Source: Streptococcus sp. F0442 (lineage in GTDB: Bacteria > Bacillota > Bacilli > Lactobacillales > Streptococcaceae). From it: a DNA stretch of 64,000 nucleotides. How positions within the stretch are numbered: position 1 is the stretch's first letter; every line of letters begins with the position of its first letter. The stretch lies in NCBI RefSeq assembly GCF_000314795.2, contig NZ_KB373314.1, positions 864,418-928,417 on the forward strand, read 5' to 3'. Of the stretch, positions 1-64,000 are shown one piece after another. The notes beneath the pieces are model-generated. The model was not told the origin of the DNA. It searched no databases and saw only the letters and a list, made by a program, of their open reading frames with translations. The position numbers and the translations under genes are program-made.

Positions 1-366
1 TATGAATTGGAATTGCAATTTGAAAAAGACAGCCAAAATGAGATCGTCCTCTTTGCAAATCCAGAAGGAAAGGGCTTATTTCTCACATTCGATCTAGCGA
101 AAGGATTAGTCACAGTCGATCGTAGCCAGGCTGGTGAGCAATATGCCCAAGACTTTGGAACTAGCCGTAGCTGCACAATCGATAACCAAGCTACAACTGC
201 TAATATTTTCATTGACAATTCGATTTTTGAAATCTTTATCAATAAAGGAGAAAAAGTATTTTCTGGCCGGGTCTTCCCACATGCTGATCAAAATGGTATT
301 TTGATCAAGTCTGGAAACCCTACCGGAACCTACTATGAACTTGATCATGGTCGCAAAGCTAACTGA
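1..366 (+). CDS. scrB: Sucrose-6-phosphate hydrolase, C-terminal fragment (cut by window edge)
   Basis: The reading frame is open from base 1 to TGA at 364-366, so only about the last 121 residues are seen. They look like the C-terminal beta-sandwich of GH32 sucrose-6-phosphate hydrolases, with the motifs IFIDNSIFEIFIN and FSGRVFP. The enzyme splits phosphotransferase-imported sucrose-6-phosphate in the cytoplasm into glucose-6-phosphate and fructose. The catalytic N-terminal propeller is outside the window. The next gene is a LacI-type regulator that overlaps this one by 20 bases, the usual scrB-scrR order in streptococci. The assignment rests on the tail motifs and this neighbour. Confidence 0.85.
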   Translation, partial: YELELQFEKDSQNEIVLFANPEGKGLFLTFDLAKGLVTVDRSQAGEQYAQDFGTSRSCTIDNQATTANIFIDNSIFEIFINKGEKVFSGRVFPHADQNGILIKSGNPTGTYYELDHGRKAN

Positions 367-1312
367 TGTCGCCAAACTCGCCGGTGTCAGCCCTACTACA
401 GTCTCACGGGTCATCAATAAAAAAGGCTACCTATCTGAAAAAACGATCCAAAAAGTCCAAGAAGCCATGCGAGAGCTGGGCTATAAGCCCAACAATGTTG
501 CTCGTAGTCTCCAAGGGAAATCAGCCAAGTTGGTTGGCTTGATTTTTCCTAATATCAGCAATGTTTTCTACGCAGAATTAATTGATAAATTAGAGTACCA
601 ACTCTTCAAACATGGCTACAAGACCATCATCTGCAATAGTGAACACGACTCTGAAAAAGAGCGGGAATACATTGAGATGTTGGAAGCTAACCAAGTGGAT
701 GGCATCATTTCAGGAAGCCACAATTTAGGGATTGAGGATTACAACCGAGTAACTGCTCCGATTATTGCCTTTGACCGCAACCTCTCCCCAGAGATTCCCG
801 TTGTCTCATCAGACAACTACGCTGGCGGTGTGCTAGCAGCAGAAACGTTAGTTAAAAGTGGGGCTCAAAACATTATGATGATCACAGGGAATGACAACTC
901 CAACTCCCCAACCGGTTTTCGTCATGCAGGCTTCGCATCGGTTCTGCCCGAGTCTTTGATCATCAACGTTTCCAGTGATTTCTCTCCCATTCGCAAAGAA
1001 ATGGAGATCAAACAGATTTTAACTCAGCAAAAACCAGATGCTATTTTTGCTTCGGATGATTTGACAGCAATTTTGATCATGAAGGTCGCAAAAGAGCTTG
1101 ACCTTCAGATTCCTCAAGATCTAAAAGTGATTGGTTATGATGGCACCCAGTTCATCGAGACTTATACTCCTGAACTAACCACCATCCAGCAACCTCTAAA
1201 GGATATTGCAGTTCTGATGGTAGACTTACTACTCCAAAAGATCGAAGGAAAAAAAGTAGCGACTACCGGTTATTTCTTGCCCGTTAGTCTCCACTCTGGA
1301 AAAAGTATTTAA
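347..1312 (+). CDS. scrR: LacI-family sucrose operon repressor ScrR
   Basis: This is a 321-residue LacI/GalR regulator. The N-terminal helix-turn-helix (TDVAKLAGVSPTTVSRVIN) is followed by the hinge YKPNNVARSLQ and a periplasmic-binding-protein-like effector domain (KLVGLIFPNISNVFYAEL, VIGYDGTQ). I chose ATG 347 rather than ATG 335 because MVAKLTDVAKLAGVS is the usual LacI-family beginning. Both starts lie inside scrB, so translation is probably coupled. The family represses sucrose uptake and hydrolysis genes until a sugar phosphate binds. It sits directly behind scrB, so sucrose control is the likely job, although the effector cannot be read from sequence. Confidence 0.88.
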   Translation: MVAKLTDVAKLAGVSPTTVSRVINKKGYLSEKTIQKVQEAMRELGYKPNNVARSLQGKSAKLVGLIFPNISNVFYAELIDKLEYQLFKHGYKTIICNSEHDSEKEREYIEMLEANQVDGIISGSHNLGIEDYNRVTAPIIAFDRNLSPEIPVVSSDNYAGGVLAAETLVKSGAQNIMMITGNDNSNSPTGFRHAGFASVLPESLIINVSSDFSPIRKEMEIKQILTQQKPDAIFASDDLTAILIMKVAKELDLQIPQDLKVIGYDGTQFIETYTPELTTIQQPLKDIAVLMVDLLLQKIEGKKVATTGYFLPVSLHSGKSI

Positions 1313-1317
1313 AAGCA

Positions 1318-1490
1318 GAGGCTGGGACAAAAGTCCTAGCCTCTCAATTGTCTTTGGATTGTCGAGCAAGACGCAGTGGTTGAGTGGGCTCTACTACGCT
1401 GATTTCATCAGCTTTTACAGCCCTACTCAACTGTGCGGAGGTGGGACGACAAAATCGAATTCTAACGAATTACCGATTTCTGTCCCACTC
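1318..1490 (+). repeat. Three-hairpin intergenic repeat, copy A
   Basis: This 173-base element starts six bases after the scrR stop. It recurs at 44520-44692 with the same length and about eight differences counted by eye. Hairpin 1 (1318-1343) has an 11-bp stem, GAGGCTGGGAC pairing with GTCCTAGCCTC, and an AAAA loop. Hairpin 2 (1379-1431) pairs GTTGAGTGGGCT with AGCCCTACTCAAC and contains an inner GCTGAT/ATCAGC stem. Hairpin 3 (1441-1488) pairs GTGGGAC with GTCCCAC and has inner AAATCG/CGATTT and AATTC/GAATT stems. It carries no transposase. It looks like a streptococcal miniature element of the kind that includes BOX and RUP, but I cannot assign it to either. Confidence 0.85.
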
Positions 1491-1503
1491 TCATTTTTCA
1501 TTC

Positions 1504-1528
1504 AAAAAAAGAGCCATCGGCTCTTTTT
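1504..1528. terminator. Bidirectional terminator between scrR and nusB
   Basis: The stem GAGCC (1511-1515) and GGCTC (1519-1523) is extended by an A-run on the left and a T-run on the right. It can therefore terminate transcripts from both the scrR side and the nusB side. Confidence 0.8.
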
Positions 1529-1530
1529 GA

Positions 1531-1962
1531 TTATTCTTCTGTTACAAATTGACTGAGAACACCATTGACAAATCGTGAAGAGGTTTCATCTGAAAAGGAT
1601 TTGGCCAATTCCACCGCTTCATTGACTGCAACGATCTGTGGTGTATCAAACTCTGTTATTTCATAAATTCCAAGACGAAGGATGTTTTTCTCCACCAAGG
1701 TCAAGCGCTCTACCGTCCAACCAGTTTTCAAATGTTGACCGATTTGTTGGTCCAATTGATCTTTAGACTGATAAACACCCGTCACGAGGTTCATGAGAAA
1801 GGCAGGAAGATCGACTTCTTTGTCTTCGGCTAGGTCCTTGTCATGTAAATAAGCAAAGCGACAAGCTTCCACAATGTCTCCATCGTATTCCAAGGCCATC
1901 AAGGCTTGGAAGGCGCGCTCACGCAAATCTCGACGTGATTCTAATAAAATTTCATCAGTCAT
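1531..1962 (-). CDS. nusB: Transcription antitermination factor NusB
   Basis: This 143-residue all-helical protein matches NusB in length. It has a RRDLRERAFQALMALEYDG start and the conserved end VAVNEAVELAKSFSDETSSRFVNGVLSQF. NusB joins NusE (S10) on boxA RNA in the antitermination complex that keeps polymerase moving through rRNA operons. It is the last gene of an efp-asp23-nusB operon: the start codon overlaps the end of the Asp23 gene by eight bases and a terminator follows directly. This is the standard order in streptococci. Confidence 0.95.
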   Translation of the reverse strand: MTDEILLESRRDLRERAFQALMALEYDGDIVEACRFAYLHDKDLAEDKEVDLPAFLMNLVTGVYQSKDQLDQQIGQHLKTGWTVERLTLVEKNILRLGIYEITEFDTPQIVAVNEAVELAKSFSDETSSRFVNGVLSQFVTEE

Positions 1963-2344
1963 TGAGGAAGTCCTCGTTAAACAAGTCTTTCAAGTCTGGT
2001 TTTGGAGATTTTTCCGTCGCGATACCGACAACGTGAATGTTGACAGCATCCAAGGTTACATCTGCCATATCATAAACCGCAGACTTGACCGCCTTTTGAA
2101 TCGCTACAGCGACAGATGGCACAGCAACTCCGTACTCCAAATAGAGATAGATGTCTACTGAAACTTGACCATCTTCTTCCGTATGAAGGTAGACGCCACG
2201 TCCAAGTGAGCGTTTTGATAAGCTATCTGAAACACTCTTATTTTCGAGCGAATAGACACCCTCTACTTTTGCTGTCGCAATCGCAATAATTTTTTCTAAT
2301 ACACGTGGTGCAATAACGATGTCACCAAATTGTTCAGTTGCCAT
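1955..2344 (-). CDS. Asp23/Gls24 family envelope-stress protein (YqhY type)
   Basis: This is a 129-residue single-domain Asp23/Gls24 protein with the typical opening EQFGDIVIAPRVLEKIIAIATAKVEGVYSL and the alternating strands VSVDIYLYLEYGVAVPSVAVAIQKAVKSAVYDM. Members of this family in the nusB neighbourhood (YqhY) are acidic, often abundant, and linked to envelope and lipid homeostasis; the biochemical activity is unknown. It lies between efp and nusB, overlapping nusB by eight bases. The acidic tail (DLKDLFNEDFLND) is a normal feature of this subgroup. I see no transmembrane segment, so it is presumably cytoplasmic. Confidence 0.9.
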   Translation of the reverse strand: MATEQFGDIVIAPRVLEKIIAIATAKVEGVYSLENKSVSDSLSKRSLGRGVYLHTEEDGQVSVDIYLYLEYGVAVPSVAVAIQKAVKSAVYDMADVTLDAVNIHVVGIATEKSPKPDLKDLFNEDFLND

Positions 2345-2380
2345 AGAAGTTCCTTTCTATTTGACACCCTGAGATGTCTC

Positions 2381-2941
2381 TTATGCACGAGAAACGTATG
2401 TTCCTTCAGTAGTGTTAATGACCAATTTTTGTCCAGCTTCGATGAAGTCAGGAACGTTCACGACCAAACCAGTTTCCATTGTAGCAGGTTTACCAGAACC
2501 AGTCACTGTAGCACCTTTGATAGATGGTTGAGTTTCTGCAACTGTCAATTCAACAGTTGTAGGAACCGTTACACCGATCACTTCGCTTCCGTAGAATTGA
2601 ATTTTTACTTCTGAGTTTTCAAGGATGTAAAGCAATTCTTGTTCGACGTTCACCACTGGAATTTCATATTGATCATATGTTTCAGTATTCATGAAGTAGG
2701 CTGTATCATCCATTTTGTACAAGTATTGAGCTGGAACAGTTTCGATAATCGCTTGTTCAAATTTTTCTTCTGGACGGTAGCTTGTATCAAATGTTGAACC
2801 AGTACGGACATCACGCAATTTCATACGCATGATAGTGTTTCCTTTACCTGGTTTGTGGTGGCTAGCTTCCAAAACGCGGATCAATTTTCCATCAGCTGTT
2901 TCAAAAGTCATACCAGCTTTCAATTTACTTGCTTCGATCAT
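2381..2941 (-). CDS. efp: Translation elongation factor P
   Basis: This 186-residue protein has the three beta-barrel domains of EF-P. The N-terminal KOW-like domain carries the loop SHHKPGKGN, whose tip lysine is the position modified in other bacteria. The C-terminal part contains [31 protein letters not shown] binds the ribosome between the P and E sites and rescues stalling on polyproline stretches. Two proline-rich wall proteins in this window (15323 and 50141) could be among its clients, which is my inference. It is the first gene of the operon. Confidence 0.96.
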
Positions 2942-2977
2942 GTTTTATTACCTCTTTTTAAAAATAGATTACTCTTT

Positions 2978-3006
2978 ATTGTAACACACTATTTGATTTT
3001 TCTCAA
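2978..3006 (-). promoter_or_regulatory. Promoter of the efp-asp23-nusB operon
   Basis: Read on the minus strand, TTGAGA (3001-3006) and TACAAT (2978-2983) are 17 bases apart, with TG one base upstream of the -10. It lies about 37 bases before the efp start. Confidence 0.7.
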
Positions 3007-3089
3007 ACAGCAATCTTTTCTTTTTAGTCAGGAAAGAAGGCAAAGACTAGGTGTTGGAGCCACTCGTTCTCTAAGCCTCATTTCTCCAA

Positions 3090-4193
3090 TTAGTCAACGG
3101 GGACAATATTGCCATCCGCATCTTTGGTCACATGGACATATTTGCCATCAACTTCAATATAGAAGGTATGTGGTTTATCTGGAGCTGGAGAGGCTTGTTT
3201 TTGCAGATCATTCCCCAGAGCTTGGCCCAGGTTCATCCCCATGATCATGTTCATACCATTGCCACCTTCATTTTTAGCAGCTGCCACCAAGGCCTCATTG
3301 CGGGCGCGACGCTCTTCAATTTCAATGGTATTGTACTTCATCGCTACCAATTCACTATCCAGTTTATTGACCTTGGCCATACTATCTGCATCATAGCTCA
3401 GATCTTCAATCAGGACATTGGTTAATTCAATACCATATAGTTCTGACCACGTTTTATTGACTTCACGTTTTGCGACTTCATTGAAGACATCTTGGTCCGC
3501 ATTGATATTGTAGATTTCCGCCTTATTTTCAGCCGTATATTTTGAAATAGCCACTGCAATCTTTGGTGCTAAGTTTTGGCGCAAGGTTCCCTGAGCCACA
3601 TCTTCCAAAGTAAAAGGTTTGTCCGCCGTAATTTGGCGACTAACTGCACTGACGAAAAAGAGTACAGGATCTGCTACTTTAACGTCATAGAGACCATAAA
3701 AGCGAATGCTAAGAAGCTGTTGGTAACGGTCGCTAAAGTACTCGACTGGATTTTGGGTGCCAAATTTATTTCCTGTAAAAGGTTGCATCCGAACAAAGAT
3801 AATTTCCTGTTGGGTGACCACTTGGCCACCAAATGAGAAGCGATTCTTGAACTGGTCCCAAGTCCCTTTCACTCCGCCCTTTTCAAACAACCAAGCATTC
3901 TCACCGGCTTGCCATTCGTGGCTTCCTGCTTCTAGAAGGTCTCCCAAAAAAGTTCCATTGTTGACTAAAAGAGCGACATAGCCTTGAGGGACAATGACGA
4001 CAGAGCCATCTGTCAAAAGGCCAGTATTTTGGTTGCTCTGACGAGAGCGTCCGTCCGGATCTTTGGTCAAGAGCTGTCCCTTGATAGCCAAAGCCGTTGC
4101 TGGAATAGCTTCTGGCAAAGTAATGGCTTCCTTAAATTTACTATCTTGAAAACTTGAAATACCCGCTGAAAGGGCTGCATTAATAAATCCCAT
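3090..4193 (-). CDS. SPFH-domain protein (YdjI-like)
   Basis: This 367-residue protein begins MGFINAALSAGISSFQDSKFKEA. It carries an SPFH/band-7-like core (QGYVALLVNNGTFLGDLLEAGSHEW, IRFYGLYDVKVADPVLFFV), a helical stretch (ELVAMKYNTIEIEERRARNEA), and a C-terminal tail around KPHTFYIEVDGKYVHVT. The family is often labelled virion core protein-like, and Bacillus YdjI is a relative associated with envelope-stress responses. A GGAG eight bases before the ATG supports the start. The next gene begins after eight bases and encodes a secreted or anchored zinc-ribbon protein, so the pair probably works together at the membrane. Its precise function is not known. Confidence 0.8.
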   Translation of the reverse strand: MGFINAALSAGISSFQDSKFKEAITLPEAIPATALAIKGQLLTKDPDGRSRQSNQNTGLLTDGSVVIVPQGYVALLVNNGTFLGDLLEAGSHEWQAGENAWLFEKGGVKGTWDQFKNRFSFGGQVVTQQEIIFVRMQPFTGNKFGTQNPVEYFSDRYQQLLSIRFYGLYDVKVADPVLFFVSAVSRQITADKPFTLEDVAQGTLRQNLAPKIAVAISKYTAENKAEIYNINADQDVFNEVAKREVNKTWSELYGIELTNVLIEDLSYDADSMAKVNKLDSELVAMKYNTIEIEERRARNEALVAAAKNEGGNGMNMIMGMNLGQALGNDLQKQASPAPDKPHTFYIEVDGKYVHVTKDADGNIVPVD

Positions 4194-4201
4194 ACATTCT
4201 C

Positions 4202-5152
4202 CTATCTGTAGAATTCAATTTCATCCACAACTTCATAAACATCCAAGACCCAATCTTTTGGATTGTGTTTCAAGGATGCTTGGCAATATTCACACTTGTC
4301 GATCGAATCGATGGTCAGTGGTGCACCACAGTTCGGACAGTGATCACTGACGACTTCTGAATTCTTAATGATCTCTGTCTGAGCCCCGTGTTCCCGGAGA
4401 AAGACCATGCGGTAAACGGTAAAGAGATCTTTGGTTGGATCCCCTTCGATCACACGACCCGATTCATCGTTTCGAATGTAATCTCTCATGGTCGAAGATA
4501 GAATGACTTCGATGCGGTCATTGCCACCTGGATTTTCGATAAAGTCTTTGATCTTCGAATTTTCCACACGCACGCGCTCTAAAACATTGGTCGTTTTTGC
4601 TCGAATATGCTCTTGCAACTGCGTCAAGTGTTGCTCATAAAGACTGGTACTTTCTAAGTTTCGAACAGAATTCCAATCTTTTTCTGTCCAGGCAGACTGT
4701 AATTGAAGGTAAACCAGCTTGACTTGCGACAAAAAGCGGTCTTCATCAAACATTGGGTCCAATTTTCGGATGCGGCGAATCGCTTCATAGTTGTTTTCAA
4801 TTGGTCGACCCGCCCGTTCTTCGGTTGTCCGTTTTGGACCACTATTTGAATAAGACGAATCATCACTCTCATTAGCCTCTTTGGCCAGATTATAGACAAA
4901 ACCAACTAAGCCAATGATAGCGACAACTGCAATACCACCAGAGTCTGTTCCAGAACTAGAACTGTAGCTACTGGATCCACCAGACCAGCTGCTTCCACCA
5001 CCAGACCAGCTACTTCCACCGCCACCACCACCAGAATGAATAGTGCTACTACCACCACTATGTGTATTCCCAACACCCGCATGGGCTTGAGGGACAAATA
5101 CAAATAGAAGGGCTACTAGAAGGATTCCCAATACTAAAATACGTTTTTTCAT
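4202..5152 (-). CDS. Secreted/anchored Tim44-like domain protein with zinc ribbon
   Basis: This is a 316-residue protein. It has an N-terminal signal or anchor (about residues 1-26, ending AHA), then a Gly/Ser-rich low-complexity stretch of about 45 residues, and a second hydrophobic segment (GGIAVVAIIGLVGFVYNLA). A Tim44-like domain follows (FDEDRFLSQVKLVYLQLQSAW to TVYRMVFL), then a C-terminal zinc ribbon, CPNCGAPLTIDSIDKCEYC. If the first segment is cleaved and the second spans the membrane, the Tim44 and zinc-ribbon part would be cytoplasmic. It is the first gene of a pair with the SPFH protein. Its biochemical role is unknown. The Gly/Ser region is coded by repetitive GGN and TCN/AGC triplets and may vary in length between strains. 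Confidence 0.75.
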   Translation of the reverse strand: MKKRILVLGILLVALLFVFVPQAHAGVGNTHSGGSSTIHSGGGGGGSSWSGGGSSWSGGSSSYSSSSGTDSGGIAVVAIIGLVGFVYNLAKEANESDDSSYSNSGPKRTTEERAGRPIENNYEAIRRIRKLDPMFDEDRFLSQVKLVYLQLQSAWTEKDWNSVRNLESTSLYEQHLTQLQEHIRAKTTNVLERVRVENSKIKDFIENPGGNDRIEVILSSTMRDYIRNDESGRVIEGDPTKDLFTVYRMVFLREHGAQTEIIKNSEVVSDHCPNCGAPLTIDSIDKCEYCQASLKHNPKDWVLDVYEVVDEIEFYR

Positions 5153-5209
5153 AGGCCTCTTTTCTTATTGTTATCTTTTAAATAGGAGCTAAGAAAAACT
5201 CAATCGATT

Positions 5210-6277
5210 CTATAGAACAATCAATTCTTTTGGAGCAAGGGTCAAGACCTCACAGCCTGTTTCCGTGATCAAGAGGTCATCTTCGATGCGCACACCAGAT
5301 AGCCCTTCAATGTAGATTCCCGGCTCATCTGTCAAGACCATCCCCGCCTTGATCACCTCTTTAGACGTTTGGCTGAAGTAGGGTTCTTCATGGATATCCA
5401 GCCCAATCCCATGACCGATTCCATGAGTGAAGTATTGGCCATAGCCGGCTGCTTCAATCACATCCCGAGGGATTTTATCAAAATCACGGAAGCCAAGGCC
5501 GTCTTTAGCTGCAGCAATCAAGGCTTGATTGGCTTTCAAAACTGTTTCGTAAATTTCTCTTTCCTTGTCGCTGACATGTCCTGCATAGATAGTTCGTGTC
5601 ATATCGCTGACATAGTGATCATACAAGCAACCAAAATCAAGGGTCAAGGCATCTCCTGCTGAAATCACCCGATCACTTGGAGTCGCATGAGGCATAGCAG
5701 AGCGTTCACCAGCTGCTGAAATAATATCAAAAGATACACCAGAAGCTCCCAACTCCCGCATTCTAAAATCTAGGAAAGTCGCTGCTTCCAACTCTGTGGT
5801 TTGTCCCACCTTGATAAAGTCCAAAATATCATGAAAGGCTTGATCTGAAATGCTACAAGCTTTTTTAATCGCCGCAATCTCTGTTTCATCCTTAATCAAG
5901 CGCAATTCCATGACGAAGTTCGCTAGAGGTTGAAGGCTGATACCACTGAAAACAGCCGTCATCCGGGCATGATAAGCGACCGTCACTTCGTCCTCAAAAC
6001 CAAGATCTTTGATCCCAAGGTCCTTGACGATCTCTGCAGCGGCAGTCAACTCATCGCGGGTTTCCACAATCTCTACAAAGGGAAAACAAGTCGCATGGGC
6101 ATGGATAGTGTAGCGTGAATCGGTGAAGAGTACCACACGTTCTTCTGTCACCAAGGCAGTCCCATTTGATCCCCAAAAATTGGTCAAATAATAAACATTT
6201 TTTAAATTGTTAATCAGTACCGCTTTGAGGTTTTGAGCTTTCATTTTGTTTCTTAAGTTACTGATCCGTTGGTTCAT
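5210..6277 (-). CDS. Xaa-Pro peptidase, M24B family
   Basis: This 355-residue cytoplasmic metallopeptidase has the creatinase-like N-terminal domain ([18 protein letters not shown]) and the pita-bread catalytic domain. The metal ligands are visible: the aspartates in [19 protein letters not shown], the histidine in [14 protein letters not shown], and the glutamates in [11 protein letters not shown] and GVRIEDD. It removes residues next to proline, freeing amino acids from imported peptides. The length fits the 350-360-residue streptococcal Xaa-Pro peptidases (PepP/PepQ group), and I cannot separate aminopeptidase from dipeptidase by reading. Its ATG overlaps the uvrA TGA by four bases, so the two are coupled. 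Confidence 0.88.
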
Positions 6278-9099
6278 TGTAGTTTTCCTTTCAAATACTG
6301 TCCTGTGTAGCTAGCAGGGGTTGTTGCGACCTCCTCTGGTGTCCCAGTTGCAATAATGGTTCCGCCACCGACACCGCCTTCAGGTCCCAAATCGATGATG
6401 TGGTCTGCCGTCTTAATGACATCCAAATTGTGCTCGATCACAAGGACCGTATTGCCATCATCCACAAACCGTTCTAAGACCTTGATCAAGCGGGAAATGT
6501 CTTCGGTATGGAGTCCGGTCGTTGGTTCATCCAAGATATAGAAGGATTTTCCTGTAGAGCGCTTGTGCAATTCAGAAGCCAACTTCATCCGTTGCGCTTC
6601 CCCACCTGAAAGGGTGGTCGCTGGTTGACCCAGCGTTACATAGCCCAAGCCCACATCTTGGATGGTCTTGAGTTTGCGTTCAATTTTTGGAATGTGCTTG
6701 AAGAATTCGACTGCCTTGTTGACCGTCATATCCAGCACTTCTGCGATATTTTTTTCCTTGTAGTGGACTTCGAGAGTCTCACTATTGTAACGACGTCCAT
6801 GGCAGACTTCACAAGGAACAAAGACATCCGGTAAGAAGTGCATTTCAATCTTGATGATCCCATCTCCTGAGCAGGCTTCACAACGCCCACCCTTGACATT
6901 GAAACTAAAGCGGCCTTTTTTATAGCCCCGAATTTTGGCTTCATTGGTCTGAGCAAAGAGATCGCGAATGTCATCGAAGACGCCTGTATAGGTCGCTGGA
7001 TTGGAACGAGGAGTCCGGCCAATCGGACTTTGATCAATGTCGATCAAGCGATCGATATGCTCAATCCCCTGAATGGTCTTGTATTTCCCTGGTTTTTCCG
7101 AATTGCGGTTGAGCTTTTGAGCGATGGCTTTTTTTAAGATGCCATTGATCAAGGTTGATTTTCCAGAACCTGAAACTCCAGTGACTGCGATAAATTTGCC
7201 CAGAGGAAAACGCGCTGTAATATCTTGTAAGTTGTTCTCACTGGCCCCTGTAATTTCAATAGAACGGCCATTTCCTGAACGGCGCTCTGTGGGAACCGGA
7301 ATCTTGCGTTTGCCGGACAAATACTGGCCAGTGATGGATTTGCTGTTGCGCGCCACCTGCTTTGGAGTTCCCGCAGCAACAATCTCTCCCCCAAAGACAC
7401 CCGCACCTGGTCCGACGTCGATTAGGTAATCAGCCTCTCTCATGGTATCTTCGTCGTGTTCGACGACGATCAAGGTATTGCCTAAATCACGCATCTTTTT
7501 GAGACTGGCAATCAGGCGGTCATTGTCCCTTTGATGGAGGCCGATAGACGGCTCATCCAAGATATAAAGGACTCCAGAGAGGTTGGAACCGATCTGGGTT
7601 GCCAAGCGAATGCGCTGGCTTTCTCCACCTGACAAGGTCCCAGCCGATCGTGACAGGGTCAAGTAATTGAGCCCCACATTGTTTAAGAAGGTCAAGCGAT
7701 CCTTAATCTCTTTTAGGATCGGTCTTGCAATCGTGGCTTCATTGTCCGTTAAGACCAGCTTGTCCACGGCTTTTAAGTGGTCCGCAATCGATAGATCCGA
7801 CACTTCCCCAATATGCATCCCCTTTTCTCCTCCGACACGAACAGAAAGAGCCTGGTCATTGAGACGGTAGCCATGGCAGGTCGCACAGGTCAATTCGTTC
7901 ATATAGGAGCGCATTTGGTTGCGGGTAAAATCACTATTGGTCTCACGGAAACGGCGGTGAATATTGGTTACGACTCCTTCAAAGGGAATGTCGATATCTC
8001 GAACCCCACCAAACTCATTTTCATAGTGGAAGTGGAATTCCTTGCCTTTTGAACCATAGAGGACCAAGTCCTTTTCTTCTTGAGAAAGATCGGAAAAAGG
8101 CGTGTCCATATTGATGCCAAACTGGATCATGGCCTGCTCCAACATCTGAGGATAGTAGTTGGAAGAGATCGGATTCCAAGGAGCAAGAGCTCCTTCGCGA
8201 AGGCTTAATCGATCATCTGGCACCACCAAATCCAAGTCCACTTCCAGCTTAATGCCCAGCCCATCACAATCTGGACAAGAGCCAAAAGGCGCATTGAAAG
8301 AAAAGAGACGGGGCTCTAATTCAGGAACGGTAAAGCCACAAACCGGACAAGCATAGTGCTCCGAAAAAAGTAGCTCCTTATCGTCCATGGTATCAATGAC
8401 CACGTAGCCATCGGCAATCCGAAGAGCTGCTTCAATCGAATCAAAGAGCCGCGAGCGAATCCCCTCTTTGATCACGATTCGGTCCACAACGACTTCAATC
8501 GTGTGCTGTTTGCTTTTAGACAGTTCTGGGACCTCTGTCACATCATAAATCTCACCGTCAACCCGCACCCGAACATAGCCGTCTTTTTGCACCTTTTCAA
8601 TAATATTCTTATGCTGGCCTTTTTTCTTTCGGATAATAGGGGCTAAAATTTGCAGGCGCTGCCGTTCTGGTAATTCCAAAACTTGATCAACGATCTGCTC
8701 AACTGAAGAAGCGGTAATCGCCCCATGGCCATTGATACAATAAGGCGTACCTACACGCGCATAGAGCAGGCGCAGGTAGTCATTGATCTCAGTTGCCGTC
8801 CCCACAGTGGAACGCGGATTTTTACTAGTGGTTTTTTGGTCGATAGAAATAGCGGGGCTTAAGCCATCAATCGAATCCACATCTGGTTTTTCCATATTTC
8901 CCAAGAACTGCCGAGCATAGGCTGACAAGCTCTCCACGTAACGACGCTGGCCTTCTGCATAGAGGGTATCAAAGGCCAGACTAGACTTTCCAGATCCTGA
9001 CAAGCCCGTCACCACGACCAACTTATCGCGTGGAATTTCCACATCTATATTTTTTAAATTATGGGCACGTGCCCCATGAATGACAATTTTATCTTGCAT
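6274..9099 (-). CDS. uvrA: Excinuclease ABC subunit A
   Basis: This is a 941-residue full-length UvrA. Both ABC modules are present: Walker [17 protein letters not shown] near residue 31 and [18 protein letters not shown] in the second half. The signature motifs are [16 protein letters not shown] and [16 protein letters not shown]. Two zinc-finger modules are visible, [10 protein letters not shown] with CPDCDGLG and CEACSGDG with CEVCHGRR. UvrA finds DNA damage and loads UvrB for nucleotide excision repair. It is followed by a coupled Xaa-Pro peptidase gene (ATGA overlap). The divergent neighbour is corA. No truncation or missing motif was seen. Confidence 0.97.
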
Positions 9100-9133
9100 G
9101 TTTTTACTCTAATTCACCTTTTTGTTATCCTCC

Positions 9134-9139
9134 ATTATA
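9134..9139 (-). promoter_or_regulatory. Extended -10 of the uvrA promoter
   Basis: On the minus strand TATAAT is preceded by TG one base upstream, which makes an extended -10. It lies about 35 bases before the uvrA ATG. No good -35 hexamer is visible at 17 bases. Confidence 0.6.
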
Positions 9140-9181
9140 ACAAATTTTTTAGTATTCTTTTATCCAAAAACGTGCTTTTTC

Positions 9182-9190
9182 TGTTATAAT
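9182..9190 (+). promoter_or_regulatory. Extended -10 of the corA promoter
   Basis: TGTTATAAT is an extended -10 at 9182-9190. It is followed by a strong GGGGAGG ribosome binding site (9211-9217) and ATG 9222. The promoter is divergent from that of uvrA. Confidence 0.65.
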
Positions 9191-9221
9191 GTTAAGGTGT
9201 AAAAAAACAAGGGGAGGCACC

Positions 9222-10166
9222 ATGAAACAGGTCTTTTTATCAACAACGACTGAATTTAAAGAAATAGAGACACTGGAACCCGGTAGCTGGATCAACCTTG
9301 TCAACCCTTCTCAAAGTGAATCAATGGAAATCGCCTCTGCATTTAATATTGATATTGCCGACTTACGGGCACCACTCGATGCGGAAGAAATGTCCCGTAT
9401 GACCATCGAAGATGAGTATACCTTGATCATCGTAGACGTTCCCATCAAGGAAGAGCGGAACAACCAGACCTACTATGTCACCATCCCTTTGGGAATCATT
9501 CTAACTGAAGAGGCCATTATCACCACATGTTTGGAAGAATTGCCTTTGCTAGATACCTTTATCAATCGTCGCTTACGGAATTTCTATACCTTCATGCGGT
9601 CTCGCTTTATCTTTCAGATCCTTTATCGAAATGCCGAGCTCTACTTGACCGCGCTTCGTACCCTGGATCGCAAGAGTGAACAGATTGAAAGTCAACTCCA
9701 TAAATCAACTCGTAACGAAGAGCTGATTGAACTGATGGAGTTAGAAAAAACCATCGTCTACTTCAAGGCCTCTCTGAAAACCAATGAGCGCGTGATCAAG
9801 AAATTGACCAGTGCCACTAGTAACATCAAGAAATACCTGGAAGACGAGGATCTATTGGAAGATACCTTGATCGAGACTCAACAGGCCATTGAGATGGCGG
9901 ATATTTATGGAAACATCCTCCACTCCATGACCGATACCTTCGCATCGATCATCTCCAACAACCAGAATAATATCATGAAGACCTTGGCTATGGTGACCAT
10001 CGTCATGTCCATCCCAACCATGATTTTCTCGGCCTATGGGATGAACTTCAAGGACAATGAGCTTCCGCTCAACGGCGAAGCCCATGCCTTTTGGCTCATT
10101 ATCTTCATCGCCTTTGCCCTGACTGGATCCCTCGTCGTCTACCTCATCCATAAAAAATGGTTCTAA
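9222..10166 (+). CDS. corA: CorA-family divalent cation (magnesium) transporter
   Basis: This is a 314-residue CorA-type channel. A cytoplasmic N-terminal domain is followed by long helices (NAELYLTALRTLDRKSEQIES, IYGNILHSMTDTFASIISNNQNNIMKTLAM). Two C-terminal transmembrane segments flank the signature YGMN (residues about 282-285), and the protein ends in the basic KKWF. CorA pentamers admit Mg2+ and sometimes Co2+ or Ni2+. I chose ATG 9222 because GGGGAGG lies four bases upstream; the in-frame ATG at 9189 overlaps the -10 element. The next gene follows after 27 bases, with its own ribosome binding site, and may be cotranscribed. Confidence 0.92.
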   Translation: MKQVFLSTTTEFKEIETLEPGSWINLVNPSQSESMEIASAFNIDIADLRAPLDAEEMSRMTIEDEYTLIIVDVPIKEERNNQTYYVTIPLGIILTEEAIITTCLEELPLLDTFINRRLRNFYTFMRSRFIFQILYRNAELYLTALRTLDRKSEQIESQLHKSTRNEELIELMELEKTIVYFKASLKTNERVIKKLTSATSNIKKYLEDEDLLEDTLIETQQAIEMADIYGNILHSMTDTFASIISNNQNNIMKTLAMVTIVMSIPTMIFSAYGMNFKDNELPLNGEAHAFWLIIFIAFALTGSLVVYLIHKKWF

Positions 10167-10193
10167 CAACACTTGTATATCAAAGGAGTATTT

Positions 10194-10871
10194 ATGTCTC
10201 ACATCGATCTTAGCCAACTTAGCAAGAAAAACCAAGAATTTATCCGGATCGCCAAACACCAATTGCTTGAAAACGGAAAGACAGAGGAAGAAGCAGAAAG
10301 CCTCCTCCAAGAAATTCTTCCAGCTATCCATGAGAACCAAGGAAAAGGAATTCCGGCACGGACCCTTTTTGGAGCTCCAACTGTCTGGGCTAACTCTTTC
10401 AGCGAGAAAGAACGCTATGAAAAAGAGCATCCAAAATTAAACGATGCTCCTTCTCTCATGATTTTGGATTCCTTCCTCTTTATTTTTGGTGTCTTTGCTG
10501 CCATTTCAGCCTTCATGAACTTGGTCGCACCGCATCGTACTGGCTATGGTTTGATCACCTTGATTCTTGGAAGTTTGACAGGGGCTCTGCTCTTATACCT
10601 CATGTACTACTTCTTCTATCAGTATATGGGTGGCACAAAAGATCGCAGTGAGCGTCCCTCTCTTTGGAAATCTATGCCGATTCTTGTTGGCGTCATGTTC
10701 CTTTGGGTCATCGTCTTGTCCTTCACCTCATTACTCCCACAAGTCCTCAACCCAACCATTCCAGATATCCTTGCGATCCTTTTAGGAGCTTTAGCACTCG
10801 CCCTTCGCTTCTACCTCAAGAAACGTTTTAATATTAAAAGTTCGAGCACAGCACCCGCAACTCGTCGCTAA
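10194..10871 (+). CDS. DUF1129-family membrane protein
   Basis: This 225-residue protein has a short cytoplasmic N-terminus with HIDLSQLSKKNQEFIRIAKHQL and LLQEILPAIHENQGKGIPARTLFG. Four hydrophobic segments follow, beginning near FLFIFGVFAAISAFMNLV, and the end is basic and Ser-rich. This matches streptococcal DUF1129 proteins, which are commonly encoded next to corA. A GGAG seven bases before ATG 10194 supports the start. The function is unknown; the constant pairing with a magnesium transporter suggests a link to cation transport or envelope physiology, which is inference. A terminator follows directly. Confidence 0.8.
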   Translation: MSHIDLSQLSKKNQEFIRIAKHQLLENGKTEEEAESLLQEILPAIHENQGKGIPARTLFGAPTVWANSFSEKERYEKEHPKLNDAPSLMILDSFLFIFGVFAAISAFMNLVAPHRTGYGLITLILGSLTGALLLYLMYYFFYQYMGGTKDRSERPSLWKSMPILVGVMFLWVIVLSFTSLLPQVLNPTIPDILAILLGALALALRFYLKKRFNIKSSSTAPATRR

Positions 10872-10872
10872 G

Positions 10873-10900
10873 AAAACGGATGAAGTTTTCATCCGTTTTT
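10873..10900 (+). terminator. Terminator after the corA-DUF1129 pair
   Basis: The stem AAAACGGATGAA pairs with TTCATCCGTTTT around a GTT loop and is followed by a T-rich tail. The A-run on the left lets it also serve the convergent GNAT gene. Confidence 0.85.
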
Positions 10901-10903
10901 GTT

Positions 10904-11425
10904 TTACTGTATTTCCCTGTTCAACCTTTTTGAAAAATAGAGGACTAAGTCATCATTGTTTTCACAAGAACTGTAAGGGGCCAAGGGCTGATCCCTAAAC
11001 CAAATTCCAGATCCATCTGGGATATAGCCTCGTTTAACATACAGTCTTTGAGCTGGGCCATAACCCGAGTGTAAACCAACCCCTAAAGTAACAAACTCTG
11101 ATAGTAGCCGGACTCTTTTTTCCGCCTCTTCTAAGAGTTGATTCCCAATTCCTCGATTTCTAAATGGCTCAAAAACATTAAAATCAGATAGTTCAGGATA
11201 GACTCCCACGAAAGGACCGTGCTTGGCAGCAGGCAATATAGTGATATAACCTGCCACAAGTCCATCCGACTCAACTACTAATACGTCCCTTTCTCCATTC
11301 TCCTGATCCTGAAAATAGCTGGTCAAGATATCCTTTCTACCCGGCCACCTTTGGTGGATAAAGGCTTGAGAGATGTGCTCAATATCTGCCTTTATCATCC
11401 TCCTGATGATTACACCTTCCTTCAT
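10904..11425 (-). CDS. GNAT-family N-acetyltransferase
   Basis: This 173-residue protein has the acetyl-CoA binding motif A of GNAT enzymes, FEPFRNRGIGNQLLEEAEKRV, preceded by VAGYITILPAAKHG and followed by GLHSGYGPAQRLYVKRGYIPDG. AAGGAGGGAACT directly before ATG gives a clear start. The substrate cannot be told: the family acetylates small amines, antibiotics and protein N-termini. The VKRGYIPDGSGIWF ending is typical of uncharacterised streptococcal GNAT enzymes. It is a single gene convergent with corA-DUF1129 and lies downstream of the rpsR terminator. Confidence 0.8.
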   Translation of the reverse strand: MKEGVIIRRMIKADIEHISQAFIHQRWPGRKDILTSYFQDQENGERDVLVVESDGLVAGYITILPAAKHGPFVGVYPELSDFNVFEPFRNRGIGNQLLEEAEKRVRLLSEFVTLGVGLHSGYGPAQRLYVKRGYIPDGSGIWFRDQPLAPYSSCENNDDLVLYFSKRLNREIQ

Positions 11426-11506
11426 AGTTCCCTCCTTGATATATTTCTTCCCACATTATAACACGATTAGAGCTAGGGAAAGGTCAAAGAGGTCCACCCG
11501 AACCTG

Positions 11507-11530
11507 AAAAAAAGACCCACCAGGGTCTTT
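11507..11530 (-). terminator. Terminator of the rpsF-ssb-rpsR operon
   Basis: On the minus strand AAAGACCC and GGGTCTTT pair around a four-base loop, followed by a run of T. It begins four bases after the rpsR stop. Confidence 0.85.
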
Positions 11531-11533
11531 TCT

Positions 11534-11773
11534 TTAATCTTCGTTTACGAAAGGCATCAAAGCCATTACGCGAGCGCGTTTGATAGCTGTTGTTACTTTA
11601 CGTTGGTTCTTCGCTGAAGTTCCAGTTACACGACGAGGAAGGATTTTCCCACGTTCTGAAACGAAACGGCTAAGAAGCTCAGTATCTTTGTAATCAACAT
11701 ATTCAATTTTGTTTGCTGCGATGTAATCAACTTTTTTACGGCGTTTGAATCCGCCACGACGTTGTTGAGCCAT
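11534..11773 (-). CDS. rpsR: 30S ribosomal protein S18
   Basis: This 79-residue protein has the S18 core [63 protein letters not shown]. It binds the 30S platform next to S6. It is the last gene of rpsF-ssb-rpsR and follows ssb after 41 bases. The length and sequence are ordinary. There are no CxxC residues at the N-terminus, so this is the zinc-independent form. Confidence 0.97.
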
Positions 11774-11814
11774 GTTTAATTCTCCTTTATAGTTTTAATT
11801 CGTTAAACCCATTC

Positions 11815-12312
11815 TTAGAATGGAAGATCGTCGTCTGAGATATCCATTGGATTAGCTCCAAATGGGTTTTCCTCACGACCAAAGTTAGGTGCTGCATTGC
11901 TTGGTTCAGATCCACCAAAGCTTGGGGTTGCATTTCCAGCAAAACCACCATTGCCTGATGAATAACCTCCACCTGCATGCCCTTCGCGTGCTGCACGGCT
12001 TTCCAATAATTGGAAGCTATCTGCTACGACTTCAGTGACATAAACACGTTGACCTTGCTGGTTTTCGTAATTACGTGTTTGAATGCGACCGGTAATCCCA
12101 ATCAAAGCACCCTTCTTAGCCCAATTAGCTAAGTTTTCTGCTTGCTGACGCCAGATCACACAGTTGATGAAATCGGCTTCGCGCTCTCCATTCTGACTCT
12201 TGAAGTTGCGGTTGACAGCTAGGCTGAAAGTAGCAACTGCTTGATTGCTTGGAGTATAGCGAAGTTCAGCATCACGGGTCATACGACCGACAAGTACAAC
12301 ATTGTTAATCAT
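11815..12312 (-). CDS. ssb: Single-stranded DNA-binding protein
   Basis: This 165-residue SSB has an N-terminal OB fold ([67 protein letters not shown]). A Gly/Asn/Ser-rich linker from about residue 112 leads to the acidic tip DISDDDLPF, which docks replication and repair proteins. It is placed between rpsF and rpsR, the classical ribosomal-protein and SSB operon. Since naturally competent streptococci often have a second, competence-induced SSB (SsbB), this longer one with the full linker should be the housekeeping SsbA. Confidence 0.96.
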
Positions 12313-12332
12313 AAGTCACCTCTGATGATTTC

Positions 12333-12623
12333 TTACGCGTCAACTTTTACGATCATGTGACGAAGAATGTCACCGTTGATTTTTGAAAGACGGTCGAACT
12401 CGTTAAGAGCTGCGTCGTCGTTCGCTTCAACGTTTACGATGTGGTAAAGTCCTTCACGGAAATCTTGGATTTCGTATGCAAGACGACGTTTTTCCCAATC
12501 TTTTGATTCAACAACAGTTGCACCGTTGTCAGTCAAGATAGAATCGAAACGTGCTACCAAAGCGTTTTTAGCTTCTTCTTCAATGTTTGGACGAATAATA
12601 TAAAGAATTTCGTATTTAGCCAT
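12333..12623 (-). CDS. rpsF: 30S ribosomal protein S6
   Basis: This 96-residue protein begins [23 protein letters not shown] and contains [26 protein letters not shown], typical of S6. I chose the ATG at 12621-12623: AGGAGG lies six bases upstream and the 96-residue length matches the family. A longer frame starting upstream would include leader sequence. S6 pairs with S18 on the 30S platform. It is first in the rpsF-ssb-rpsR operon. Confidence 0.97.
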
Positions 12624-12727
12624 TGATAATGTTCCTCCTTTTGGACTAATGACCCCAAGTCTTTGCAAGGGGTAAGTGAGGTTTACTCACAAGAAACTAT
12701 TATACCAGACTTTTCGAACAAAGGCAA
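12624..12727 (-). promoter_or_regulatory. Promoter and structured leader of rpsF-ssb-rpsR
   Basis: On the minus strand TTGCCT (12722-12727) and TATAAT (12699-12704) are 17 bases apart. The leader of about 70 bases can form GTGAG/CTCAC and ACCCC/GGGGT hairpins before the ribosome binding site. Many Firmicutes carry an S6:S18-binding autoregulatory leader here. I could not confirm its conserved CCG bulge, so autoregulation is only a possibility. Confidence 0.6.
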
Positions 12728-12853
12728 GGATTATCTTTAGGATTTGAAACATCATTTTTTTACGTGTCCTATGAGATGAAAGGAAAACTTCCCCTGAAAA
12801 ATGACAATTATAGAAGGAAAGATACTCCTTTCCTAGCCCTTTTCCTTAAAGAA

Positions 12854-12867
12854 AACTGATATCAGTT
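12854..12867. promoter_or_regulatory. 14-bp perfect palindrome upstream of the glycosyltransferase gene
   Basis: AACTGATATCAGTT is a perfect inverted repeat about 60 bases before the next ATG. It lies just upstream of a possible -10, TATACT (12887-12892). The position suits an operator. The regulator is unknown. The rest of 12705-12926 holds an imperfect GGAAAG/CTTTCC hairpin near 12818 and nothing else I recognise. Confidence 0.4.
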
Positions 12868-12926
12868 AGCTTTAAGCTTGAGTCTTTATACTAGCTACAA
12901 CAAATTTCAAGAAACGAGGAACGATT

Positions 12927-13979
12927 ATGAATTATCTTATCATCCCCGCCTATCAACCAGATCTGAATCTTGTCAAATTGGTTCGCCTGGTTCACGCTAA
13001 GAGTGATCTCCACATCATCGTCGTCGACGATGGAAGTGACGACGACAAGAAAGTGATTTTTGACAAATTGGACGGTCTTGCGACAGTCCTGACCCACGAG
13101 CACAACCAAGGAAAAGGGCAATCTCTCAAGACTGCTTATGCATACATCCTAGAAAGAGGTACCTATGGAAGCGTTGTTACAGCTGATGCAGACGGTCAGC
13201 ACAAAATTTGGGATATTTTCAGGGTTGTTAACCAATCTCAAGAACATCCTGGAGCACTTATTTTAGGAGCACGCGCCTTTTCTGGCCAAGTTCCTTTGCG
13301 TTCTGCTTTCGGGAATAAATTGACCCGTTTCCTCTTCAAACAACAAACCGGAGTGGCAATCAGCGATACCCAAACAGGTTTACGGGCTTTTACTACGAAT
13401 CTCTTGCCTTTCATGCTTGAGGTTGACGGACAGCGTTATGAATATGAGATGAATGTTCTCCTTGCAGCAAGCAAGTCCTTCCCCATCCTAGAAGTTCCGA
13501 TTGAAACAGTCTACATCAATGACAATGAAGGCTCCCACTTCCGACCTATCCGAGATGGCCTCATGATCTACAAGGACATGTTTAAGTTTGCCCTCTCCTC
13601 TCTGAGTAGTTTTATCGTGGACTATCTGGTCTACGCTTTCTTCCTTTTCGTGATGATGGCCGTGCCCATTAGTCTTCGCATTCTCCTAGCGAATGGGATC
13701 GCTCGTGTGACGAGCTCCATCTTTAACTACTCGACTAACAAGCACCTGGTCTTTAAGAATAAAGACAGCGTCGCTAAAACAGGAAGTGGCTACTTTGGTC
13801 TTGCCCTCGGCCTCTTTATTCTCGATACGCTCTTGATTCGACTCTTCTATACTGCTTTCGGGCTCAATCTCCTGATCAGTAAAATTGTCGTTGGCTTCCT
13901 CCTCTTTCTGGTCTCATGGGTGATCCAGAAAAAAGTGATCTTCAAAGAAAGGACAGCTCCCCACCATGAAATTCTTTAA
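12927..13979 (+). CDS. Bifunctional GT2 glycosyltransferase / GtrA-family membrane protein
   Basis: This 350-residue protein fuses a GT-A glycosyltransferase of the DPM1/GtrB type (residues 1 to about 220) to a GtrA domain with four transmembrane helices (from about residue 222, SSFIVDYLVYAFFLFVMM). DDGS at 34-37 and DADGQH at 87-92 mark nucleotide-sugar and metal binding; SDTQTGLRAF is typical of polyprenyl-phosphate-sugar synthases. The family loads a sugar from UDP- or GDP-sugar onto undecaprenyl phosphate and flips it outward for glycan decoration. The next gene, a predicted extracytoplasmic phosphodiester glycosidase, overlaps by 14 bases, pointing to a shared surface-glycan task. Confidence 0.87.
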   Translation: MNYLIIPAYQPDLNLVKLVRLVHAKSDLHIIVVDDGSDDDKKVIFDKLDGLATVLTHEHNQGKGQSLKTAYAYILERGTYGSVVTADADGQHKIWDIFRVVNQSQEHPGALILGARAFSGQVPLRSAFGNKLTRFLFKQQTGVAISDTQTGLRAFTTNLLPFMLEVDGQRYEYEMNVLLAASKSFPILEVPIETVYINDNEGSHFRPIRDGLMIYKDMFKFALSSLSSFIVDYLVYAFFLFVMMAVPISLRILLANGIARVTSSIFNYSTNKHLVFKNKDSVAKTGSGYFGLALGLFILDTLLIRLFYTAFGLNLLISKIVVGFLLFLVSWVIQKKVIFKERTAPHHEIL

Positions 13980-14868
13980 AAAATCTTATACCTATGCTGC
14001 CTGCTTTGGTCTTCTTTTGACCAGCAGTTTTAGCTACTCGATGCTCAAGACCTTTGTCTTATCCGATGCCATCCAAACCGTAAAAGCTACGACTACGGAC
14101 ACTAAGGCAGCCAAAAAAGCAGCTGCTTCAGCTACAACGACCGATACTAGCTATTCAGATGACAATATCCAGGTGACTTTAACAGAAAAAACAGTTGAAA
14201 ATACCCAGGTTTACATCGCAGATATCACAGTCAGCTCGGCAGATTATCTCAAAACAGCCTTTGCACAAAACACCTACGGGACAAATGTAACGGCTAAGAC
14301 CTCCGTCACGGCCGCCAACAACAGTGCTATTCTAGCAGTGAATGGTGACTATTACGGGGCTAACAGCACAGGATACGTTATCCGAAATGGAGTTGTCTAC
14401 CGCGATACCGTTCGTGAAGACTCTAGCAATGGCGACTTAGCCATTTACAAAGATGGTTCCTTCAAGATTATCTATGAAGATGAGATCTCTGCGGATCAAT
14501 TGGTCAAAGATGGAGTCGTCAATCTCCTTGCCTTCGGACCTTCCTTGGTTGAAAATGGAGAAATAACTGTCGATACCAATTCGGAAGTAGGTCAATCCAT
14601 GGCGTCCAACCCACGTACAGCGATTGGGATCATCGATGAAAACCACTACATCATTGTCGTATCAGATGGACGGACTTCAGAAAGTGAAGGACTATCTCTC
14701 TACCAATTAGCGGAAGTGATGAAGTCTTATGGCGTTAAAACAGCCTACAACTTGGATGGGGGCGGATCTTCTACCCTCTACTTCAATGGCCAAGTTATGA
14801 ACAAACCAACTACAAATGGTACTATTTCAGAAAGGGCGGTGAGTGACATTGTCTACATCGGTTACTAA
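13966..14868 (+). CDS. Phosphodiester glycosidase (NAGPA-domain) secreted/anchored protein
   Basis: This is a 300-residue protein. An N-terminal signal or anchor helix (YAACFGLLLTSSFSYSML, about residues 9-26) is followed by a Thr/Ala/Lys-rich linker and the NAGPA domain. Domain motifs are ILAVNGDYYG and YNLDGGGSSTLYFNG (NLDGGG near residue 262). In animals this domain cleaves GlcNAc-1-phosphodiesters; bacterial members are assumed to act on phosphodiester-linked sugars in wall or exopolysaccharides. It probably acts outside the membrane. Its ATG lies inside the upstream glycosyltransferase gene and its end overlaps the next gene by 26 bases, so all three are translationally coupled. The substrate is inference. 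Confidence 0.82.
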   Translation: MKFFKKSYTYAACFGLLLTSSFSYSMLKTFVLSDAIQTVKATTTDTKAAKKAAASATTTDTSYSDDNIQVTLTEKTVENTQVYIADITVSSADYLKTAFAQNTYGTNVTAKTSVTAANNSAILAVNGDYYGANSTGYVIRNGVVYRDTVREDSSNGDLAIYKDGSFKIIYEDEISADQLVKDGVVNLLAFGPSLVENGEITVDTNSEVGQSMASNPRTAIGIIDENHYIIVVSDGRTSESEGLSLYQLAEVMKSYGVKTAYNLDGGGSSTLYFNGQVMNKPTTNGTISERAVSDIVYIGY

Positions 14869-15256
14869 TCCTATCAAACAACGGTTGAAAAAGACCATCC
14901 TCTGGTACACTCTGATTTCAGCTTTCTTCTTCGTCGGAAGTCGCATCTACGAACACTTTAGTTTTGGCGAAACCTCTGCCTTCATGCACTACCTCTTCTT
15001 GATTCCTTTGATGGGTGGTGCCCTGCTAGTGGCTCTGCAACTAGTGGTCAAGGGGCTTTCTAGAATCACACTCAATCTTTGGAACTCAGCGGTTGCCACG
15101 GCAACTGCAGGGGCCCTCTACCGAGGCATTGTTAACCTCTCTGGTCGTTCAACAACTCTCGACCAACCCTACTATTATGTTGCAGGGATCTTCCTAGCCC
15201 TCGCCCTCATCAGCATCTTCTTTGTCCGCAGTGTCTGGGTGGAGACAACAGACTAA
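14843..15256 (+). CDS. Small integral membrane protein of unknown function
   Basis: This 137-residue protein starts with GTG 14843, preceded by AAAGGGCGG. It has about four hydrophobic stretches (LWYTLISAFFFVGSRIY, YLFLIPLMGGALLVALQLV, a weaker one near AVATATAGALYRGIVNL, and YYVAGIFLALALISIFFV). I do not recognise a family. It overlaps the phosphodiester glycosidase gene by 26 bases and ends before a strong terminator, so it belongs to the same three-gene unit. A role in assembly or transport of the same glycan is the natural guess. Confidence 0.7.
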   Translation: MTLSTSVTNPIKQRLKKTILWYTLISAFFFVGSRIYEHFSFGETSAFMHYLFLIPLMGGALLVALQLVVKGLSRITLNLWNSAVATATAGALYRGIVNLSGRSTTLDQPYYYVAGIFLALALISIFFVRSVWVETTD

Positions 15257-15262
15257 GACATG

Positions 15263-15299
15263 AAAAACGTCCGTTTCTTAAAAGAACGGACGTTTTTTA
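15263..15299. terminator. Strong bidirectional terminator
   Basis: AAAACGTCCGTT pairs with AACGGACGTTTT around a short loop, with A and T runs outside. It separates the glycan gene unit from the convergent nucleotidase gene. Confidence 0.9.
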
Positions 15300-15322
15300 G
15301 GGTCAGTTAACGTATGAAGGAC

Positions 15323-17440
15323 TTAACCTTCACGTTTTTTGCTAGCTACAAAGCCTGCCAATGCTAGCGAGGTCATACCGAAGAGGCTGAGGACTGTTGA
15401 AGCCAAGTCTTTTTGACCTGTTTTTGGAAGGCCGGTTGCTGGTGCAGAAGTAGCTGCCACTTCTTGAACACCTGTATGATAGGTAACAGCGACTGGTTTT
15501 ACCTGGGCTGTTTCTTTACTGTCAGATGCAGCTGGTTGAACTGGAGTCACTGGAGTTGTAGGTTGAACTGGTGGATTAGTTGGCGTCACTGGAACTACAG
15601 GATTGACTGGAGCTACAGGATTGACCGGAGCTACAGGAGTTGCTGGTTCCACTGGTGCTGGCTGAGGTTCCGGTTGTGGAGTTGGTTCAGGTGCAGGAGT
15701 TTCTTCTTCCACTTTTTCTACAAAGGTCTTGTTGCCTAAAATAGAAGCAGATAACTTCTTCCCTGCCTTATTCACATCTTCGATGTATTGGATAAAGACT
15801 TCTGTATCCGGATTGATAGCCCCGATCAATTTTGTATCACGGAAGACTGAGAAGCCATCTCCACCACCATACAAGAAGTCGTTGATAATCGCTTTGTAGG
15901 TCTTGGTACGATCAATTTCTGTGCCATCTGCCTTGTAGACTTTCACGACCTTATAAGGATTTTCTTCCGTCGCATCGGCTGGTTTGGTATAGGTGTACTT
16001 GATCCCTGCCATTTGCAAGAAGTAGAGTTCTTTCTCATCATACTGTTGGTCCAAAGCTTTATAGATTTGTTCTCCAGTAATTTCGACTACTTGAAGAATA
16101 TTTCCAAATGGTTGCACGGCTTGAGCTGCACCCCAGGTTACAGTTCCATCTGGTTTCACCACAAGGTCTGCACGAATTCCCCCATTATTAGTGAAGGCAA
16201 AGTCAACATCTGGATAACCTGATTTTTTAGCAATATCCAATTGGGCGGCTGTGACCAGATCCCCAACAGCACTTTCCTTTTGCGCATTCAATTCACGGGT
16301 AATATTTTCTGCTTTTTCTGCTGAACCAATTTTCGCTTCCGTTACCTTTTTAACAGTCTCATTGGCTTCATTGATGATCGCTTGGACCTTAGCATCTTTA
16401 GCTTTACCTTTAGAAGGATCGACAGCGATGATTTTAGCAGTTGGAGCTTTGACAAAGTCAGCTGTATCTGTATCTAAGACTCCACGGACATCAGAGTAGG
16501 CCTTTCCTTGAGAAGTTCCTTGCACAATCAAGGTATTGCCGACCATCCCATTTGTATATTGGTGGTTGTGACCAGCAAAGACAAGGTCCACAGAGTTTTC
16601 AGGATAGATCTGGTTTAATTTTTTGATCATGTCTGCAGCTGGTCCTTCTGCTACCCCATTTTTACTTGTTGCAGCAACGTGGGCCAAGACAGCGATGGCA
16701 TGAACCCCTTGGTCATTCAACTCACGCGCATATTTGGCAATGGATTCTGCTTCATCCAAAACGCGGTATTGTTCATGATTTTTACGCAAGACTAGATTTG
16801 GGAATTCTGTCGTAACAACCCCGATAAATCCGACTTTAACAGTCTTGTCATTGACTGGGATTTCTTTGATGGTATAAGGCTTCCAGTCAAATGGGATTTT
16901 GTTAGTATCCTTGTCGACCAAGTTGGCAATCACGACTTCTTGTTTAGAAGCTTCATGAGGATATTCATCGACGATCTTATTGAATTGACCTGGTGTTGGG
17001 GCTTCCCCCTTCATGATCCGGTTGAATTCACCAAGTCCTTCGTCAAACTCATGATTTCCAAGTGTTCCGTATTCAAAGTTCATTTCATTGAAGACTTTTA
17101 CAGATGGTTCATCTTGAAGGAGGGCAGAGTTGGCTGGACTAGCGCCGACCATATCTCCAGCTTGCACACGAATACTAGCATTTGGTCTTCCAGCATTCTC
17201 CGTTTCAAATTCTTTTTGCGAATCGTTGAGGTAGGTTGCTAAGAGCGGAGCTGTTCCTGCATTCTTCACAGTCTCCCCTTCTAAACGAGCTGTCCCCGTT
17301 TGTTCCAAGGCACCGTGGAAGTCATTGACTCCCATGAACTGCACGGGCAATTCGTCCGCAAAGACACTATTGATCGCAAAAACACTGAGACCGGCAGCGA
17401 CCGCTAGGATACTGCTTTTCAAGATAACTTTTTTCTTCAT
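15323..17440 (-). CDS. LPxTG-anchored bifunctional metallophosphatase / 5'-nucleotidase
   Basis: This 705-residue surface enzyme has a signal peptide (MKKKVILKSSILAVAAGLSVFAINSVFA) and a calcineurin-like metallophosphatase domain (FMGVNDFHGALE, GNHEFDEG, VFAGHNHQYTNG). A 5'-nucleotidase C-terminal domain follows (FTNNGGIRADL, INDFLYGGGDGFSVF), then a proline-rich wall-spanning repeat region and the sorting signal LPKTG near residue 671. Sortase should link it to peptidoglycan. Streptococcal relatives convert extracellular AMP/ATP to adenosine, which dampens immune cells. I chose the ATG at 17438-17440 because GGAG lies seven bases upstream and the signal peptide then has the normal form; the upstream in-frame ATG overlaps that ribosome binding site. 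Confidence 0.9.
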   Translation of the reverse strand: MKKKVILKSSILAVAAGLSVFAINSVFADELPVQFMGVNDFHGALEQTGTARLEGETVKNAGTAPLLATYLNDSQKEFETENAGRPNASIRVQAGDMVGASPANSALLQDEPSVKVFNEMNFEYGTLGNHEFDEGLGEFNRIMKGEAPTPGQFNKIVDEYPHEASKQEVVIANLVDKDTNKIPFDWKPYTIKEIPVNDKTVKVGFIGVVTTEFPNLVLRKNHEQYRVLDEAESIAKYARELNDQGVHAIAVLAHVAATSKNGVAEGPAADMIKKLNQIYPENSVDLVFAGHNHQYTNGMVGNTLIVQGTSQGKAYSDVRGVLDTDTADFVKAPTAKIIAVDPSKGKAKDAKVQAIINEANETVKKVTEAKIGSAEKAENITRELNAQKESAVGDLVTAAQLDIAKKSGYPDVDFAFTNNGGIRADLVVKPDGTVTWGAAQAVQPFGNILQVVEITGEQIYKALDQQYDEKELYFLQMAGIKYTYTKPADATEENPYKVVKVYKADGTEIDRTKTYKAIINDFLYGGGDGFSVFRDTKLIGAINPDTEVFIQYIEDVNKAGKKLSASILGNKTFVEKVEEETPAPEPTPQPEPQPAPVEPATPVAPVNPVAPVNPVVPVTPTNPPVQPTTPVTPVQPAASDSKETAQVKPVAVTYHTGVQEVAATSAPATGLPKTGQKDLASTVLSLFGMTSLALAGFVASKKREG
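15560..15700 (-). repeat. Proline-rich wall-spanning repeats in the nucleotidase gene
   Basis: Degenerate short units of the type VAPVNP, VVPVTP and PEPQP are coded here, between the catalytic domains and the LPKTG signal. They likely span the peptidoglycan. The near-identical triplets make the region prone to length change between strains. Confidence 0.75.
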
Positions 17441-17765
17441 TGAATACTCCATTTTCTAATGTCGGACACTTCTCCAAAGAGGAGAAAGCAGAAAAGTTGA
17501 TTTGCTGCAATCAGCTCTTCCATTTTACTATTTTTTCGGTTTTTCTTCAATGTTTCTTTGAAAACTCTTCCATCTTTCTCTAGAAAACGCTTGATTCCCG
17601 AACATCTATCCAGCTGTTTTTTCTTTAGTTCCTAGATCTATAAATTGTAAAATAAAAATCAGTCCCTAAAGGTTCATCAAATAAGAACTGAAAACTATTG
17701 TTACCTAGAAGCGTAAGATAGACACAATGAATCATGTGAATCGACTATACTTTTCTCCTAAAAAT
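17441..17765. other. Intergenic stretch between nucleotidase and CHY gene
   Basis: About 350 bases separate the two divergent genes. The part nearest the nucleotidase must hold its promoter, but I see no convincing -35/-10 pair. A weak purine-box-like ATTCCCGAACATC lies at 17594-17606. No gene is visible on either strand. Confidence 0.4.
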
Positions 17766-17786
17766 ACAAATCATTTGTGCTATAAT
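17766..17786 (+). promoter_or_regulatory. Palindrome plus extended -10 of the CHY zinc-finger gene
   Basis: ACAAATCATTTGT (17766-17778) is a perfect 6-1-6 palindrome that abuts the extended -10 TGCTATAAT (17778-17786). Transcription should start near 17793, one base before the ATG. The palindrome is a candidate operator. Confidence 0.6.
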
Positions 17787-17793
17787 GTGATTA

Positions 17794-18204
17794 ATGGAAA
17801 ATAGTAAAAGTACAATCACTAGAAAAACTTTCAGAAAGCAGGAACCTGATGTCCTGGGCAAGACAATTGCTTCTACTCCTTGTCTACCAGTAGCACAAAT
17901 TCATGGCCTCCTGGTAGATAAGGAAAGTAGGTGCCAACACTATCATTCTCCACTAGATATTGTTGCTCTAAAATGCTATGACTGTCAAAAATATTATGCC
18001 TGTTATCAATGTCATGATCATATAGAGGATCATAGATTTCGAGCTTATCCTTGCCACATAAGGCAGGATAAGGTAGTTATCTGTGGTGTTTGTCTACATG
18101 AAATGACTATTGAAAACTATCAAAAGTCTATCTCTTGCCCTCATTGTCACAGTCGGTTTAATCCAGCTTGTTCAAAGCACTATGACATTTATTTTGCAAA
18201 ATAA
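17794..18204 (+). CDS. CHY zinc-finger protein
   Basis: This 136-residue protein is rich in Cys and His: CQHYHS, CYDC, CYQCHDH, CGVC and CPHCHSRF. These are the ligands of a CHY-type zinc finger, which in bacteria occurs as small stand-alone proteins of unknown function. The conserved core starts at IHGLLVDKESRCQHYH, so about 35 residues of Ser/Thr/Lys-rich sequence precede it. The only in-frame ATG is at 17794, eight bases after the -10 element and without a ribosome binding site, so the mRNA appears leaderless. A hairpin terminator follows and is shared with bioY. Confidence 0.8.
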   Translation: MENSKSTITRKTFRKQEPDVLGKTIASTPCLPVAQIHGLLVDKESRCQHYHSPLDIVALKCYDCQKYYACYQCHDHIEDHRFRAYPCHIRQDKVVICGVCLHEMTIENYQKSISCPHCHSRFNPACSKHYDIYFAK

Positions 18205-18250
18205 AAAGATTGAAGACATTGTTCGTGTGAACAGAGCCTTCAATCTTTTT
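18203..18250. terminator. Bidirectional terminator between the CHY gene and bioY
   Basis: AAAAAGATTGAAG (18203-18215) pairs with CTTCAATCTTTTT (18238-18250). It overlaps both gene ends. Confidence 0.85.
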
Positions 18251-18790
18251 TTATTGGAAGTAGCTATGATTTTTTAGAGATTTTAAAATGGGTTTCATCA
18301 CCAAAGCGACAACAAGGCCTTTCAAAAGATCAGGAATGATAAAAGGCACTAAACCAACAGCTATAGCACCAGACCAAGGCATATTGCCAAGGAAGTGAAG
18401 ACTGATGATACCTCCGACAAAGACAAGAGCATCACCTAAAACAAAAGCTAAGAAATTTTTCCAAATAGGAGCTGTAGCATGAGTCAGTTTAGAGGTGACA
18501 AATGCAAAAAGTGGATAGGCGAGCAAATAGCCTACAGAAGGTTTAACGAAGGATTGAAGGCCACCTCCTCCACCTGCAAAAACTGGTAAACCAATAGCTC
18601 CTAAGAGAAGATAGAGGAGTCCAGCTAATGCAGCTTCTCTTGGTTTAAAAATAGCGGCCACCAGCCCCACAGCAAAGGTCTGTAATGTGATGGGAACAGC
18701 ACCAATGGGGATAACTATTTGAGCCAATGTGGCAATAATAGCAGCTCCGAAAGCTGGAAGAACAATTGAAAAAGTATGATGTTGTTTCAT
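18251..18790 (-). CDS. bioY: Biotin uptake protein BioY (ECF S-component)
   Basis: This 179-residue hydrophobic protein has the BioY features: PIGAVPITLQTFAVGLVAAIFKPREAALAGLLYLLLGAIGLPVFAGGGGG, with the family motif running into FVKPSVGYLLAYPLFAF, and about six transmembrane helices. It captures biotin and, in Firmicutes, works with the shared ECF energizing module, whose genes are not in this window. No biotin biosynthesis genes are seen here, so the cell probably depends on import. A BirA-type operator over the start site implies biotin-dependent repression. Confidence 0.93.
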   Translation of the reverse strand: MKQHHTFSIVLPAFGAAIIATLAQIVIPIGAVPITLQTFAVGLVAAIFKPREAALAGLLYLLLGAIGLPVFAGGGGGLQSFVKPSVGYLLAYPLFAFVTSKLTHATAPIWKNFLAFVLGDALVFVGGIISLHFLGNMPWSGAIAVGLVPFIIPDLLKGLVVALVMKPILKSLKNHSYFQ

Positions 18791-18796
18791 TTTTTA

Positions 18797-18824
18797 GTTA
18801 ACCTCGTTTTTAAATATGGTTAAC
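18797..18824 (-). promoter_or_regulatory. BirA-type operator of bioY
   Basis: GTTAACC (18797-18803) and GGTTAAC (18818-18824) form an inverted repeat with a 14-base spacer. This is the half-site sequence and spacing I recall for Firmicute BirA operators. It lies just downstream of the -10, where a bound repressor would block initiation. Confidence 0.85.
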
Positions 18825-18826
18825 CT

Positions 18827-18855
18827 ATTATACCAAACAACCCCTTAATGGTCAA
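18827..18855 (-). promoter_or_regulatory. bioY promoter
   Basis: On the minus strand TTGACC (18850-18855) and TATAAT (18827-18832) are exactly 17 bases apart. The BirA-type box begins two bases downstream. Confidence 0.85.
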
Positions 18856-19150
18856 CCAAGATATAAAAACAGGTTGACTGTAGAAACTGGAATTCGTTTG
18901 TAATTTTCTTTCTCAAGCAATCCCACTTTCCAGCGTTCTTTTTTATTTTAGGAAATCATTCACCTAGCTACTGATGGGCTAATCAAATATTTTTAAAAAA
19001 ATATCAAATTCTTTTACCGCTAGCATCATCAATGCAATCCACAAGGTGATTTCACCTTCTGTGGATAGAAGACTTCCACAAACTGATGAAACAGCGCTTA
19101 ACTGTTTCAAAAAAAGCAAGTGGAAATGTAAAAGACGGTCTAAATAAGAC
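18856..19150. other. Intergenic region with two hairpins, no clear gene
   Basis: This stretch lies between the bioY promoter and the end of xfp. CCACA/TGTGG with inner GGTGA/TCACC forms a hairpin at about 19040-19065, and TGAAACAG/CTGTTTCA forms another around 19088-19110. Neither has a proper T-tract, so they are not simple terminators. A short open stretch on the plus strand runs to TAA near 19147 but has no start codon. Confidence 0.5.
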
Positions 19151-19177
19151 AAAAAAGCCGGATTGCTCCGGCTCTTT
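19151..19177 (-). terminator. xfp terminator
   Basis: AGCCGGA and TCCGGCT form a perfect seven-base stem around TTGC. On the minus strand it is followed by a T-run, just after the xfp stop. Confidence 0.85.
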
Positions 19178-19180
19178 CTA

Positions 19181-21565
19181 TCATTTATTTACGTTTTCCC
19201 ATTTCCAGTTTTGAACTTCTGGAATGTCATCTCCATTTTCACGGATATAGGCATTGTGGAAGGCTATTGTTTCATCCATTTGAGCTGCAAATTCGCTTGC
19301 TGCTTCTCCAAGAGCTGCATTAGCAGCATCTTGTGCCAAGTGGAAGCGGTCCAACTCAGACATGACACGCATATCGAATGGTGTTGTGATATCTCCGTTT
19401 TCACGGTAACCATGCACACGCAAGTTGTGATTGTAACGGTTGAAGAAGATGTCACGGATCATGCCTTCGTAACCATGGAAAGCAAAGATCACAGGTTTGT
19501 CAGCGGTGAAGACCTTGTCGAACTCTTCATCTGAAAGTCCACGCGCGTCGACGGATGGGTGACGCAATTTCAAGATGTCTACAACGTTAACAAAGCGGAT
19601 CTTCAATTCTGGGAAGGCTTTGTGAAGAATCGTTACGGCTGCAAGTGCCTCTAAGTTTGGCTCTGTACCTGCTGCTGCAATAACAAGATCTGGCTCTTCA
19701 TCTGCTGAAACAGTTGATGCCCAATCGATCACCTTGTATCCTTCACGAACCAATTCTTCAGCTTCAGCTGCTGAGTAGAATTGAGGACGCGGGTGTTTAG
19801 AAGAAACGATCAAGTTGATCACATCTTCTGCCTTGAAGGCTTGGTCCATCACTGCAAGCAATGTATTGGTATCTGCTGGCAAGTACTCACGGATGTATTC
19901 TGGAGTTTTTTCTGCCAAGTGAGTCAAAATACCTGGATCTTGGTGAGTGTAGCCATTGTGATCTTGTTGGAAAACAGTTGAAGTCGCAATCAAGTTCAAG
20001 GCTGGGTAGTTTTTACGCCATGTCGTGTGAGTCTTAGATTTACGCAACCATTTGAAGTGTTGAGTAATCATAGAGTCTACGACACGAAGGAATGATTCGT
20101 AAGATGCGAAGAATCCATGACGACCTGTCAAGACATATCCTTCAAGCATTCCTTCCGCTTGGTGTTCTGACAATTGAGAGTCAATCACACGTCCAGCAGG
20201 GCTCAAAGCTTCATCGTAGTCTGGTTTCATACGTCCTAACCATTGACGGCTTGTACGAGTAAAGACTTCTTGAAGACGGTTTGATTTGGTTTCATCTGGT
20301 CCAAAGATACGGAAGTTATCTGGGTTCGCATCCACAAGATCTGCTGCATACTTACCAAATTCGATCATATCTTGCGCCATGATAGCACCTGGTGTTTCGA
20401 TCTTGAAGGCATGTTTCTTCCAATCAGCAGTGTCCATTGGTTTGATGACACCTGCGTTTGTGATTGGGTTCATAGCCATTCGACGGTCACCTTTTGGTGC
20501 GATTTCAGCAATCTCAGGAAGTAATTTACCAGTTTCGTCGAACAACTCAGCTGGACGGTATGATTCCAACCAAGAAAGCAGAGCATCCACATGCTCCATG
20601 TGGTGAGCATCTACTGGGATTGGCACTTGGTGCGCACGGAATCCACCTTCGATTGGTGTTCCTTCCCAAGCTTTTGGTCCAGTCCAACCTTTAGGAATAC
20701 GAGCAATTAAGACAGGGTATACTGGTTGAGTTGCTTCTTCTGCAGAACCTTTACGAGCTTCTGCTTGGACTTTCTTGATTTCTTCAATCGCTTCGTCCAA
20801 TTTTTCTGCAAACAAAGCATGAGCCGCTTCGTGATCATCAGAAATAGCCGTTACGTCTGCAAAAATAGGTTTCCAACCAAGACCTTCAAAGAAGAGGGCC
20901 AATTCTTCGTCTGTTTTGCGTTCGAAGATCGTTGGGTTGTGGATCTTCCCACCGTTGAGATAGAAGATTGGAAGAACAGCACCATCGTTCACTGGGTTCA
21001 AGAAGGTATTGGCCAACCAACCAGCCATCAATGGACCAGTTTCTCCTTCACCATCACCGATTACGGTTGCAGCAATCACATCAGGATTATCCAAAACAGC
21101 TCCAGCTGCGTGAGAAAGAGCGTATCCAAGTTCTCCACCTTCGTGGATAGATCCTGGTGTTTCAGGCGCCGCGTGAGAAGCGATTCCTCCTGGGAATGAG
21201 AAGATTTTACATAGGTGTTTGAAGCCTTCTTCATTTTGTGGGATGTTTGGATTCAATTCAGTATAAGAACCATCTAAGTAAGAGTTGGATACCATTACTT
21301 GTCCACCGTGACCTGGACCTTCGATGTAGAACATATCCAAGTCATATTTGTTGATGGTACGGTTCAAGTGAGCATAGATAAAGTTTTGCCCTGGTACAGT
21401 TCCCCAGTGTCCGATTGGGTGAGCTTTTAAGTCATGTTCAACAACTTCACGCTTCAACAATGGATTATCTTTTAAGTACATTTGAGCAGCTGAAATGTAG
21501 TTGGCTGCACGCCACCAAGCGTCTACTTTATCCAAGTAAGCTTTGCTGTTATAATCGACAGTCAT
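19181..21565 (-). CDS. xfp: Phosphoketolase (xylulose-5-phosphate / fructose-6-phosphate)
   Basis: This 794-residue thiamine-diphosphate enzyme has [17 protein letters not shown] near the N-terminus, the cofactor motif [14 protein letters not shown], and the typical [22 protein letters not shown]. It splits xylulose-5-phosphate (and often fructose-6-phosphate) with phosphate into acetyl-phosphate and glyceraldehyde-3-phosphate or erythrose-4-phosphate in the cytoplasm. In streptococci it feeds acetate kinase for ATP and supports H2O2-linked aerobic growth. The length is the family norm and no motif is missing. It is a single gene with its own terminator. The 5' leader contains an ACAGGTT/AACCTGT hairpin near the start. 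Confidence 0.95.
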
Positions 21566-21587
21566 CTTGTCTCCTCACAATTTCTAG

Positions 21588-21682
21588 ACAGGTTATTTTA
21601 AAAAAACCTGTTCATTTTATTAATCGTTTAAATACTCTGTTTTCATGTTCAAACAGATGATATTGAAAAAAATATTCAATAT
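21588..21682 (-). promoter_or_regulatory. xfp leader with inverted repeats
   Basis: ACAGGTT (21588-21594) pairs with AACCTGT (21605-21611) just before the ribosome binding site. ATATTGAA (21660-21667) pairs with TTCAATAT (21675-21682) farther upstream. The second may be an operator. No clear promoter hexamers were found. Confidence 0.4.
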
Positions 21683-21800
21683 TACTCTATTCTATCAAGA
21701 ATTTCTCTTTTTGTACATCAGAAAGTAAGAAAAATATTCTTTGAAGGTCAAATTTTTATTCTCCAATAAAGTGTTCCCATTCACTGCGGTAATCTGATAG

Positions 21801-21840
21801 AAAAAAGACTTTGCTGATTCTTGCAAACCAGCAAAGTCCC
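21801..21840 (-). terminator. hutI terminator
   Basis: GACTTTGCTG (21807-21816) and CAGCAAAGTC (21829-21838) form a perfect ten-base stem. On the minus strand it is followed by a T-run. Confidence 0.9.
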
Positions 21841-21858
21841 TAATCAAATAGAGGCCGT

Positions 21859-23106
21859 TTAAATGACTTTTTGACCTTTCTTGTAAACATCTGTCACCAG
21901 ATTTGTCGCAAAGAAATAGAAGAGATAATCTAGATTTGGTGCATCATAAATCGTGATATCTGCTTGTTTTCCAATATCCAAAGATCCAATGGTTTTGGCA
22001 CGATCTACAGAATAGGCTGCATTGATGGTCACCGCATTGAGGATTTCCACTGGAGTTAGGCGCATCATGAAGCAGCCCAGGTGCATGGCAAACTGAAGAT
22101 TGGCCGTCGGACAGGATCCTGGGTTGCTATCAGTTGTTAGGGTAATGGCCATACCAGCATCCAACATCTTACGAGCCGGTGCATAGGTATCTTCCATCAG
22201 ACTAAAGGTTGTTGCCGGCAAAAGATTTCCGATGACTTTGGCTTTTGCTAGTTTTTGAATGCCTTCATCGGTAATCACCATCAAGTGTTCTGCACTAGTA
22301 GACTCCAATTCAGCTGCTACATCCACACCACCAATGGACTCAATCTCATCCGCATGAATCCGTAACTTGAAGCCCATTTCCTTGGCTTTCGAAAGAAGGT
22401 AGCGAGACTCATCTGCTGTGAAGACACCTTTCTCACAGAAGATGTCGCAGAACTCAGCCAGATTGTCTTCTTTTACCTTCGGAAGCATTTGCTCAATGAT
22501 GAGATCTAAATACTCTTTAGAACGGCCCTTGTACTCTGTTGGGATCGCGTGAGCTGCCATAAAGGTCGACACGAGATCGATGTCATGGTCACGGTCCAAG
22601 GCTGCTACCACATCTAATTGGCGTTTTTCAGTCTCCCAATCCAAACCGTAACCACTCTTGGCTTCAACAGTTGTCACCCCATGACGCAACATATAATCCA
22701 ACAGTCGTTTTGACTTGTCATAGAGATTGTCAAAAGATGCTTCACGTGTTGCCCGAACAGTGCTCAGAATTCCACCGCCTTGAGCGAGGATGTCTAAATA
22801 GGAAACTCCCGCTAACTTTTTAGCAAACTCATGCTCACGACTGCCTCCATAGACCAAGTGGGTATGGCAATCAATCAGACCAGGTGTTGCGACCTTTCCT
22901 TCACAGGATTTTACTTCCGTATGGTCATCGATCAGTTCTGGATCTGGTTGACCTGTTCCAACTGCGAGGATCTTTCCATCTTTAATAGCGATATAAGCAT
23001 CGGAAAGAATTTGGGCATCTGCCATCTCCTTCCCATAAAGAGGATGGCCGAGGTCCTTTGGACAAAACAACTGGTTAAAGTGGGTTAATAGAATATCAGC
23101 AGACAT
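21859..23106 (-). CDS. hutI: Imidazolonepropionase
   Basis: This 415-residue amidohydrolase has the metal-binding motif [16 protein letters not shown], a mid-protein AAHAIP, IHADEI and the late [14 protein letters not shown]. It opens the imidazolone ring to give N-formimino-L-glutamate, the third step of histidine breakdown, in the cytoplasm. I prefer the ATG at 23104-23106 because AAAGGA lies nine bases upstream; the ATG three codons earlier touches that ribosome binding site. It is the only hut gene on this strand, divergent from hutU, with a shared intergenic control region and its own terminator. Confidence 0.95.
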
Positions 23107-23140
23107 ACGAAACATTCCTTTCTATTTCCGTTATAATTTC

Positions 23141-23261
23141 ATTTTACAATTCTAAAAAAAAAGAGTCAAAAAAAAGTCAAAAAGTTGACCCCTCACTTTT
23201 TTTTGCTTTATTAAAAATTATATTTTTTTTTGACTCTTTATTGACGTTTCTTCGATACAAT
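23141..23261. promoter_or_regulatory. hutI-hutU divergent control region with repeated TTGAC half-sites
   Basis: A perfect 16-base inverted repeat, AAAGAGTCAAAAAAAA (23160-23175) and its complement (23224-23239), brackets the region. GTCAA occurs at 23165 and 23176, TTGAC at 23185, 23230 and 23241; the outer pairs have the same 11-base spacing on each side. The hutI promoter is TTGACT-N17-TAAAAT on the minus strand (23141-23169), so its -35 is itself a half-site. The hutU side has TACAAT (23256-23261) but poor -35 spacing, which would fit an activator. Confidence 0.65.
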
Positions 23262-23306
23262 AAAGAAAATATAAATTCATAGTTCAGCTATAAGGAGGAT
23301 TCCACT

Positions 23307-25337
23307 ATGTCATTTATAGACGAAAAAGAAATTGCAGCAGCTATGTCTGTCAAACTTGACTATGATGTCCTACCTGAAAAGGCAACTTTTCAAGAAGGTA
23401 TTCGTCGTGCACCAGATAGAGGCTTCCGCTTAACGCAAGCTCAAACAGAGATTGCCCTTAAAAATGCTCTGCGATACATTCCTAAAAAATTCCATCAAGA
23501 GTTGATCCCAGAATTCCTGGAAGAACTAAAAACTCGTGGTCGCATCTACGGCTACCGCTTCCGTCCAAAAGAACGCATCTACGGAAAACCAATTGATGAG
23601 TATAAAGGAAACTGCACCGCTGCTAAAGCTATGCAGGTCATGATTGACAACAACTTGAGCTTTGAGATTGCTCTTTATCCATATGAATTGGTTACTTACG
23701 GAGAAACAGGTTCTGTCTGTGCTAACTGGATGCAATACAACTTGATCAAGAAATACTTGGAAGTGATGACAGAAGACCAAACCTTGGTCGTTGAATCTGG
23801 TCATCCACTCGGCCTCTTCAAGTCTAAACCAGAAGCTCCTCGCGTTATCATTACCAATGGTCTTTTGATCGGTGAGTATGACAACATGCACGACTGGGAA
23901 ATCGCTGAAGAGATGGGCGTTACCAACTACGGTCAAATGACGGCTGGTGGCTGGATGTACATTGGTCCTCAAGGAATCGTCCACGGTACCTTTAACACCC
24001 TTCTCAACGCTGGTCGTCTGAAACTCGGCGTTGCTGACGATGGTGACTTAACTGGTAAACTCTTTATTTCATCTGGTCTCGGTGGGATGAGTGGCGCTCA
24101 AGGGAAAGCAGCTGAAATTGCAAAAGCTGTTGCGATCGTTGCAGAAGTGGACCGCTCTCGGATCGAAACCCGTCACTCTCAAGGCTGGATTAGTCAAGTG
24201 ACCGACAGTGCCGAAGAAGCTGTGAAATTGGCTCAAGCAGCACTGGAAGCTGGCGAATCTACTTCTATTGCCTACCATGGTAATATCGTAGACTTGCTTG
24301 AATATGTCAATGAACACCAAGTCCATGTTCATCTCTTGTCTGACCAAACCTCTTGCCACAACGTTTACGATGGTGGTTATTGTCCAGCTGGTATTAGCTT
24401 TGAAGAACGGACACGCTTGTTGGCAGAAGACAAGGAAACCTTCCACCGTCTCGTCGATGAAACCTTGGCTCGCCACTTCGCAGTGATTAAAGATTTGACT
24501 GCTAAAGGTACCTACTTCTTCGACTATGGTAATGCCTTCATGAAATCTGTTTATGACTCAGGCATCAAGGAAATTTCTAAGAATGGTCTCGATGACAAAG
24601 ACGGATTCATTTGGCCATCTTATGTAGAAGATATCATGGGACCTATGCTCTTTGACTATGGTTACGGTCCATTCCGTTGGGTCTGCCTCAGCGGTAAACA
24701 TGAAGACTTGATTGCAACCGACCATGCAGCTATGGAAGCGATCGATCCAACTCGTCGTTACCAAGACCGCGATAACTACAACTGGATTCGCGATGCTGAA
24801 AAGAACCAATTGGTGGTGGGTACAGAAGCTCGTATCCTCTATCAAGATTGTATGGGCCGTGTTAACATTGCTTTGAAATTCAATGAACTCATTCGCCAAG
24901 GCAAGATTGGACCTGTCATGATTGGACGTGACCACCATGACGTATCTGGTACAGATGCTCCATTCCGTGAAACATCCAATATCAAAGATGGATCGAACGT
25001 TACTTGCGATATGGCGGTTCAATGTTACGCTGGTAACGCTGCTCGCGGTATGAGTCTTGTTGCTCTCCACAATGGTGGTGGTACTGGTATCGGTAAAGCT
25101 ATCAACGGAGGATTCGGTCTCGTTCTAGACGGTAGTCACCGAATCGACGAAATTATCAAATCTGCTATTTCATGGGATACCATGGGAGGGGTTGCTCGTC
25201 GGAACTGGGCACGGAACGATCATGCTATTGAAACAGCGATCGAATACAACCGTCTCCATGCAGGAACAGACCACATCACTATTCCTTATCTTGCAGACGA
25301 AGATTTGGTCAAAGATGCGGTTCAAAAATTGTTTTAA
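23307..25337 (+). CDS. hutU: Urocanate hydratase
   Basis: This 676-residue protein belongs to the long urocanase type found in streptococci; Pseudomonas and Bacillus forms are about 555. It has the NAD-binding stretch LFISSGLGGMSGAQGKAAEIA and the conserved Cys loop DGGYCPAGISFEER. It adds water to urocanate to give imidazolonepropionate, using tightly bound NAD+ as an electrophile. AAGGAGGA lies eight bases before the ATG. It is the first gene of the long rightward hut operon. Sequence and codon use look like the neighbouring genes. Confidence 0.95.
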   Translation: MSFIDEKEIAAAMSVKLDYDVLPEKATFQEGIRRAPDRGFRLTQAQTEIALKNALRYIPKKFHQELIPEFLEELKTRGRIYGYRFRPKERIYGKPIDEYKGNCTAAKAMQVMIDNNLSFEIALYPYELVTYGETGSVCANWMQYNLIKKYLEVMTEDQTLVVESGHPLGLFKSKPEAPRVIITNGLLIGEYDNMHDWEIAEEMGVTNYGQMTAGGWMYIGPQGIVHGTFNTLLNAGRLKLGVADDGDLTGKLFISSGLGGMSGAQGKAAEIAKAVAIVAEVDRSRIETRHSQGWISQVTDSAEEAVKLAQAALEAGESTSIAYHGNIVDLLEYVNEHQVHVHLLSDQTSCHNVYDGGYCPAGISFEERTRLLAEDKETFHRLVDETLARHFAVIKDLTAKGTYFFDYGNAFMKSVYDSGIKEISKNGLDDKDGFIWPSYVEDIMGPMLFDYGYGPFRWVCLSGKHEDLIATDHAAMEAIDPTRRYQDRDNYNWIRDAEKNQLVVGTEARILYQDCMGRVNIALKFNELIRQGKIGPVMIGRDHHDVSGTDAPFRETSNIKDGSNVTCDMAVQCYAGNAARGMSLVALHNGGGTGIGKAINGGFGLVLDGSHRIDEIIKSAISWDTMGGVARRNWARNDHAIETAIEYNRLHAGTDHITIPYLADEDLVKDAVQKLF

Positions 25338-25418
25338 TTCAAAAAAATAAAAATTGAGAAAGGGGAGGAGATTACATTGCCCTCCTTCCCCACTTCTCCT
25401 ATAAAAAGAGGTAATCAT

Positions 25419-26318
25419 ATGGCAAAAATTGTTGAGTGTATTCCAAACTTCTCTGAAGGACGCAATCAAGCTGTAATCGACGGATTAGTCGCTACTGCAA
25501 AAAGCATTCCAGGTGTTACATTATTAGACTACTCGTCTGATGCTAGCCACAACCGCAGCGTCTTTACACTCGTTGGGGATGAAGAAACCATTCAAGAAGC
25601 GGCTTTCCAATTGGTAAAATACGCATCTGAAAACATCGATATGACCAAACACGAAGGCGAACACCCTCGTATGGGAGCAACAGACGTTTGTCCATTCGTT
25701 CCAGTCAAAGATATCACAACAGATGAATGTGTCGAAATCGCTAATAAAGTGGCGGAACGCATCAATCGTGAATTGGGTATTCCAATCTTCCTCTATGAAG
25801 ATGCCGCAACCCGTCCAGAACGCACCAACCTCGCTAAAGTTCGTAAAGGCCAATTCGAAGGAATGCCAGAAAAATTGTTGGAAGAAGACTGGAAACCAGA
25901 CTACGGTGAACGCAAGATTCACCCAACTGCAGGGGTTACTGCTGTCGGTGTCCGTATGCCACTCGTTGCCTTCAATGTCAACCTTGACACAGATGATCTA
26001 GAAATTGCCAATAATATTTCTAAAATCATTCGCGGATCCAGCGGTGGATACAAATACTGTAAAGCGATTGGTGTTATGCTAGAAGCTCGCAACATTGCCC
26101 AAGTTTCTATCAACATGGTCAACTTGGAAAAATTCCCATTGTATCGCGTCGTTGAAACCGTTCGTTTCGAAGCACAACGCTATGGTGTTCGAATCATCGG
26201 AACAGAACTCATTGGACTTGCTCCAGCTAAGGCTTTGATCGACTCTGCTGAGTACTACTTGCAATTAGAAGACTTTGACTATAGCAAACAAGTCTTGGAA
26301 AATCACTTGTTGGGTTAG
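25419..26318 (+). CDS. ftcD: Glutamate formimidoyltransferase
   Basis: This 299-residue protein matches the N-terminal formiminotransferase half of the mammalian bifunctional FTCD enzyme. Motifs are MAKIVECIPNFSEGRNQ, HEGEHPRMGATDVCPFVP and IHPTAGVTAVGVRMPLVAFNVNL. It moves the formimino group from formiminoglutamate to tetrahydrofolate, releasing glutamate. I chose ATG 25419 because AAGAGGT precedes it and the MAKIVECIPNFSEG opening is the family start. It follows hutU after 81 bases and precedes the cyclodeaminase gene by 12. An alternative route, HutG, is encoded downstream. Confidence 0.94.
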   Translation: MAKIVECIPNFSEGRNQAVIDGLVATAKSIPGVTLLDYSSDASHNRSVFTLVGDEETIQEAAFQLVKYASENIDMTKHEGEHPRMGATDVCPFVPVKDITTDECVEIANKVAERINRELGIPIFLYEDAATRPERTNLAKVRKGQFEGMPEKLLEEDWKPDYGERKIHPTAGVTAVGVRMPLVAFNVNLDTDDLEIANNISKIIRGSSGGYKYCKAIGVMLEARNIAQVSINMVNLEKFPLYRVVETVRFEAQRYGVRIIGTELIGLAPAKALIDSAEYYLQLEDFDYSKQVLENHLLG

Positions 26319-26330
26319 AAAGGGAGTTCT

Positions 26331-26960
26331 ATGAAACTAGTTGACTTAAGTATTACAGAGTTTGCCAAGGTTCTTGGTTCAGATGCTCCAGCTCCAGGTG
26401 GTGGTTCTGCTGCTGCCCTATCCGCTGCAAATGGGATTTCCCTTACAAAAATGGTCTGCGAACTGACCATTGGTAAGAAAAAATACGCTGAATTTGAAGA
26501 CCACATCAAAGGGGTTCACGAAAAAAGTGCCCAACTCCAAGACCAATTACTAGAAGCTATTGACAAGGATACAGAAGCTTTCAACGTGGTATCAGCTGTC
26601 TTTGATCTTCCAAAAGAAACCGAAGAAGAGAAAGCCGCTCGTCGCGAAGCCATGCAAAAAGCTTTAAAACATGCGACTGTTTCTCCTTTCTCTATGATGG
26701 AACTCATCGTTGAGGCTCTTGAAACCACCAAAGAAGCTGTTGGCAAGTCCAACACCAATGCGGCAAGTGACCTAGGGGTGGCTGCTCTCAACCTTAAAGC
26801 TGGGCTTCAAGGGGCTTGGCTCAATGTCCTGATCAATATTTCAGGCATCAAGGACCAAGACTTTGTCCAAGAATACCACGGCAAGGGTCTCGAACTTCTC
26901 CAAACAGGTTCTGAGCTTGCAGATAGCATTTACCAAACTATTTTAGAAAGTCTATCTTAA
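26331..26960 (+). CDS. fchA: Formimidoyl-tetrahydrofolate cyclodeaminase
   Basis: This 209-residue helical protein of the FTCD C-terminal family has the marker [25 protein letters not shown] and [28 protein letters not shown]. It converts 5-formimino-THF to 5,10-methenyl-THF and ammonia. Here the transferase and the cyclodeaminase, one polypeptide in animals, are separate adjacent genes. GGGAG precedes the ATG. The position between ftcD and fhs matches the order of the folate reactions. Confidence 0.93.
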
Positions 26961-27012
26961 GCCTACCAATCAACTTTATAACTTCAATACCTACAAAGAA
27001 AGAAGGGATTCT

Positions 27013-28686
27013 ATGGTTTTATCGGATATTGAAATCGCCAATTCTGTCCAAATGAAACCCATCACCGAAATCGCTGCCGAATTAGGATTAACTGAAGAGG
27101 ATATTTCTCTCTACGGAAAATATAAGGCAAAAATTGATGGCAACCAATTGGAACAATTGAAAGATAAGGAAGATGGAAAACTGATTCTTGTGACAGCCAT
27201 CTCTCCGACACCTGCTGGAGAAGGAAAGACAACAACCTCTGTTGGGTTAGTGGACGCCCTCTCTGCTATCGGTGAGAAAGCCGTCATTGCCCTCCGCGAA
27301 CCATCTCTTGGCCCTGTCTTTGGGATCAAGGGTGGTGCTGCTGGTGGTGGTTACGCTCAAGTTGTTCCAATGGAAGACATCAACCTTCACTTTACAGGGG
27401 ACTTCCATGCCATTGGGATTGCCAACAACCTGCTCGCAGCCTTAATTGACAATCATATTCACCACGGCAATGAGTTAGGCATTGATTCTCGTCGCATCAC
27501 TTGGAAACGAGTAGTCGACATGAACGACCGTCAACTCCGCCATATTGTCGATGGCCTTCAAGGAAAAACAAACGGAGTTCCTCGTGAAGATGGTTTCGAC
27601 ATCACAGTGGCTTCTGAAATCATGGCTATTCTCTGTCTCTCAGAAAACATCCTTGACCTCAAAGAACGCCTCGATCGCATCATTATCGGTTACAACTACC
27701 AAGGCCAACCCGTGACGGCTAAAGACCTCAAAGCTGGTGGTGCTATGGCAGCTGTCCTTAAAGATGCCATTCATCCAAACTTAGTGCAAACCTTGGAGCA
27801 TACTCCTGCTATCATCCACGGTGGTCCATTTGCCAATATCGCTCATGGCTGTAACAGTGTGCTGGCTACTAAACTAGCTCTCAAATATGCAGACTATGTT
27901 GTGACAGAAGCTGGTTTTGGAGCAGACTTAGGTGCTGAAAAATTCATTGACATCAAGTGCCGCATTGCCGGACTCAAACCTTCTGCCGTAGTCCTCGTCG
28001 CAACCATCCGTGCTCTCAAGATGCATGGTGGAGTTGCCAAAGCGGACTTGGCTACTGAAAATGTCCAAGCTGTTATCGATGGTCTGCCAAACCTCGACAA
28101 ACACTTGGCCAACATCCAAGAAGTCTACGGGCTACCTGTAGTGGTTGCCATTAACAAATTCCCACTGGATACAGAAGCGGAACTTGAAGCCGTATACGAA
28201 TCATGTAAGAAACGCGATGTAGATGTTGTTATTTCAGATGTCTGGGCAAATGGTGGAGCTGGTGGACGCGACCTAGCTGAAAAAGTCATTCAACTAGCTC
28301 AAGAAGAAAACCACTTCTCTTATGTCTATGACGAAGAAGACAGCATTGAAACAAAATTGACCAAGATTGTCACAAAAGTTTATGGTGGTAAAGGCATTAG
28401 CTTAACACCGGCGGCCAAACGCGAACTAAAAGAATTGGAAGCACTTGGTTTCTCAAACTACCCAATCTGTATGGCCAAAACGCAATACTCCTTCTCCGAT
28501 GATGCCAAGAAGATTGGAGCACCGACAGATTTCACTGTCAAAATCAGTAACCTTAAGGTAGCAGCCGGAGCTGGCTTTATCGTAGCTCTCACCGGAACGA
28601 TCATGACCATGCCTGGCCTACCAAAAGTTCCAGCCAGTGAAAAGATTGATATCGATGCCCAAGGCAATATCACTGGTCTCTTTTAA
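27013..28686 (+). CDS. fhs: Formate-tetrahydrofolate ligase (hut-associated copy)
   Basis: This 557-residue enzyme has the ATP loop [17 protein letters not shown] near residue 65 and the family stretches [31 protein letters not shown] and [20 protein letters not shown]. It interconverts formate, THF and ATP with 10-formyl-THF. Inside a hut operon it most likely runs in reverse: carbon from histidine passes to methenyl- and then formyl-THF, and Fhs returns THF plus formate with ATP gain. That direction is inference. It needs methenyl-THF cyclohydrolase (FolD), which is not in this window. A second housekeeping fhs elsewhere in the genome is likely. Confidence 0.93.
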
Positions 28687-28701
28687 GAAAGAGGACGTCC
28701 A

Positions 28702-29280
28702 ATGGTGACTATCCTTCATCTTACCCCTTCAGATTATCAGATATCTACTTGGTCCGGTGGCCAAACCACCCAACTCTTCCTCTCTCCAAAAGAGGGAAGT
28801 TATCAGGATCGAACCTTTGATTTCCGACTCTCTACTGCAACGGTAGAGGTTGAAACAAGTGATTTTAGCGATCTCACTGGCTTCCACCGAATCTTAATGC
28901 CCTTGAATGACTCCATTCGACTCACCCATCAACACAAAGAAGTGGTCTTGAATCCATTTCAAAGCTACTTCTTTGACGGGGGAGATCCTGTATCTAGCCA
29001 AGGGACCTGCCAAGATTTTAATCTGATCTACAAACCTTCCTATCAGGGGCATATGAGTGCTATATCCCCATATGAAAGTGCCACGAGTCAGAGTCGCTAT
29101 CAATTTATATACGCTCTCTGTCCTCTCACACTCCAATGGGAAACAGGACAATCTCAAACCCTCCAAACTCACGAGCTCCTGGTTATCGAACAAGCATCTC
29201 CTCTTCAAGAGATGACAATCACGTTTTCACCCCTTCAGTCTGGGGAGCAACCGATTGCTATCTGGACTGTACTTAAATAA
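28702..29280 (+). CDS. hutD: HutD-family protein
   Basis: This 192-residue protein has HutD (bicupin-like) features: the opening LTPSDYQISTWSGGQTTQLFLSP, then DFRLSTATVEVETSDFSDLTGFHRILMPLNDSIRL and CQDFNLIYKP. HutD is found with hut genes in many bacteria. Work in Pseudomonas suggests it limits hut activity, perhaps by binding formiminoglutamate, but no catalytic role is established. It lies 15 bases after fhs and 21 before the permease, so it is cotranscribed. The gene is diverged but intact. Confidence 0.82.
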   Translation: MVTILHLTPSDYQISTWSGGQTTQLFLSPKEGSYQDRTFDFRLSTATVEVETSDFSDLTGFHRILMPLNDSIRLTHQHKEVVLNPFQSYFFDGGDPVSSQGTCQDFNLIYKPSYQGHMSAISPYESATSQSRYQFIYALCPLTLQWETGQSQTLQTHELLVIEQASPLQEMTITFSPLQSGEQPIAIWTVLK

Positions 29281-29301
29281 TGTTCAAAAAGGAGAGACAT
29301 T

Positions 29302-30630
29302 ATGAACGGAGCACATAAACAGTCGATTGAGGAACAGGAAAAAGCCAAATTCAGCTTTAGCGGTGCCACTCTATACGGTATCAATGCCGTGATCGGGTCT
29401 GGTATCTTCCTCTTGCCACAAAAAATTTATGCCGGTTTAGGACCAGCTTCCCTAGCTGTTATGTTTGGAGTAGCTATTCTTGTCATGCTACTATCAGCCT
29501 GTCTGGCTGAAACGGCTGGCTACTTCGATAAAAACGGTGGAGCCATGCAATACTCCAAAGCAGCTTTCGGAGACTTTGTCGGCTTTAACGTCGGGATCCT
29601 CGGATGGGCCGTTACCGTTATCGCTTGGGCTGCTATGCTAGCTGGTTTTGCTAAGATCTTCATCATTACCTTCCCAGCATTCGAAGGCTACAACCTACAG
29701 ATTAGTATCGTTATGTTGGTTCTCTTGAGTCTTATGAACATCGCCGGTCTGAAAACATCGAAAATGTTCACACTGACAGCTACTGTTGCAAAATTAATCC
29801 CAATTGTCCTCTTCTCACTCTTCGCCATCTTCTTTATTCCTGGTGGAGTAAGCAAGGGCAACTTCACACCTTTCCTTCAATTGGAAAGCGGATCAACTCT
29901 CTTTAGTGCTATTTCTAGTACCGCTGTTTACATCTTCTATGGATTTATCGGATTCGAAACCATGTCCATCGTTGCAGGGGAAATGCGTAACCCTGAAAAG
30001 AACGTTCCTCGTGCTATCTTGGGATCCATCAGTATCGTCTCAGTTCTCTACATGTTGATCATCGCTGGAACAATCGCTATGCTTGGTGGAGGCATTATGG
30101 GAACCGAGGCACCAGTACAAGACGCATTTGTTAAAATGATTGGCCCTATCGGTGCCCCTCTTGTCTCCTATGGTGCTCTCATTTCAATCGCCGGTCTCAA
30201 CATCGGTGAATCCATTATGGTTCCTCGTTTCGGTGCTGCCCTAGCAGACGAAAAACTCTTGCCAGCAGAACTTGGAAAAACAAACTCCAAGAATGCTCCT
30301 GTCATTGCCATTATCATTTCCGGTTTCTTTGCATTCTTACTCTTGTTATCTGGATCTTTCGAATCCTTAGCAACTTTCAGTGTTGTTTTCCGTTTCTTCC
30401 AATATATTCCGACTGCTTTGGCAGCGCTCAAACTCAGAAAAATGTACCCAGAGAAAAAGGTTACCTTCCGAGTGCCATTCGGTCCAGTTATCCCAATTTT
30501 GGCTGTTGTCATCAGTATCTTGATGATTGCAGGGGATAATCTAATGAACTTTGTATGGGGAGCTATCGGTCTAGTAATCGCTAGTGGACTTTACTTTGTT
30601 TTCCACGGTGACAAACTAGCTAAAAAATAA
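29302..30630 (+). CDS. APC-family amino acid permease (probable histidine transporter)
   Basis: This 442-residue membrane protein has about twelve hydrophobic helices and the APC superfamily start FSGATLYGINAVIGSGIFLLP, with the helix-1 break GSGIF that binds the amino group. FYGFIGFETMSIVAGEMRNPEKNVPRAI is the characteristic helix-6/7 region. The family exchanges or proton-couples amino acids. Being inside the hut operon, histidine or urocanate is the probable substrate, by inference. AAGGAG lies nine bases before the ATG. A 232-base gap with strong hairpins follows before hutH. Confidence 0.85.
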   Translation: MNGAHKQSIEEQEKAKFSFSGATLYGINAVIGSGIFLLPQKIYAGLGPASLAVMFGVAILVMLLSACLAETAGYFDKNGGAMQYSKAAFGDFVGFNVGILGWAVTVIAWAAMLAGFAKIFIITFPAFEGYNLQISIVMLVLLSLMNIAGLKTSKMFTLTATVAKLIPIVLFSLFAIFFIPGGVSKGNFTPFLQLESGSTLFSAISSTAVYIFYGFIGFETMSIVAGEMRNPEKNVPRAILGSISIVSVLYMLIIAGTIAMLGGGIMGTEAPVQDAFVKMIGPIGAPLVSYGALISIAGLNIGESIMVPRFGAALADEKLLPAELGKTNSKNAPVIAIIISGFFAFLLLLSGSFESLATFSVVFRFFQYIPTALAALKLRKMYPEKKVTFRVPFGPVIPILAVVISILMIAGDNLMNFVWGAIGLVIASGLYFVFHGDKLAKK

Positions 30631-30660
30631 AACAGTCCTCACCAATTCTATTTACACATT

Positions 30661-30829
30661 AGATGGGAACTCTGGCGGGAGTAGGCTTAGGTTCTACTCC
30701 CCAGCCCATCTATGCTTTCACGAATATCAAACATGAGCTCTTTTCTCTAAGCCTCCTTTAGATCCCTATAAGCTGGATAGACAATGGGCCCATGTTTGGT
30801 ATTCAAATTGAAGTACACAAACCTACTTC
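30661..30829 (+). other. Three consecutive RNA hairpins between the permease gene and hutH
   Basis: Hairpin 1 (about 30662-30711) pairs GATGGG with CCCATC and GGAGTAG with CTACTCC, with CTGG/CCAG between them. Hairpin 2 pairs GAATATCAAACATG (30722-30735) with CATGTTTGGTATTC (30791-30804), 14 pairs including one G-U. Hairpin 3 pairs GAAGTA (30810-30815) with TACTTC (30824-30829), and hutH's ribosome binding site follows. None has a T-tract, so simple termination is unlikely. Processing, stability or leader control are possible. Confidence 0.6.
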
Positions 30830-30862
30830 TACAGAACAACTACTCATAATCGGAGGTTTTAT

Positions 30863-32404
30863 ATGACTCAATTGATTCATTTAGATGGTAATAGCTTAAC
30901 ACTCGAAGAAGTCATCGCCGTCGCTCGCCACGGTGCCCAATGTGAGCTTGACGAACAAGCAAAAGAAGCTGTCGTTGCATCTCGTAAGATCGTCGACGAC
31001 ATCGTACGTGAAAAACGAGTGGTCTATGGTGTTACCACTGGCTTTGGTTCCCTCTGTAATGTCAGCATCTCTCCAGAAGATACTGTTCAACTTCAAGAAA
31101 ACTTGATCCGAACTCATTCATCTGGTTTCGGTGATCCACTTCCAGAAGACGCCGTTCGTGCCATCATGCTGATCCGGATCAACTCGCTCTTGAAGGGCTA
31201 TTCTGGTATTCGTCTGTCAACTGTTGAAAAACTGTTGGAATTGCTCAACAAAGGGGTGACTCCTTATATTCCAGAAAAAGGATCTCTCGGTGCTTCTGGT
31301 GACCTAGCTCCTCTTTCTCACATGGTTTTACCAATGTTGGGACTTGGACAGGCCTACTACAAAGGGCAACTCTTAAGCGGTCAAGAAGCTCTCGACCAAG
31401 CTGGTATTGAAAAGATCCAATTGGCTGCCAAAGAAGGGCTTGCCTTAATCAATGGTACAACCGTTCTAACAGGTATCGGAGCTCTTGCAACCTACGACGG
31501 TATTCAATTGCTTAAACTGTCTGATATTGCCGGTGCTCTTTCAATGGAAGTCCACAATGGTATTACAAGTCCATTTGAAGAAGACCTTCATACCATCCGT
31601 CCTCAAAGTGGACAATTGGCAACCGCTCGCAATATCCGCAACCTCCTTGAAGGAAGCAAGAACACAACGGTAGCAACCCAACAACGGGTACAAGACCCTT
31701 ACACACTCCGTTGTATCCCTCAAATCCATGGAGCTAGCAAGGATTCTATTGCTTATGTAAAAGAAAAAGTTGAAATCGAAATCAACTCTGTGACAGATAA
31801 CCCAATTATTACTAAAGAAGGCCACGTCATCTCCGGCGGGAACTTCCACGGTGAACCAATGGCACAACCATTTGACTTCCTAGGGATCGCTCTTTCTGAA
31901 ATCGGAAACGTATCTGAACGTCGGGTGGAACGCTTGGTCAACAGCCAGCTTAGTAAATTACCATCCTTCTTGGTTAAACACCCTGGACTCAACTCAGGCT
32001 TCATGATTACGCAGTATGCGTGTGCATCCCTTGCATCTGAAAACAAAATCTTGTCTCACCCAGCTAGCGTCGATTCTATCCCTTCTTGTGAAAACCAAGA
32101 AGACTTCGTCAGCATGGGAACAACAGCAGCTCGTAAAGCGGCTGAAATTCTTAAGAATTCACGTCGCATCGTTGCTACTGAAATCATGGCAGCCTGCCAA
32201 GCCTTGGATCTCAAACCAGAAAATCATGAACTTGGTAAAGGTACAAAACCTGCCTATGACCTGATCCGCAACAAGGTTTCCTTCATTGAATTTGACAAAG
32301 ACATCGAAATCTTTGAAGAACTCAATAAGGCATCTGCTGTTGTCGAAAGTGAAGAATTCTTAGCAACTATCGAAAAAGCAGTTGACTTAAGCATTCAATA
32401 CTGA
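30863..32404 (+). CDS. hutH: Histidine ammonia-lyase
   Basis: This 513-residue enzyme contains the self-cyclising triad Ala-Ser-Gly (residues 144-146, in GSLGASGDLAPLSHM) that forms the MIO prosthetic group. It also has YGVTTGFG and DNPIITKEGHVISGGNFHGEPMA. It removes ammonia from L-histidine to give urocanate, the first committed step. Length and motifs are those of the family. CGGAGG precedes the ATG by eight bases. Although first in the pathway, it lies seventh in the rightward gene series, after a structured 232-base leader, so it may have extra control or its own transcript. Confidence 0.96.
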   Translation: MTQLIHLDGNSLTLEEVIAVARHGAQCELDEQAKEAVVASRKIVDDIVREKRVVYGVTTGFGSLCNVSISPEDTVQLQENLIRTHSSGFGDPLPEDAVRAIMLIRINSLLKGYSGIRLSTVEKLLELLNKGVTPYIPEKGSLGASGDLAPLSHMVLPMLGLGQAYYKGQLLSGQEALDQAGIEKIQLAAKEGLALINGTTVLTGIGALATYDGIQLLKLSDIAGALSMEVHNGITSPFEEDLHTIRPQSGQLATARNIRNLLEGSKNTTVATQQRVQDPYTLRCIPQIHGASKDSIAYVKEKVEIEINSVTDNPIITKEGHVISGGNFHGEPMAQPFDFLGIALSEIGNVSERRVERLVNSQLSKLPSFLVKHPGLNSGFMITQYACASLASENKILSHPASVDSIPSCENQEDFVSMGTTAARKAAEILKNSRRIVATEIMAACQALDLKPENHELGKGTKPAYDLIRNKVSFIEFDKDIEIFEELNKASAVVESEEFLATIEKAVDLSIQY

Positions 32405-32426
32405 TACAGTAAAGATATAGAAAAAA

Positions 32427-32454
32427 CAGAGGCTGGCGATTTTCTCAGCCTCTG
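32427..32454 (+). other. Hairpin between hutH and hutG
   Basis: CAGAGGCTG (32427-32435) and CAGCCTCTG (32446-32454) form a perfect nine-base stem. No T-tract follows, so it may be a processing or stability element, or a weak terminator that lowers hutG expression. Confidence 0.6.
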
Positions 32455-32488
32455 AATGCTTTCAAAAAATATAAGGGAGGCAACGACC

Positions 32489-33481
32489 TTGCTTACAAAC
32501 TACTATCCAATGACCTATAGCTATTACCAAGGTAGTATCGAGGATAATCCCTACACTGCCAAATGGGGCATGGTCACAAAATTTCTAGACCTAAATGATG
32601 AGTCCCTCACTCCATTTGAGGGTACGACCTTTGGGATTATCGGCTTTAAAAGTGATAAAGGCGTCTATATCAACAATGGACGTGTAGGAGCTGTCGAGGG
32701 CCCAACAGCTATTCGTTCTCAAATTGCCAAGCTTCCATGGCACTGGGGGACTAATGTTACAGTTTATGATGTTGGGAATATTGACGGTCCCAATCATTCG
32801 CTAGGAGAACTCCAAGAAAGTCTTTCACTAGCTATCCAGCGCATGTACCAATTAGGCATCCAGCCCATTGTTCTAGGAGGCGGTCACGGAACTGCTTATG
32901 GACACTACCTAGGGATCCAATCGAGCCTAAAAAAGGATGAACAACTAGCTGTGATCAATCTGGACGCCCATTTTGACTTGCGCCCATATGACCAAACTGG
33001 TCCCAACTCCGGAACAGGTTTTCGTCAAATGGCCGATCACGCAAAAGATAAAGGGCATGACTTCCCTTACCTCATCCTTGGAATCCAAGAGCACAATAAC
33101 AATCTCTTTCTCTTTAATTACGTCGCTAAAACACCAAGCATTGATTTCTTAACGGGTCAAGATCTCTTCCAAATGAGCCACCCAGCCATTCTAGAACATA
33201 TCGATCGATTCTTAGAACATCAAACAGCCGTCTACCTCTCCATCGATATGGACTGCTTTGCGGTCGGTTCTGCTCCTGGTGTCAGTGCTATTCAATCATT
33301 GGGTGTCGATCCTAAACTGGCCCTTATGCTGATCCAACATATTGCAGCCAGTGGGAAACTGATTGGCTTTGATATCGTGGAAGTTTCGCCTCCACATGAT
33401 ATTGATAACCACACTTCAAACCTTGCTGCGACCTTCATCTTTTACCTGACCCAAATCTTAGCGCAACAAACATTGAACTAG
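32489..33481 (+). CDS. hutG: Formimidoylglutamase
   Basis: This 330-residue ureohydrolase (arginase fold) shows the dinuclear manganese motifs [25 protein letters not shown] and [18 protein letters not shown]. It hydrolyses formiminoglutamate to glutamate and formamide. I chose TTG 32489: AGGGAGG ends eight bases upstream, and the ATG at 32456 lies right after the upstream hairpin without a ribosome binding site. Together with ftcD/fchA it gives the cell two exits from formiminoglutamate, one folate-dependent and one not. It is the last gene of the cluster and is followed by a terminator. Confidence 0.92.
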
Positions 33482-33500
33482 AAACATTTCTACACACATA

Positions 33501-33547
33501 AAAGGCATAGAATAACCTATCTTTACGGTCTTTCTATGCCTTTTTCT
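33501..33547 (+). terminator. Terminator of the hut operon
   Basis: AAAGGCATAGAA (33501-33512) pairs with TTCTATGCCTTT (33532-33543) and is followed by T-rich sequence. Confidence 0.85.
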
Positions 33548-33624
33548 TTCTTCCTGACCTGCCGCTACAAAAATCCCTAAGTAAGAGAAGGGCATTCCTG
33601 TCTCAGTATTTTTGAGAAAATACC

Positions 33625-36561
33625 CTAGATCTCTCTTAATTTCTTAAGAAATTGCTGGTCCCTGTATGGATTCAAGTGTTGCTCTGCTAGCTTCTTGTAG
33701 TAGTTCTTATCTTCTTTTAAGAAGGTGCTCAGGACAGGATCCAGTTGTCTTCCTTTTTCCTTCTGATCTGTCAAGAGAGCTAGGAGATAATGGACCATTC
33801 CCTTATCCCTTGAATTGGCAGATTGGTTCATGTTCAGTTCTTTTCGAGCTAGGTAATCCGCCACTTTCCCGTCTTCTCCCTGATGACAGGCGATTAAGGA
33901 TTGATAAAATTCTAGCAAGTCTTCCTTCCAAGGGAAGCGAACACTGGACAAAATTTTCTGTGCTCGGTCAAAATAGAGGCGAGCTTGGACGAGATCTCCC
34001 TTCCAGTAATAGGCGATTCCCAGATCAATATCAAATACGACACGGACAGAATCAACTGCTTGATCTCCCACCAAACGCAAGACCTCTTCTAAGTGGGTGA
34101 CGGCTACTTGGAAATGACCTCTAATTTGCTCTATTTCAGCCAAGTAAGCCAAAGAAGCCGCAATTTGAATAGCATATTTAGCCTGCATGCTATTGGTTAA
34201 ACTAAAGCAATCAATGGAGCGATAAAGATGACGTGTAGCCTGTTCTTCATCACCGACCATCAGATGGTACAAGCCTTTCAAGCGCAACTGAATCGCAATG
34301 GCTTCATGGTTATTGGCTTGGATAGCATCTTCTAAAGCCAGATCCGTATAATAGGCCATTTCAGAAATATTTTCTGTTTGAATGCAATAATAAATGATTT
34401 GGCGATAGCCTTCCAAGAGAAAGTCCAGTCGTTTGAGCTCCCTTGCATAGGAGATGACCTTTTGAATATCATGGATGCCCTTTTGGTACTCACCGATTCG
34501 AATAAAATAGCGTCCTTCCAGATACAAATAGCGTAGTTGTAAATATTTGTATTCTCTATCTCTTTGGTGTCTAGAGAAAAGCTCCTCTAGTTCATGATGT
34601 AGGCGGGTCAACTCCGCCAAAATATCTAAATGGCTATTTTTACCGTCCGATACAAGCCCCTCATCTCCCTTGGAGTAAATTGGAAACAGTTCATGCTCCA
34701 GCTGGAGGATTTCTTCCAAGTAGGTCAACTCAAAAGACAAGGAACGCAAGTGATTTTGGGACTGCTTGTATTGGTAAGCAATTTCCTTATAGAAGAGAAG
34801 ATCCGTCGAATCTTCTAGAGTTTCTTCTAGTTTTTGAGCAATTTGTTGGTGAAAAAGACGCCGTCTGGCAGGTGAGAGGAGCTGGTAAAAGTACATGGCT
34901 ACTAATTGCTTGCGAAAATGAACCAAAAGATCCTCACCATCTTCTACTATTGAGATAATGGCTCTTTCAGATAAAGGCTCTAATAGTTCTGTCAAGGCAG
35001 AAAGATCGGTAGCCGTCAAATCAGCCAAGATAGATATAGAAATGGGCTTATGAAAACAAGACAAGTAGTGAAGAAGCGCTTCTTCCTCACTGCTCATATC
35101 ACCCAATTCTTGAAATAGATAGGCCTGAATGATATCAGGCAAGGGCTCTAAACTTTCCTTCTCTTTCCATTCTTCTATATAGCTAGACAACAAGAAGGGA
35201 CTGCCTTCGCTCCACTCCATCATCTGCTCGATAAGAGCTGGTTCTATCTGCCCCAATTGATCTTGCAAGAGTGACCGACTTTCCTCCGGATTAAAATTGG
35301 TCAATTCTAGCTGGGACAACCGTCTCTCAACTTTCAAGCCTCCTAAGAACTTGACCAAGAAATCTGACAATGGCCCCTCAGCTGTAAAAATTACTTGCCA
35401 TTTTTCTTGTCCTCTACTTTCCTCTAATTGCTTCACTTTTTCCAATGAAACCGCATCGATCCACTGGGCATTTTCAAAAAGAAGCAGGAGAGGTTTTTCT
35501 TGGCTGAGCCTTTGAAGTTGCTCCCGTACAGATACGAGATCACTCTCCCCTCCTAATAAAGAGCTTGCTGGATCTCCGCTTAATTTCTCTAGAGCTTGTA
35601 TGAGACCACTCCAGCTACTTCCTGCTTCCTGAGAACTCCCCGCTCTGCCTTCGACCTTGACAAAACCAAAATTCCGATTGGTCATCAAGACCAACTGACG
35701 CAATAAACGTTTTTTGCCTGTTCCAGATTGCCCCATCACAAGGAAGGGCCCCACAGCTTTTCCTGTCTCTACCAGTGAGAGGTATTCTTCTAGTTGGGAC
35801 AGTTCTTGCTTGCGACCAAAAAAGGGAAGTTCTCGAATATTCACCCGATTGCTCTGTTTATGGGTACGTTTGGCTTCCAAAACAGAATGATAGAGTTCTT
35901 CTACAGCTCGACTAGGGCGAACACTGAGTTCACGATCCAATAAATCGACCAACTTGTAATAGGTCTCAAAAAATTTTCCTAGCTGATGGTGAATCCTATA
36001 ATACTCCATCAAGAGCTGATAGTTTTTTTCTTCAAATTCATCCAGCTCTACTAAATGGTGGAGTAAGGACTCTATACCAGGGTCTCCCAACCCCTCTTTG
36101 TCAATCTTTTGATAACAGCTTTCGATATAGAGTTGCTTATACGTGCTCTTTTTTCGAGAAGCCCATTGATCAAAATCTTCATCATCCTTTACATAGAAAC
36201 CTTCTAGAAACTCTCCCTGGTAAAGCTCTAAATTTCCTATTGGATCCCTTTCAAAGAGCTGAACATCCAAAGAAAGTCTCAAATCAGGATTAAGAGCCAA
36301 ACTGCTCCTAGTCGGAGAGACGATAACATCTCCTTCAAAGATTTTATTGGCTTGATAAACTGTATTCCGTAAATTTTTTCGAGCTACTTGGTTTTCTTTA
36401 TCTCCCCAAAGAATACCGGCTATTTCATCACGATTGACCTCCCCCATTACAGCTAAGTAATAGAATAAAGCCTCCATCTTCGAGAAGGAAAAACGAATAT
36501 CTTTCTGATTAAAAATAACCTTAGGGGGTCCAAATAACTTCAACGTGAGTTCTCTCTTCAT
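33625..36561 (-). CDS. Large BTAD / NTPase / TPR transcriptional regulator (hut-adjacent)
   Basis: This 978-residue protein has a winged-helix OmpR-like domain at residues 1-100 (KLFGPPKVIFNQKDIRFSFSKMEALFYYLA). A BTAD-like helical domain follows to about 235, then a P-loop NTPase with Walker A GQSGTGKK (277-284) and a degenerate Walker B LLLLFEN (about 358-364). The C-terminal half is rich in TPR-like helices. The architecture is that of SARP/STAND regulators, common in actinomycetes but less usual in streptococci. I chose the ATG at 36559-36561, with GGAGG eight bases upstream. It is convergent with hutG and may control hut genes, which is inference from position; metF/metE lie on its other side. 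Confidence 0.8.
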   Translation of the reverse strand: MKRELTLKLFGPPKVIFNQKDIRFSFSKMEALFYYLAVMGEVNRDEIAGILWGDKENQVARKNLRNTVYQANKIFEGDVIVSPTRSSLALNPDLRLSLDVQLFERDPIGNLELYQGEFLEGFYVKDDEDFDQWASRKKSTYKQLYIESCYQKIDKEGLGDPGIESLLHHLVELDEFEEKNYQLLMEYYRIHHQLGKFFETYYKLVDLLDRELSVRPSRAVEELYHSVLEAKRTHKQSNRVNIRELPFFGRKQELSQLEEYLSLVETGKAVGPFLVMGQSGTGKKRLLRQLVLMTNRNFGFVKVEGRAGSSQEAGSSWSGLIQALEKLSGDPASSLLGGESDLVSVREQLQRLSQEKPLLLLFENAQWIDAVSLEKVKQLEESRGQEKWQVIFTAEGPLSDFLVKFLGGLKVERRLSQLELTNFNPEESRSLLQDQLGQIEPALIEQMMEWSEGSPFLLSSYIEEWKEKESLEPLPDIIQAYLFQELGDMSSEEEALLHYLSCFHKPISISILADLTATDLSALTELLEPLSERAIISIVEDGEDLLVHFRKQLVAMYFYQLLSPARRRLFHQQIAQKLEETLEDSTDLLFYKEIAYQYKQSQNHLRSLSFELTYLEEILQLEHELFPIYSKGDEGLVSDGKNSHLDILAELTRLHHELEELFSRHQRDREYKYLQLRYLYLEGRYFIRIGEYQKGIHDIQKVISYARELKRLDFLLEGYRQIIYYCIQTENISEMAYYTDLALEDAIQANNHEAIAIQLRLKGLYHLMVGDEEQATRHLYRSIDCFSLTNSMQAKYAIQIAASLAYLAEIEQIRGHFQVAVTHLEEVLRLVGDQAVDSVRVVFDIDLGIAYYWKGDLVQARLYFDRAQKILSSVRFPWKEDLLEFYQSLIACHQGEDGKVADYLARKELNMNQSANSRDKGMVHYLLALLTDQKEKGRQLDPVLSTFLKEDKNYYKKLAEQHLNPYRDQQFLKKLREI

Positions 36562-36634
36562 TGCAAGCGCCTCCAAAATCTTCATATTAATACTATAAAA
36601 AAAAAGTTGCCTTTTAGCAAGCGATTGGCCCAAG

Positions 36635-36668
36635 AAAAAAGAGACTGAGAAAAATTTTTCTCAATCTC
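36635..36668 (-). terminator. metF terminator
   Basis: On the minus strand GAGATTGAGAAAA pairs with TTTTCTCAGTCTC, followed by a T-run. It separates metF from the regulator gene. Confidence 0.8.
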
Positions 36669-36692
36669 TACAATTCCTACTTAGACTGTTGA

Positions 36693-37568
36693 TTAAATCA
36701 CTTCCAACTTTGGTTGGTGTTCAAATAAGGCTTTTGTTGCATGGTGGACATGATAGGCTACATCTTCATTGTTCATGGTGTAGAGATGGACACCGGCAAC
36801 ATCTTGTGTGACCAAATCAACGATTTGATCCACCGCATAGGCCAAACCAGCCGCACGAAGGGATTCTGGATCATGTTCATACTTATCCAGGATGGCTTTG
36901 AACTTCCGTGGGATATGAACATTTTCACAAGTCTTCAACAAGCGAAGGGCCTGATTTCTGTTAAGAATTGGCATCACCCCTGCATGAATAGGTACATCGA
37001 TCCCTGCCAAGGTACACTTATCTTGGAAATCATAGAAGCGTTCATTATCAAAGAAAAGCTGCGTCACCAAGCTCGAGCATCCAGCATCTACCTTCTTTTT
37101 AAGGTTTTGAATGTCTGAAATTTGACTAGGTGAATCCGGGTGACCTTCTGGGTAACAAGCACCGATCACATCAAAGTGAGGAGCTTCTGTTTTAATGAAT
37201 TCAATTAAGTCCGTTGCATAACGAAAGTCTTTTAAAGGCTCAATACCAGGAATAATATCACCACGAAGGGCCAAGATCCGATGAACCCCTACTTGATCTA
37301 ATTCATGAAGGGTATCTGCTACTTTTTCCTTGCTTAGATAGATGGCAGGTAAGTGGGCAATGGTCGGAATAGACAATTCATTCTGAATATGATTGGCTAA
37401 AGCAACCGTCGTCTCTTTGATATTGTATTTATTATTGCTAGCTGTCACACTGATAAAGTGAGGAGCTAATTCCTGCATATTTTCCAAGGCACGTAAGAGC
37501 TTGGCATTGCCTACTTCAGGATTTGGAGGGAAAACCTCAAAGGAGAGCGACGGTGTTTGCTTAGTCAT
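36693..37568 (-). CDS. metF: Methylenetetrahydrofolate reductase
   Basis: This 291-residue flavoprotein of the MTHFR barrel family begins MTKQTPSLSFEVFPP and contains TASNNKYNIKETTVALANH, ILALRGDI and VIGACYPEGHPDS. It reduces 5,10-methylene-THF to 5-methyl-THF, the methyl donor used by MetE. I chose the ATG at 37566-37568 over a TTG one codon earlier because its AAAGGA spacing is better. It follows metE after 71 bases on the same strand, so the two form a metEF operon. Confidence 0.94.
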   Translation of the reverse strand: MTKQTPSLSFEVFPPNPEVGNAKLLRALENMQELAPHFISVTASNNKYNIKETTVALANHIQNELSIPTIAHLPAIYLSKEKVADTLHELDQVGVHRILALRGDIIPGIEPLKDFRYATDLIEFIKTEAPHFDVIGACYPEGHPDSPSQISDIQNLKKKVDAGCSSLVTQLFFDNERFYDFQDKCTLAGIDVPIHAGVMPILNRNQALRLLKTCENVHIPRKFKAILDKYEHDPESLRAAGLAYAVDQIVDLVTQDVAGVHLYTMNNEDVAYHVHHATKALFEHQPKLEVI

Positions 37569-37639
37569 CAAATGTATTCCTTTCTTGATTGAGCAATTCT
37601 TTCTTTGCTATCGAGCAAGCTTAGGAAGTTCTGCTTGCC

Positions 37640-39889
37640 TTATAGCGCTTTACGAGCAGCTTTTGCCGCTTCTACAAGACGGATCAAGCTTTCTCTCGTT
37701 TCTTTGATACCACGTGTTTTCAAACCACAGTCAGGGTTGATCCATACTTTTTTGCTTGGTACTTTAGCAAGGATGGCTTCGATGGTGTGGTCGATTTCGC
37801 CTTCGTTAGGCACACGAGGAGAGTGGATATCGTAAACTCCAGGACCCACTTCTGTCTGGAAGTTTTGAGCTTTGAGTTCGTCCAAGATTTCAAGGTTTGA
37901 ACGGCTCGCTTCAAATGAGATCACGTCCGCATCCATGTTATCGATGGCTGGGATGATATCTGTAAATTCTGAGTAACACATGTGTGTGTGGATCTGTGTA
38001 TCTGGCGCAACTGTTGAGTGTACCAAACGGAAGGCTGGAATAGCCCAGTCAAGGTAATCTTCATACCAGTCGCTACGACGGAGTGGCAATTTCTCACGAA
38101 GAGCAGCCTCGTCGATTTGGATGATTTTCACGCCTGCTGCTTCAAGGTCAAGAACTTCCTCCTTGATGGCAAGAGCGATTTGAAGAGTTGAATCCTTAAT
38201 AGAGATGTCTTCACGTGGGAATGACCAGTTAAGGATGGTCACAGGTCCAGTCAACATCCCTTTAACAGGTTTGTTCGTACGGCTTTGTGCGTAGCTAGAC
38301 CATTTCACAGTGATTGGGTTGAGACGAGTGACATCACCCCAGATAATTGGCGGTTTCACCCCACGCATACCGTATGATTGTACCCAACCGTTTTTAGAGA
38401 AGAGGTAACCTGACAAGTTTTGACCGAAGTACTCAACCATGTCGTTCCGCTCGAATTCACCGTGTACAAGCACGTCAAATCCAACTTCTTCTTGCCATTT
38501 AATCCATTCGTCGATGGTTTCAGCAAGGAATGCATCGTATTCTTCTTGAGTCAATTCACCCTTACGGAAGGCCAAACGTTTAGCGCGAACTTCCTTCGTT
38601 TGAGGGAAGGATCCGATGGTTGTTGTTGGAAGAGCTGGAAGTTTGAAGGCATCTTCTTGGATAGCTTCACGTTCAGCAAAGGCTGGCAAACGAGTGTAGT
38701 CTGCGTCAGTCAATCCTGCAATACGAGCACGAAGTTCCACATTTTCACCAACACGTTCCGTCGCAAAGAGTTCTTTGTTGGCAGCAAGAGCTTGTTCTCC
38801 TTGGCCGTTGCGGATAGCATCCAAGTCACGAAGTTCTTCCAATTTTTCAACTGCAAAGGCAAAGTGGTTTAAGATAGCTGGCTCAAAGTCTTCGTTAGCA
38901 GTTGTAAATGGCACATGAAGTAGTGAGCAAGAAGTTGTCAAAACAAGGTTTTCAGCTGGCACTTGTTTCAAGATTTCCAAGCTTGCTTCGTAGTTGTTGC
39001 GCCAGATATTCTTACCGTTGACAATCCCTGCATAAAGCGTCTTGTCAGCTGGGAAGCCACCTTTAACGAGTTCAAGAGTCTTCTTACCTTCAACGAAGTC
39101 CAAACCAATCGCATCTACTGGCAAGTTCACAAGGTCAGCGTAGATGTCACGAACATCACCGAAGTAAGTTTGAATCAAGACCTCAAGACCTTTCTTGTCA
39201 GCCAAGAGCTTGTTGTAAAGGTTCAAGAAGAGCGCTTTTTCTTCAGCTGTCAAATCTTTAACAAGAGCTGCTTCATCCAATTGAATACGAGTCGCACCAA
39301 GTTCAGCCAATTTAGCAAAAACATCTTGGTAAGCAGCCACTAAGCTATCGACGAAGTCTTCTGCTTTCACGCCTTCTTCAAAGTCTGATAATTGAAGGAA
39401 AGTGAAGGGTCCAACCACAACTGGGCGAGTGTCAAGACCCAATTCTTTGGCTTCTTGGTACTCATCAAAAATCTTGTGACCAGCCAATTTAACTTCTGTT
39501 GTTTTTTCAAATTTTGGAACGATATAGTGGTAGTTCGTGTTAAACCATTTCTTCATTGGAAGAGCACGCACATCCCCTTTTTCACCTTGGTAGCCACGCG
39601 CCAAAGCGAAGTAGCGTTCAAGATCTGTCAATTCTAAGTTTTGCACAGACTCAGGAACCACGTTGAAAAGAAAGGCTGCATCTAGGAAGTTGTCATAATG
39701 TGAAAAATCATTTGATGGGATTTCAGTGATCCCTTTTTCTTTGACAATATTCCAGTGTTTGGCACGCAATTCTTTTGCAGCATCCAACAAATCTGCAGCT
39801 GTGATTTCATTTCTAAAGTATTTTTCAGTTGTAAATTTTAATTCACGGAATTCACCCAAACGAGGGAAACCGATAATTGTAGTTGACAT
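37640..39889 (-). CDS. metE: Cobalamin-independent methionine synthase
   Basis: This 749-residue enzyme starts [19 protein letters not shown] and shows the C-terminal zinc site in [17 protein letters not shown] and [25 protein letters not shown] and [16 protein letters not shown] are also conserved. It transfers a methyl group from 5-methyl-THF-polyglutamate to homocysteine without cobalamin. I chose the ATG at 39887-39889 since GGAGGACACAAC precedes it directly and the sequence matches the family start. It leads the metE-metF operon, with a MetR/MtaR-like box centred about 66 bases before the predicted transcription start. Confidence 0.96.
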
Positions 39890-39920
39890 GTTGTGTCCTC
39901 CAAAAATTCTAATTGAGACT

Positions 39921-39988
39921 ATCATATCAGAAGATAGCAGTCTTGTATAATTGCTTTTACACGAATCTTGATATAGCCAAAAACTATA
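39921..39988 (-). promoter_or_regulatory. metE promoter with MetR/MtaR-type box
   Basis: The -10 TATGAT (39921-39926, minus strand), preceded by TGA, is an extended -10 without a good -35. The inverted repeat TATAGCCAAAAACTATA (39972-39988) closely resembles the TATAGTTTNAAACTATA box I recall for streptococcal LysR-type methionine regulators. Its centre is about 66 bases upstream of the predicted start site, typical of LysR activators. Confidence 0.75.
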
Positions 39989-40131
39989 ACATCGATTTAA
40001 TAGGCCTTTAGAGCAAAGATTAAATGCAAAAACTAGGACTTCTTATAAAAATTTCCTATACCCCTAATCTAAGCTGGTATCACTAAACCATCTTTAAGTC
40101 AATGCTCTACAATGACATTTGCAAAGAAATA

Positions 40132-40164
40132 AAGCAGGCCTTCTCTAAGGAGAAAGACCTGCTT
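40132..40164 (-). terminator. dexB terminator
   Basis: AAGCAGG (40132-40138) pairs with CCTGCTT (40158-40164), with further pairing inside. On the minus strand a T-rich tail follows. The rest of 39990-40131 holds nothing I recognise. Confidence 0.8.
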
Positions 40165-40200
40165 CTACAAGGAAGTGATTTCCTATTTTTCTTACGTTCA

Positions 40201-41877
<1,677 letters not shown>

Positions 41878-44109
41878 TTACAAGTCTTCATTCTCTTCAC
41901 TGGAATAAATCACTTCAAAGAGACGTTGACGCAAACCTTCCTCTAAAGGCGTAATGACCTTCATCAACTGTTTCCAATTCTTGGCTGTTGAACAAGCCGC
42001 AAATAATTCATTCTTTCTATCGTAGGCCAGGTTGGCAGATTTCAAGAGCTCAAACATCCGATCTTCTTTTGCAGTAGGACGCGATTGCAGCTCACCCATC
42101 GCAATCTCCTGACTGTGATTGTCCACTAAGATAGGGGCTGTCTCAAAGGTATGGAGGAAGAACCGGTGCTGTCTCTTTTCAGGAAGCAGCGTTCGATCAC
42201 CTGTTAAATCCAACCTAATCTTTCTTTCATCCCAATTGACAGTTAGGCGGGTTTCAACCCTGTTATCTCCTTCTCCTTCAAGGAGCACGAAGGAACGATT
42301 GTCACCTGGGAAAAGATGCCAGTCCAGCATTTCTGGGAGCTCTACCCCTGTCTGCGGTTGTGCATCCATAGGGATGACGGCTCCTGCACGCGCAAAGACC
42401 GGAATATCCTGGCTAGCTCTAAAGACTGTAAGCTTGCCTTTTCCTTCGTACTTCCAATCATGGAAGAAATCATACCAAACTCCGTCTGGGAACCAAACAC
42501 TCACAGAAGCACTATGATAGACAGGATCCAGAGCCTCTGAAATTGGGGCCACCATGAGTTCACTACCAAAGAAATATTGATTTTTAGCCTCATAAGCATC
42601 TTCTTCGTTTGGATAGTGGTAATAGAGGGGCTGAACCAAAGGCAGTCCTTGTTCATGCGTCGCCACATTCATGGTGTAAAGATAAGGTAGTAAGCTGTGA
42701 CGCAGGCGTAAATATCGCTTCATCCAGCGACAGGTCTCAGACGAGTAAAACCACGGTTCCTTGCTGTTAAAAGCATTACAAGAACTATGGAGACGATTGA
42801 TCGGGCTAAAGACCCCAAATTGCAACCAGCGAAGAGCCAAGTCTTCATCATAGTAACCCCGCATATGGCCACCAATATCGTGACTCCACCACGTATAACC
42901 GATATTTGAAGCTGTGCTGGTAAAATAGGGTTGAAAGGCTAGGGATTCCCAAGTCACAATGGTATCCCCTGAAAAACCGATCGGATACCGGTGGCTGCCA
43001 GGACCTCCATAACGCGATAAGATAAGACCAGCTTGACCTGTACGACAATTGTCTAGATAATGATAATGATTTAACAACCAAAGGGGATCCATCTTGCCAT
43101 GACTTCCCTGTTGCCAATCAATCCACCAAAAGTCGACTCCTTGATCTTCCAAGGGATGATGGACATCTTCGAAATAAGCTTCGCGAAAGGCTGGACTGTA
43201 AAAGTCAAAGCTAGCCGCTTCTTCTTTTTCCGCATCTAATCCCAAGCGTTTTGCGACCATGGGGTAAGCATCCTCGAAGGCACGAATGCCATCTGCTGGA
43301 TGGACATTTAAGGTCACCTTTAAACCACGCTCATGAAGACCATGTAAGAAGGCAGCTGGATCAGGAATCAAGTCCCGGTTCCAACTATAGCCCGTCCAAC
43401 CACTTCCAAAGCGAGCAGGAATCGCTGTCTTGTGCCAGTCCATATCGATCACACTGACAGCCAAAGGCACCCCTTCAGCCTTGAAACGATCCATTAAATC
43501 TGTGTACTCCTGACTGGTATAAGGCCAATACCGACTCCACCAGTTTCCCAGAGCATAACGTGGCAAGAGAGGGGGTTGTCCCGTCAGATGGTAAAAATCT
43601 TTCAAGGCCCCTAGATAATCGCGCCCATAACCGAAGAAATACAGATCCACTTCTGGACATGGCCGTGCTCTAAATCCGCTTTCGACATCATACAAGTAGG
43701 AGCTGGAATCGTCTAAAAGAGCATAACCGGCCTTGCTCAAGATCCCATCTTCCAACTCCATAGCTCCATCGACCTCGTCAAGCGTCCGACTGGTCCCTTT
43801 CAAGGTCTCAGGCTGATCACCATAGTGCCACCGGCTACCATAGACTGCATACTGACCCTTGAGCTCGATAAAAAGCCGATCCGGTGTAAAAGGTCCCTTT
43901 TCAAAATGAAGGTGGAGATGCTCCGTATGCAGATCGAGGACCTCTTCTGTCTCTACGACCTCACAGGCAACAGGTCCAAAATCACGATTTTGCACAACTT
44001 GCGTCTGACCATCTTCAAAAACACCACCCTCTGAATATTCCAAGCGCACCAAAGATTCCGTTAATACGGAGATTCGGTAGTTCTCTCCCTGTATCACTGA
44101 TCCTGCCAT
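41878..44109 (-). CDS. GH31 family alpha-glycosidase
   Basis: This 743-residue glycoside hydrolase family 31 protein has an N-terminal beta domain, the barrel motif VDFWWIDWQQGSHGKMDPLW (nucleophile Asp near residue 331), SFSGDTIVTW-type sequence IGFSGDTIVTWESLAFQP, and YTWWSHDIGGHMRGYYDEDLALRWLQFG. Family members cleave alpha-glucosides or alpha-xylosides. No signal peptide is seen, so it acts in the cytoplasm. It is first of a GH31-dexB pair, with a near-consensus TTGACA-N17-TATAGT promoter and a strong cre site, so it should be repressed by preferred sugars. Substrate specificity cannot be read, but pairing with DexB suggests alpha-gluco-oligosaccharides. Confidence 0.88.
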   Translation of the reverse strand: MAGSVIQGENYRISVLTESLVRLEYSEGGVFEDGQTQVVQNRDFGPVACEVVETEEVLDLHTEHLHLHFEKGPFTPDRLFIELKGQYAVYGSRWHYGDQPETLKGTSRTLDEVDGAMELEDGILSKAGYALLDDSSSYLYDVESGFRARPCPEVDLYFFGYGRDYLGALKDFYHLTGQPPLLPRYALGNWWSRYWPYTSQEYTDLMDRFKAEGVPLAVSVIDMDWHKTAIPARFGSGWTGYSWNRDLIPDPAAFLHGLHERGLKVTLNVHPADGIRAFEDAYPMVAKRLGLDAEKEEAASFDFYSPAFREAYFEDVHHPLEDQGVDFWWIDWQQGSHGKMDPLWLLNHYHYLDNCRTGQAGLILSRYGGPGSHRYPIGFSGDTIVTWESLAFQPYFTSTASNIGYTWWSHDIGGHMRGYYDEDLALRWLQFGVFSPINRLHSSCNAFNSKEPWFYSSETCRWMKRYLRLRHSLLPYLYTMNVATHEQGLPLVQPLYYHYPNEEDAYEAKNQYFFGSELMVAPISEALDPVYHSASVSVWFPDGVWYDFFHDWKYEGKGKLTVFRASQDIPVFARAGAVIPMDAQPQTGVELPEMLDWHLFPGDNRSFVLLEGEGDNRVETRLTVNWDERKIRLDLTGDRTLLPEKRQHRFFLHTFETAPILVDNHSQEIAMGELQSRPTAKEDRMFELLKSANLAYDRKNELFAACSTAKNWKQLMKVITPLEEGLRQRLFEVIYSSEENEDL

Positions 44110-44173
44110 TTGTCTTTCCTCCTCTTTTTATGGAGCATCTGACTGCCCGCTTTTTATCTGCTTCACCTCACCG

Positions 44174-44221
44174 TGTAAGCGTTTACGATTTTACTATAGC
44201 ACTCAAAAAAAGGCCTGTCAA
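44174..44221 (-). promoter_or_regulatory. Promoter and cre site of the GH31 gene
   Basis: On the minus strand TTGACA (44216-44221) and TATAGT (44193-44198) are 17 bases apart. TGTAAGCGTTTACG (44174-44187) matches the cre consensus TGWAANCGNTNWCA at 13 of 14 positions. It covers the predicted start site near 44186, the classical place for CcpA repression. Confidence 0.88.
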
Positions 44222-44267
44222 CACCTGACAGAACCTTTCCTAAAATATTATAAGATCAACTTCCCCA

Positions 44268-44369
44268 ATGGATCAAGAGATACATGAGACTCGATCCAAA
44301 CATATCTGCCAAGACATGCATGAGGAAAAATGGCAAGAGATTCTTGACGACCTTGAGGACGGACGTTAG
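44268..44369 (+). other. Possible 33-codon ORF or gene remnant
   Basis: ATG 44268 to TAG 44367-44369 reads a 33-residue charged peptide with HEEKWQEILDDLEDGR at its end. There is no visible ribosome binding site. It looks like the tail of a decayed gene or a short unannotated peptide. The surrounding 300 bases hold no other gene. Confidence 0.25.
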
Positions 44370-44483
44370 GTGAAATTATCCAGTGGATGATTTCAGCAAT
44401 TCAGGAAGTTCCATGACTAAATTAAGATACAGAGGGCATCTGCGGAGTAAAAATTAAAAATCATATTTCTGCAGAATCATTTC

Positions 44484-44507
44484 ACCTATTTTAGTTAAAA
44501 AATAGGT
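44484..44507. other. AT-rich hairpin upstream of repeat copy B
   Basis: ACCTATTTT (44484-44492) pairs with AAAATAGGT (44499-44507) around a six-base loop. It may terminate stray transcripts. It sits 12 bases before the repeat. Confidence 0.4.
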
Positions 44508-44519
44508 TATCAACATTCT

Positions 44520-44692
44520 GAGGCTGGGACAAAAGTCCTAGCCTCTTAATTGTTTTTGTACTGTTGAGCAAGACGCAGTGGTTGAGTGGGCTCTACTACG
44601 CTGATTTCATCAGCTTTTACAGCCCTACTCAACTATGCGGAGGTGGGACGACGAAATCGAATTCTAACGAATTCCCGATTTCTGTCCCACTC
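44520..44692 (+). repeat. Three-hairpin intergenic repeat, copy B
   Basis: This 173-base copy of the element at 1318-1490 differs at about eight positions by eye. Five of these fall in the linker between hairpins 1 and 2, while the stems of hairpins 1 and 2 are identical. In hairpin 3 an A-to-G change (copy B GAAATCG) adds one pair. It ends four bases before the ktrA stop codon. Relative to the gene it adjoins (ktrA, minus strand) its orientation is opposite to that of copy A, which lies after scrR on the plus strand. Confidence 0.85.
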
Positions 44693-44696
44693 TCTC

Positions 44697-45371
44697 TCAG
44701 TTTGTTTCCTCTAAGAGGTCTTGGATTCTATCCAGATACTGGTTGTCTGTCACCGCCATCACGCGCACCCCTTCTGGCCAGATAAAGTCGGGACCAATCT
44801 GACTTCGCAAAGGCTGGTCTTCCGCATCTCGATAGCCAATAATATTGAGTTGAAATTGGTCTCTGATTTCCAAGTCTCGGATGCTTTTTCCTACCCAGCT
44901 AGCTGGAACCGTAAACTCGACCACCACCACTGCTTCATCCAACTGGAAAACTTCAATCCCATGTTGGAAGAGGATCATCTTAGCTAGAGACATGCCCGCT
45001 TCTACCTCTGGTAGGATGACCAAATCAGCCCCAATCCTCTCAAGGACTTCCTTGGTCACTTCATTTTTAACCTTGGCAATGACGTGCTCGACTCCAAGGG
45101 CCTTACAGTGCATGACCGCCAGCACACTGGACTCTAGGTTTTCACCCGTCGCGATCACGACTGTGTCACAGGTACCGATATCAGCCGCATCCAAGAGGTC
45201 CATTTCTGTAATGTCTCCAACAATTCCAGTCGTAATCATGGATTCATATTGGTTGATCACATCTGCGTGATCGTCAATTGCAATAATATCCACATCCTGA
45301 TCCTGTAAGGTTTTCAGGACACTCTGTCCAAAAATTCCCAATCCTAAAATTCCAATGGTTCGATTCGCCAT
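44697..45371 (-). CDS. ktrA: KtrA-type potassium uptake regulatory subunit
   Basis: This 224-residue RCK protein has the Rossmann nucleotide site RTIGILGLGIFGQSVLKTL with a downstream acidic DD near residue 34. The C-terminal RCK_C domain spans about residues 135-224. It is a cytoplasmic ring that gates the KtrB channel on ATP/ADP binding; many streptococcal members also bind cyclic di-AMP in RCK_C, which I cannot confirm here. It starts nine bases after ktrB ends. Its stop codon nearly touches repeat copy B, whose hairpin 3 may act as its terminator. Confidence 0.9.
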   Translation of the reverse strand: MANRTIGILGLGIFGQSVLKTLQDQDVDIIAIDDHADVINQYESMITTGIVGDITEMDLLDAADIGTCDTVVIATGENLESSVLAVMHCKALGVEHVIAKVKNEVTKEVLERIGADLVILPEVEAGMSLAKMILFQHGIEVFQLDEAVVVVEFTVPASWVGKSIRDLEIRDQFQLNIIGYRDAEDQPLRSQIGPDFIWPEGVRVMAVTDNQYLDRIQDLLEETN

Positions 45372-45380
45372 GAGTTTCTC

Positions 45381-46763
45381 CTATCCGATAATGATGTCTG
45401 CCTTGGCATACTGCAAGGTATCTGCTTTCTTGGCTTGGTAATTGTTCAAACTGACCATAAGGGTCAAAGGACCAATCCGTCCGATAAACATGAGGACCAT
45501 AATAATGGCTAGTCCCGCCCCATTTAAGGTCGAGGTCACATTGGCTGTCACGCCTACTGTCGCTAGAGCGGATACCACCTCAAAGACCAAATAAATAAAG
45601 CGTTGGCCATCCGGCGTCACCAAACAGATTCCTAATAGACCCACTAAGAAGGTCAACTGGAAAATCACCGCCGTCCCAAAGGAACGTTGAACAATGTCTG
45701 GTGAAATGGTACGTTTTCCTAAATTGGTATGTGGTAGCCCTAATAGTTCCTTCCGAGCCAGGAGCAAGAGGACCAGGAAGGTGGTGATCTTCATGCCCCC
45801 TGCTGTCCCACCCGGTGCTCCACCTAAAAACATCTGCAAGAGATAGACGAAGAGCGTCACTGGCCGGACTGCTGTATAATCTAAGGATGCAAAACCAGCT
45901 GTCCGCATACTGACAGTTTGGAAGAAGCTGACCAAGATCTTCTCTCCTAATGGAAGGGACCCAATCGTTGCTGGATTATTAAACTCGGTCAAGAGACTGG
46001 TTACTGTCCCAAAGAGAAGGATCGCAGCTGTTAACCAGAGAACCACCTTGGTATGGAAGCGAAGAGTCCGCCGTCCTGATTGATTACGGGCCTTGGTAGC
46101 CAGGTCAAACCAGACCATGAAGCCCAAGCCCCCAGTAATAATAAGGGCAGATAAGGTCATATTGACCAACCAATCGGTCTGGAAGCTCATCATACTATCG
46201 CCCCCAAAATTATCAAAGCCCGCATTACAAAAGGCCGAGACCGCAACAAAGATAGAGTTAAAGATTCCATGGCCCCAACCAAATCGAGGAATGAAGCGAA
46301 TCATGAGGAGCAAGGCCCCCAGTCCTTCGATGGTAAAGGTGGTAATGAAAATAGAACGGACAAAACGGGCCAAGCTCTGGTTATTGCTAAAGCTAAAGCT
46401 GTCCCGGATGGTCTGTCGGTCCTTGTAGCTAAGCTTTTGGCGACCTTCCATAAAGAAGAGACCGATAAAGGTCAAGATCCCCAGGCCACCAATCTGAATC
46501 AAGAGCATACAAATCAATTGCCCCCAACCATTATAGGTCGAAGCTACTGATTGGGTAAAGAGCCCTGTCACACAGACCATGGAGACTGCTGTAAAAAGGT
46601 GGTCGACATAACCTGCTTTTGAGATTGCTTGCTGGACAAAAGGCAGACTCAATAAGAGGGAGCCCACCAGGATAACCAAGGCAAAGCTGAGAAAGATTCG
46701 CCTTGCCGGAGACAGGCTTTTAATTTTGGCCTGCCATTGTTTAAAAAATAATTTGACTAACAT
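45381..46763 (-). CDS. ktrB: KtrB/TrkH-family potassium transporter
   Basis: This 460-residue membrane protein of the Trk/Ktr superfamily has four pseudo-repeats of helix, pore loop, helix. Pore-loop sequences include SMVCVTGLF, VSAFCNAGFDNFGGDSMM, TVSMRTAGFASLDY and ALATVGVTANVT, each with the glycine that lines the selectivity filter. It carries K+, often Na+-dependent, and needs the KtrA ring. Its ATG follows the phosphorylase gene by 32 bases. TACAAT/TATGAT sequences just upstream suggest a transcript with almost no leader, in addition to read-through. Confidence 0.9.
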   Translation of the reverse strand: MLVKLFFKQWQAKIKSLSPARRIFLSFALVILVGSLLLSLPFVQQAISKAGYVDHLFTAVSMVCVTGLFTQSVASTYNGWGQLICMLLIQIGGLGILTFIGLFFMEGRQKLSYKDRQTIRDSFSFSNNQSLARFVRSIFITTFTIEGLGALLLMIRFIPRFGWGHGIFNSIFVAVSAFCNAGFDNFGGDSMMSFQTDWLVNMTLSALIITGGLGFMVWFDLATKARNQSGRRTLRFHTKVVLWLTAAILLFGTVTSLLTEFNNPATIGSLPLGEKILVSFFQTVSMRTAGFASLDYTAVRPVTLFVYLLQMFLGGAPGGTAGGMKITTFLVLLLLARKELLGLPHTNLGKRTISPDIVQRSFGTAVIFQLTFLVGLLGICLVTPDGQRFIYLVFEVVSALATVGVTANVTSTLNGAGLAIIMVLMFIGRIGPLTLMVSLNNYQAKKADTLQYAKADIIIG

Positions 46764-46795
46764 AGCTTCATTGTATCATAAAAAGGTGAAAAGAC

Positions 46796-47560
46796 CTACA
46801 AGTGATGAACCATCTCTAGGCACAATTCTAGGGCCTTCTCAAAAGCTTCAGCACCCCAGTCACGCTGGTCATAATTTTCCAGGTCTGCAAGAGAATCTGC
46901 GGTAAATAGGAGCAAGCCCCAAACTACATCACGAAGCTGGGCGACTGCTGCCAGTGAGGCGCACTCCATCTCCACAACACTGCACCCTTCTTGAATGCGA
47001 TAGGCTACCTTGTCAGGCGTTTCTCGATAAAAGCCGTCCGTCGACCAGGTCATGACTTCTTGATAGGGAATGGACGCTTGTTTTAGAACCCTTTCAATAG
47101 CAGTCAGTGCACGACGATCCACTTCCATATAACGAGAAGGCGCCACATAATGGTAACTGGCTCCCTCATCTCGCAAGGCCTTGGTCGGGATCAAAAAGGA
47201 ATTTTCTTCTATGTCTACCAAGACGCCACAGCTGCCTGCGGAAATGATTTTCTTCACCCCATAGCCAATCAACCAATCCATGAATTGAGCTGCTGGTGCA
47301 GATCCAACTGGCGCTTGGGCCAAGCAGAGTTTCTCCCCTTGGTGCTCCAGAACATAGACTGGATAAGCCTTGGTAGCTGAGACAAAGGTAGCCACTTGCT
47401 CAGCTCCAACAGCTTTGGCAAAGCGATCAATTTCATCCTCTAAAAAAGCATAAACGCATTTTTCAGGCAGGTGCAGGTCTAACCCCTCATGAGTCGGCAT
47501 CAGGACTGCCTGTGGGTTGTCGTCAAACTCTAAAATAGGAATTTCATGTTTATGGATCAT
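46796..47560 (-). CDS. Nucleoside phosphorylase (uridine/purine nucleoside phosphorylase-like)
   Basis: This 254-residue member of the nucleoside phosphorylase superfamily has IISAGSCGVLVDIEENSFLIPTKALRDEGASYHYV and the catalytic-site VVEMECASLAAVAQLRDVV with a late LLFTADSLAD. The family splits nucleosides with phosphate to give base and pentose-1-phosphate. The substrate class (uridine-like versus purine) cannot be fixed by reading. Its ATG overlaps the stop of the acetyltransferase gene by four bases, and ktrB follows after 32 bases. Confidence 0.85.
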   Translation of the reverse strand: MIHKHEIPILEFDDNPQAVLMPTHEGLDLHLPEKCVYAFLEDEIDRFAKAVGAEQVATFVSATKAYPVYVLEHQGEKLCLAQAPVGSAPAAQFMDWLIGYGVKKIISAGSCGVLVDIEENSFLIPTKALRDEGASYHYVAPSRYMEVDRRALTAIERVLKQASIPYQEVMTWSTDGFYRETPDKVAYRIQEGCSVVEMECASLAAVAQLRDVVWGLLLFTADSLADLENYDQRDWGAEAFEKALELCLEMVHHL

Positions 47561-48126
47561 CCCTTCTCCTTTTTAACGGGTATTTCTTTAATGACACGGG
47601 CTGGGTTTCCTCCAAGGACCACATTATCTCCAAAGGACTTGGTCACGACTGCCCCAGCACCAGCGACCACATTATCACCCAGCGTCACACCAGGAAGGAT
47701 GGTGACACCTCCTCCTGCCCAGAAATTGTCCCCAATAGTAATCGGAGCCCCATACTCCAGACCAGAATTGCGTTCATCTGGATCCAGTGGGTGCAAGGGT
47801 GTCAAAAATTGGCAATTAGGACCAATCATGGCATTCTTTCCAATCGTAATGGGACATATATCCAACATAGTCAAATTGTAATTGGCATAGAAATGCTCTC
47901 CCAGATGGATGTTGATCCCATAATCCACAAGAACCTGACGGTTGAGATAGAGGTTTTCACCGGTAGAGCCAAACCACTCTTTGATGATGGCCGCCCCTTT
48001 TTTAGGGTCTACTTCTTGGTTAAAGGCCTCTTGTTTCTCCCGAGAGGCTTTGGCCAAAGCCCGTAATTCAGGGTCTGCAGGTCTATAATAGTCACCTGCA
48101 ATCATTTTTTCATATTCACTGGCCAT
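47557..48126 (-). CDS. Sugar O-acetyltransferase (maltose acetyltransferase-like)
   Basis: This 189-residue protein has an N-terminal maltose-acetyltransferase domain (SEYEKMIAGDYYRPADPELRALAKASREKQEAFN). A left-handed beta-helix of hexapeptide repeats follows (CPITIGKNAMIGPNCQFLTPLHPLD, PITIGDNFWAGGGVTILPGVTLGDNVVAGAGAVVTKSF). It moves acetyl from acetyl-CoA to a sugar hydroxyl, perhaps for detoxification of unused sugars. GGAGG precedes the ATG. It leads a unit with the nucleoside phosphorylase gene (four-base overlap), behind a TTGTTT-N17-TATAAT promoter. Confidence 0.9.
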   Translation of the reverse strand: MASEYEKMIAGDYYRPADPELRALAKASREKQEAFNQEVDPKKGAAIIKEWFGSTGENLYLNRQVLVDYGINIHLGEHFYANYNLTMLDICPITIGKNAMIGPNCQFLTPLHPLDPDERNSGLEYGAPITIGDNFWAGGGVTILPGVTLGDNVVAGAGAVVTKSFGDNVVLGGNPARVIKEIPVKKEKG

Positions 48127-48153
48127 AAGGAAACCTCCACGTTATTTTGACAT

Positions 48154-48182
48154 ATTATAGCAGAATTCCCCCTTTAAAACAA
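48154..48182 (-). promoter_or_regulatory. Promoter of the acetyltransferase-phosphorylase unit
   Basis: On the minus strand TTGTTT (48177-48182) and TATAAT (48154-48159) are 17 bases apart, 27 bases before the gene start. Confidence 0.7.
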
Positions 48183-48220
48183 ACGTCAGAAATAAGGTTT
48201 TACAAGAAAAAGATCATAAA

Positions 48221-48272
48221 CACTTAAATACACTTAATAAAACTTGCATCCACTTACAAAATGATGTACAAT
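48221..48272 (+). promoter_or_regulatory. Promoter with four 10-bp-spaced repeats, likely DeoR-regulator operator
   Basis: CACTTA occurs at 48221, 48231 and 48251, with the related AACTTG at 48241, so the units repeat every ten bases, one helical turn. The promoter is TTGCAT (48244-48249), 17 bases, TACAAT (48267-48272), so the array overlaps the -35. The gene that follows is a DeoR-type regulator, and self-control is likely. Confidence 0.75.
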
Positions 48273-48303
48273 GAAGGCAAGAACAGCAATAAGGAGCGAA
48301 TTC

Positions 48304-49047
48304 ATGTACCAGGAACAACGGCTCGAAAAAATCCTAGAACTTTTAGAAGAGCGAAAACAGCTATCCGCTAAAGAAATGGTCGATTATTTCAAGGTCTCAA
48401 AAGATACTATCCGCAGAGATTTTGCCCTTCTGAGCCAACGCCAGCTAGTCCGTAGGACCCATGGTGGACTTCTCCCCTTAAACAAAGAACCTGGCCCTTC
48501 TTACCTAGACCGCAGTCAGAAAGCCAACAAGGAAAAGACTGCCATGGCTCAAAGGGCCCTGCAATTGATCCAAGATGGACAAGTGATCTTTCTCGACGTT
48601 TCCACCTCGATGACCCTGCTTGCTGGCATGCTGAATAAGGAAGTCACGGTCTATTCGCATTCTCTTGACAATGCCATCCAGCTCAGTAGCCATTCCCAGG
48701 TTGACGTTCATCTCCTAGGCGGGAAATTCTACCCTAAAAACCGCTTCTACTATGACGCGAATCAAGCACACATACTGGACAATCTTCGCTTTGATCTTGC
48801 TTTTTTTGGAGCGAGTAGCTTAGCCAATGGCGAAGTCACCTTTGAGGATGCTGAAGACGTTGCAGTCAAGTCCCTCGTTTTTGAACGGACTCGTACCAAG
48901 GTGCTGGTAGCAGAAAGTGCAAAGTTCCACAAACATGCCAACTACTATCTCGCTCGTCTCAAGCAATTTGACTATTGGATTACTGATCAAAAACCAAGCC
49001 CTGAAATCCTTAAACAAATCGGCAGTGAAACCACTATTCTCTATTAG
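48304..49047 (+). CDS. DeoR/GlpR-family transcriptional regulator
   Basis: This 247-residue protein has the N-terminal winged helix RLEKILELLEERKQLSAKEMVDYFKVSKDTIRRDFALL and the family-specific RRTHGGLLPL. A C-terminal ribose-5-phosphate-isomerase-like effector domain follows (DVSTSMTLLAGML, DVHLLGGKFYPKNRFYYD, LVAESAKFHKHANYYL). Members sense a sugar phosphate and usually repress sugar genes. I chose ATG 48304, with AAGGAG eight bases upstream. It is followed after 12 bases by a Cof-type phosphatase gene. The effector is unknown. Confidence 0.87.
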   Translation: MYQEQRLEKILELLEERKQLSAKEMVDYFKVSKDTIRRDFALLSQRQLVRRTHGGLLPLNKEPGPSYLDRSQKANKEKTAMAQRALQLIQDGQVIFLDVSTSMTLLAGMLNKEVTVYSHSLDNAIQLSSHSQVDVHLLGGKFYPKNRFYYDANQAHILDNLRFDLAFFGASSLANGEVTFEDAEDVAVKSLVFERTRTKVLVAESAKFHKHANYYLARLKQFDYWITDQKPSPEILKQIGSETTILY

Positions 49048-49059
49048 GAGGTCCTCATT

Positions 49060-49869
49060 ATGTCTCACATTCGTCTCATCATCAGCGACATCGATGGTAC
49101 TATCTTAAATGATCACCATCAGATCGATCCACAGTTGGTAGCATTGATCCCAGATTTAAAACGCGAAACCATTCCTTTCGTACTGGCTTCTGCTCGTTCT
49201 CCAAAAGGAATGGCTCCCATTGCCAAAGAACTCGGTATAGAAGACTGCCCCATAGCTTGCTACAATGGCGCCTTGATCCAAAAGGGAGAGCAGGTTCTTT
49301 TCGAGCACCCTGTGAACAAGACGGAGGCCCGGAACTTTATCGACTGGGTCAACCAACACTTTCCTCAGGTTTCGATCAACCTCTATAGTGGAAAAGACTG
49401 GATGACCGACCGACTTGACCAATGGAGTCAAGAGGAAGCCCGGATTACAGGGGAAAAACCTCTCATTCTTCCCCTATTGGATCCTTTGCTGGATGCGACT
49501 AAGCCCCTCCACAAATTGCTCTTAATTGGAGAGCCAGAAGAGATCCAAGCTCTCTATCGCACTATTTCTGCCGACGACTTCCCTTCTACCGCCTTTTATC
49601 TCTCCAAAGCCAACTACCTAGAAGTCACGGCTAAGCAGGTCTCCAAAGAGGATGCTCTGGTTGAGCTAGCCAACCACTACCACTTGTGCTTAGAAGAAGT
49701 CCTCACCATGGGAGACAACTTCAACGACCTCCCTATGCTCAAAAAAGCAGGCATCGGGGTCGCTATGGGCAACGCTCCACAAGAAGTGAAAGACGGAGCG
49801 ACTGTCGTGACAAAGACCAACAATGAAAATGGTGCTGGACAAGCGGTTGAAATCTATGTGTTGATTTAG
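49060..49869 (+). CDS. Cof-type HAD-superfamily hydrolase
   Basis: This 269-residue protein carries the HAD nucleophile motif IISDIDGTILNDHH near residue 10, a C2B cap domain, the catalytic lysine region and LTMGDNFNDLPMLKKAGIGVAMGNA. Such enzymes dephosphorylate sugar phosphates or cofactor intermediates. It is cotranscribed with the DeoR regulator 12 bases upstream, so it may remove the sugar phosphate that the regulator senses, an inference. A terminator follows. Confidence 0.88.
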   Translation: MSHIRLIISDIDGTILNDHHQIDPQLVALIPDLKRETIPFVLASARSPKGMAPIAKELGIEDCPIACYNGALIQKGEQVLFEHPVNKTEARNFIDWVNQHFPQVSINLYSGKDWMTDRLDQWSQEEARITGEKPLILPLLDPLLDATKPLHKLLLIGEPEEIQALYRTISADDFPSTAFYLSKANYLEVTAKQVSKEDALVELANHYHLCLEEVLTMGDNFNDLPMLKKAGIGVAMGNAPQEVKDGATVVTKTNNENGAGQAVEIYVLI

Positions 49870-49934
49870 AGACATAAATAAAGTGACTAGCTAGTATTTT
49901 TTACAGCAAAAAAATAGAGTAGAAATACTGATAG

Positions 49935-49976
49935 AATAGGGTTTCTTGCCAATTGCTAGGAATCCTATTTTTTATT
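49935..49976 (+). terminator. Terminator after the Cof hydrolase gene
   Basis: AATAGGGTTTC (49935-49945) pairs with GGAATCCTATT (49959-49969), followed by a T-run. Confidence 0.8.
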
Positions 49977-50080
49977 GTATATTTTGTATATTAAACCTAT
50001 TTTATGCATATTTTTCTTGTTTGGTTATTTATCAATAATTAGGAATATAAAAGTCAGTGAAACCCTTGATTATTATACCG

Positions 50081-50109
50081 TTGACAAGTTTTTCAAAAAC
50101 CTGTATGAT
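50081..50109 (+). promoter_or_regulatory. Promoter of the VWA surface protein gene
   Basis: TTGACA (50081-50086) and TATGAT (50104-50109) are 17 bases apart. The predicted start near 50116 rules out the in-frame ATGs upstream and supports TTG 50141 as the start codon. Confidence 0.85.
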
Positions 50110-50140
50110 AGAAAAAAGTTTATTAAAAAGGGGACGTATT

Positions 50141-51559
50141 TTGAAAAAATATACTATTTCACGTAAACAAACTTTAACTTTAGCTTCCGTTGTTTTAGGA
50201 ACGATCTTCACAGGAACGACTATTGCTTCTGCTGATGAGGTTGCACCTAGCACAACCCAAGCCGCTCCTGCAACTTCTACAGAAACAAAATCACCTATCA
50301 CTGCTGCAACAGAAGAAATCAATGCCAAAGCCAATACACCAGTTGTTCCTGCTGATAAAGCAAAAACCGGCGATGTCATCGCTGTGGACGTCAAGAAAAC
50401 TGGCCCATCTGCTAAAACAGACGGCGCAGACACAATCACTACTTCAACAGCAACTATCAAAACCACTAGCTTAGCAGATCAAGACACACCTGTTGGCACT
50501 TCAAAACCAGTGTCATCTACCAAGACAGCTACATCAACTAAGGAAACAGCTGACTACACTGAGACAACTACAGAAACAGTTAATAAAACAACTGTAGTCG
50601 AAGTGACAAAAGAAGCAGATGTCGTCAACAAAAAAGAAGTCCAAGGAACATCAGATATCGTCTTTGTCATTGATAAATCAAGTTCGATGGATTCTCACAT
50701 CAAGGATACGATGAAGAATATCGAGACCTTTGTTCGTAATCTTTCTGCTAAAAATATTCAAGCTCGTTTAGGGTTGGTTGAATATGAAGACTCAAAACAA
50801 CAAAAATACCACGATTTTAATGGATCAAAATTCACAAGTGATCCAGAAAGCTTCATTTCTGCTCTGAAAACTATCAAAATCTGGGGTGGTTTTGAAGATG
50901 CAACTGTTCCATTGCACCACATCGCTACTTCAAAAGACTACGACTGGGGATCTGGTGCAAACAACCATCGCTTTGCTTTCCTCATCACAGACGAAGACAT
51001 TGATCTTACACCATATACACCAACCAAAGAAGCGACACTGAAGGCTCTTCAAGATGCTGGTATCTCTTTGACAGTGGTTGGTGAAACACGTGATAAAAAA
51101 GACTTTGATCCATTGGTCAATGGAACAAATGGTCTTTACCTAGATATCCGCAAAAATTTTGGTGACTTGTTGAACGTTCAATTTGCCAATAAAGTGGTTG
51201 AAACTGTCCAAAAAGGTCGTGTCTTCAAAGTCCAAACAGACAAGTATGAGTTGATTTCAAAAACTCACCGCGTGGCGAAAGCAAAACCACAAACGCCTAG
51301 CATCCAAACACCTGCAACACCGACTCCTACTCCTCAGAAACCGGCTGTTGTCACTCCTGCGAAACCGACAGTCTTCACACCAGCTAAAAACGAGCCTGTG
51401 AAAACAGAAGTCTATATAGCACCAGCAACTCTTCCTCAAAAAGAAGCAAGTCTTCCAAATACAGGAAGCAAAAATTCAATTGCCTTGACAACTCTTGGCC
51501 TTGGTCTTCTTAGCATGGGTGCTGCCTTTGGTCTCTCTCGTAAAACAAAAAAAGACTAA
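50141..51559 (+). CDS. LPxTG-anchored von Willebrand A-domain surface protein
   Basis: This 472-residue protein begins with TTG 50141, behind AAAGGGGA. A signal peptide (KKYTISRKQTLTLASVVLGTIFTGTTIASA) precedes a Thr/Ala/Lys-rich, probably disordered region (about 35-170) and a VWA domain with the metal-binding DKSSS (178-182). Supporting VWA sequence is ARLGLVEYEDSK and FAFLITDEDIDLTPY. A Pro/Thr-rich wall spacer and the sorting signal LPNTG (438-442) with hydrophobic and KKTKKD tail follow. VWA surface proteins of oral streptococci commonly act in adhesion to host proteins or to other bacteria; the ligand here is unknown. It is a single gene with its own promoter and terminator. Confidence 0.88.
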   Translation: MKKYTISRKQTLTLASVVLGTIFTGTTIASADEVAPSTTQAAPATSTETKSPITAATEEINAKANTPVVPADKAKTGDVIAVDVKKTGPSAKTDGADTITTSTATIKTTSLADQDTPVGTSKPVSSTKTATSTKETADYTETTTETVNKTTVVEVTKEADVVNKKEVQGTSDIVFVIDKSSSMDSHIKDTMKNIETFVRNLSAKNIQARLGLVEYEDSKQQKYHDFNGSKFTSDPESFISALKTIKIWGGFEDATVPLHHIATSKDYDWGSGANNHRFAFLITDEDIDLTPYTPTKEATLKALQDAGISLTVVGETRDKKDFDPLVNGTNGLYLDIRKNFGDLLNVQFANKVVETVQKGRVFKVQTDKYELISKTHRVAKAKPQTPSIQTPATPTPTPQKPAVVTPAKPTVFTPAKNEPVKTEVYIAPATLPQKEASLPNTGSKNSIALTTLGLGLLSMGAAFGLSRKTKKD

Positions 51560-51566
51560 CATGCAG

Positions 51567-51593
51567 AGCCTAATCAGTTGATTGGGCTTTTTA
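51567..51593 (+). terminator. Terminator of the VWA surface protein gene
   Basis: AGCCTAATCA pairs with TGATTGGGCT, including one G-U pair, around two bases and is followed by T. It begins eight bases after the stop. Confidence 0.8.
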
Positions 51594-51676
51594 ACTCACT
51601 CAAAATTTCCCCTTCGCTATTTTTATTAGAAAGCGGAAATCTTCAACTTCAACCAAGGGATTCTTGTCCTCCGCTA

Positions 51677-51685
51677 TGATATAAT
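51677..51685 (+). promoter_or_regulatory. Extended -10 of the helicase gene
   Basis: TGATATAAT is an extended -10 at 51677-51685, 25 bases before the helicase ATG. No good -35 is visible. Confidence 0.6.
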
Positions 51686-51710
51686 GGGGACAGTACAAGG
51701 GAGGAAACCT

Positions 51711-54425
51711 ATGTTACAAGAACTAGCCTTTACAGGCCAATGGAGACACTACCAAAAACGCGTCCTCGATAAGAGTGAGGCTTTTATGGCGGATGGCCAC
51801 CTGCATTTGGTAGCAGCTCCTGGCTCTGGGAAAACAACCCTGGGTATCGAATTTATCCGGCGCTTTGGGCAACCAACTCTGATCTTAGCTCCTACGGTCA
51901 CGATTCGTCAGCAATGGGTCGACCGGATTGTCCAGGCATTCTTGAAAGATGAAAGCCAAGCGGAGCAATTGATATCTCAGGATCTCAAACATCCTAAGCT
52001 GATTACAGTGGCTACCTATCAGGCCCTCCACAGTGCTATGAATCAAGTCGTCGGTCAATCGCAAGCTGAGGATACCGATGACCAGGCAGAGATTGAAACA
52101 TTTGATTTCAAAGGCTTTGATATCTTTACTACTTTCAAAGACATCTCACTTGGAACCCTCTGTTTAGATGAGTGTCACCACCTGCGCAATGAATGGTGGA
52201 AGAGTTTGGAAGCCTTTCGCCAAGCCTTCCCTGACTTAAAGATGATCTCCCTCACTGCTACCCCTCCCTATGAAGGGGACCCTGCTCTTTGGGAACGCTA
52301 TATCCGCATGTGTGGGGAGATTGATGAGGAAATCACGGTTCCCGAATTGGTCAAGGAAGAGACCCTTTGTCCCCACCAAGACTATGTCTACTTTGCCTTT
52401 CCAACAAAGGAAGAGCAAAAGCAGTTAGATGCCTTTAGCCAACAAAAGCATGCTCTCTTGCAACAACTGACTTCCGATCCCCTCTTTTGTCAATACCTGC
52501 AATCCTGTCAGGCCTTATCTGGTCAGATCAGCCATGATGAATTGCTCAATGAACCCAAGTATCTCTCTGCTACCCTGATCTTTCTTCGAAGCAAGGGAAT
52601 CGCCTTTCCCAACCGTTTCCAGGACCTTTTAGGAGCTAAAAAACTACCTTCTTTCACTCTGGACTGGCTTGAAATTCTCCTGCAAGGCCTGCTCTTTCAG
52701 GTTCCCCACTGGTACAATCTACCAGAAGAATACGAAAAGCAACTCCTCCATGAATTAAAAGCAGCTAGCTTAATCGATCGAAAACAAGTCAAACTGGTCC
52801 GCAACAAAAAACAAGATCTCCTGCTGAATCAATCCCTTGGAAAACTCAATGCGGTTCGAGAGATTTTCAAGGCGGAATACCAGGCTCTTGGAAGCCAACT
52901 GCGCCAACTGGTTTTAACAGACTATATTCGCCAAGACTTTGAAGTTCATCTAGGGGACAAGGACGCCCAATTCACTCAGTTGGGAGTTCTCTCGTATTTT
53001 GAATCCATTCGCAGGGAAAGCATAGAGCTAACGACTCCTCCTGCCATCGCTGTCTTAACAGGTACTATCGTCATCATCCCAACAGTTGCTAAGCCAAGAT
53101 TAGAAGAGCTTCTAGGAGCGGATCGACTGACTTACCAAAATGTCGGCCAATTATCTCCTGATGATTTTCTCAAGGTTCGCTTGGTAGGTTCGCAACATGA
53201 TTTGGTGACAGCTGTGACCCAGCTCTTTCAAGAAGGGCTCATCCAAGTTGTCATTGGAACCAAGTCTCTTCTAGGAGAAGGCTGGGATGCTCCTTGCGTC
53301 AATTCTCTGATCCTAGCGAGCTTTGTCGGCAGTTTTATGCTCAGCAACCAAATGCGAGGCCGTGCCATTCGAGTGTGGCCTGAGGATCCAGACAAGACCA
53401 GTAACATCTGGCATCTTGTCTCCATCAATCTTTCCCTAAAGAAATGGTATGAAAAGTCCGATCTTGAAAAAGAAGAGATCGAAGCCATCACTGATCAGCT
53501 GAAACAATATAGTCCTGATCTGGAGCTCTTAGAAAGACGGATGAAGCAATTTTTAGGCCTCCACTACAAGGAACCCTTTATCGAATCCGGTATCGAGCGT
53601 CTGGCCTTTGACAATATCCGCTATACTAAAAAACAGTTACAGAAACTCAACGAAGAGACCTTAGAGCGCTCCACCCATCGTCAAGAACTCCGGGATGGCT
53701 GGCAAAAAGCTCTTCCGATTCTGGAGAATATGGAGATTGCAAACGAGGTCCAAGTGGATAAACACTTCCTACCTCTTGCCCTATTTTTTGACGCCAGAAA
53801 GCTAGCTCGTTGGCTGACGGCCGCTGCTTTGACCGATTCTTTCGCCAACCTTTTTTACTATTCACATAGAGGAGGAGGGAATAAAGCGTCTCTAATTCTT
53901 CTATTCGTCTTAGCTGTTCTCGCTCTCCTTGCTTGGCTCCGCTACTATCTCTATAAGAGTCCTTATAAACGGTTAGAAGTCTTCGGCCAGGCTATTCACC
54001 AAGCCCTGCTCCTTTCTGGGCAGATTCAGACCCAGGAGACCCGTATCCAAGTGGTCCGAGATAGGAAGGATGCCATCAACACGCTGATCTATATGAAGGG
54101 CGGAACCATGCGAGAGAAAGAGCTCTTTTCGCAAACCATGATCGAATTTTTCGCACCGATTGAAAATCAGCGCTACATCCTAAAAGCACAGGAAAAGGTA
54201 TCCGATCAGACAGAATATTTCGCCGTACCAAGCCTCTTTGACAAACGTAAAGAAGAGGCCCAATCCTTTGTCGAGCAAATCCGAAAGAGCCTAGGTAAGT
54301 ATGACCTCGTCTATACCCGAAGTGCCGAAGGTCGTGCCATTCTCCTAGATGCTCGCATCAAGGCCCTAGCCAACAAACAAGAGCGCACCTTCACCAAGAA
54401 GCAAGTGATGTCGGATTTGAAATAA
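51711..54425 (+). CDS. Superfamily 2 DEAD/DEAH-box helicase with C-terminal membrane segment
   Basis: This 904-residue protein has the SF2 helicase motifs in order: Walker A APGSGKTTL (near residue 36), DECHH (153-157), SLTATPPYEG (about 180), then in the second RecA domain GTKSLLGEGWDAPCVN and MRGRAIRVWPEDP (near 547). After residue 700 a hydrophobic helix, SLILLFVLAVLALLAWLRYYLY (726-748), spans the membrane, leaving about 150 C-terminal residues with no recognised domain. I chose ATG 51711 (AGGGAGG upstream). It is monocistronic, between two terminators, with no nuclease or methylase gene beside it. DNA repair, RNA turnover or phage defence are all possible. Confidence 0.82.
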   Translation: MLQELAFTGQWRHYQKRVLDKSEAFMADGHLHLVAAPGSGKTTLGIEFIRRFGQPTLILAPTVTIRQQWVDRIVQAFLKDESQAEQLISQDLKHPKLITVATYQALHSAMNQVVGQSQAEDTDDQAEIETFDFKGFDIFTTFKDISLGTLCLDECHHLRNEWWKSLEAFRQAFPDLKMISLTATPPYEGDPALWERYIRMCGEIDEEITVPELVKEETLCPHQDYVYFAFPTKEEQKQLDAFSQQKHALLQQLTSDPLFCQYLQSCQALSGQISHDELLNEPKYLSATLIFLRSKGIAFPNRFQDLLGAKKLPSFTLDWLEILLQGLLFQVPHWYNLPEEYEKQLLHELKAASLIDRKQVKLVRNKKQDLLLNQSLGKLNAVREIFKAEYQALGSQLRQLVLTDYIRQDFEVHLGDKDAQFTQLGVLSYFESIRRESIELTTPPAIAVLTGTIVIIPTVAKPRLEELLGADRLTYQNVGQLSPDDFLKVRLVGSQHDLVTAVTQLFQEGLIQVVIGTKSLLGEGWDAPCVNSLILASFVGSFMLSNQMRGRAIRVWPEDPDKTSNIWHLVSINLSLKKWYEKSDLEKEEIEAITDQLKQYSPDLELLERRMKQFLGLHYKEPFIESGIERLAFDNIRYTKKQLQKLNEETLERSTHRQELRDGWQKALPILENMEIANEVQVDKHFLPLALFFDARKLARWLTAAALTDSFANLFYYSHRGGGNKASLILLFVLAVLALLAWLRYYLYKSPYKRLEVFGQAIHQALLLSGQIQTQETRIQVVRDRKDAINTLIYMKGGTMREKELFSQTMIEFFAPIENQRYILKAQEKVSDQTEYFAVPSLFDKRKEEAQSFVEQIRKSLGKYDLVYTRSAEGRAILLDARIKALANKQERTFTKKQVMSDLK

Positions 54426-54442
54426 TAACTGATTTCACTACA

Positions 54443-54479
54443 AAAAAATTCTAGTAGACAACCTCTACTAGAATTTTTT
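54443..54479. terminator. Bidirectional terminator between helicase and dehydrogenase genes
   Basis: AAAAATTCTAGTAGA pairs with TCTACTAGAATTTTT around a short loop. It serves both convergent genes. Confidence 0.9.
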
Positions 54480-54481
54480 CA

Positions 54482-55519
54482 TTACTCAATGACAATCATA
54501 GCCTTAATGGTCTTGCGTTCATCCATGTCTTTGTAAGCTTGATTAATATCGTCCAAGCTATAGCTATGGGTGAAGACGCGTCCTGGATTGATATCGCCAT
54601 CAAGAACGGCCTTGAGCAAGAACTGCTTGTCATAGGTAGTGACAGAGGCTGCTCCACCTGCCACTGAAATGTTTTGGGCAAAGGTCGAACCTAGAGCACG
54701 GTTATTGTAATGAGGCACACCGACAAAACCTAAACGTCCACCATTGTGAAGAACCCCAAGGGCCTGATCAACAGCTGCTGCGGTACCGACACATTCAAGA
54801 GCGGCATCCGCTCCTCCTCCAAGGATTTCACGGACCTTGGCAATCCCTTCTTCCCCACGCTCTGCTACAACGGCTGTAGCACCAAATTCTAATGCCATTT
54901 GTTGGCGGTCTTCGTGACGGCTCATGAGGACAATTTGCGATGCTCCCCGCATCTTGGCAGCAATCACAGCGCATTGCCCCACGGCCCCGTCCCCGATGAC
55001 AACCACTTTGTCGCCCCGTTTTACATGAGCCACACGCGCTGCATGGTAGCCTGTCGGCATGACATCTGCTAGCGTCAAGAAGGATTTGAGCATGGCTTCG
55101 GTATAATCTGACGGTTGCCCAGGGATTTTGACAAGGGCCCAGTTGGCGTATTCAAAGCGCATGTACTCTGCTTGAACCCCATCAGACCAGTTGATGCCAA
55201 TATGGCGGTCACAGGTCCCGTCATAGCCAGCACGACAAGCATCACACTCCCCACAACCATGAGTGAAAGGGGCGATGACAAAATCTCCCGGTTTCACCGT
55301 TGTAATAGCTTCTCCGATTTTTTCAACGATCCCAATAGCTTCGTGGCCACTATTTTGATGACCCGCTTCAATATCTGGATTGCGGTAGCTCCAGAGATCA
55401 GATCCACAGACACAGGTACGAACGATGCGGAGAATGACATCATCCGGTGCTTCTATGTGTGGACGCTCCACTTCTACAAGGCCCACTTGCCCAGCTTTTG
55501 TATAAACTGTTTTCTTCAT
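54482..55519 (-). CDS. Zinc-dependent medium-chain alcohol dehydrogenase
   Basis: This 345-residue MDR enzyme has the catalytic-zinc cysteine in RTCVCGSDLW and the GHEAIGIVEKIGEAI motif. The structural-zinc loop is CGECDACRAGYDGTC, and VVIGDGAVGQCAVIAAKMRGA forms the NAD(P) Rossmann turn. It oxidises or reduces an alcohol/aldehyde pair that cannot be named by reading; the sequence resembles proteins annotated as theronine-dehydrogenase-like or glutathione-independent formaldehyde-type dehydrogenases. It is a single gene with its own ribosome binding site, convergent with the helicase gene. Confidence 0.85.
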   Translation of the reverse strand: MKKTVYTKAGQVGLVEVERPHIEAPDDVILRIVRTCVCGSDLWSYRNPDIEAGHQNSGHEAIGIVEKIGEAITTVKPGDFVIAPFTHGCGECDACRAGYDGTCDRHIGINWSDGVQAEYMRFEYANWALVKIPGQPSDYTEAMLKSFLTLADVMPTGYHAARVAHVKRGDKVVVIGDGAVGQCAVIAAKMRGASQIVLMSRHEDRQQMALEFGATAVVAERGEEGIAKVREILGGGADAALECVGTAAAVDQALGVLHNGGRLGFVGVPHYNNRALGSTFAQNISVAGGAASVTTYDKQFLLKAVLDGDINPGRVFTHSYSLDDINQAYKDMDERKTIKAMIVIE

Positions 55520-55608
55520 AGGAACAACCTACTTTCTATTGCTTACTTTTCTATAGTATACACTTTTTATCGAGCTCTAGCCCACTTCCTGGTTTAAAAC
55601 TCCGTCAT

Positions 55609-56703
55609 TTAATCATATTTTTTCCCATACTTCTTTTCTAGCATTTTCTTAATCAGATAGGGCATTTTGACATTTTCGCGGCCTTTCTTATCAATCAATT
55701 TTCTGACAAAATCGGGCATTTGAATATCTTTTTCTGCTTCCAAAATCTGACCTGTACTTGAAGGAGCTTCCAACTCATCAAAAGTCTCTAGCTGAGGTTG
55801 ATAGTCACTATAGTCACCATCTATATGAGACTGAATGGTTGACAGAAGGGCTTTAATCAGTCGTGAATCGCTATTTGGCATAGGAGGTCGGTGATAAGCC
55901 ACTCCGAGCTCCTGGCATAGCTCCTTACACTCCACATCATTATCAAAAAGAACTTCAATATGCTCACTAATAAAAGCAATCGGAACAAAAATATAGTGGT
56001 CAGGGTGTTCCTTCTCATCATGAAGGTATTCTAAGACATCAGGTTTAATCCAAGGAATACCAATATCACTCTCACTCTGCCAAGTATTGGTGTACTGATC
56101 CTCTTCAAGCCCTAAAATCTCTGCAATCATGCGACTATTGTCATAAATCTGATCGATATAAGGATCACCAAAATCAAGTGCCAAAACTGGGACACTATGA
56201 GCTGAAAAAATCACCCTAAAGCTGTCATCTCTAATTTGATCTAAAATATTTCGAATCTCATCAGCCCAGTAGTGAAGAAGTGAAGGTTCTTGGTACCAAT
56301 CCTTGATAATTTGGAACCTAATCTGCTCACTTTCTAAAAATTTTTCATATCCCATGACAGAATAGTAGGAATAATGAGGCTCTAAAATCAAGCACAAACA
56401 TTCTTCAATTCCGTCATTCTCCATCTCTTTGATTACATCAGTGATAAAAGGGCGGGAAAATTTATTAGCAAAGTAAACCGACGCTTGATTTCCAAGAGCA
56501 GTAGCAACCATGTCCACTTCTTCTCTAGTTATCCTTTGGAGTGGGGTTCCACCGATTCGGACGTAATTGTCATATAAAGTCTGAATTTCATGTGGTTCAG
56601 GACGAACCCCACGGCGTATATTTGTGAAAAATTCCGCTACTCCTTCATAGGTAATCTCTTCTGGTGAACCAAAGGTCATCATCAACACAGCTCTTTTACT
56701 CAT
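55609..56703 (-). CDS. hemH: Ferrochelatase
   Basis: This 364-residue protein is a ferrochelatase of the Gram-positive type. It opens [32 protein letters not shown] and contains [19 protein letters not shown] (metal-site His), [23 protein letters not shown] and [22 protein letters not shown]. It inserts iron into a porphyrin (coproporphyrin III in Firmicutes). Streptococci lack the rest of the heme pathway, so it likely acts on imported porphyrin or in reverse on heme. An extended -10 (TGGTAAAAT, 56732-56740 region) lies upstream on the minus strand. Confidence 0.9.
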
Positions 56704-56975
56704 AACTGCTCCTTACTATATCCTTTCCACTATTTTACCATGAAAAGGATTTCTTTAGGAAGCTCTTTTATAAATCATTTGGAAGAAGCAACCAATTTTC
56801 TAGGTAAATACACAAGCTATTAAAAGAAATCATTCAAAGAAGGTGGAACAAATATCTTTTTATGTCCAATCCGATACTGTATTATTCTTTGAAAACAACA
56901 TCTATTTGAAATGACCATCTTTCATGTAAGGAGAGAAGATTTGAATCTCTTTCTAAGAATTTCTACACAATAGAA
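56704..56975. other. Intergenic region upstream of hemH, no gene seen
   Basis: The first 40 bases carry the hemH ribosome binding site and the -10 TAAAAT (56732-56737, minus strand). The rest is AT-rich and holds neither an open frame with a ribosome binding site nor a repeat that I recognise. Confidence 0.6.
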
Positions 56976-57009
56976 AAAGTGGATAAAGAAACATTCTTCT
57001 ATCCACTTT
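56976..57009 (-). terminator. Terminator of the ABC transporter gene
   Basis: AAAGTGGATA (56976-56985) pairs with TATCCACTTT (57000-57009), with T-rich sequence following on the minus strand. Confidence 0.85.
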
Positions 57010-57023
57010 ATTGTTTACAGCTT

Positions 57024-59549
57024 TTATTCGCTACGTAAAGATTCCACTGGGTCTTTCTTTGCGGCGATGCGTGAAGGGATGAGACCAGCTAACATGGTAA
57101 GGACAATGGAGATACCAATCAGGATGATCGCTGCTTCCCATGGTAACTGCGCTACGTTTTCCACGTTAGTCATTTTCGCAACGACGGCATTGATTGGAAG
57201 TGTTGCAAGGAGTGTAATTCCGATACCGAGCACTCCGGAAATAAATCCTTCGATAGCTGTTTCGGCCGTGAAGATACGACGGATGTCTTTCTTCGAAGCC
57301 CCCATTGCACGTAAGATTCCGATTTCTTTTGTACGTTCGAGAACCGAGATGTAGGTGATAATCGCAATCATAATCGATGATACGATGAGCGAGATGGCTA
57401 CGAAACCAACGAGTACGGTTGTAATCACGCCCACCATTGTCGTAATCGAAGACATAATGGTTTGAATATCGTCGGAGTAGGCGAGCACTTTGTCGTCTTC
57501 GCCAGCGTCTTTTTTCGCCGTGTTATAAGCGTTGATGAAGTCCTTCAACTCTTGTTTTTGTTGGAAGGAAGAGGTGTAGAACTCGATGGCAGCCGGTTTG
57601 GATTTGTCGATGACACCCAATTTCGCGAGATTTTCCTCGTAAGTGGCAGCCGAGTTTTCGTTGTATTGTTGGATATATTGTGCTTGTTGTTCAGGCGTCA
57701 ATTTGACCAACTTGATTTTTTCTTCTTCGGTTAAATCAGCCGAATTGAACGGTTTTGGATCTTTGGCAAATTCTTTTCCAGTAAATACATTGATAGTTGG
57801 GTTAGCTTCTTGCTCCTTCACGATGTCACTGTTTTGAATTTGTTCAGAAGTGTCATCGATAAGGGCGCTTGTATAAGCTACCCCACCAGAAGGAGAGTTC
57901 ACCCCAGAACTGGTGCCTTCTTTTTGACGAAGAACGCCGACAATTTTAAGCTCAAGGCCATTCTCTATTTGCGTCTTCATATAGGCTTCGTCGTTAATTT
58001 TATTTATCCATTGGTTGTTTTCTTTGACGAAGCGATTCGTGTTGACAACAGCTTTGAAAGTTTTTCCAATGAAATCCCTATACTGATAGGTTTGGGATTT
58101 GAGTTCATCCAGTTTCTTCGCATCGTTTAATTCGCTAGGGTCTTTGATGCGTAAGCTATAAAGGAGGAGGTCACTGATTTGGTTCTCTTCATCCACGATC
58201 AGGACGATTTCAGATTTATCCTTCGGAAGGCGACCTTCTAGCACATCATATTGCGCCTTAAGCATTTCCTGGTCGCTTGACAGTTGGCTCCAGTAGTCGA
58301 TGTTTTGCAAATAGCCTTTAATTGTTTGGTTGGCCGTATCGACTTCGTCCGCGAGGTTAGACGGAAGAATGCTCTTTGGACCGTTAGAGGTGTCACTGGC
58401 GTAAATATAGGGTTGTAAATTGTACTGGTAACGAATATCTTTTGTAAGGTGTGCGGCTTCTGAAGCGTGTTTATCTAAGTAGGTTTTGAAGGACGCGAGG
58501 TCATTTTTCCCTATTTGTTTTTTCAATAGATTCGTTAAAAGCGTATTGACACCGAGTTCGTTTTTATCCCTATAAGGCTTTTCACTCAAGTCTGGAGAGG
58601 TTGCCATCAGATTACTCTGGTTCTGCTCGCTAATCGTCAATGGCAAAGAGACAAGAGTGTCTTCTTGCACCTTTTTCACATAATCGCTCACACCGTTTGA
58701 GAGGGCCAAGATCAGGGCAATCCCGATAATCCCGATGGAACCAGCAAAGGCAGTCAGAAATGTCCGACCTTTCTTCGTCAATAGGTTATTAAACGAAAGG
58801 GACAAAGCCGTCAGAAAGCTCATCTTTGTCTTTGTAAACTGAATGTCCCCTTGTTTGGGTTCTTCGGTTGGTTCGTATGGATTCGAGTCGCTTAAGATAT
58901 TTCCATCTAATACTTGTACGATACGTGTAGAGTAGGTTTTCGCCAGTTCTGGATTATGCGTCACCATGATCACGAGACGTTCTTTGGCGATGTCTTTTAA
59001 TAACTCCATGATTTGAAGAGAAGTCTCAGAATCGAGCGCTCCTGTTGGCTCATCAGCTAAAACGACTTTAGGATTATTGACAAGAGCACGCGCAATCGCG
59101 ATTCGCTGCATTTGTCCGCCAGACATTTGGCTTGGTTTCTTATATAAATGATCTTTTAGGCCAACGCGTTCAAGTACTTCGATGGCACGCCTCTTACGTT
59201 CCGATTTAGAAACGCCAGAGAGCGTCATCGCAATTTCGACGTTTGAGAGTGCCGTTTGGTGACCAATCAGATTATAGGATTGGAAGACGAATCCGATGGT
59301 GTGGTTTCTGTAGCTATCCCAATCGCGGTCTTTAAATTGCTTGGTTGATTTTCCTTGGATGAGTAAATCACCCGATGTGTATTGGTCGAGTCCACCGATG
59401 ATATTTAAGAGGGTGGTTTTCCCTGAACCCGATTGTCCGAGAATCGAGACGAACTCATTTTCACGGAAACGAATCGATATATCCTTCAAAGCGTGAAACT
59501 CTTGATTCCCCGTATAATAAACTTTTGAAATACGTTGTAGTTGTAACAT
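57024..59549 (-). CDS. MacB-like ABC transporter, fused ATPase and FtsX permease
   Basis: This 841-residue protein joins an ABC ATPase to an FtsX-type permease. The ATPase has Walker [11 protein letters not shown] (37-46), [17 protein letters not shown] and [13 protein letters not shown]. The permease has one transmembrane helix near residue 270 ([17 protein letters not shown]), a long extracytoplasmic domain of about 360 residues and three C-terminal helices. This type moves nothing across the membrane in bulk; it transmits ATP-driven motion to extracytoplasmic partners, exporting or expelling peptides and antibiotics. It is a single gene. No sensor kinase or accessory protein is adjacent, so its substrate is unknown. 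Confidence 0.87.
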
Positions 59550-59660
59550 ATACTCGATCCTTTCATAAATATGAGTAGTCTATCACAATTTGAATTGGGA
59601 GTCAATATATTAAATCGATGATTTCTAAAATATCCTCAACAAAGGAAAGATCGATTTCCA

Positions 59661-60575
59661 TTAATGATGGTGATGGTGGTGGTGATCATGTCCATGACTT
59701 TGACTGGCTTCCAGCTCTTCGATATTTCGCTTGTGGGAGCGGTGAGTTGCTAGGTCTTCATCCACTTCGATGGTGACATTTTGAAAGCCACTCTCTTTGA
59801 GCAAGTCTCGAATAGACTCTTTACAGACCTCCATATATTTGACATGGTCCAGACAAACATGGACAATAGCATTTTTCTCTAAGCCATCCATGGTCCAAAG
59901 ATTAAGCTGATTGATACTAGCTACATTGTCCAACTGCTCTAAATCATTCTTAACTTGATTGATATCTACCCCTTCTGGCACAGCATCCAGGAAAATCTTG
60001 AGCGTGCTCAAAAAACGGGGAATAGCTTTGGACAGAATAAAGAAGGAAATAGCAAGAGACAAGAGGGGATCTAGGATATACCAGTCAGTAAATCGGAGGA
60101 CAATGGCCATCAAGATGACAGCCAACCAACCTAAGGTATCTTCCAAAAAATGCAGGCTGAGAATGGATTCATTCTTAGTTTGCCCCTTGCGAATAACCAG
60201 ACTCGCCAGCACATTGACACTGATAGCAATCATTCCCAACCAAAGAAGCCCTTCGTCATTGACGGGCTGAGGGTGGAAAAGCTTGCTTACATTTTCTAAA
60301 ATCACCATACCAGACCCGGTCATCAGAATGACTGCCGTTACTAAAGCCCCTAATAAGCTAAAACGCTTGTAGCCTAGGGTATAGCGGCTATCTTCTTGAC
60401 GATTGGAGATCGTTTCTAGAAAGGCCGAGAGGCCAATGGCTAGAGCATCCCCCAAGTCATGGACAGAATCAGCGAGAACAGCACTGGAACCAAAGATTCC
60501 CCCTGCAATAAACTCAACAATGGCAAAACTTAGATTCAAGAAAAAAGCCAGCCAAACAGCACGTTTTGAACTCAT
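59661..60575 (-). CDS. czcD: Cation diffusion facilitator, zinc exporter CzcD
   Basis: This 304-residue CDF protein has six transmembrane helices with the metal site VLADSVHDLGDALAIG in helix 2 and a second HFLEDTLGWLAV in helix 5. A cytoplasmic ferredoxin-like domain (about 205-285) follows, and the natural His-rich end reads HGHDHHHHHHH. It exports Zn2+ in exchange for protons. The gene stops at 59661 and is divergent from a TetR-type regulator with a palindrome between them, as for S. pneumoniae czcD-sczA. Zinc as substrate is inferred from that arrangement. Confidence 0.9.
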   Translation of the reverse strand: MSSKRAVWLAFFLNLSFAIVEFIAGGIFGSSAVLADSVHDLGDALAIGLSAFLETISNRQEDSRYTLGYKRFSLLGALVTAVILMTGSGMVILENVSKLFHPQPVNDEGLLWLGMIAISVNVLASLVIRKGQTKNESILSLHFLEDTLGWLAVILMAIVLRFTDWYILDPLLSLAISFFILSKAIPRFLSTLKIFLDAVPEGVDINQVKNDLEQLDNVASINQLNLWTMDGLEKNAIVHVCLDHVKYMEVCKESIRDLLKESGFQNVTIEVDEDLATHRSHKRNIEELEASQSHGHDHHHHHHH

Positions 60576-60591
60576 TTTTTTACCTTCCTTT

Positions 60592-60632
60592 GGTATAATA
60601 GTAATAGTATTATCTTCTCACTAGTATTATCT
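60592..60632. promoter_or_regulatory. czcD upstream region with direct repeats
   Basis: AGTATTATCT occurs at 60606-60615 and again at 60623-60632, 17 bases apart. TATAAT-like sequences lie on both strands. The region holds the czcD promoter and perhaps a regulator site. Confidence 0.45.
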
Positions 60633-60682
60633 CTAACTCTAAAAAGAAAGGATAGGGGCAAACTGTTTAGGATGTACGTTAC

Positions 60683-60697
60683 TGAACAATTTGTTCA
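60683..60697. promoter_or_regulatory. SczA-type operator candidate
   Basis: TGAACAATTTGTTCA is a perfect 7-1-7 palindrome. The TGTTCA/TGAACA half-sites resemble the SczA motif I recall from S. pneumoniae. It lies 10 bases before ATG 60708. Confidence 0.65.
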
Positions 60698-60707
60698 AAG
60701 TGTCCAT

Positions 60708-61247
60708 ATGACAACACAGGATCGTCGTATTACCAAAACTAGGAAAGCTATCTATCATGCTTTTTTACACTTACTCAACCAAAAAGACTACGACATTATT
60801 ACCGTTCAGGAAATTATTGACCGTGCTGATGTGGGGCGTTCAACTTTTTACAGCCATTACGAGAGTAAGGAACTCTTGCTGGATGAACTCTGCCAAAAAC
60901 TCTTTCACCACCTCTTTGAGCGAGATGATCAGCTCTCTCCCCAAGACTACCTAGCCCATATCTTTCAGCATTTCAAGAAAAACCAAGACCATGTGACCAG
61001 TCTCTTGCTTTCCAAAAATGATTATTTTATCCGGCAACTGAAAAAAGAACTGGAGCACGACGTCTACCCCATGGTAGCTGAGAAACTGATTCAATCTCAC
61101 CCCAACATCCCCCACTCCTATCTCAAACACCTGGTCGTAACCAACTTCATTGAAACCCTCAGCTGGTGGTTGAAAAAAGGCAAGACTTATACCGAACAAG
61201 AAGTCATCCAGTTTTATTTGGAGATTTTAAACGTCGCTTCTAACTAA
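60708..61247 (+). CDS. sczA: TetR/AcrR-family regulator, SczA-like
   Basis: This 179-residue TetR-family protein has the N-terminal helix-turn-helix ITKTRKAIYHAFLHLLNQKDYDIITVQEIIDRADVGRSTFYSHYESKELLL. A helical ligand domain contains several histidines that could bind zinc. In S. pneumoniae the divergent regulator SczA activates czcD in zinc. I prefer ATG 60708, since the operator palindrome at 60683 would otherwise be inside the gene; ATG 60672 gives twelve more residues, and neither start has a clear ribosome binding site. The pair and orientation support the name. Confidence 0.78.
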   Translation: MTTQDRRITKTRKAIYHAFLHLLNQKDYDIITVQEIIDRADVGRSTFYSHYESKELLLDELCQKLFHHLFERDDQLSPQDYLAHIFQHFKKNQDHVTSLLLSKNDYFIRQLKKELEHDVYPMVAEKLIQSHPNIPHSYLKHLVVTNFIETLSWWLKKGKTYTEQEVIQFYLEILNVASN

Positions 61248-61285
61248 GGTGCGACTTTACATCATGTATCATAGAAAGGAAAACT

Positions 61286-61618
61286 ATGCTCCTCCCCATT
61301 CTTCTCGGCTTTTTCACAGCCTTATTTGCCCTTGTTTTTGCTCTTCTTCATTTATTGGTCAGCCTTTCCGAATTAAAAAATGGCAAAAAGACCCTTGGAA
61401 TTTACCTACTTTTTCTAGGAAGTAGCCTTGCGACCTTCTCTCTCATCCTCTACTTCCTTTTGCCAATTCTTGCTTTATTCATTTGGCTGATCGGAGTTAG
61501 CTTGATTTGCTACGGAGCCTATTGGAATGGCAAGCACAAAGAAAACTTCCATCTAGCCCACCATGTCATTCGGATCGGAATTGCTCTGATTCTTACCATT
61601 TTATTAGCCCTTATCTAA
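61286..61618 (+). CDS. Small hydrophobic membrane protein of unknown function
   Basis: This 110-residue protein has about four hydrophobic helices (LLGFFTALFALVFALLHLLVSL, LGIYLLFLGSSLATFSLIL, LLPILALFIWLIGVSLICYGAYW, VIRIGIALILTILLALI). I do not recognise a family. AAAGGA lies upstream of the ATG, and the gene begins 38 bases after sczA ends, so they may be cotranscribed. A strong terminator follows. A role in metal or envelope homeostasis is only suggested by location. Confidence 0.65.
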   Translation: MLLPILLGFFTALFALVFALLHLLVSLSELKNGKKTLGIYLLFLGSSLATFSLILYFLLPILALFIWLIGVSLICYGAYWNGKHKENFHLAHHVIRIGIALILTILLALI

Positions 61619-61619
61619 G

Positions 61620-61656
61620 AAAAACTCAAGTTTTATCAATGAAAACTTGAGTTTTT
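61620..61656. terminator. Terminator between the small membrane protein gene and the SDR gene
   Basis: AAAACTCAAGTTTT pairs with GAAAACTTGAGTTTT around a short loop, with A and T runs outside. It can work in both directions. Confidence 0.9.
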
Positions 61657-61681
61657 TGATAGTTACGAAATCAATAAGGAA

Positions 61682-62554
61682 TTAAAAATCCTGCTTTTCT
61701 TTAAACAGTTTAATCTTTTCTTGGCAGTAATCCATCAATTTCTGTGCTTTTTCAAATGAGTAGCCTTTTTCAGATACAGACTTGACTTTCTTTTCATCAA
61801 AATAGTAGCCTGTCAAGCCCCTGACTTCCTCTGATAAGGTGAGATAATAGCCTGTTTCGATTCCCTGATCTAGATCTTTCGAGAGAGATTTCATCAGGCG
61901 TCCGAAGAGAGACTTTTTCGTCTTTGCATCACTAGAATGATTCCCTAAGTTAGTCGAATTTAAGCCGGGATGGTAGGCATTAATAGTGATATTTGAACCT
62001 TTTAAAAAGAAATCTCTTGCTAGATAGCGTGTCATCCAAATGGTATAGAGTTTGGAATTATTATAGGCCAATCCTGGATGATAGTTGTTCTCAAATCCAA
62101 AGTCCAAATCCTTGACTTTGGCAAAATGATGCATATAGGAAGAGGTATTAATGACACGGCCATCAGTCGCTTTTTCTAACAAGGGGCTTAGCTCAGTTGT
62201 TAATATATAGGGAACGAGAACGGATAACATAAATGTCAACTCGACATTTTCAGCACTCGCTTTTCGGTCTTTTCCTGCATACAGTCCCGCATTGTTAAAT
62301 AAGACATCGATACGTTGAAAGTCTCGCTTAATTTCCTCTACAAATCGATAAACATCCTCTAATTTTGAAAAATCGGCCAAGTAACCAGACACTCTGCCTC
62401 TCAAGGAAACTGCCCGAACCTCTTGAAGCACTAATTCCAGTTTTTGAGGATTGCGACCATGAAGAATGACCTGATGACCTTCACTGGCCAGTTTCTTTGC
62501 CAAGTGCTTTCCAATGCCATCCGTAGCACCTGTTATTAGAATGGTTTTGACCAT
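61682..62554 (-). CDS. Short-chain dehydrogenase/reductase
   Basis: This 290-residue SDR enzyme has the nucleotide motif LITGATDGIGKHLAKKL, NNAGLY at the end of the fourth strand and the catalytic YNNSK (Tyr and Lys of YxxxK). It oxidises or reduces a small alcohol or ketone with NAD(P). I chose the ATG at 62552-62554, with GGAGG six bases upstream, since the family starts there. It lies one base after the hydrolase stop codon. Together with the hydrolase and a quinone-oxidoreductase-like gene it forms a three-gene unit; the substrate is unknown. Confidence 0.87.
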   Translation of the reverse strand: MVKTILITGATDGIGKHLAKKLASEGHQVILHGRNPQKLELVLQEVRAVSLRGRVSGYLADFSKLEDVYRFVEEIKRDFQRIDVLFNNAGLYAGKDRKASAENVELTFMLSVLVPYILTTELSPLLEKATDGRVINTSSYMHHFAKVKDLDFGFENNYHPGLAYNNSKLYTIWMTRYLARDFFLKGSNITINAYHPGLNSTNLGNHSSDAKTKKSLFGRLMKSLSKDLDQGIETGYYLTLSEEVRGLTGYYFDEKKVKSVSEKGYSFEKAQKLMDYCQEKIKLFKEKQDF

Positions 62555-62555
62555 A

Positions 62556-63392
62556 TTAGTCCTCCAAGAAAGCAATGAGTTCTTTTGAAAACTCCTCTGC
62601 ATATTGGAAGATCGAACCGTGACCAGCATGTGGATAGATGATGAGTTTACTATCTTTTATTTTCTCATGCATATCATAAGAATTTTCCGTTGGAACCTGC
62701 ATATCCTTGTCTCCGTTGACGATTAAGGTTGGTTGGGTGATTAATCTTAGGTCGTCTTGAGAATCTTTCCCCCAACGTTTAATAGCTTTGAGTTGAGTCA
62801 AGAAACCAGGCACACTCATGTCTTTGTCCGCAAATTCCTTGGTTCGCATTCCCATTCGTCCGAGAACTTTCAAGGCTTCGATTTTTCCTTGTTCATCATG
62901 TTTATAGAAGATATAGCGTTTAGGATCGATGCGCTCGAGTCCAGCTTTAAACATATAGTTAAAGGTTTTCCCTGTAACCTTATCGACCTCTTTTCCTCCT
63001 CGAGGTCCTGTTCCTGCCAAGATGAGACGGTTGACCAAATCAGGCTTGATTCGGACCATTTCTTGAGCAATCATGCCTCCCATAGAAAGACCAAGGAGAT
63101 TGATTTTATCGTAACCAAGGGCTTTTACAAAGGCAATTGTCTGCTCAGCCATTCCAGGAATGGTTGGCGCCACTTTGCCTTGACTGGCTCCCACACCAGG
63201 AAGGTCGACCACAATCACATGGTGTTTTTCAGCAATCAATTCCAAGAGTTTTGGATCCCAGTTGTCGAGGGTTGCTGCCAAATGGACTAGCATCAGAGGA
63301 GGTAGTTTTGATTTGCCTTTGCTGAGTTCGCGATAGGCAATTTGATTTCCTTGGACAGTGATGTATTGATTTTTAGTTGTAAGATATGACAT
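62556..63392 (-). CDS. Alpha/beta-fold hydrolase
   Basis: This 278-residue hydrolase begins MSYLTTKNQYITVQGNQIAYRELS. The nucleophile elbow is GLSMGGMIAQEM (Ser near residue 101), with LIVNGDKDMQVP supplying the acid and PHAGHGSIFQYAEEF the histidine. It lacks a signal peptide. The substrate is unknown; family members cleave esters, lactones or C-C bonds. I chose the ATG at 63390-63392 because AAAGGA precedes it. It lies 13 bases after the dehydrogenase ends and its stop nearly touches the SDR start, so the three are one operon. Confidence 0.87.
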   Translation of the reverse strand: MSYLTTKNQYITVQGNQIAYRELSKGKSKLPPLMLVHLAATLDNWDPKLLELIAEKHHVIVVDLPGVGASQGKVAPTIPGMAEQTIAFVKALGYDKINLLGLSMGGMIAQEMVRIKPDLVNRLILAGTGPRGGKEVDKVTGKTFNYMFKAGLERIDPKRYIFYKHDEQGKIEALKVLGRMGMRTKEFADKDMSVPGFLTQLKAIKRWGKDSQDDLRLITQPTLIVNGDKDMQVPTENSYDMHEKIKDSKLIIYPHAGHGSIFQYAEEFSKELIAFLED

Positions 63393-63405
63393 TGTCTTTT
63401 CCTTT

Positions 63406-64000
63406 TTATTTCTTAAAGCTGAGGACTGTTTTTCCACGTGAGCGCCCATTAGCGACCTTGTCTAAGGCGCTATTCACCTCTTCAAATGGATAGACTGTAT
63501 CGATAGAGGGCTTGATTTCGAGTTTGCTAAAGAGGTCAGCTACCTCTTGTAATTGAGCACCATTGCTTTCTACAAAGATAAAATGGTAGTGAACGCCGTA
63601 TTTGTCAGCCATCTTATCAAATTTGCGACCGGCTAATCCAAGAATCATCTGTTTCCATTTTGGCAGGTTCATGCGTTTGGCAAAGTCACCATTTGGCATA
63701 GCACGGAGGGAAACAAGCTGACCACCTTTTTTCATGATAGACATTTGTTTTTCAGTCTCAGCGCCACCAAGGGTATCGAGGACATAATCAACCTGGCTAA
63801 CAGTTTTTGCATAATCCTCTGTTTTGTAATCGATAAAGCGGTCTGCTCCTAGCTTCAAAACTCGCTCAGCACTATCTCCAGCCCCATTGGTAATGACTGT
63901 CAAGCCCTTGGCCTTGGCAATTGGAATGGCCATTCCACCGACACCTCCAGTACCACCAGAGATAAAGATCGTCTTGCCAGCTTGAGCTCCCATGAGTTCT
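63406..64000 (-). CDS. Zinc-free MDR oxidoreductase (quinone-oxidoreductase-like), N-terminus cut by window edge
   Basis: The frame runs from the window end and codes the last 198 residues of a medium-chain reductase. It has the cofactor motif ISGGTGGVGGMAIPIAKAKG, DYVLDTLGG and the usual C-terminal VYPFEEVNSALDKVANGRSRGKTVLSF. The N-terminal catalytic domain lies beyond the window. The visible part is like NADPH:quinone reductase and trans-2-enoyl reductase relatives. It is the first visible gene of a unit with the hydrolase and SDR genes, perhaps for stress-generated aldehydes or quinones. Confidence 0.85.
   Translation of the reverse strand, partial: ELMGAQAGKTIFISGGTGGVGGMAIPIAKAKGLTVITNGAGDSAERVLKLGADRFIDYKTEDYAKTVSQVDYVLDTLGGAETEKQMSIMKKGGQLVSLRAMPNGDFAKRMNLPKWKQMILGLAGRKFDKMADKYGVHYHFIFVESNGAQLQEVADLFSKLEIKPSIDTVYPFEEVNSALDKVANGRSRGKTVLSFKK

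Follow-up and report, generated by a model that had tools for sequence, protein, structure and literature searches.

A structured streptococcal repeat, with related forms in staphylococci, that alternates with plain terminator hairpins at gene ends

The window analysed here is a 64,000-nt stretch of the Streptococcus sp. F0442 genome (contig NZ_KB373314.1), and coordinates without further label refer to it. It contains two copies of a 173-nt intergenic element, each at the end of a protein-coding gene. The features at the two loci, with the basis on which each was placed, are as follows:

1318..1490, + strand: element copy 1, type A, 173 nt, from DNA search and pairwise alignment; its neighbours are a LacI-family gene (+ strand, ends 1312) and nusB (- strand, ends 1531)
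1317..1344, + strand: hairpin 1 of copy 1, GAGGCTGGGAC AAAA GTCCTAGCCTC, from the fold; terminator-like in the + strand scan
1345..1371, + strand: variable linker of copy 1, holding 5 of the 8 differences between the window copies
1372..1437, + strand: hairpin 2 of copy 1, from fold and covariation; its 3' arm has a conserved single-base bulge
1438..1492, + strand: hairpin 3 of copy 1, from fold and covariation, with a conserved AC bulge, followed by ATTTTT on the + strand
1506..1528, no strand assigned: plain terminator hairpin adjoining copy 1 on the nusB side, from the scan; also in the relatives G030 and G101, both without the element
44520..44692, + strand: element copy 2, type A, 173 nt, from DNA search and pairwise alignment; it adjoins the 3' end of a TrkA-type gene (- strand, ends 44697)
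44520..44545, + strand: hairpin 1 of copy 2, from the terminator scan
44574..44639, + strand: hairpin 2 of copy 2, placed by ungapped alignment with copy 1
44640..44694, + strand: hairpin 3 of copy 2, placed by ungapped alignment with copy 1

Copy 1 starts 6 nt past the end of the LacI-family gene, and copy 2 lies 4 nt from the end of the TrkA-type gene, near which TrkH and GH31 genes are found. An earlier note, made from the letters of the window alone, had reported two equal-length copies at these coordinates, in opposite orientation relative to the gene that each follows, and both statements are correct (LacI-family gene on the + strand, TrkA-type gene on the - strand). The copies are 95% identical over 175 nt. 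Where the note had counted about eight differences by eye, there are exactly 8, at element positions 28, 35, 40, 42, 46, 116, 134 and 155, and the first five fall in the linker after hairpin 1, as it had said. Its remark that hairpins 1 and 2 have invariant stems also holds, since position 116, the only change in hairpin 2, is an unpaired base in the predicted fold. On the - strand, hairpin 1 of copy 1 is followed by GCTTTT. Both copies open the same mechanical open reading frame (..KTQWLSGLYYADFISFYSPTQLCGGGTTKSNSNE.., at 1359-1556 and 44564-44785), and such element-borne frames may be prone to mis-annotation as hypothetical proteins.

The unit consists of three stacked hairpins, usually preceded by an A-rich and followed by a T-rich stretch, and its ends form imperfect inverted repeats (AGAGGCTGGGAC / AGAGAGTGGGAC). 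Type A members are near-identical, and the diverged types B and C share their plan, type C being seen for hairpins 2 and 3 only. The 181 nt around copy 1 are predicted to fold into three hairpins on both strands (z -7.4 on the + strand and -8.2 on the - strand), none of 200 shuffles of the stretch being as stable, and a single-stranded-DNA fold of the same stretch likewise gives three hairpins (z -7.9). Covariation was evaluated in an alignment of 21 sequences, made up of 19 of the 20 representatives with less than 90% mutual identity (one truncated sequence was left out) and the two window copies. RNAalifold places 40 pairs on this alignment, and 24 of them carry at least one compensated double change. 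Paired cells reach 96.3% as against 78.6% in shuffles, double-changed cells number 141 as against 37 in shuffles, and the covariation score is 0.466, compared with 0.133 for shuffled alignments and at most 0.092 for slid structures. The compensatory changes thus exceed chance and the stems are not broken in other copies, which bears out the structure-preserving conservation that the earlier note had read from two copies. The AC bulge of hairpin 3 and the single-T bulge of hairpin 2 are invariant in all 21 sequences, 5 of which are staphylococcal.

When one doubtful pair is left out, the alignment has 814 paired cells, comprising 779 Watson-Crick, 5 G-T, 8 A-C and 22 other combinations. Because the G-T and A-C counts are low and similar, the composition suggests a role for the palindrome as DNA or on both strands, and less as a single RNA strand. 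Six distinct tRNAs from the same stretches contain 18 G-U pairs in 142, a rough comparison in which the A-C count of the tRNAs is meaningless, as the tRNA program reports standard pairs only.

The position of the element relative to genes was surveyed for 40 F0442 copies, using mechanical open reading frames with a minimum of 80 codons. For 32 of the 40 copies a gene 3' end overlaps the copy or is no more than 25 nt away, in keeping with the gene-end location seen at both window copies in the earlier note. On the hairpin-3 side the gene reads towards the element in 31 of the 40, and 27 of these genes end within 21 nt of it or overlap it. Frames are present on both sides of 38 copies, with 12 pairs convergent, 24 in the same direction and 2 divergent; the same-direction copies divide 17 to 7 by orientation. 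A simple terminator scan calls hairpin 1 on the + strand and does not call the two outward-facing forms. Its gene-end position and its hairpins would fit an intrinsic terminator, and the element may terminate transcription, one of the functions that the earlier note had listed as possible.

The unit known to the earlier note from two copies recurs in the genome and in most of the genomes of the genus that were searched. A DNA search of F0442 (2.23 Mb in 3 contigs) finds at least 40 near-full-length copies at 95-100% identity as well as a single inverted match of 28 nt; the count is a lower bound, since scoring covered 40 of the 69 first-look candidates. The covariance model R1, built on hairpins 2 and 3, has 65 matches in F0442 with 150 of 1,926 candidates scored, one match being the opposite strand of another. 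Among 147 Streptococcus genomes, the 173-mer matches 102 at E <= 0.001 and R1 matches 120 at E <= 1e-5. A class-wide R1 search of 398 genomes from 145 genera yields 52 matching genomes at E <= 0.001 in two genera, 25 in Streptococcus and 27 in one genus of another order; in the class and genus scans the filters were stricter and scoring covered part of the candidates, so that weak members elsewhere could escape them. The genome G102 has 153 first-look candidates, the highest number among the genomes listed in the genus search, and its copy number may be well above 40.

By sequence match the second genus is Staphylococcus: a pattern from its members matches S. pragensis, S. coagulans and S. xylosus, and one of its genomes is 100% identical to the S. 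pragensis flank. One staphylococcal member has matches in 16 plasmid records, each covering 48-55% of the query and each from Staphylococcus, while the streptococcal plasmids with matches are two records, NZ_CP020429.2 and NZ_CP018188.1 (207 and 188 kb), with one whole and one partial copy. The plasmid copies offer a possible route between hosts. A search of 50,697 phage records gave one partial match. The repeat, which occurs in streptococci and, in related forms, in staphylococci, is apparently unnamed. Searches of the open-licence literature found neither a description of this repeat or of a terminator swap nor a paper on repeats shared by Streptococcus and Staphylococcus, and the repeat is not described in the available portions of PMC3049150, PMC2267715, PMC2884548, PMC2828477, PMC2965389, PMC3532100, PMC5826253, PMC2873960, PMC3446304, PMC9093591 and PMC3364214. 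The end motif of hairpin 3 occurs in primers for loci of S. aureus and S. oligofermentans (PMC9093591, PMC3364214), with no repeat mentioned in the text available.

Alleles at element sites were compared in five 400-kb samples, from F0442, G038 and G138 (syntenic), from G279 and from G135 (two 200-kb pieces). These hold 67 type A copies, or 46 sites after shared ones are merged. The 268 copy-by-genome comparisons comprise 154 without usable flanks, 51 with a shared element, 8 with another family member, 40 short alleles and 15 long alleles. The 40 short alleles represent 18 sites, each of which was inspected by eye in joined-flank alignments, with orthology assessed over 450 nt on each side (unrelated DNA has a mean of 0.40). 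At 12 of the 18 sites both flanks are orthologous (0.70-0.97) and a plain terminator hairpin of ~16-26 nt stands exactly at the element position, between similar A-rich and T-rich flanks. The plain hairpin and the element are therefore alternatives at orthologous sites. The 12 swap sites, given by the genomes and positions of the element copies, are:

Swap site 1: F0442 711238 and G279 727880
Swap site 2: F0442 740504 and G038 1006200
Swap site 3: F0442 841954
Swap site 4: F0442 799707
Swap site 5: F0442 801360
Swap site 6: G279 706710, G038 1013402 and G138 928487
Swap site 7: G135 196735
Swap site 8: G138 671626
Swap site 9: G038 1062074 and G279 749824
Swap site 10: G038 931734
Swap site 11: G038 940544
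Swap site 12: G038 1107619

Three further sites (F0442 964731, G135 340337 and G038 1077824) lie within copies of a second interspersed repeat; their outer flanks mismatch, and the comparison is with non-orthologous copies of that repeat only. The remaining three (G138 736469; G138 724213/G038 781755; F0442 908937) are ambiguous by eye. At none of the 18 sites was a plain hairpin seen by eye beside the element, and no target duplication was noticed in the joined-flank alignments. Breakpoints fall mostly within A- and T-tracts (by eye), and at F0442 964731 the left arm of hairpin 1 is a chimera that starts with bases of the old hairpin. At two swap sites (G038 1006200 and G279 706710) an arm of the plain hairpin resembles hairpin 1 (AGGCTGGG), and the plain hairpin there is possibly a collapsed element. 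The plain hairpins at the other ten look unrelated to the element, so that simple deletion of the element would not give them.

The second interspersed repeat is itself a multi-hairpin unit of ~200 nt (AAACTTTCCGCCGTGAG..GGTTCAAAACTAAGTCATGGAACTTCGTAGAAGTTCGCTGACGTCCG..CTCACCTAAGGAAAGTTT), located around F0442 C1:964731 and 671500, at G038 C1:1077824 and at G135 sample position 340337. Some of its copies are missing a terminator-like hairpin and have the 173-nt element in its place. Another repeat context (..CGTGTTCAATTCGTGTAAC..), with one diverged member per orientation, is present at ~4700-5200 of locus L141 (F0442 C1:844700-845170) and in relatives.

The site of copy 1 is a further case of the plain and element alternatives, in addition to the 12 swap sites. 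A plain terminator lies between matching flanks in G030 and G101, and G140 has another plain one. In G135, G132 and G024 (loci L079, L081 and L082) the same site holds the element inverted with respect to the window copy and with hairpin 1 in decay, and in G094, G038 and G138 a diverged relative lies behind a plain terminator, a tandem state. At the site of copy 2 (F0442 908937), G094 shares the element and the comparison with G138 is ambiguous; in G030 and G132 the end of the TrkA-type gene is marked by a plain terminator, and the left flank is mismatched. Among 30 staphylococcal loci, a few of which were examined closely, the site of the S. pragensis copy was compared. L291, whose flank is identical, carries the element. 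In L293 the left flank is the same and leads into a plain hairpin (AAAAAAGGCGGTGAAC..GTTCACCGCCTTT), with an unrelated stretch on the other side. L292 has this kind of hairpin ahead of the matching right flank, again with an unrelated stretch on its other side, and a similar plain hairpin stands by itself in L297 and L298. At this site AAAAAAGGC is common to the left flank and the element, and CCTTTTT to the right flank and the element. The staphylococcal support for replacement is thin, as it comes from one site that is not clean.

A control was performed in the same stretches with plain terminators whose perfect stem has at least 7 pairs, over five directed genome pairs. Of 570 such terminators, 253 lack close flanks; the 317 compared gave the same hairpin in 280 cases, the element in 10, other short alleles in 15 and long alleles in 12. 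The 10 element outcomes correspond to 9 unique sites, 8 with type A and 1 with a diverged type. By eye, the 15 other short alleles include at most one unrelated plain hairpin and one deletion, the rest being the same hairpin drifted. Each 400-kb stretch contains 107-116 plain terminators as possible donors. With at most one plain-to-plain exchange against nine unique element sites, the exchange looks like a property of the element and not of terminators generally, and the control lends no support to general terminator shuffling.

The direction of change was read from local flank identities. At G038 1062074 the plain genomes F0442 and G138 share a hairpin and have a mutual flank identity of 0.78/0.85, as compared with 0.91/0.91-0.94 between G138 and the element genomes; the plain genomes being further apart than G138 is from the element genomes, the plain state is the older one at this site. 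At F0442 841954 G135, the most distant of the genomes, is plain as well. At two sites, F0442 711238/G279 727880 and F0442 740504/G038 1006200, G138 is plain and falls within a group of element genomes, which points to element loss or parallel gain. The direction is clear at few of the 12 sites. G135 was rejected as an outgroup: its identity to F0442 is 77% at the site of window copy 1 (G038 96%) and 96% at that of window copy 2 (G038 88%), and this flip indicates that the genomes are mosaic. In 14 of 15 genome groupings the similarity between orthologous copies slightly exceeds that between copies from different sites (for example F0442 to G038, 4 pairs, 0.949 vs 0.946), which is compatible with constraint or conversion.

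The explanation preferred here, held with somewhat better than even confidence, is that a mobile structured repeat serves as a gene-end terminator and spreads by hairpin replacement. The element would end transcription at gene ends, probably in both directions, using hairpin 3 and its T-tract on one strand and hairpin 1 and its T-tract on the other. At a new site the plain hairpin (~16-26 nt) would be lost and the whole element would take over, with breakpoints in or beside the A- and T-tracts common to terminator and element. The change would run mostly from plain to element, probably as one microhomology-guided event such as template switching or single-stranded DNA annealing. An element-specific driver is also likely on this account, because plain terminators do not interchange at a comparable rate.

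Three other explanations were weighed against hairpin replacement. Exchange may need no special driver: microhomology in A/T-tracts, or transformation, would swap alleles in either direction, and selection would favour a strong two-way terminator. The position of breakpoints mostly in A- and T-tracts (by eye), the chimeric left arm at F0442 964731 and the two sites that point to a change from element to plain or to parallel gain all fit such exchange. It is nonetheless rather unlikely in view of the strong bias, 9 unique element sites against at most one unrelated plain hairpin with 107-116 donors per 400 kb, and a terminator needs no long interior with bulges invariant across two genera. A conventional MITE, inserted at or in a terminator by a trans-acting transposase with later deletion of the redundant hairpin, is unlikely. 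It would account for the imperfect inverted repeats at the ends and for the diverged relative found beside a plain terminator in some relatives at the site of window copy 1, but the old hairpin accompanies a type A element at 0 of 18 sites, no duplication was noticed, and of 8 genomes tested 7 lack Y1 transposase genes, each of these 7 having at least 25 model matches. Clean insertion was likewise set aside, as empty sites with a duplication were sought and hairpin alternatives were found instead. Profile matches in three 400-kb stretches include no isolated left end. Of the earlier note's proposal of a mobilised, MITE-like element, the mobilised part is supported by copies that are interspersed, apparently mobile and located at gene 3' ends. 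The MITE-like part is not supported in that form: no duplication of the target was noticed, and where relatives lack the element they have a plain terminator hairpin there and no uninterrupted site.

A regulatory RNA, acting as a 3' UTR or small RNA (an mRNA stabiliser or protein-binding site) whose selection as RNA explains both copy number and covariation, is a little less probable still. Strong covariation with conserved bulges, a resemblance below threshold to the S. aureus small RNA S35 and the 17 to 7 division of same-direction copies are what this reading leads one to expect. For the small-RNA and mRNA-stabiliser roles put forward in the earlier note, the S35 match of hairpin 3 is the one hint. 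Neither strand is favoured, however, by 5 G-T and 8 A-C in 814 cells where tRNAs have 18 G-U in 142 pairs, and the element occurs in either orientation at one site in different species.

A bolder reading is put forward tentatively and considered doubtful: a new mode of mobility, in which a gene-free DNA element copies itself by replacing resident terminator hairpins. If true, the shape of A-tract, hairpin and T-tract would be the address, read through an element-specific factor or a folded single-stranded intermediate, and the process would operate in streptococci and staphylococci, converting many gene ends and leaving the genes undisturbed. For most short bacterial repeats, insertion is the presumed way of spreading. 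An element that replaces a functional part with a working substitute would explain how tens of copies can accumulate harmlessly, and modular terminator exchange would have a natural example in it. The movement of orphan palindromic repeats would become testable in naturally competent laboratory streptococci, and a single family would take in many intergenic repeats, so far anonymous, of two much-studied genera.

Several known systems resemble the element in part. At gathering score, Rfam has no family in the window. Hairpin 3 resembles, on the - strand, the first 67 positions of the Rfam model S35 (RF02894; srn_0335) at 27.1 bits, sub-threshold relative to the gathering score of 69, and since the model has 270 positions the match covers a part only. 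Other weak Rfam matches of small regions look like chance. S35 is listed with Northern-blot evidence and as a 'Repeated region' in the portion of PMC5826253 available, and the element may account for part of this S. aureus small RNA. The S. aureus stem-loop families Sta-1, Sta-3 and Sta-4 (PMC2267715), known here by the description in the accessible text alone, could include hairpin 3. The STAR repeats of staphylococci, as described in part of PMC3532100, are intergenic too. Their 14-nt core, T(G/A/T)TGTTG(G/T)GGCCC(C/A), has no exact match in the window and exact matches at 3 of 320 loci, the staphylococcal L295 and L304 and the streptococcal L285. In L295 a STAR-type core lies at 2486-2499, between hairpins 2 and 3 of a family member, and STAR repeats may nest in this element.

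BOX, RUP and SPRITE are short intergenic structured repeats of pneumococci, with SPRITE terminator-like and enriched between convergent genes, and the ends of RUP resemble IS630-Spn1, according to the available text of PMC3049150. The same text gives them a lower density in S. mitis, reports BOX-related repeats in S. suis and hardly any of these repeats in the rest of the genus, states that other species had no thorough de novo repeat search, and contains no description of terminator-hairpin replacement for them. As short intergenic structured streptococcal repeats they are alike in kind to the element, compared by description only; the earlier note did not match it to any of the three. The element has three hairpins, whereas SPRITE is described there as one long stem with a long T-rich tract.

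REP and BIME sequences are hairpins with conserved bulges at gene 3' ends. The hairpins of the element also carry conserved bulges at gene 3' ends. BIMEs are cited as bidirectional terminators in the part of PMC2965389 available. The Y1 transposase that drives REP/RAYT (PF01797) is absent from F0442 and from 6 of 7 other genomes in a search whose control detected it in 5 of 14 known genomes, and a Y1/RAYT driver was rejected on finding no gene in 7 of 8. DNA-uptake motifs are ~10 nt long and occur at about a thousand copies. Kingsford 2007 is reportedly the study cited for terminators formed from them. Such terminators of Neisseria and Pasteurellaceae, mentioned in the available text of PMC2267715, resemble the present case as a repeated motif that now forms many terminators. 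They differ from it in that the unit here is 173 nt long with tens of copies per genome, and a DNA-uptake motif was set aside because the copies are too few. The mobile attenuators and terminators of Naville and Gautheret (2010), as far as the text available describes them, move between unrelated genes carried by inserting insertion sequences or prophages (PMC2965389). Like these, the element would be a terminator moving between unrelated genes; unlike these, the element and a resident hairpin alternate at one place, and no gene is carried.
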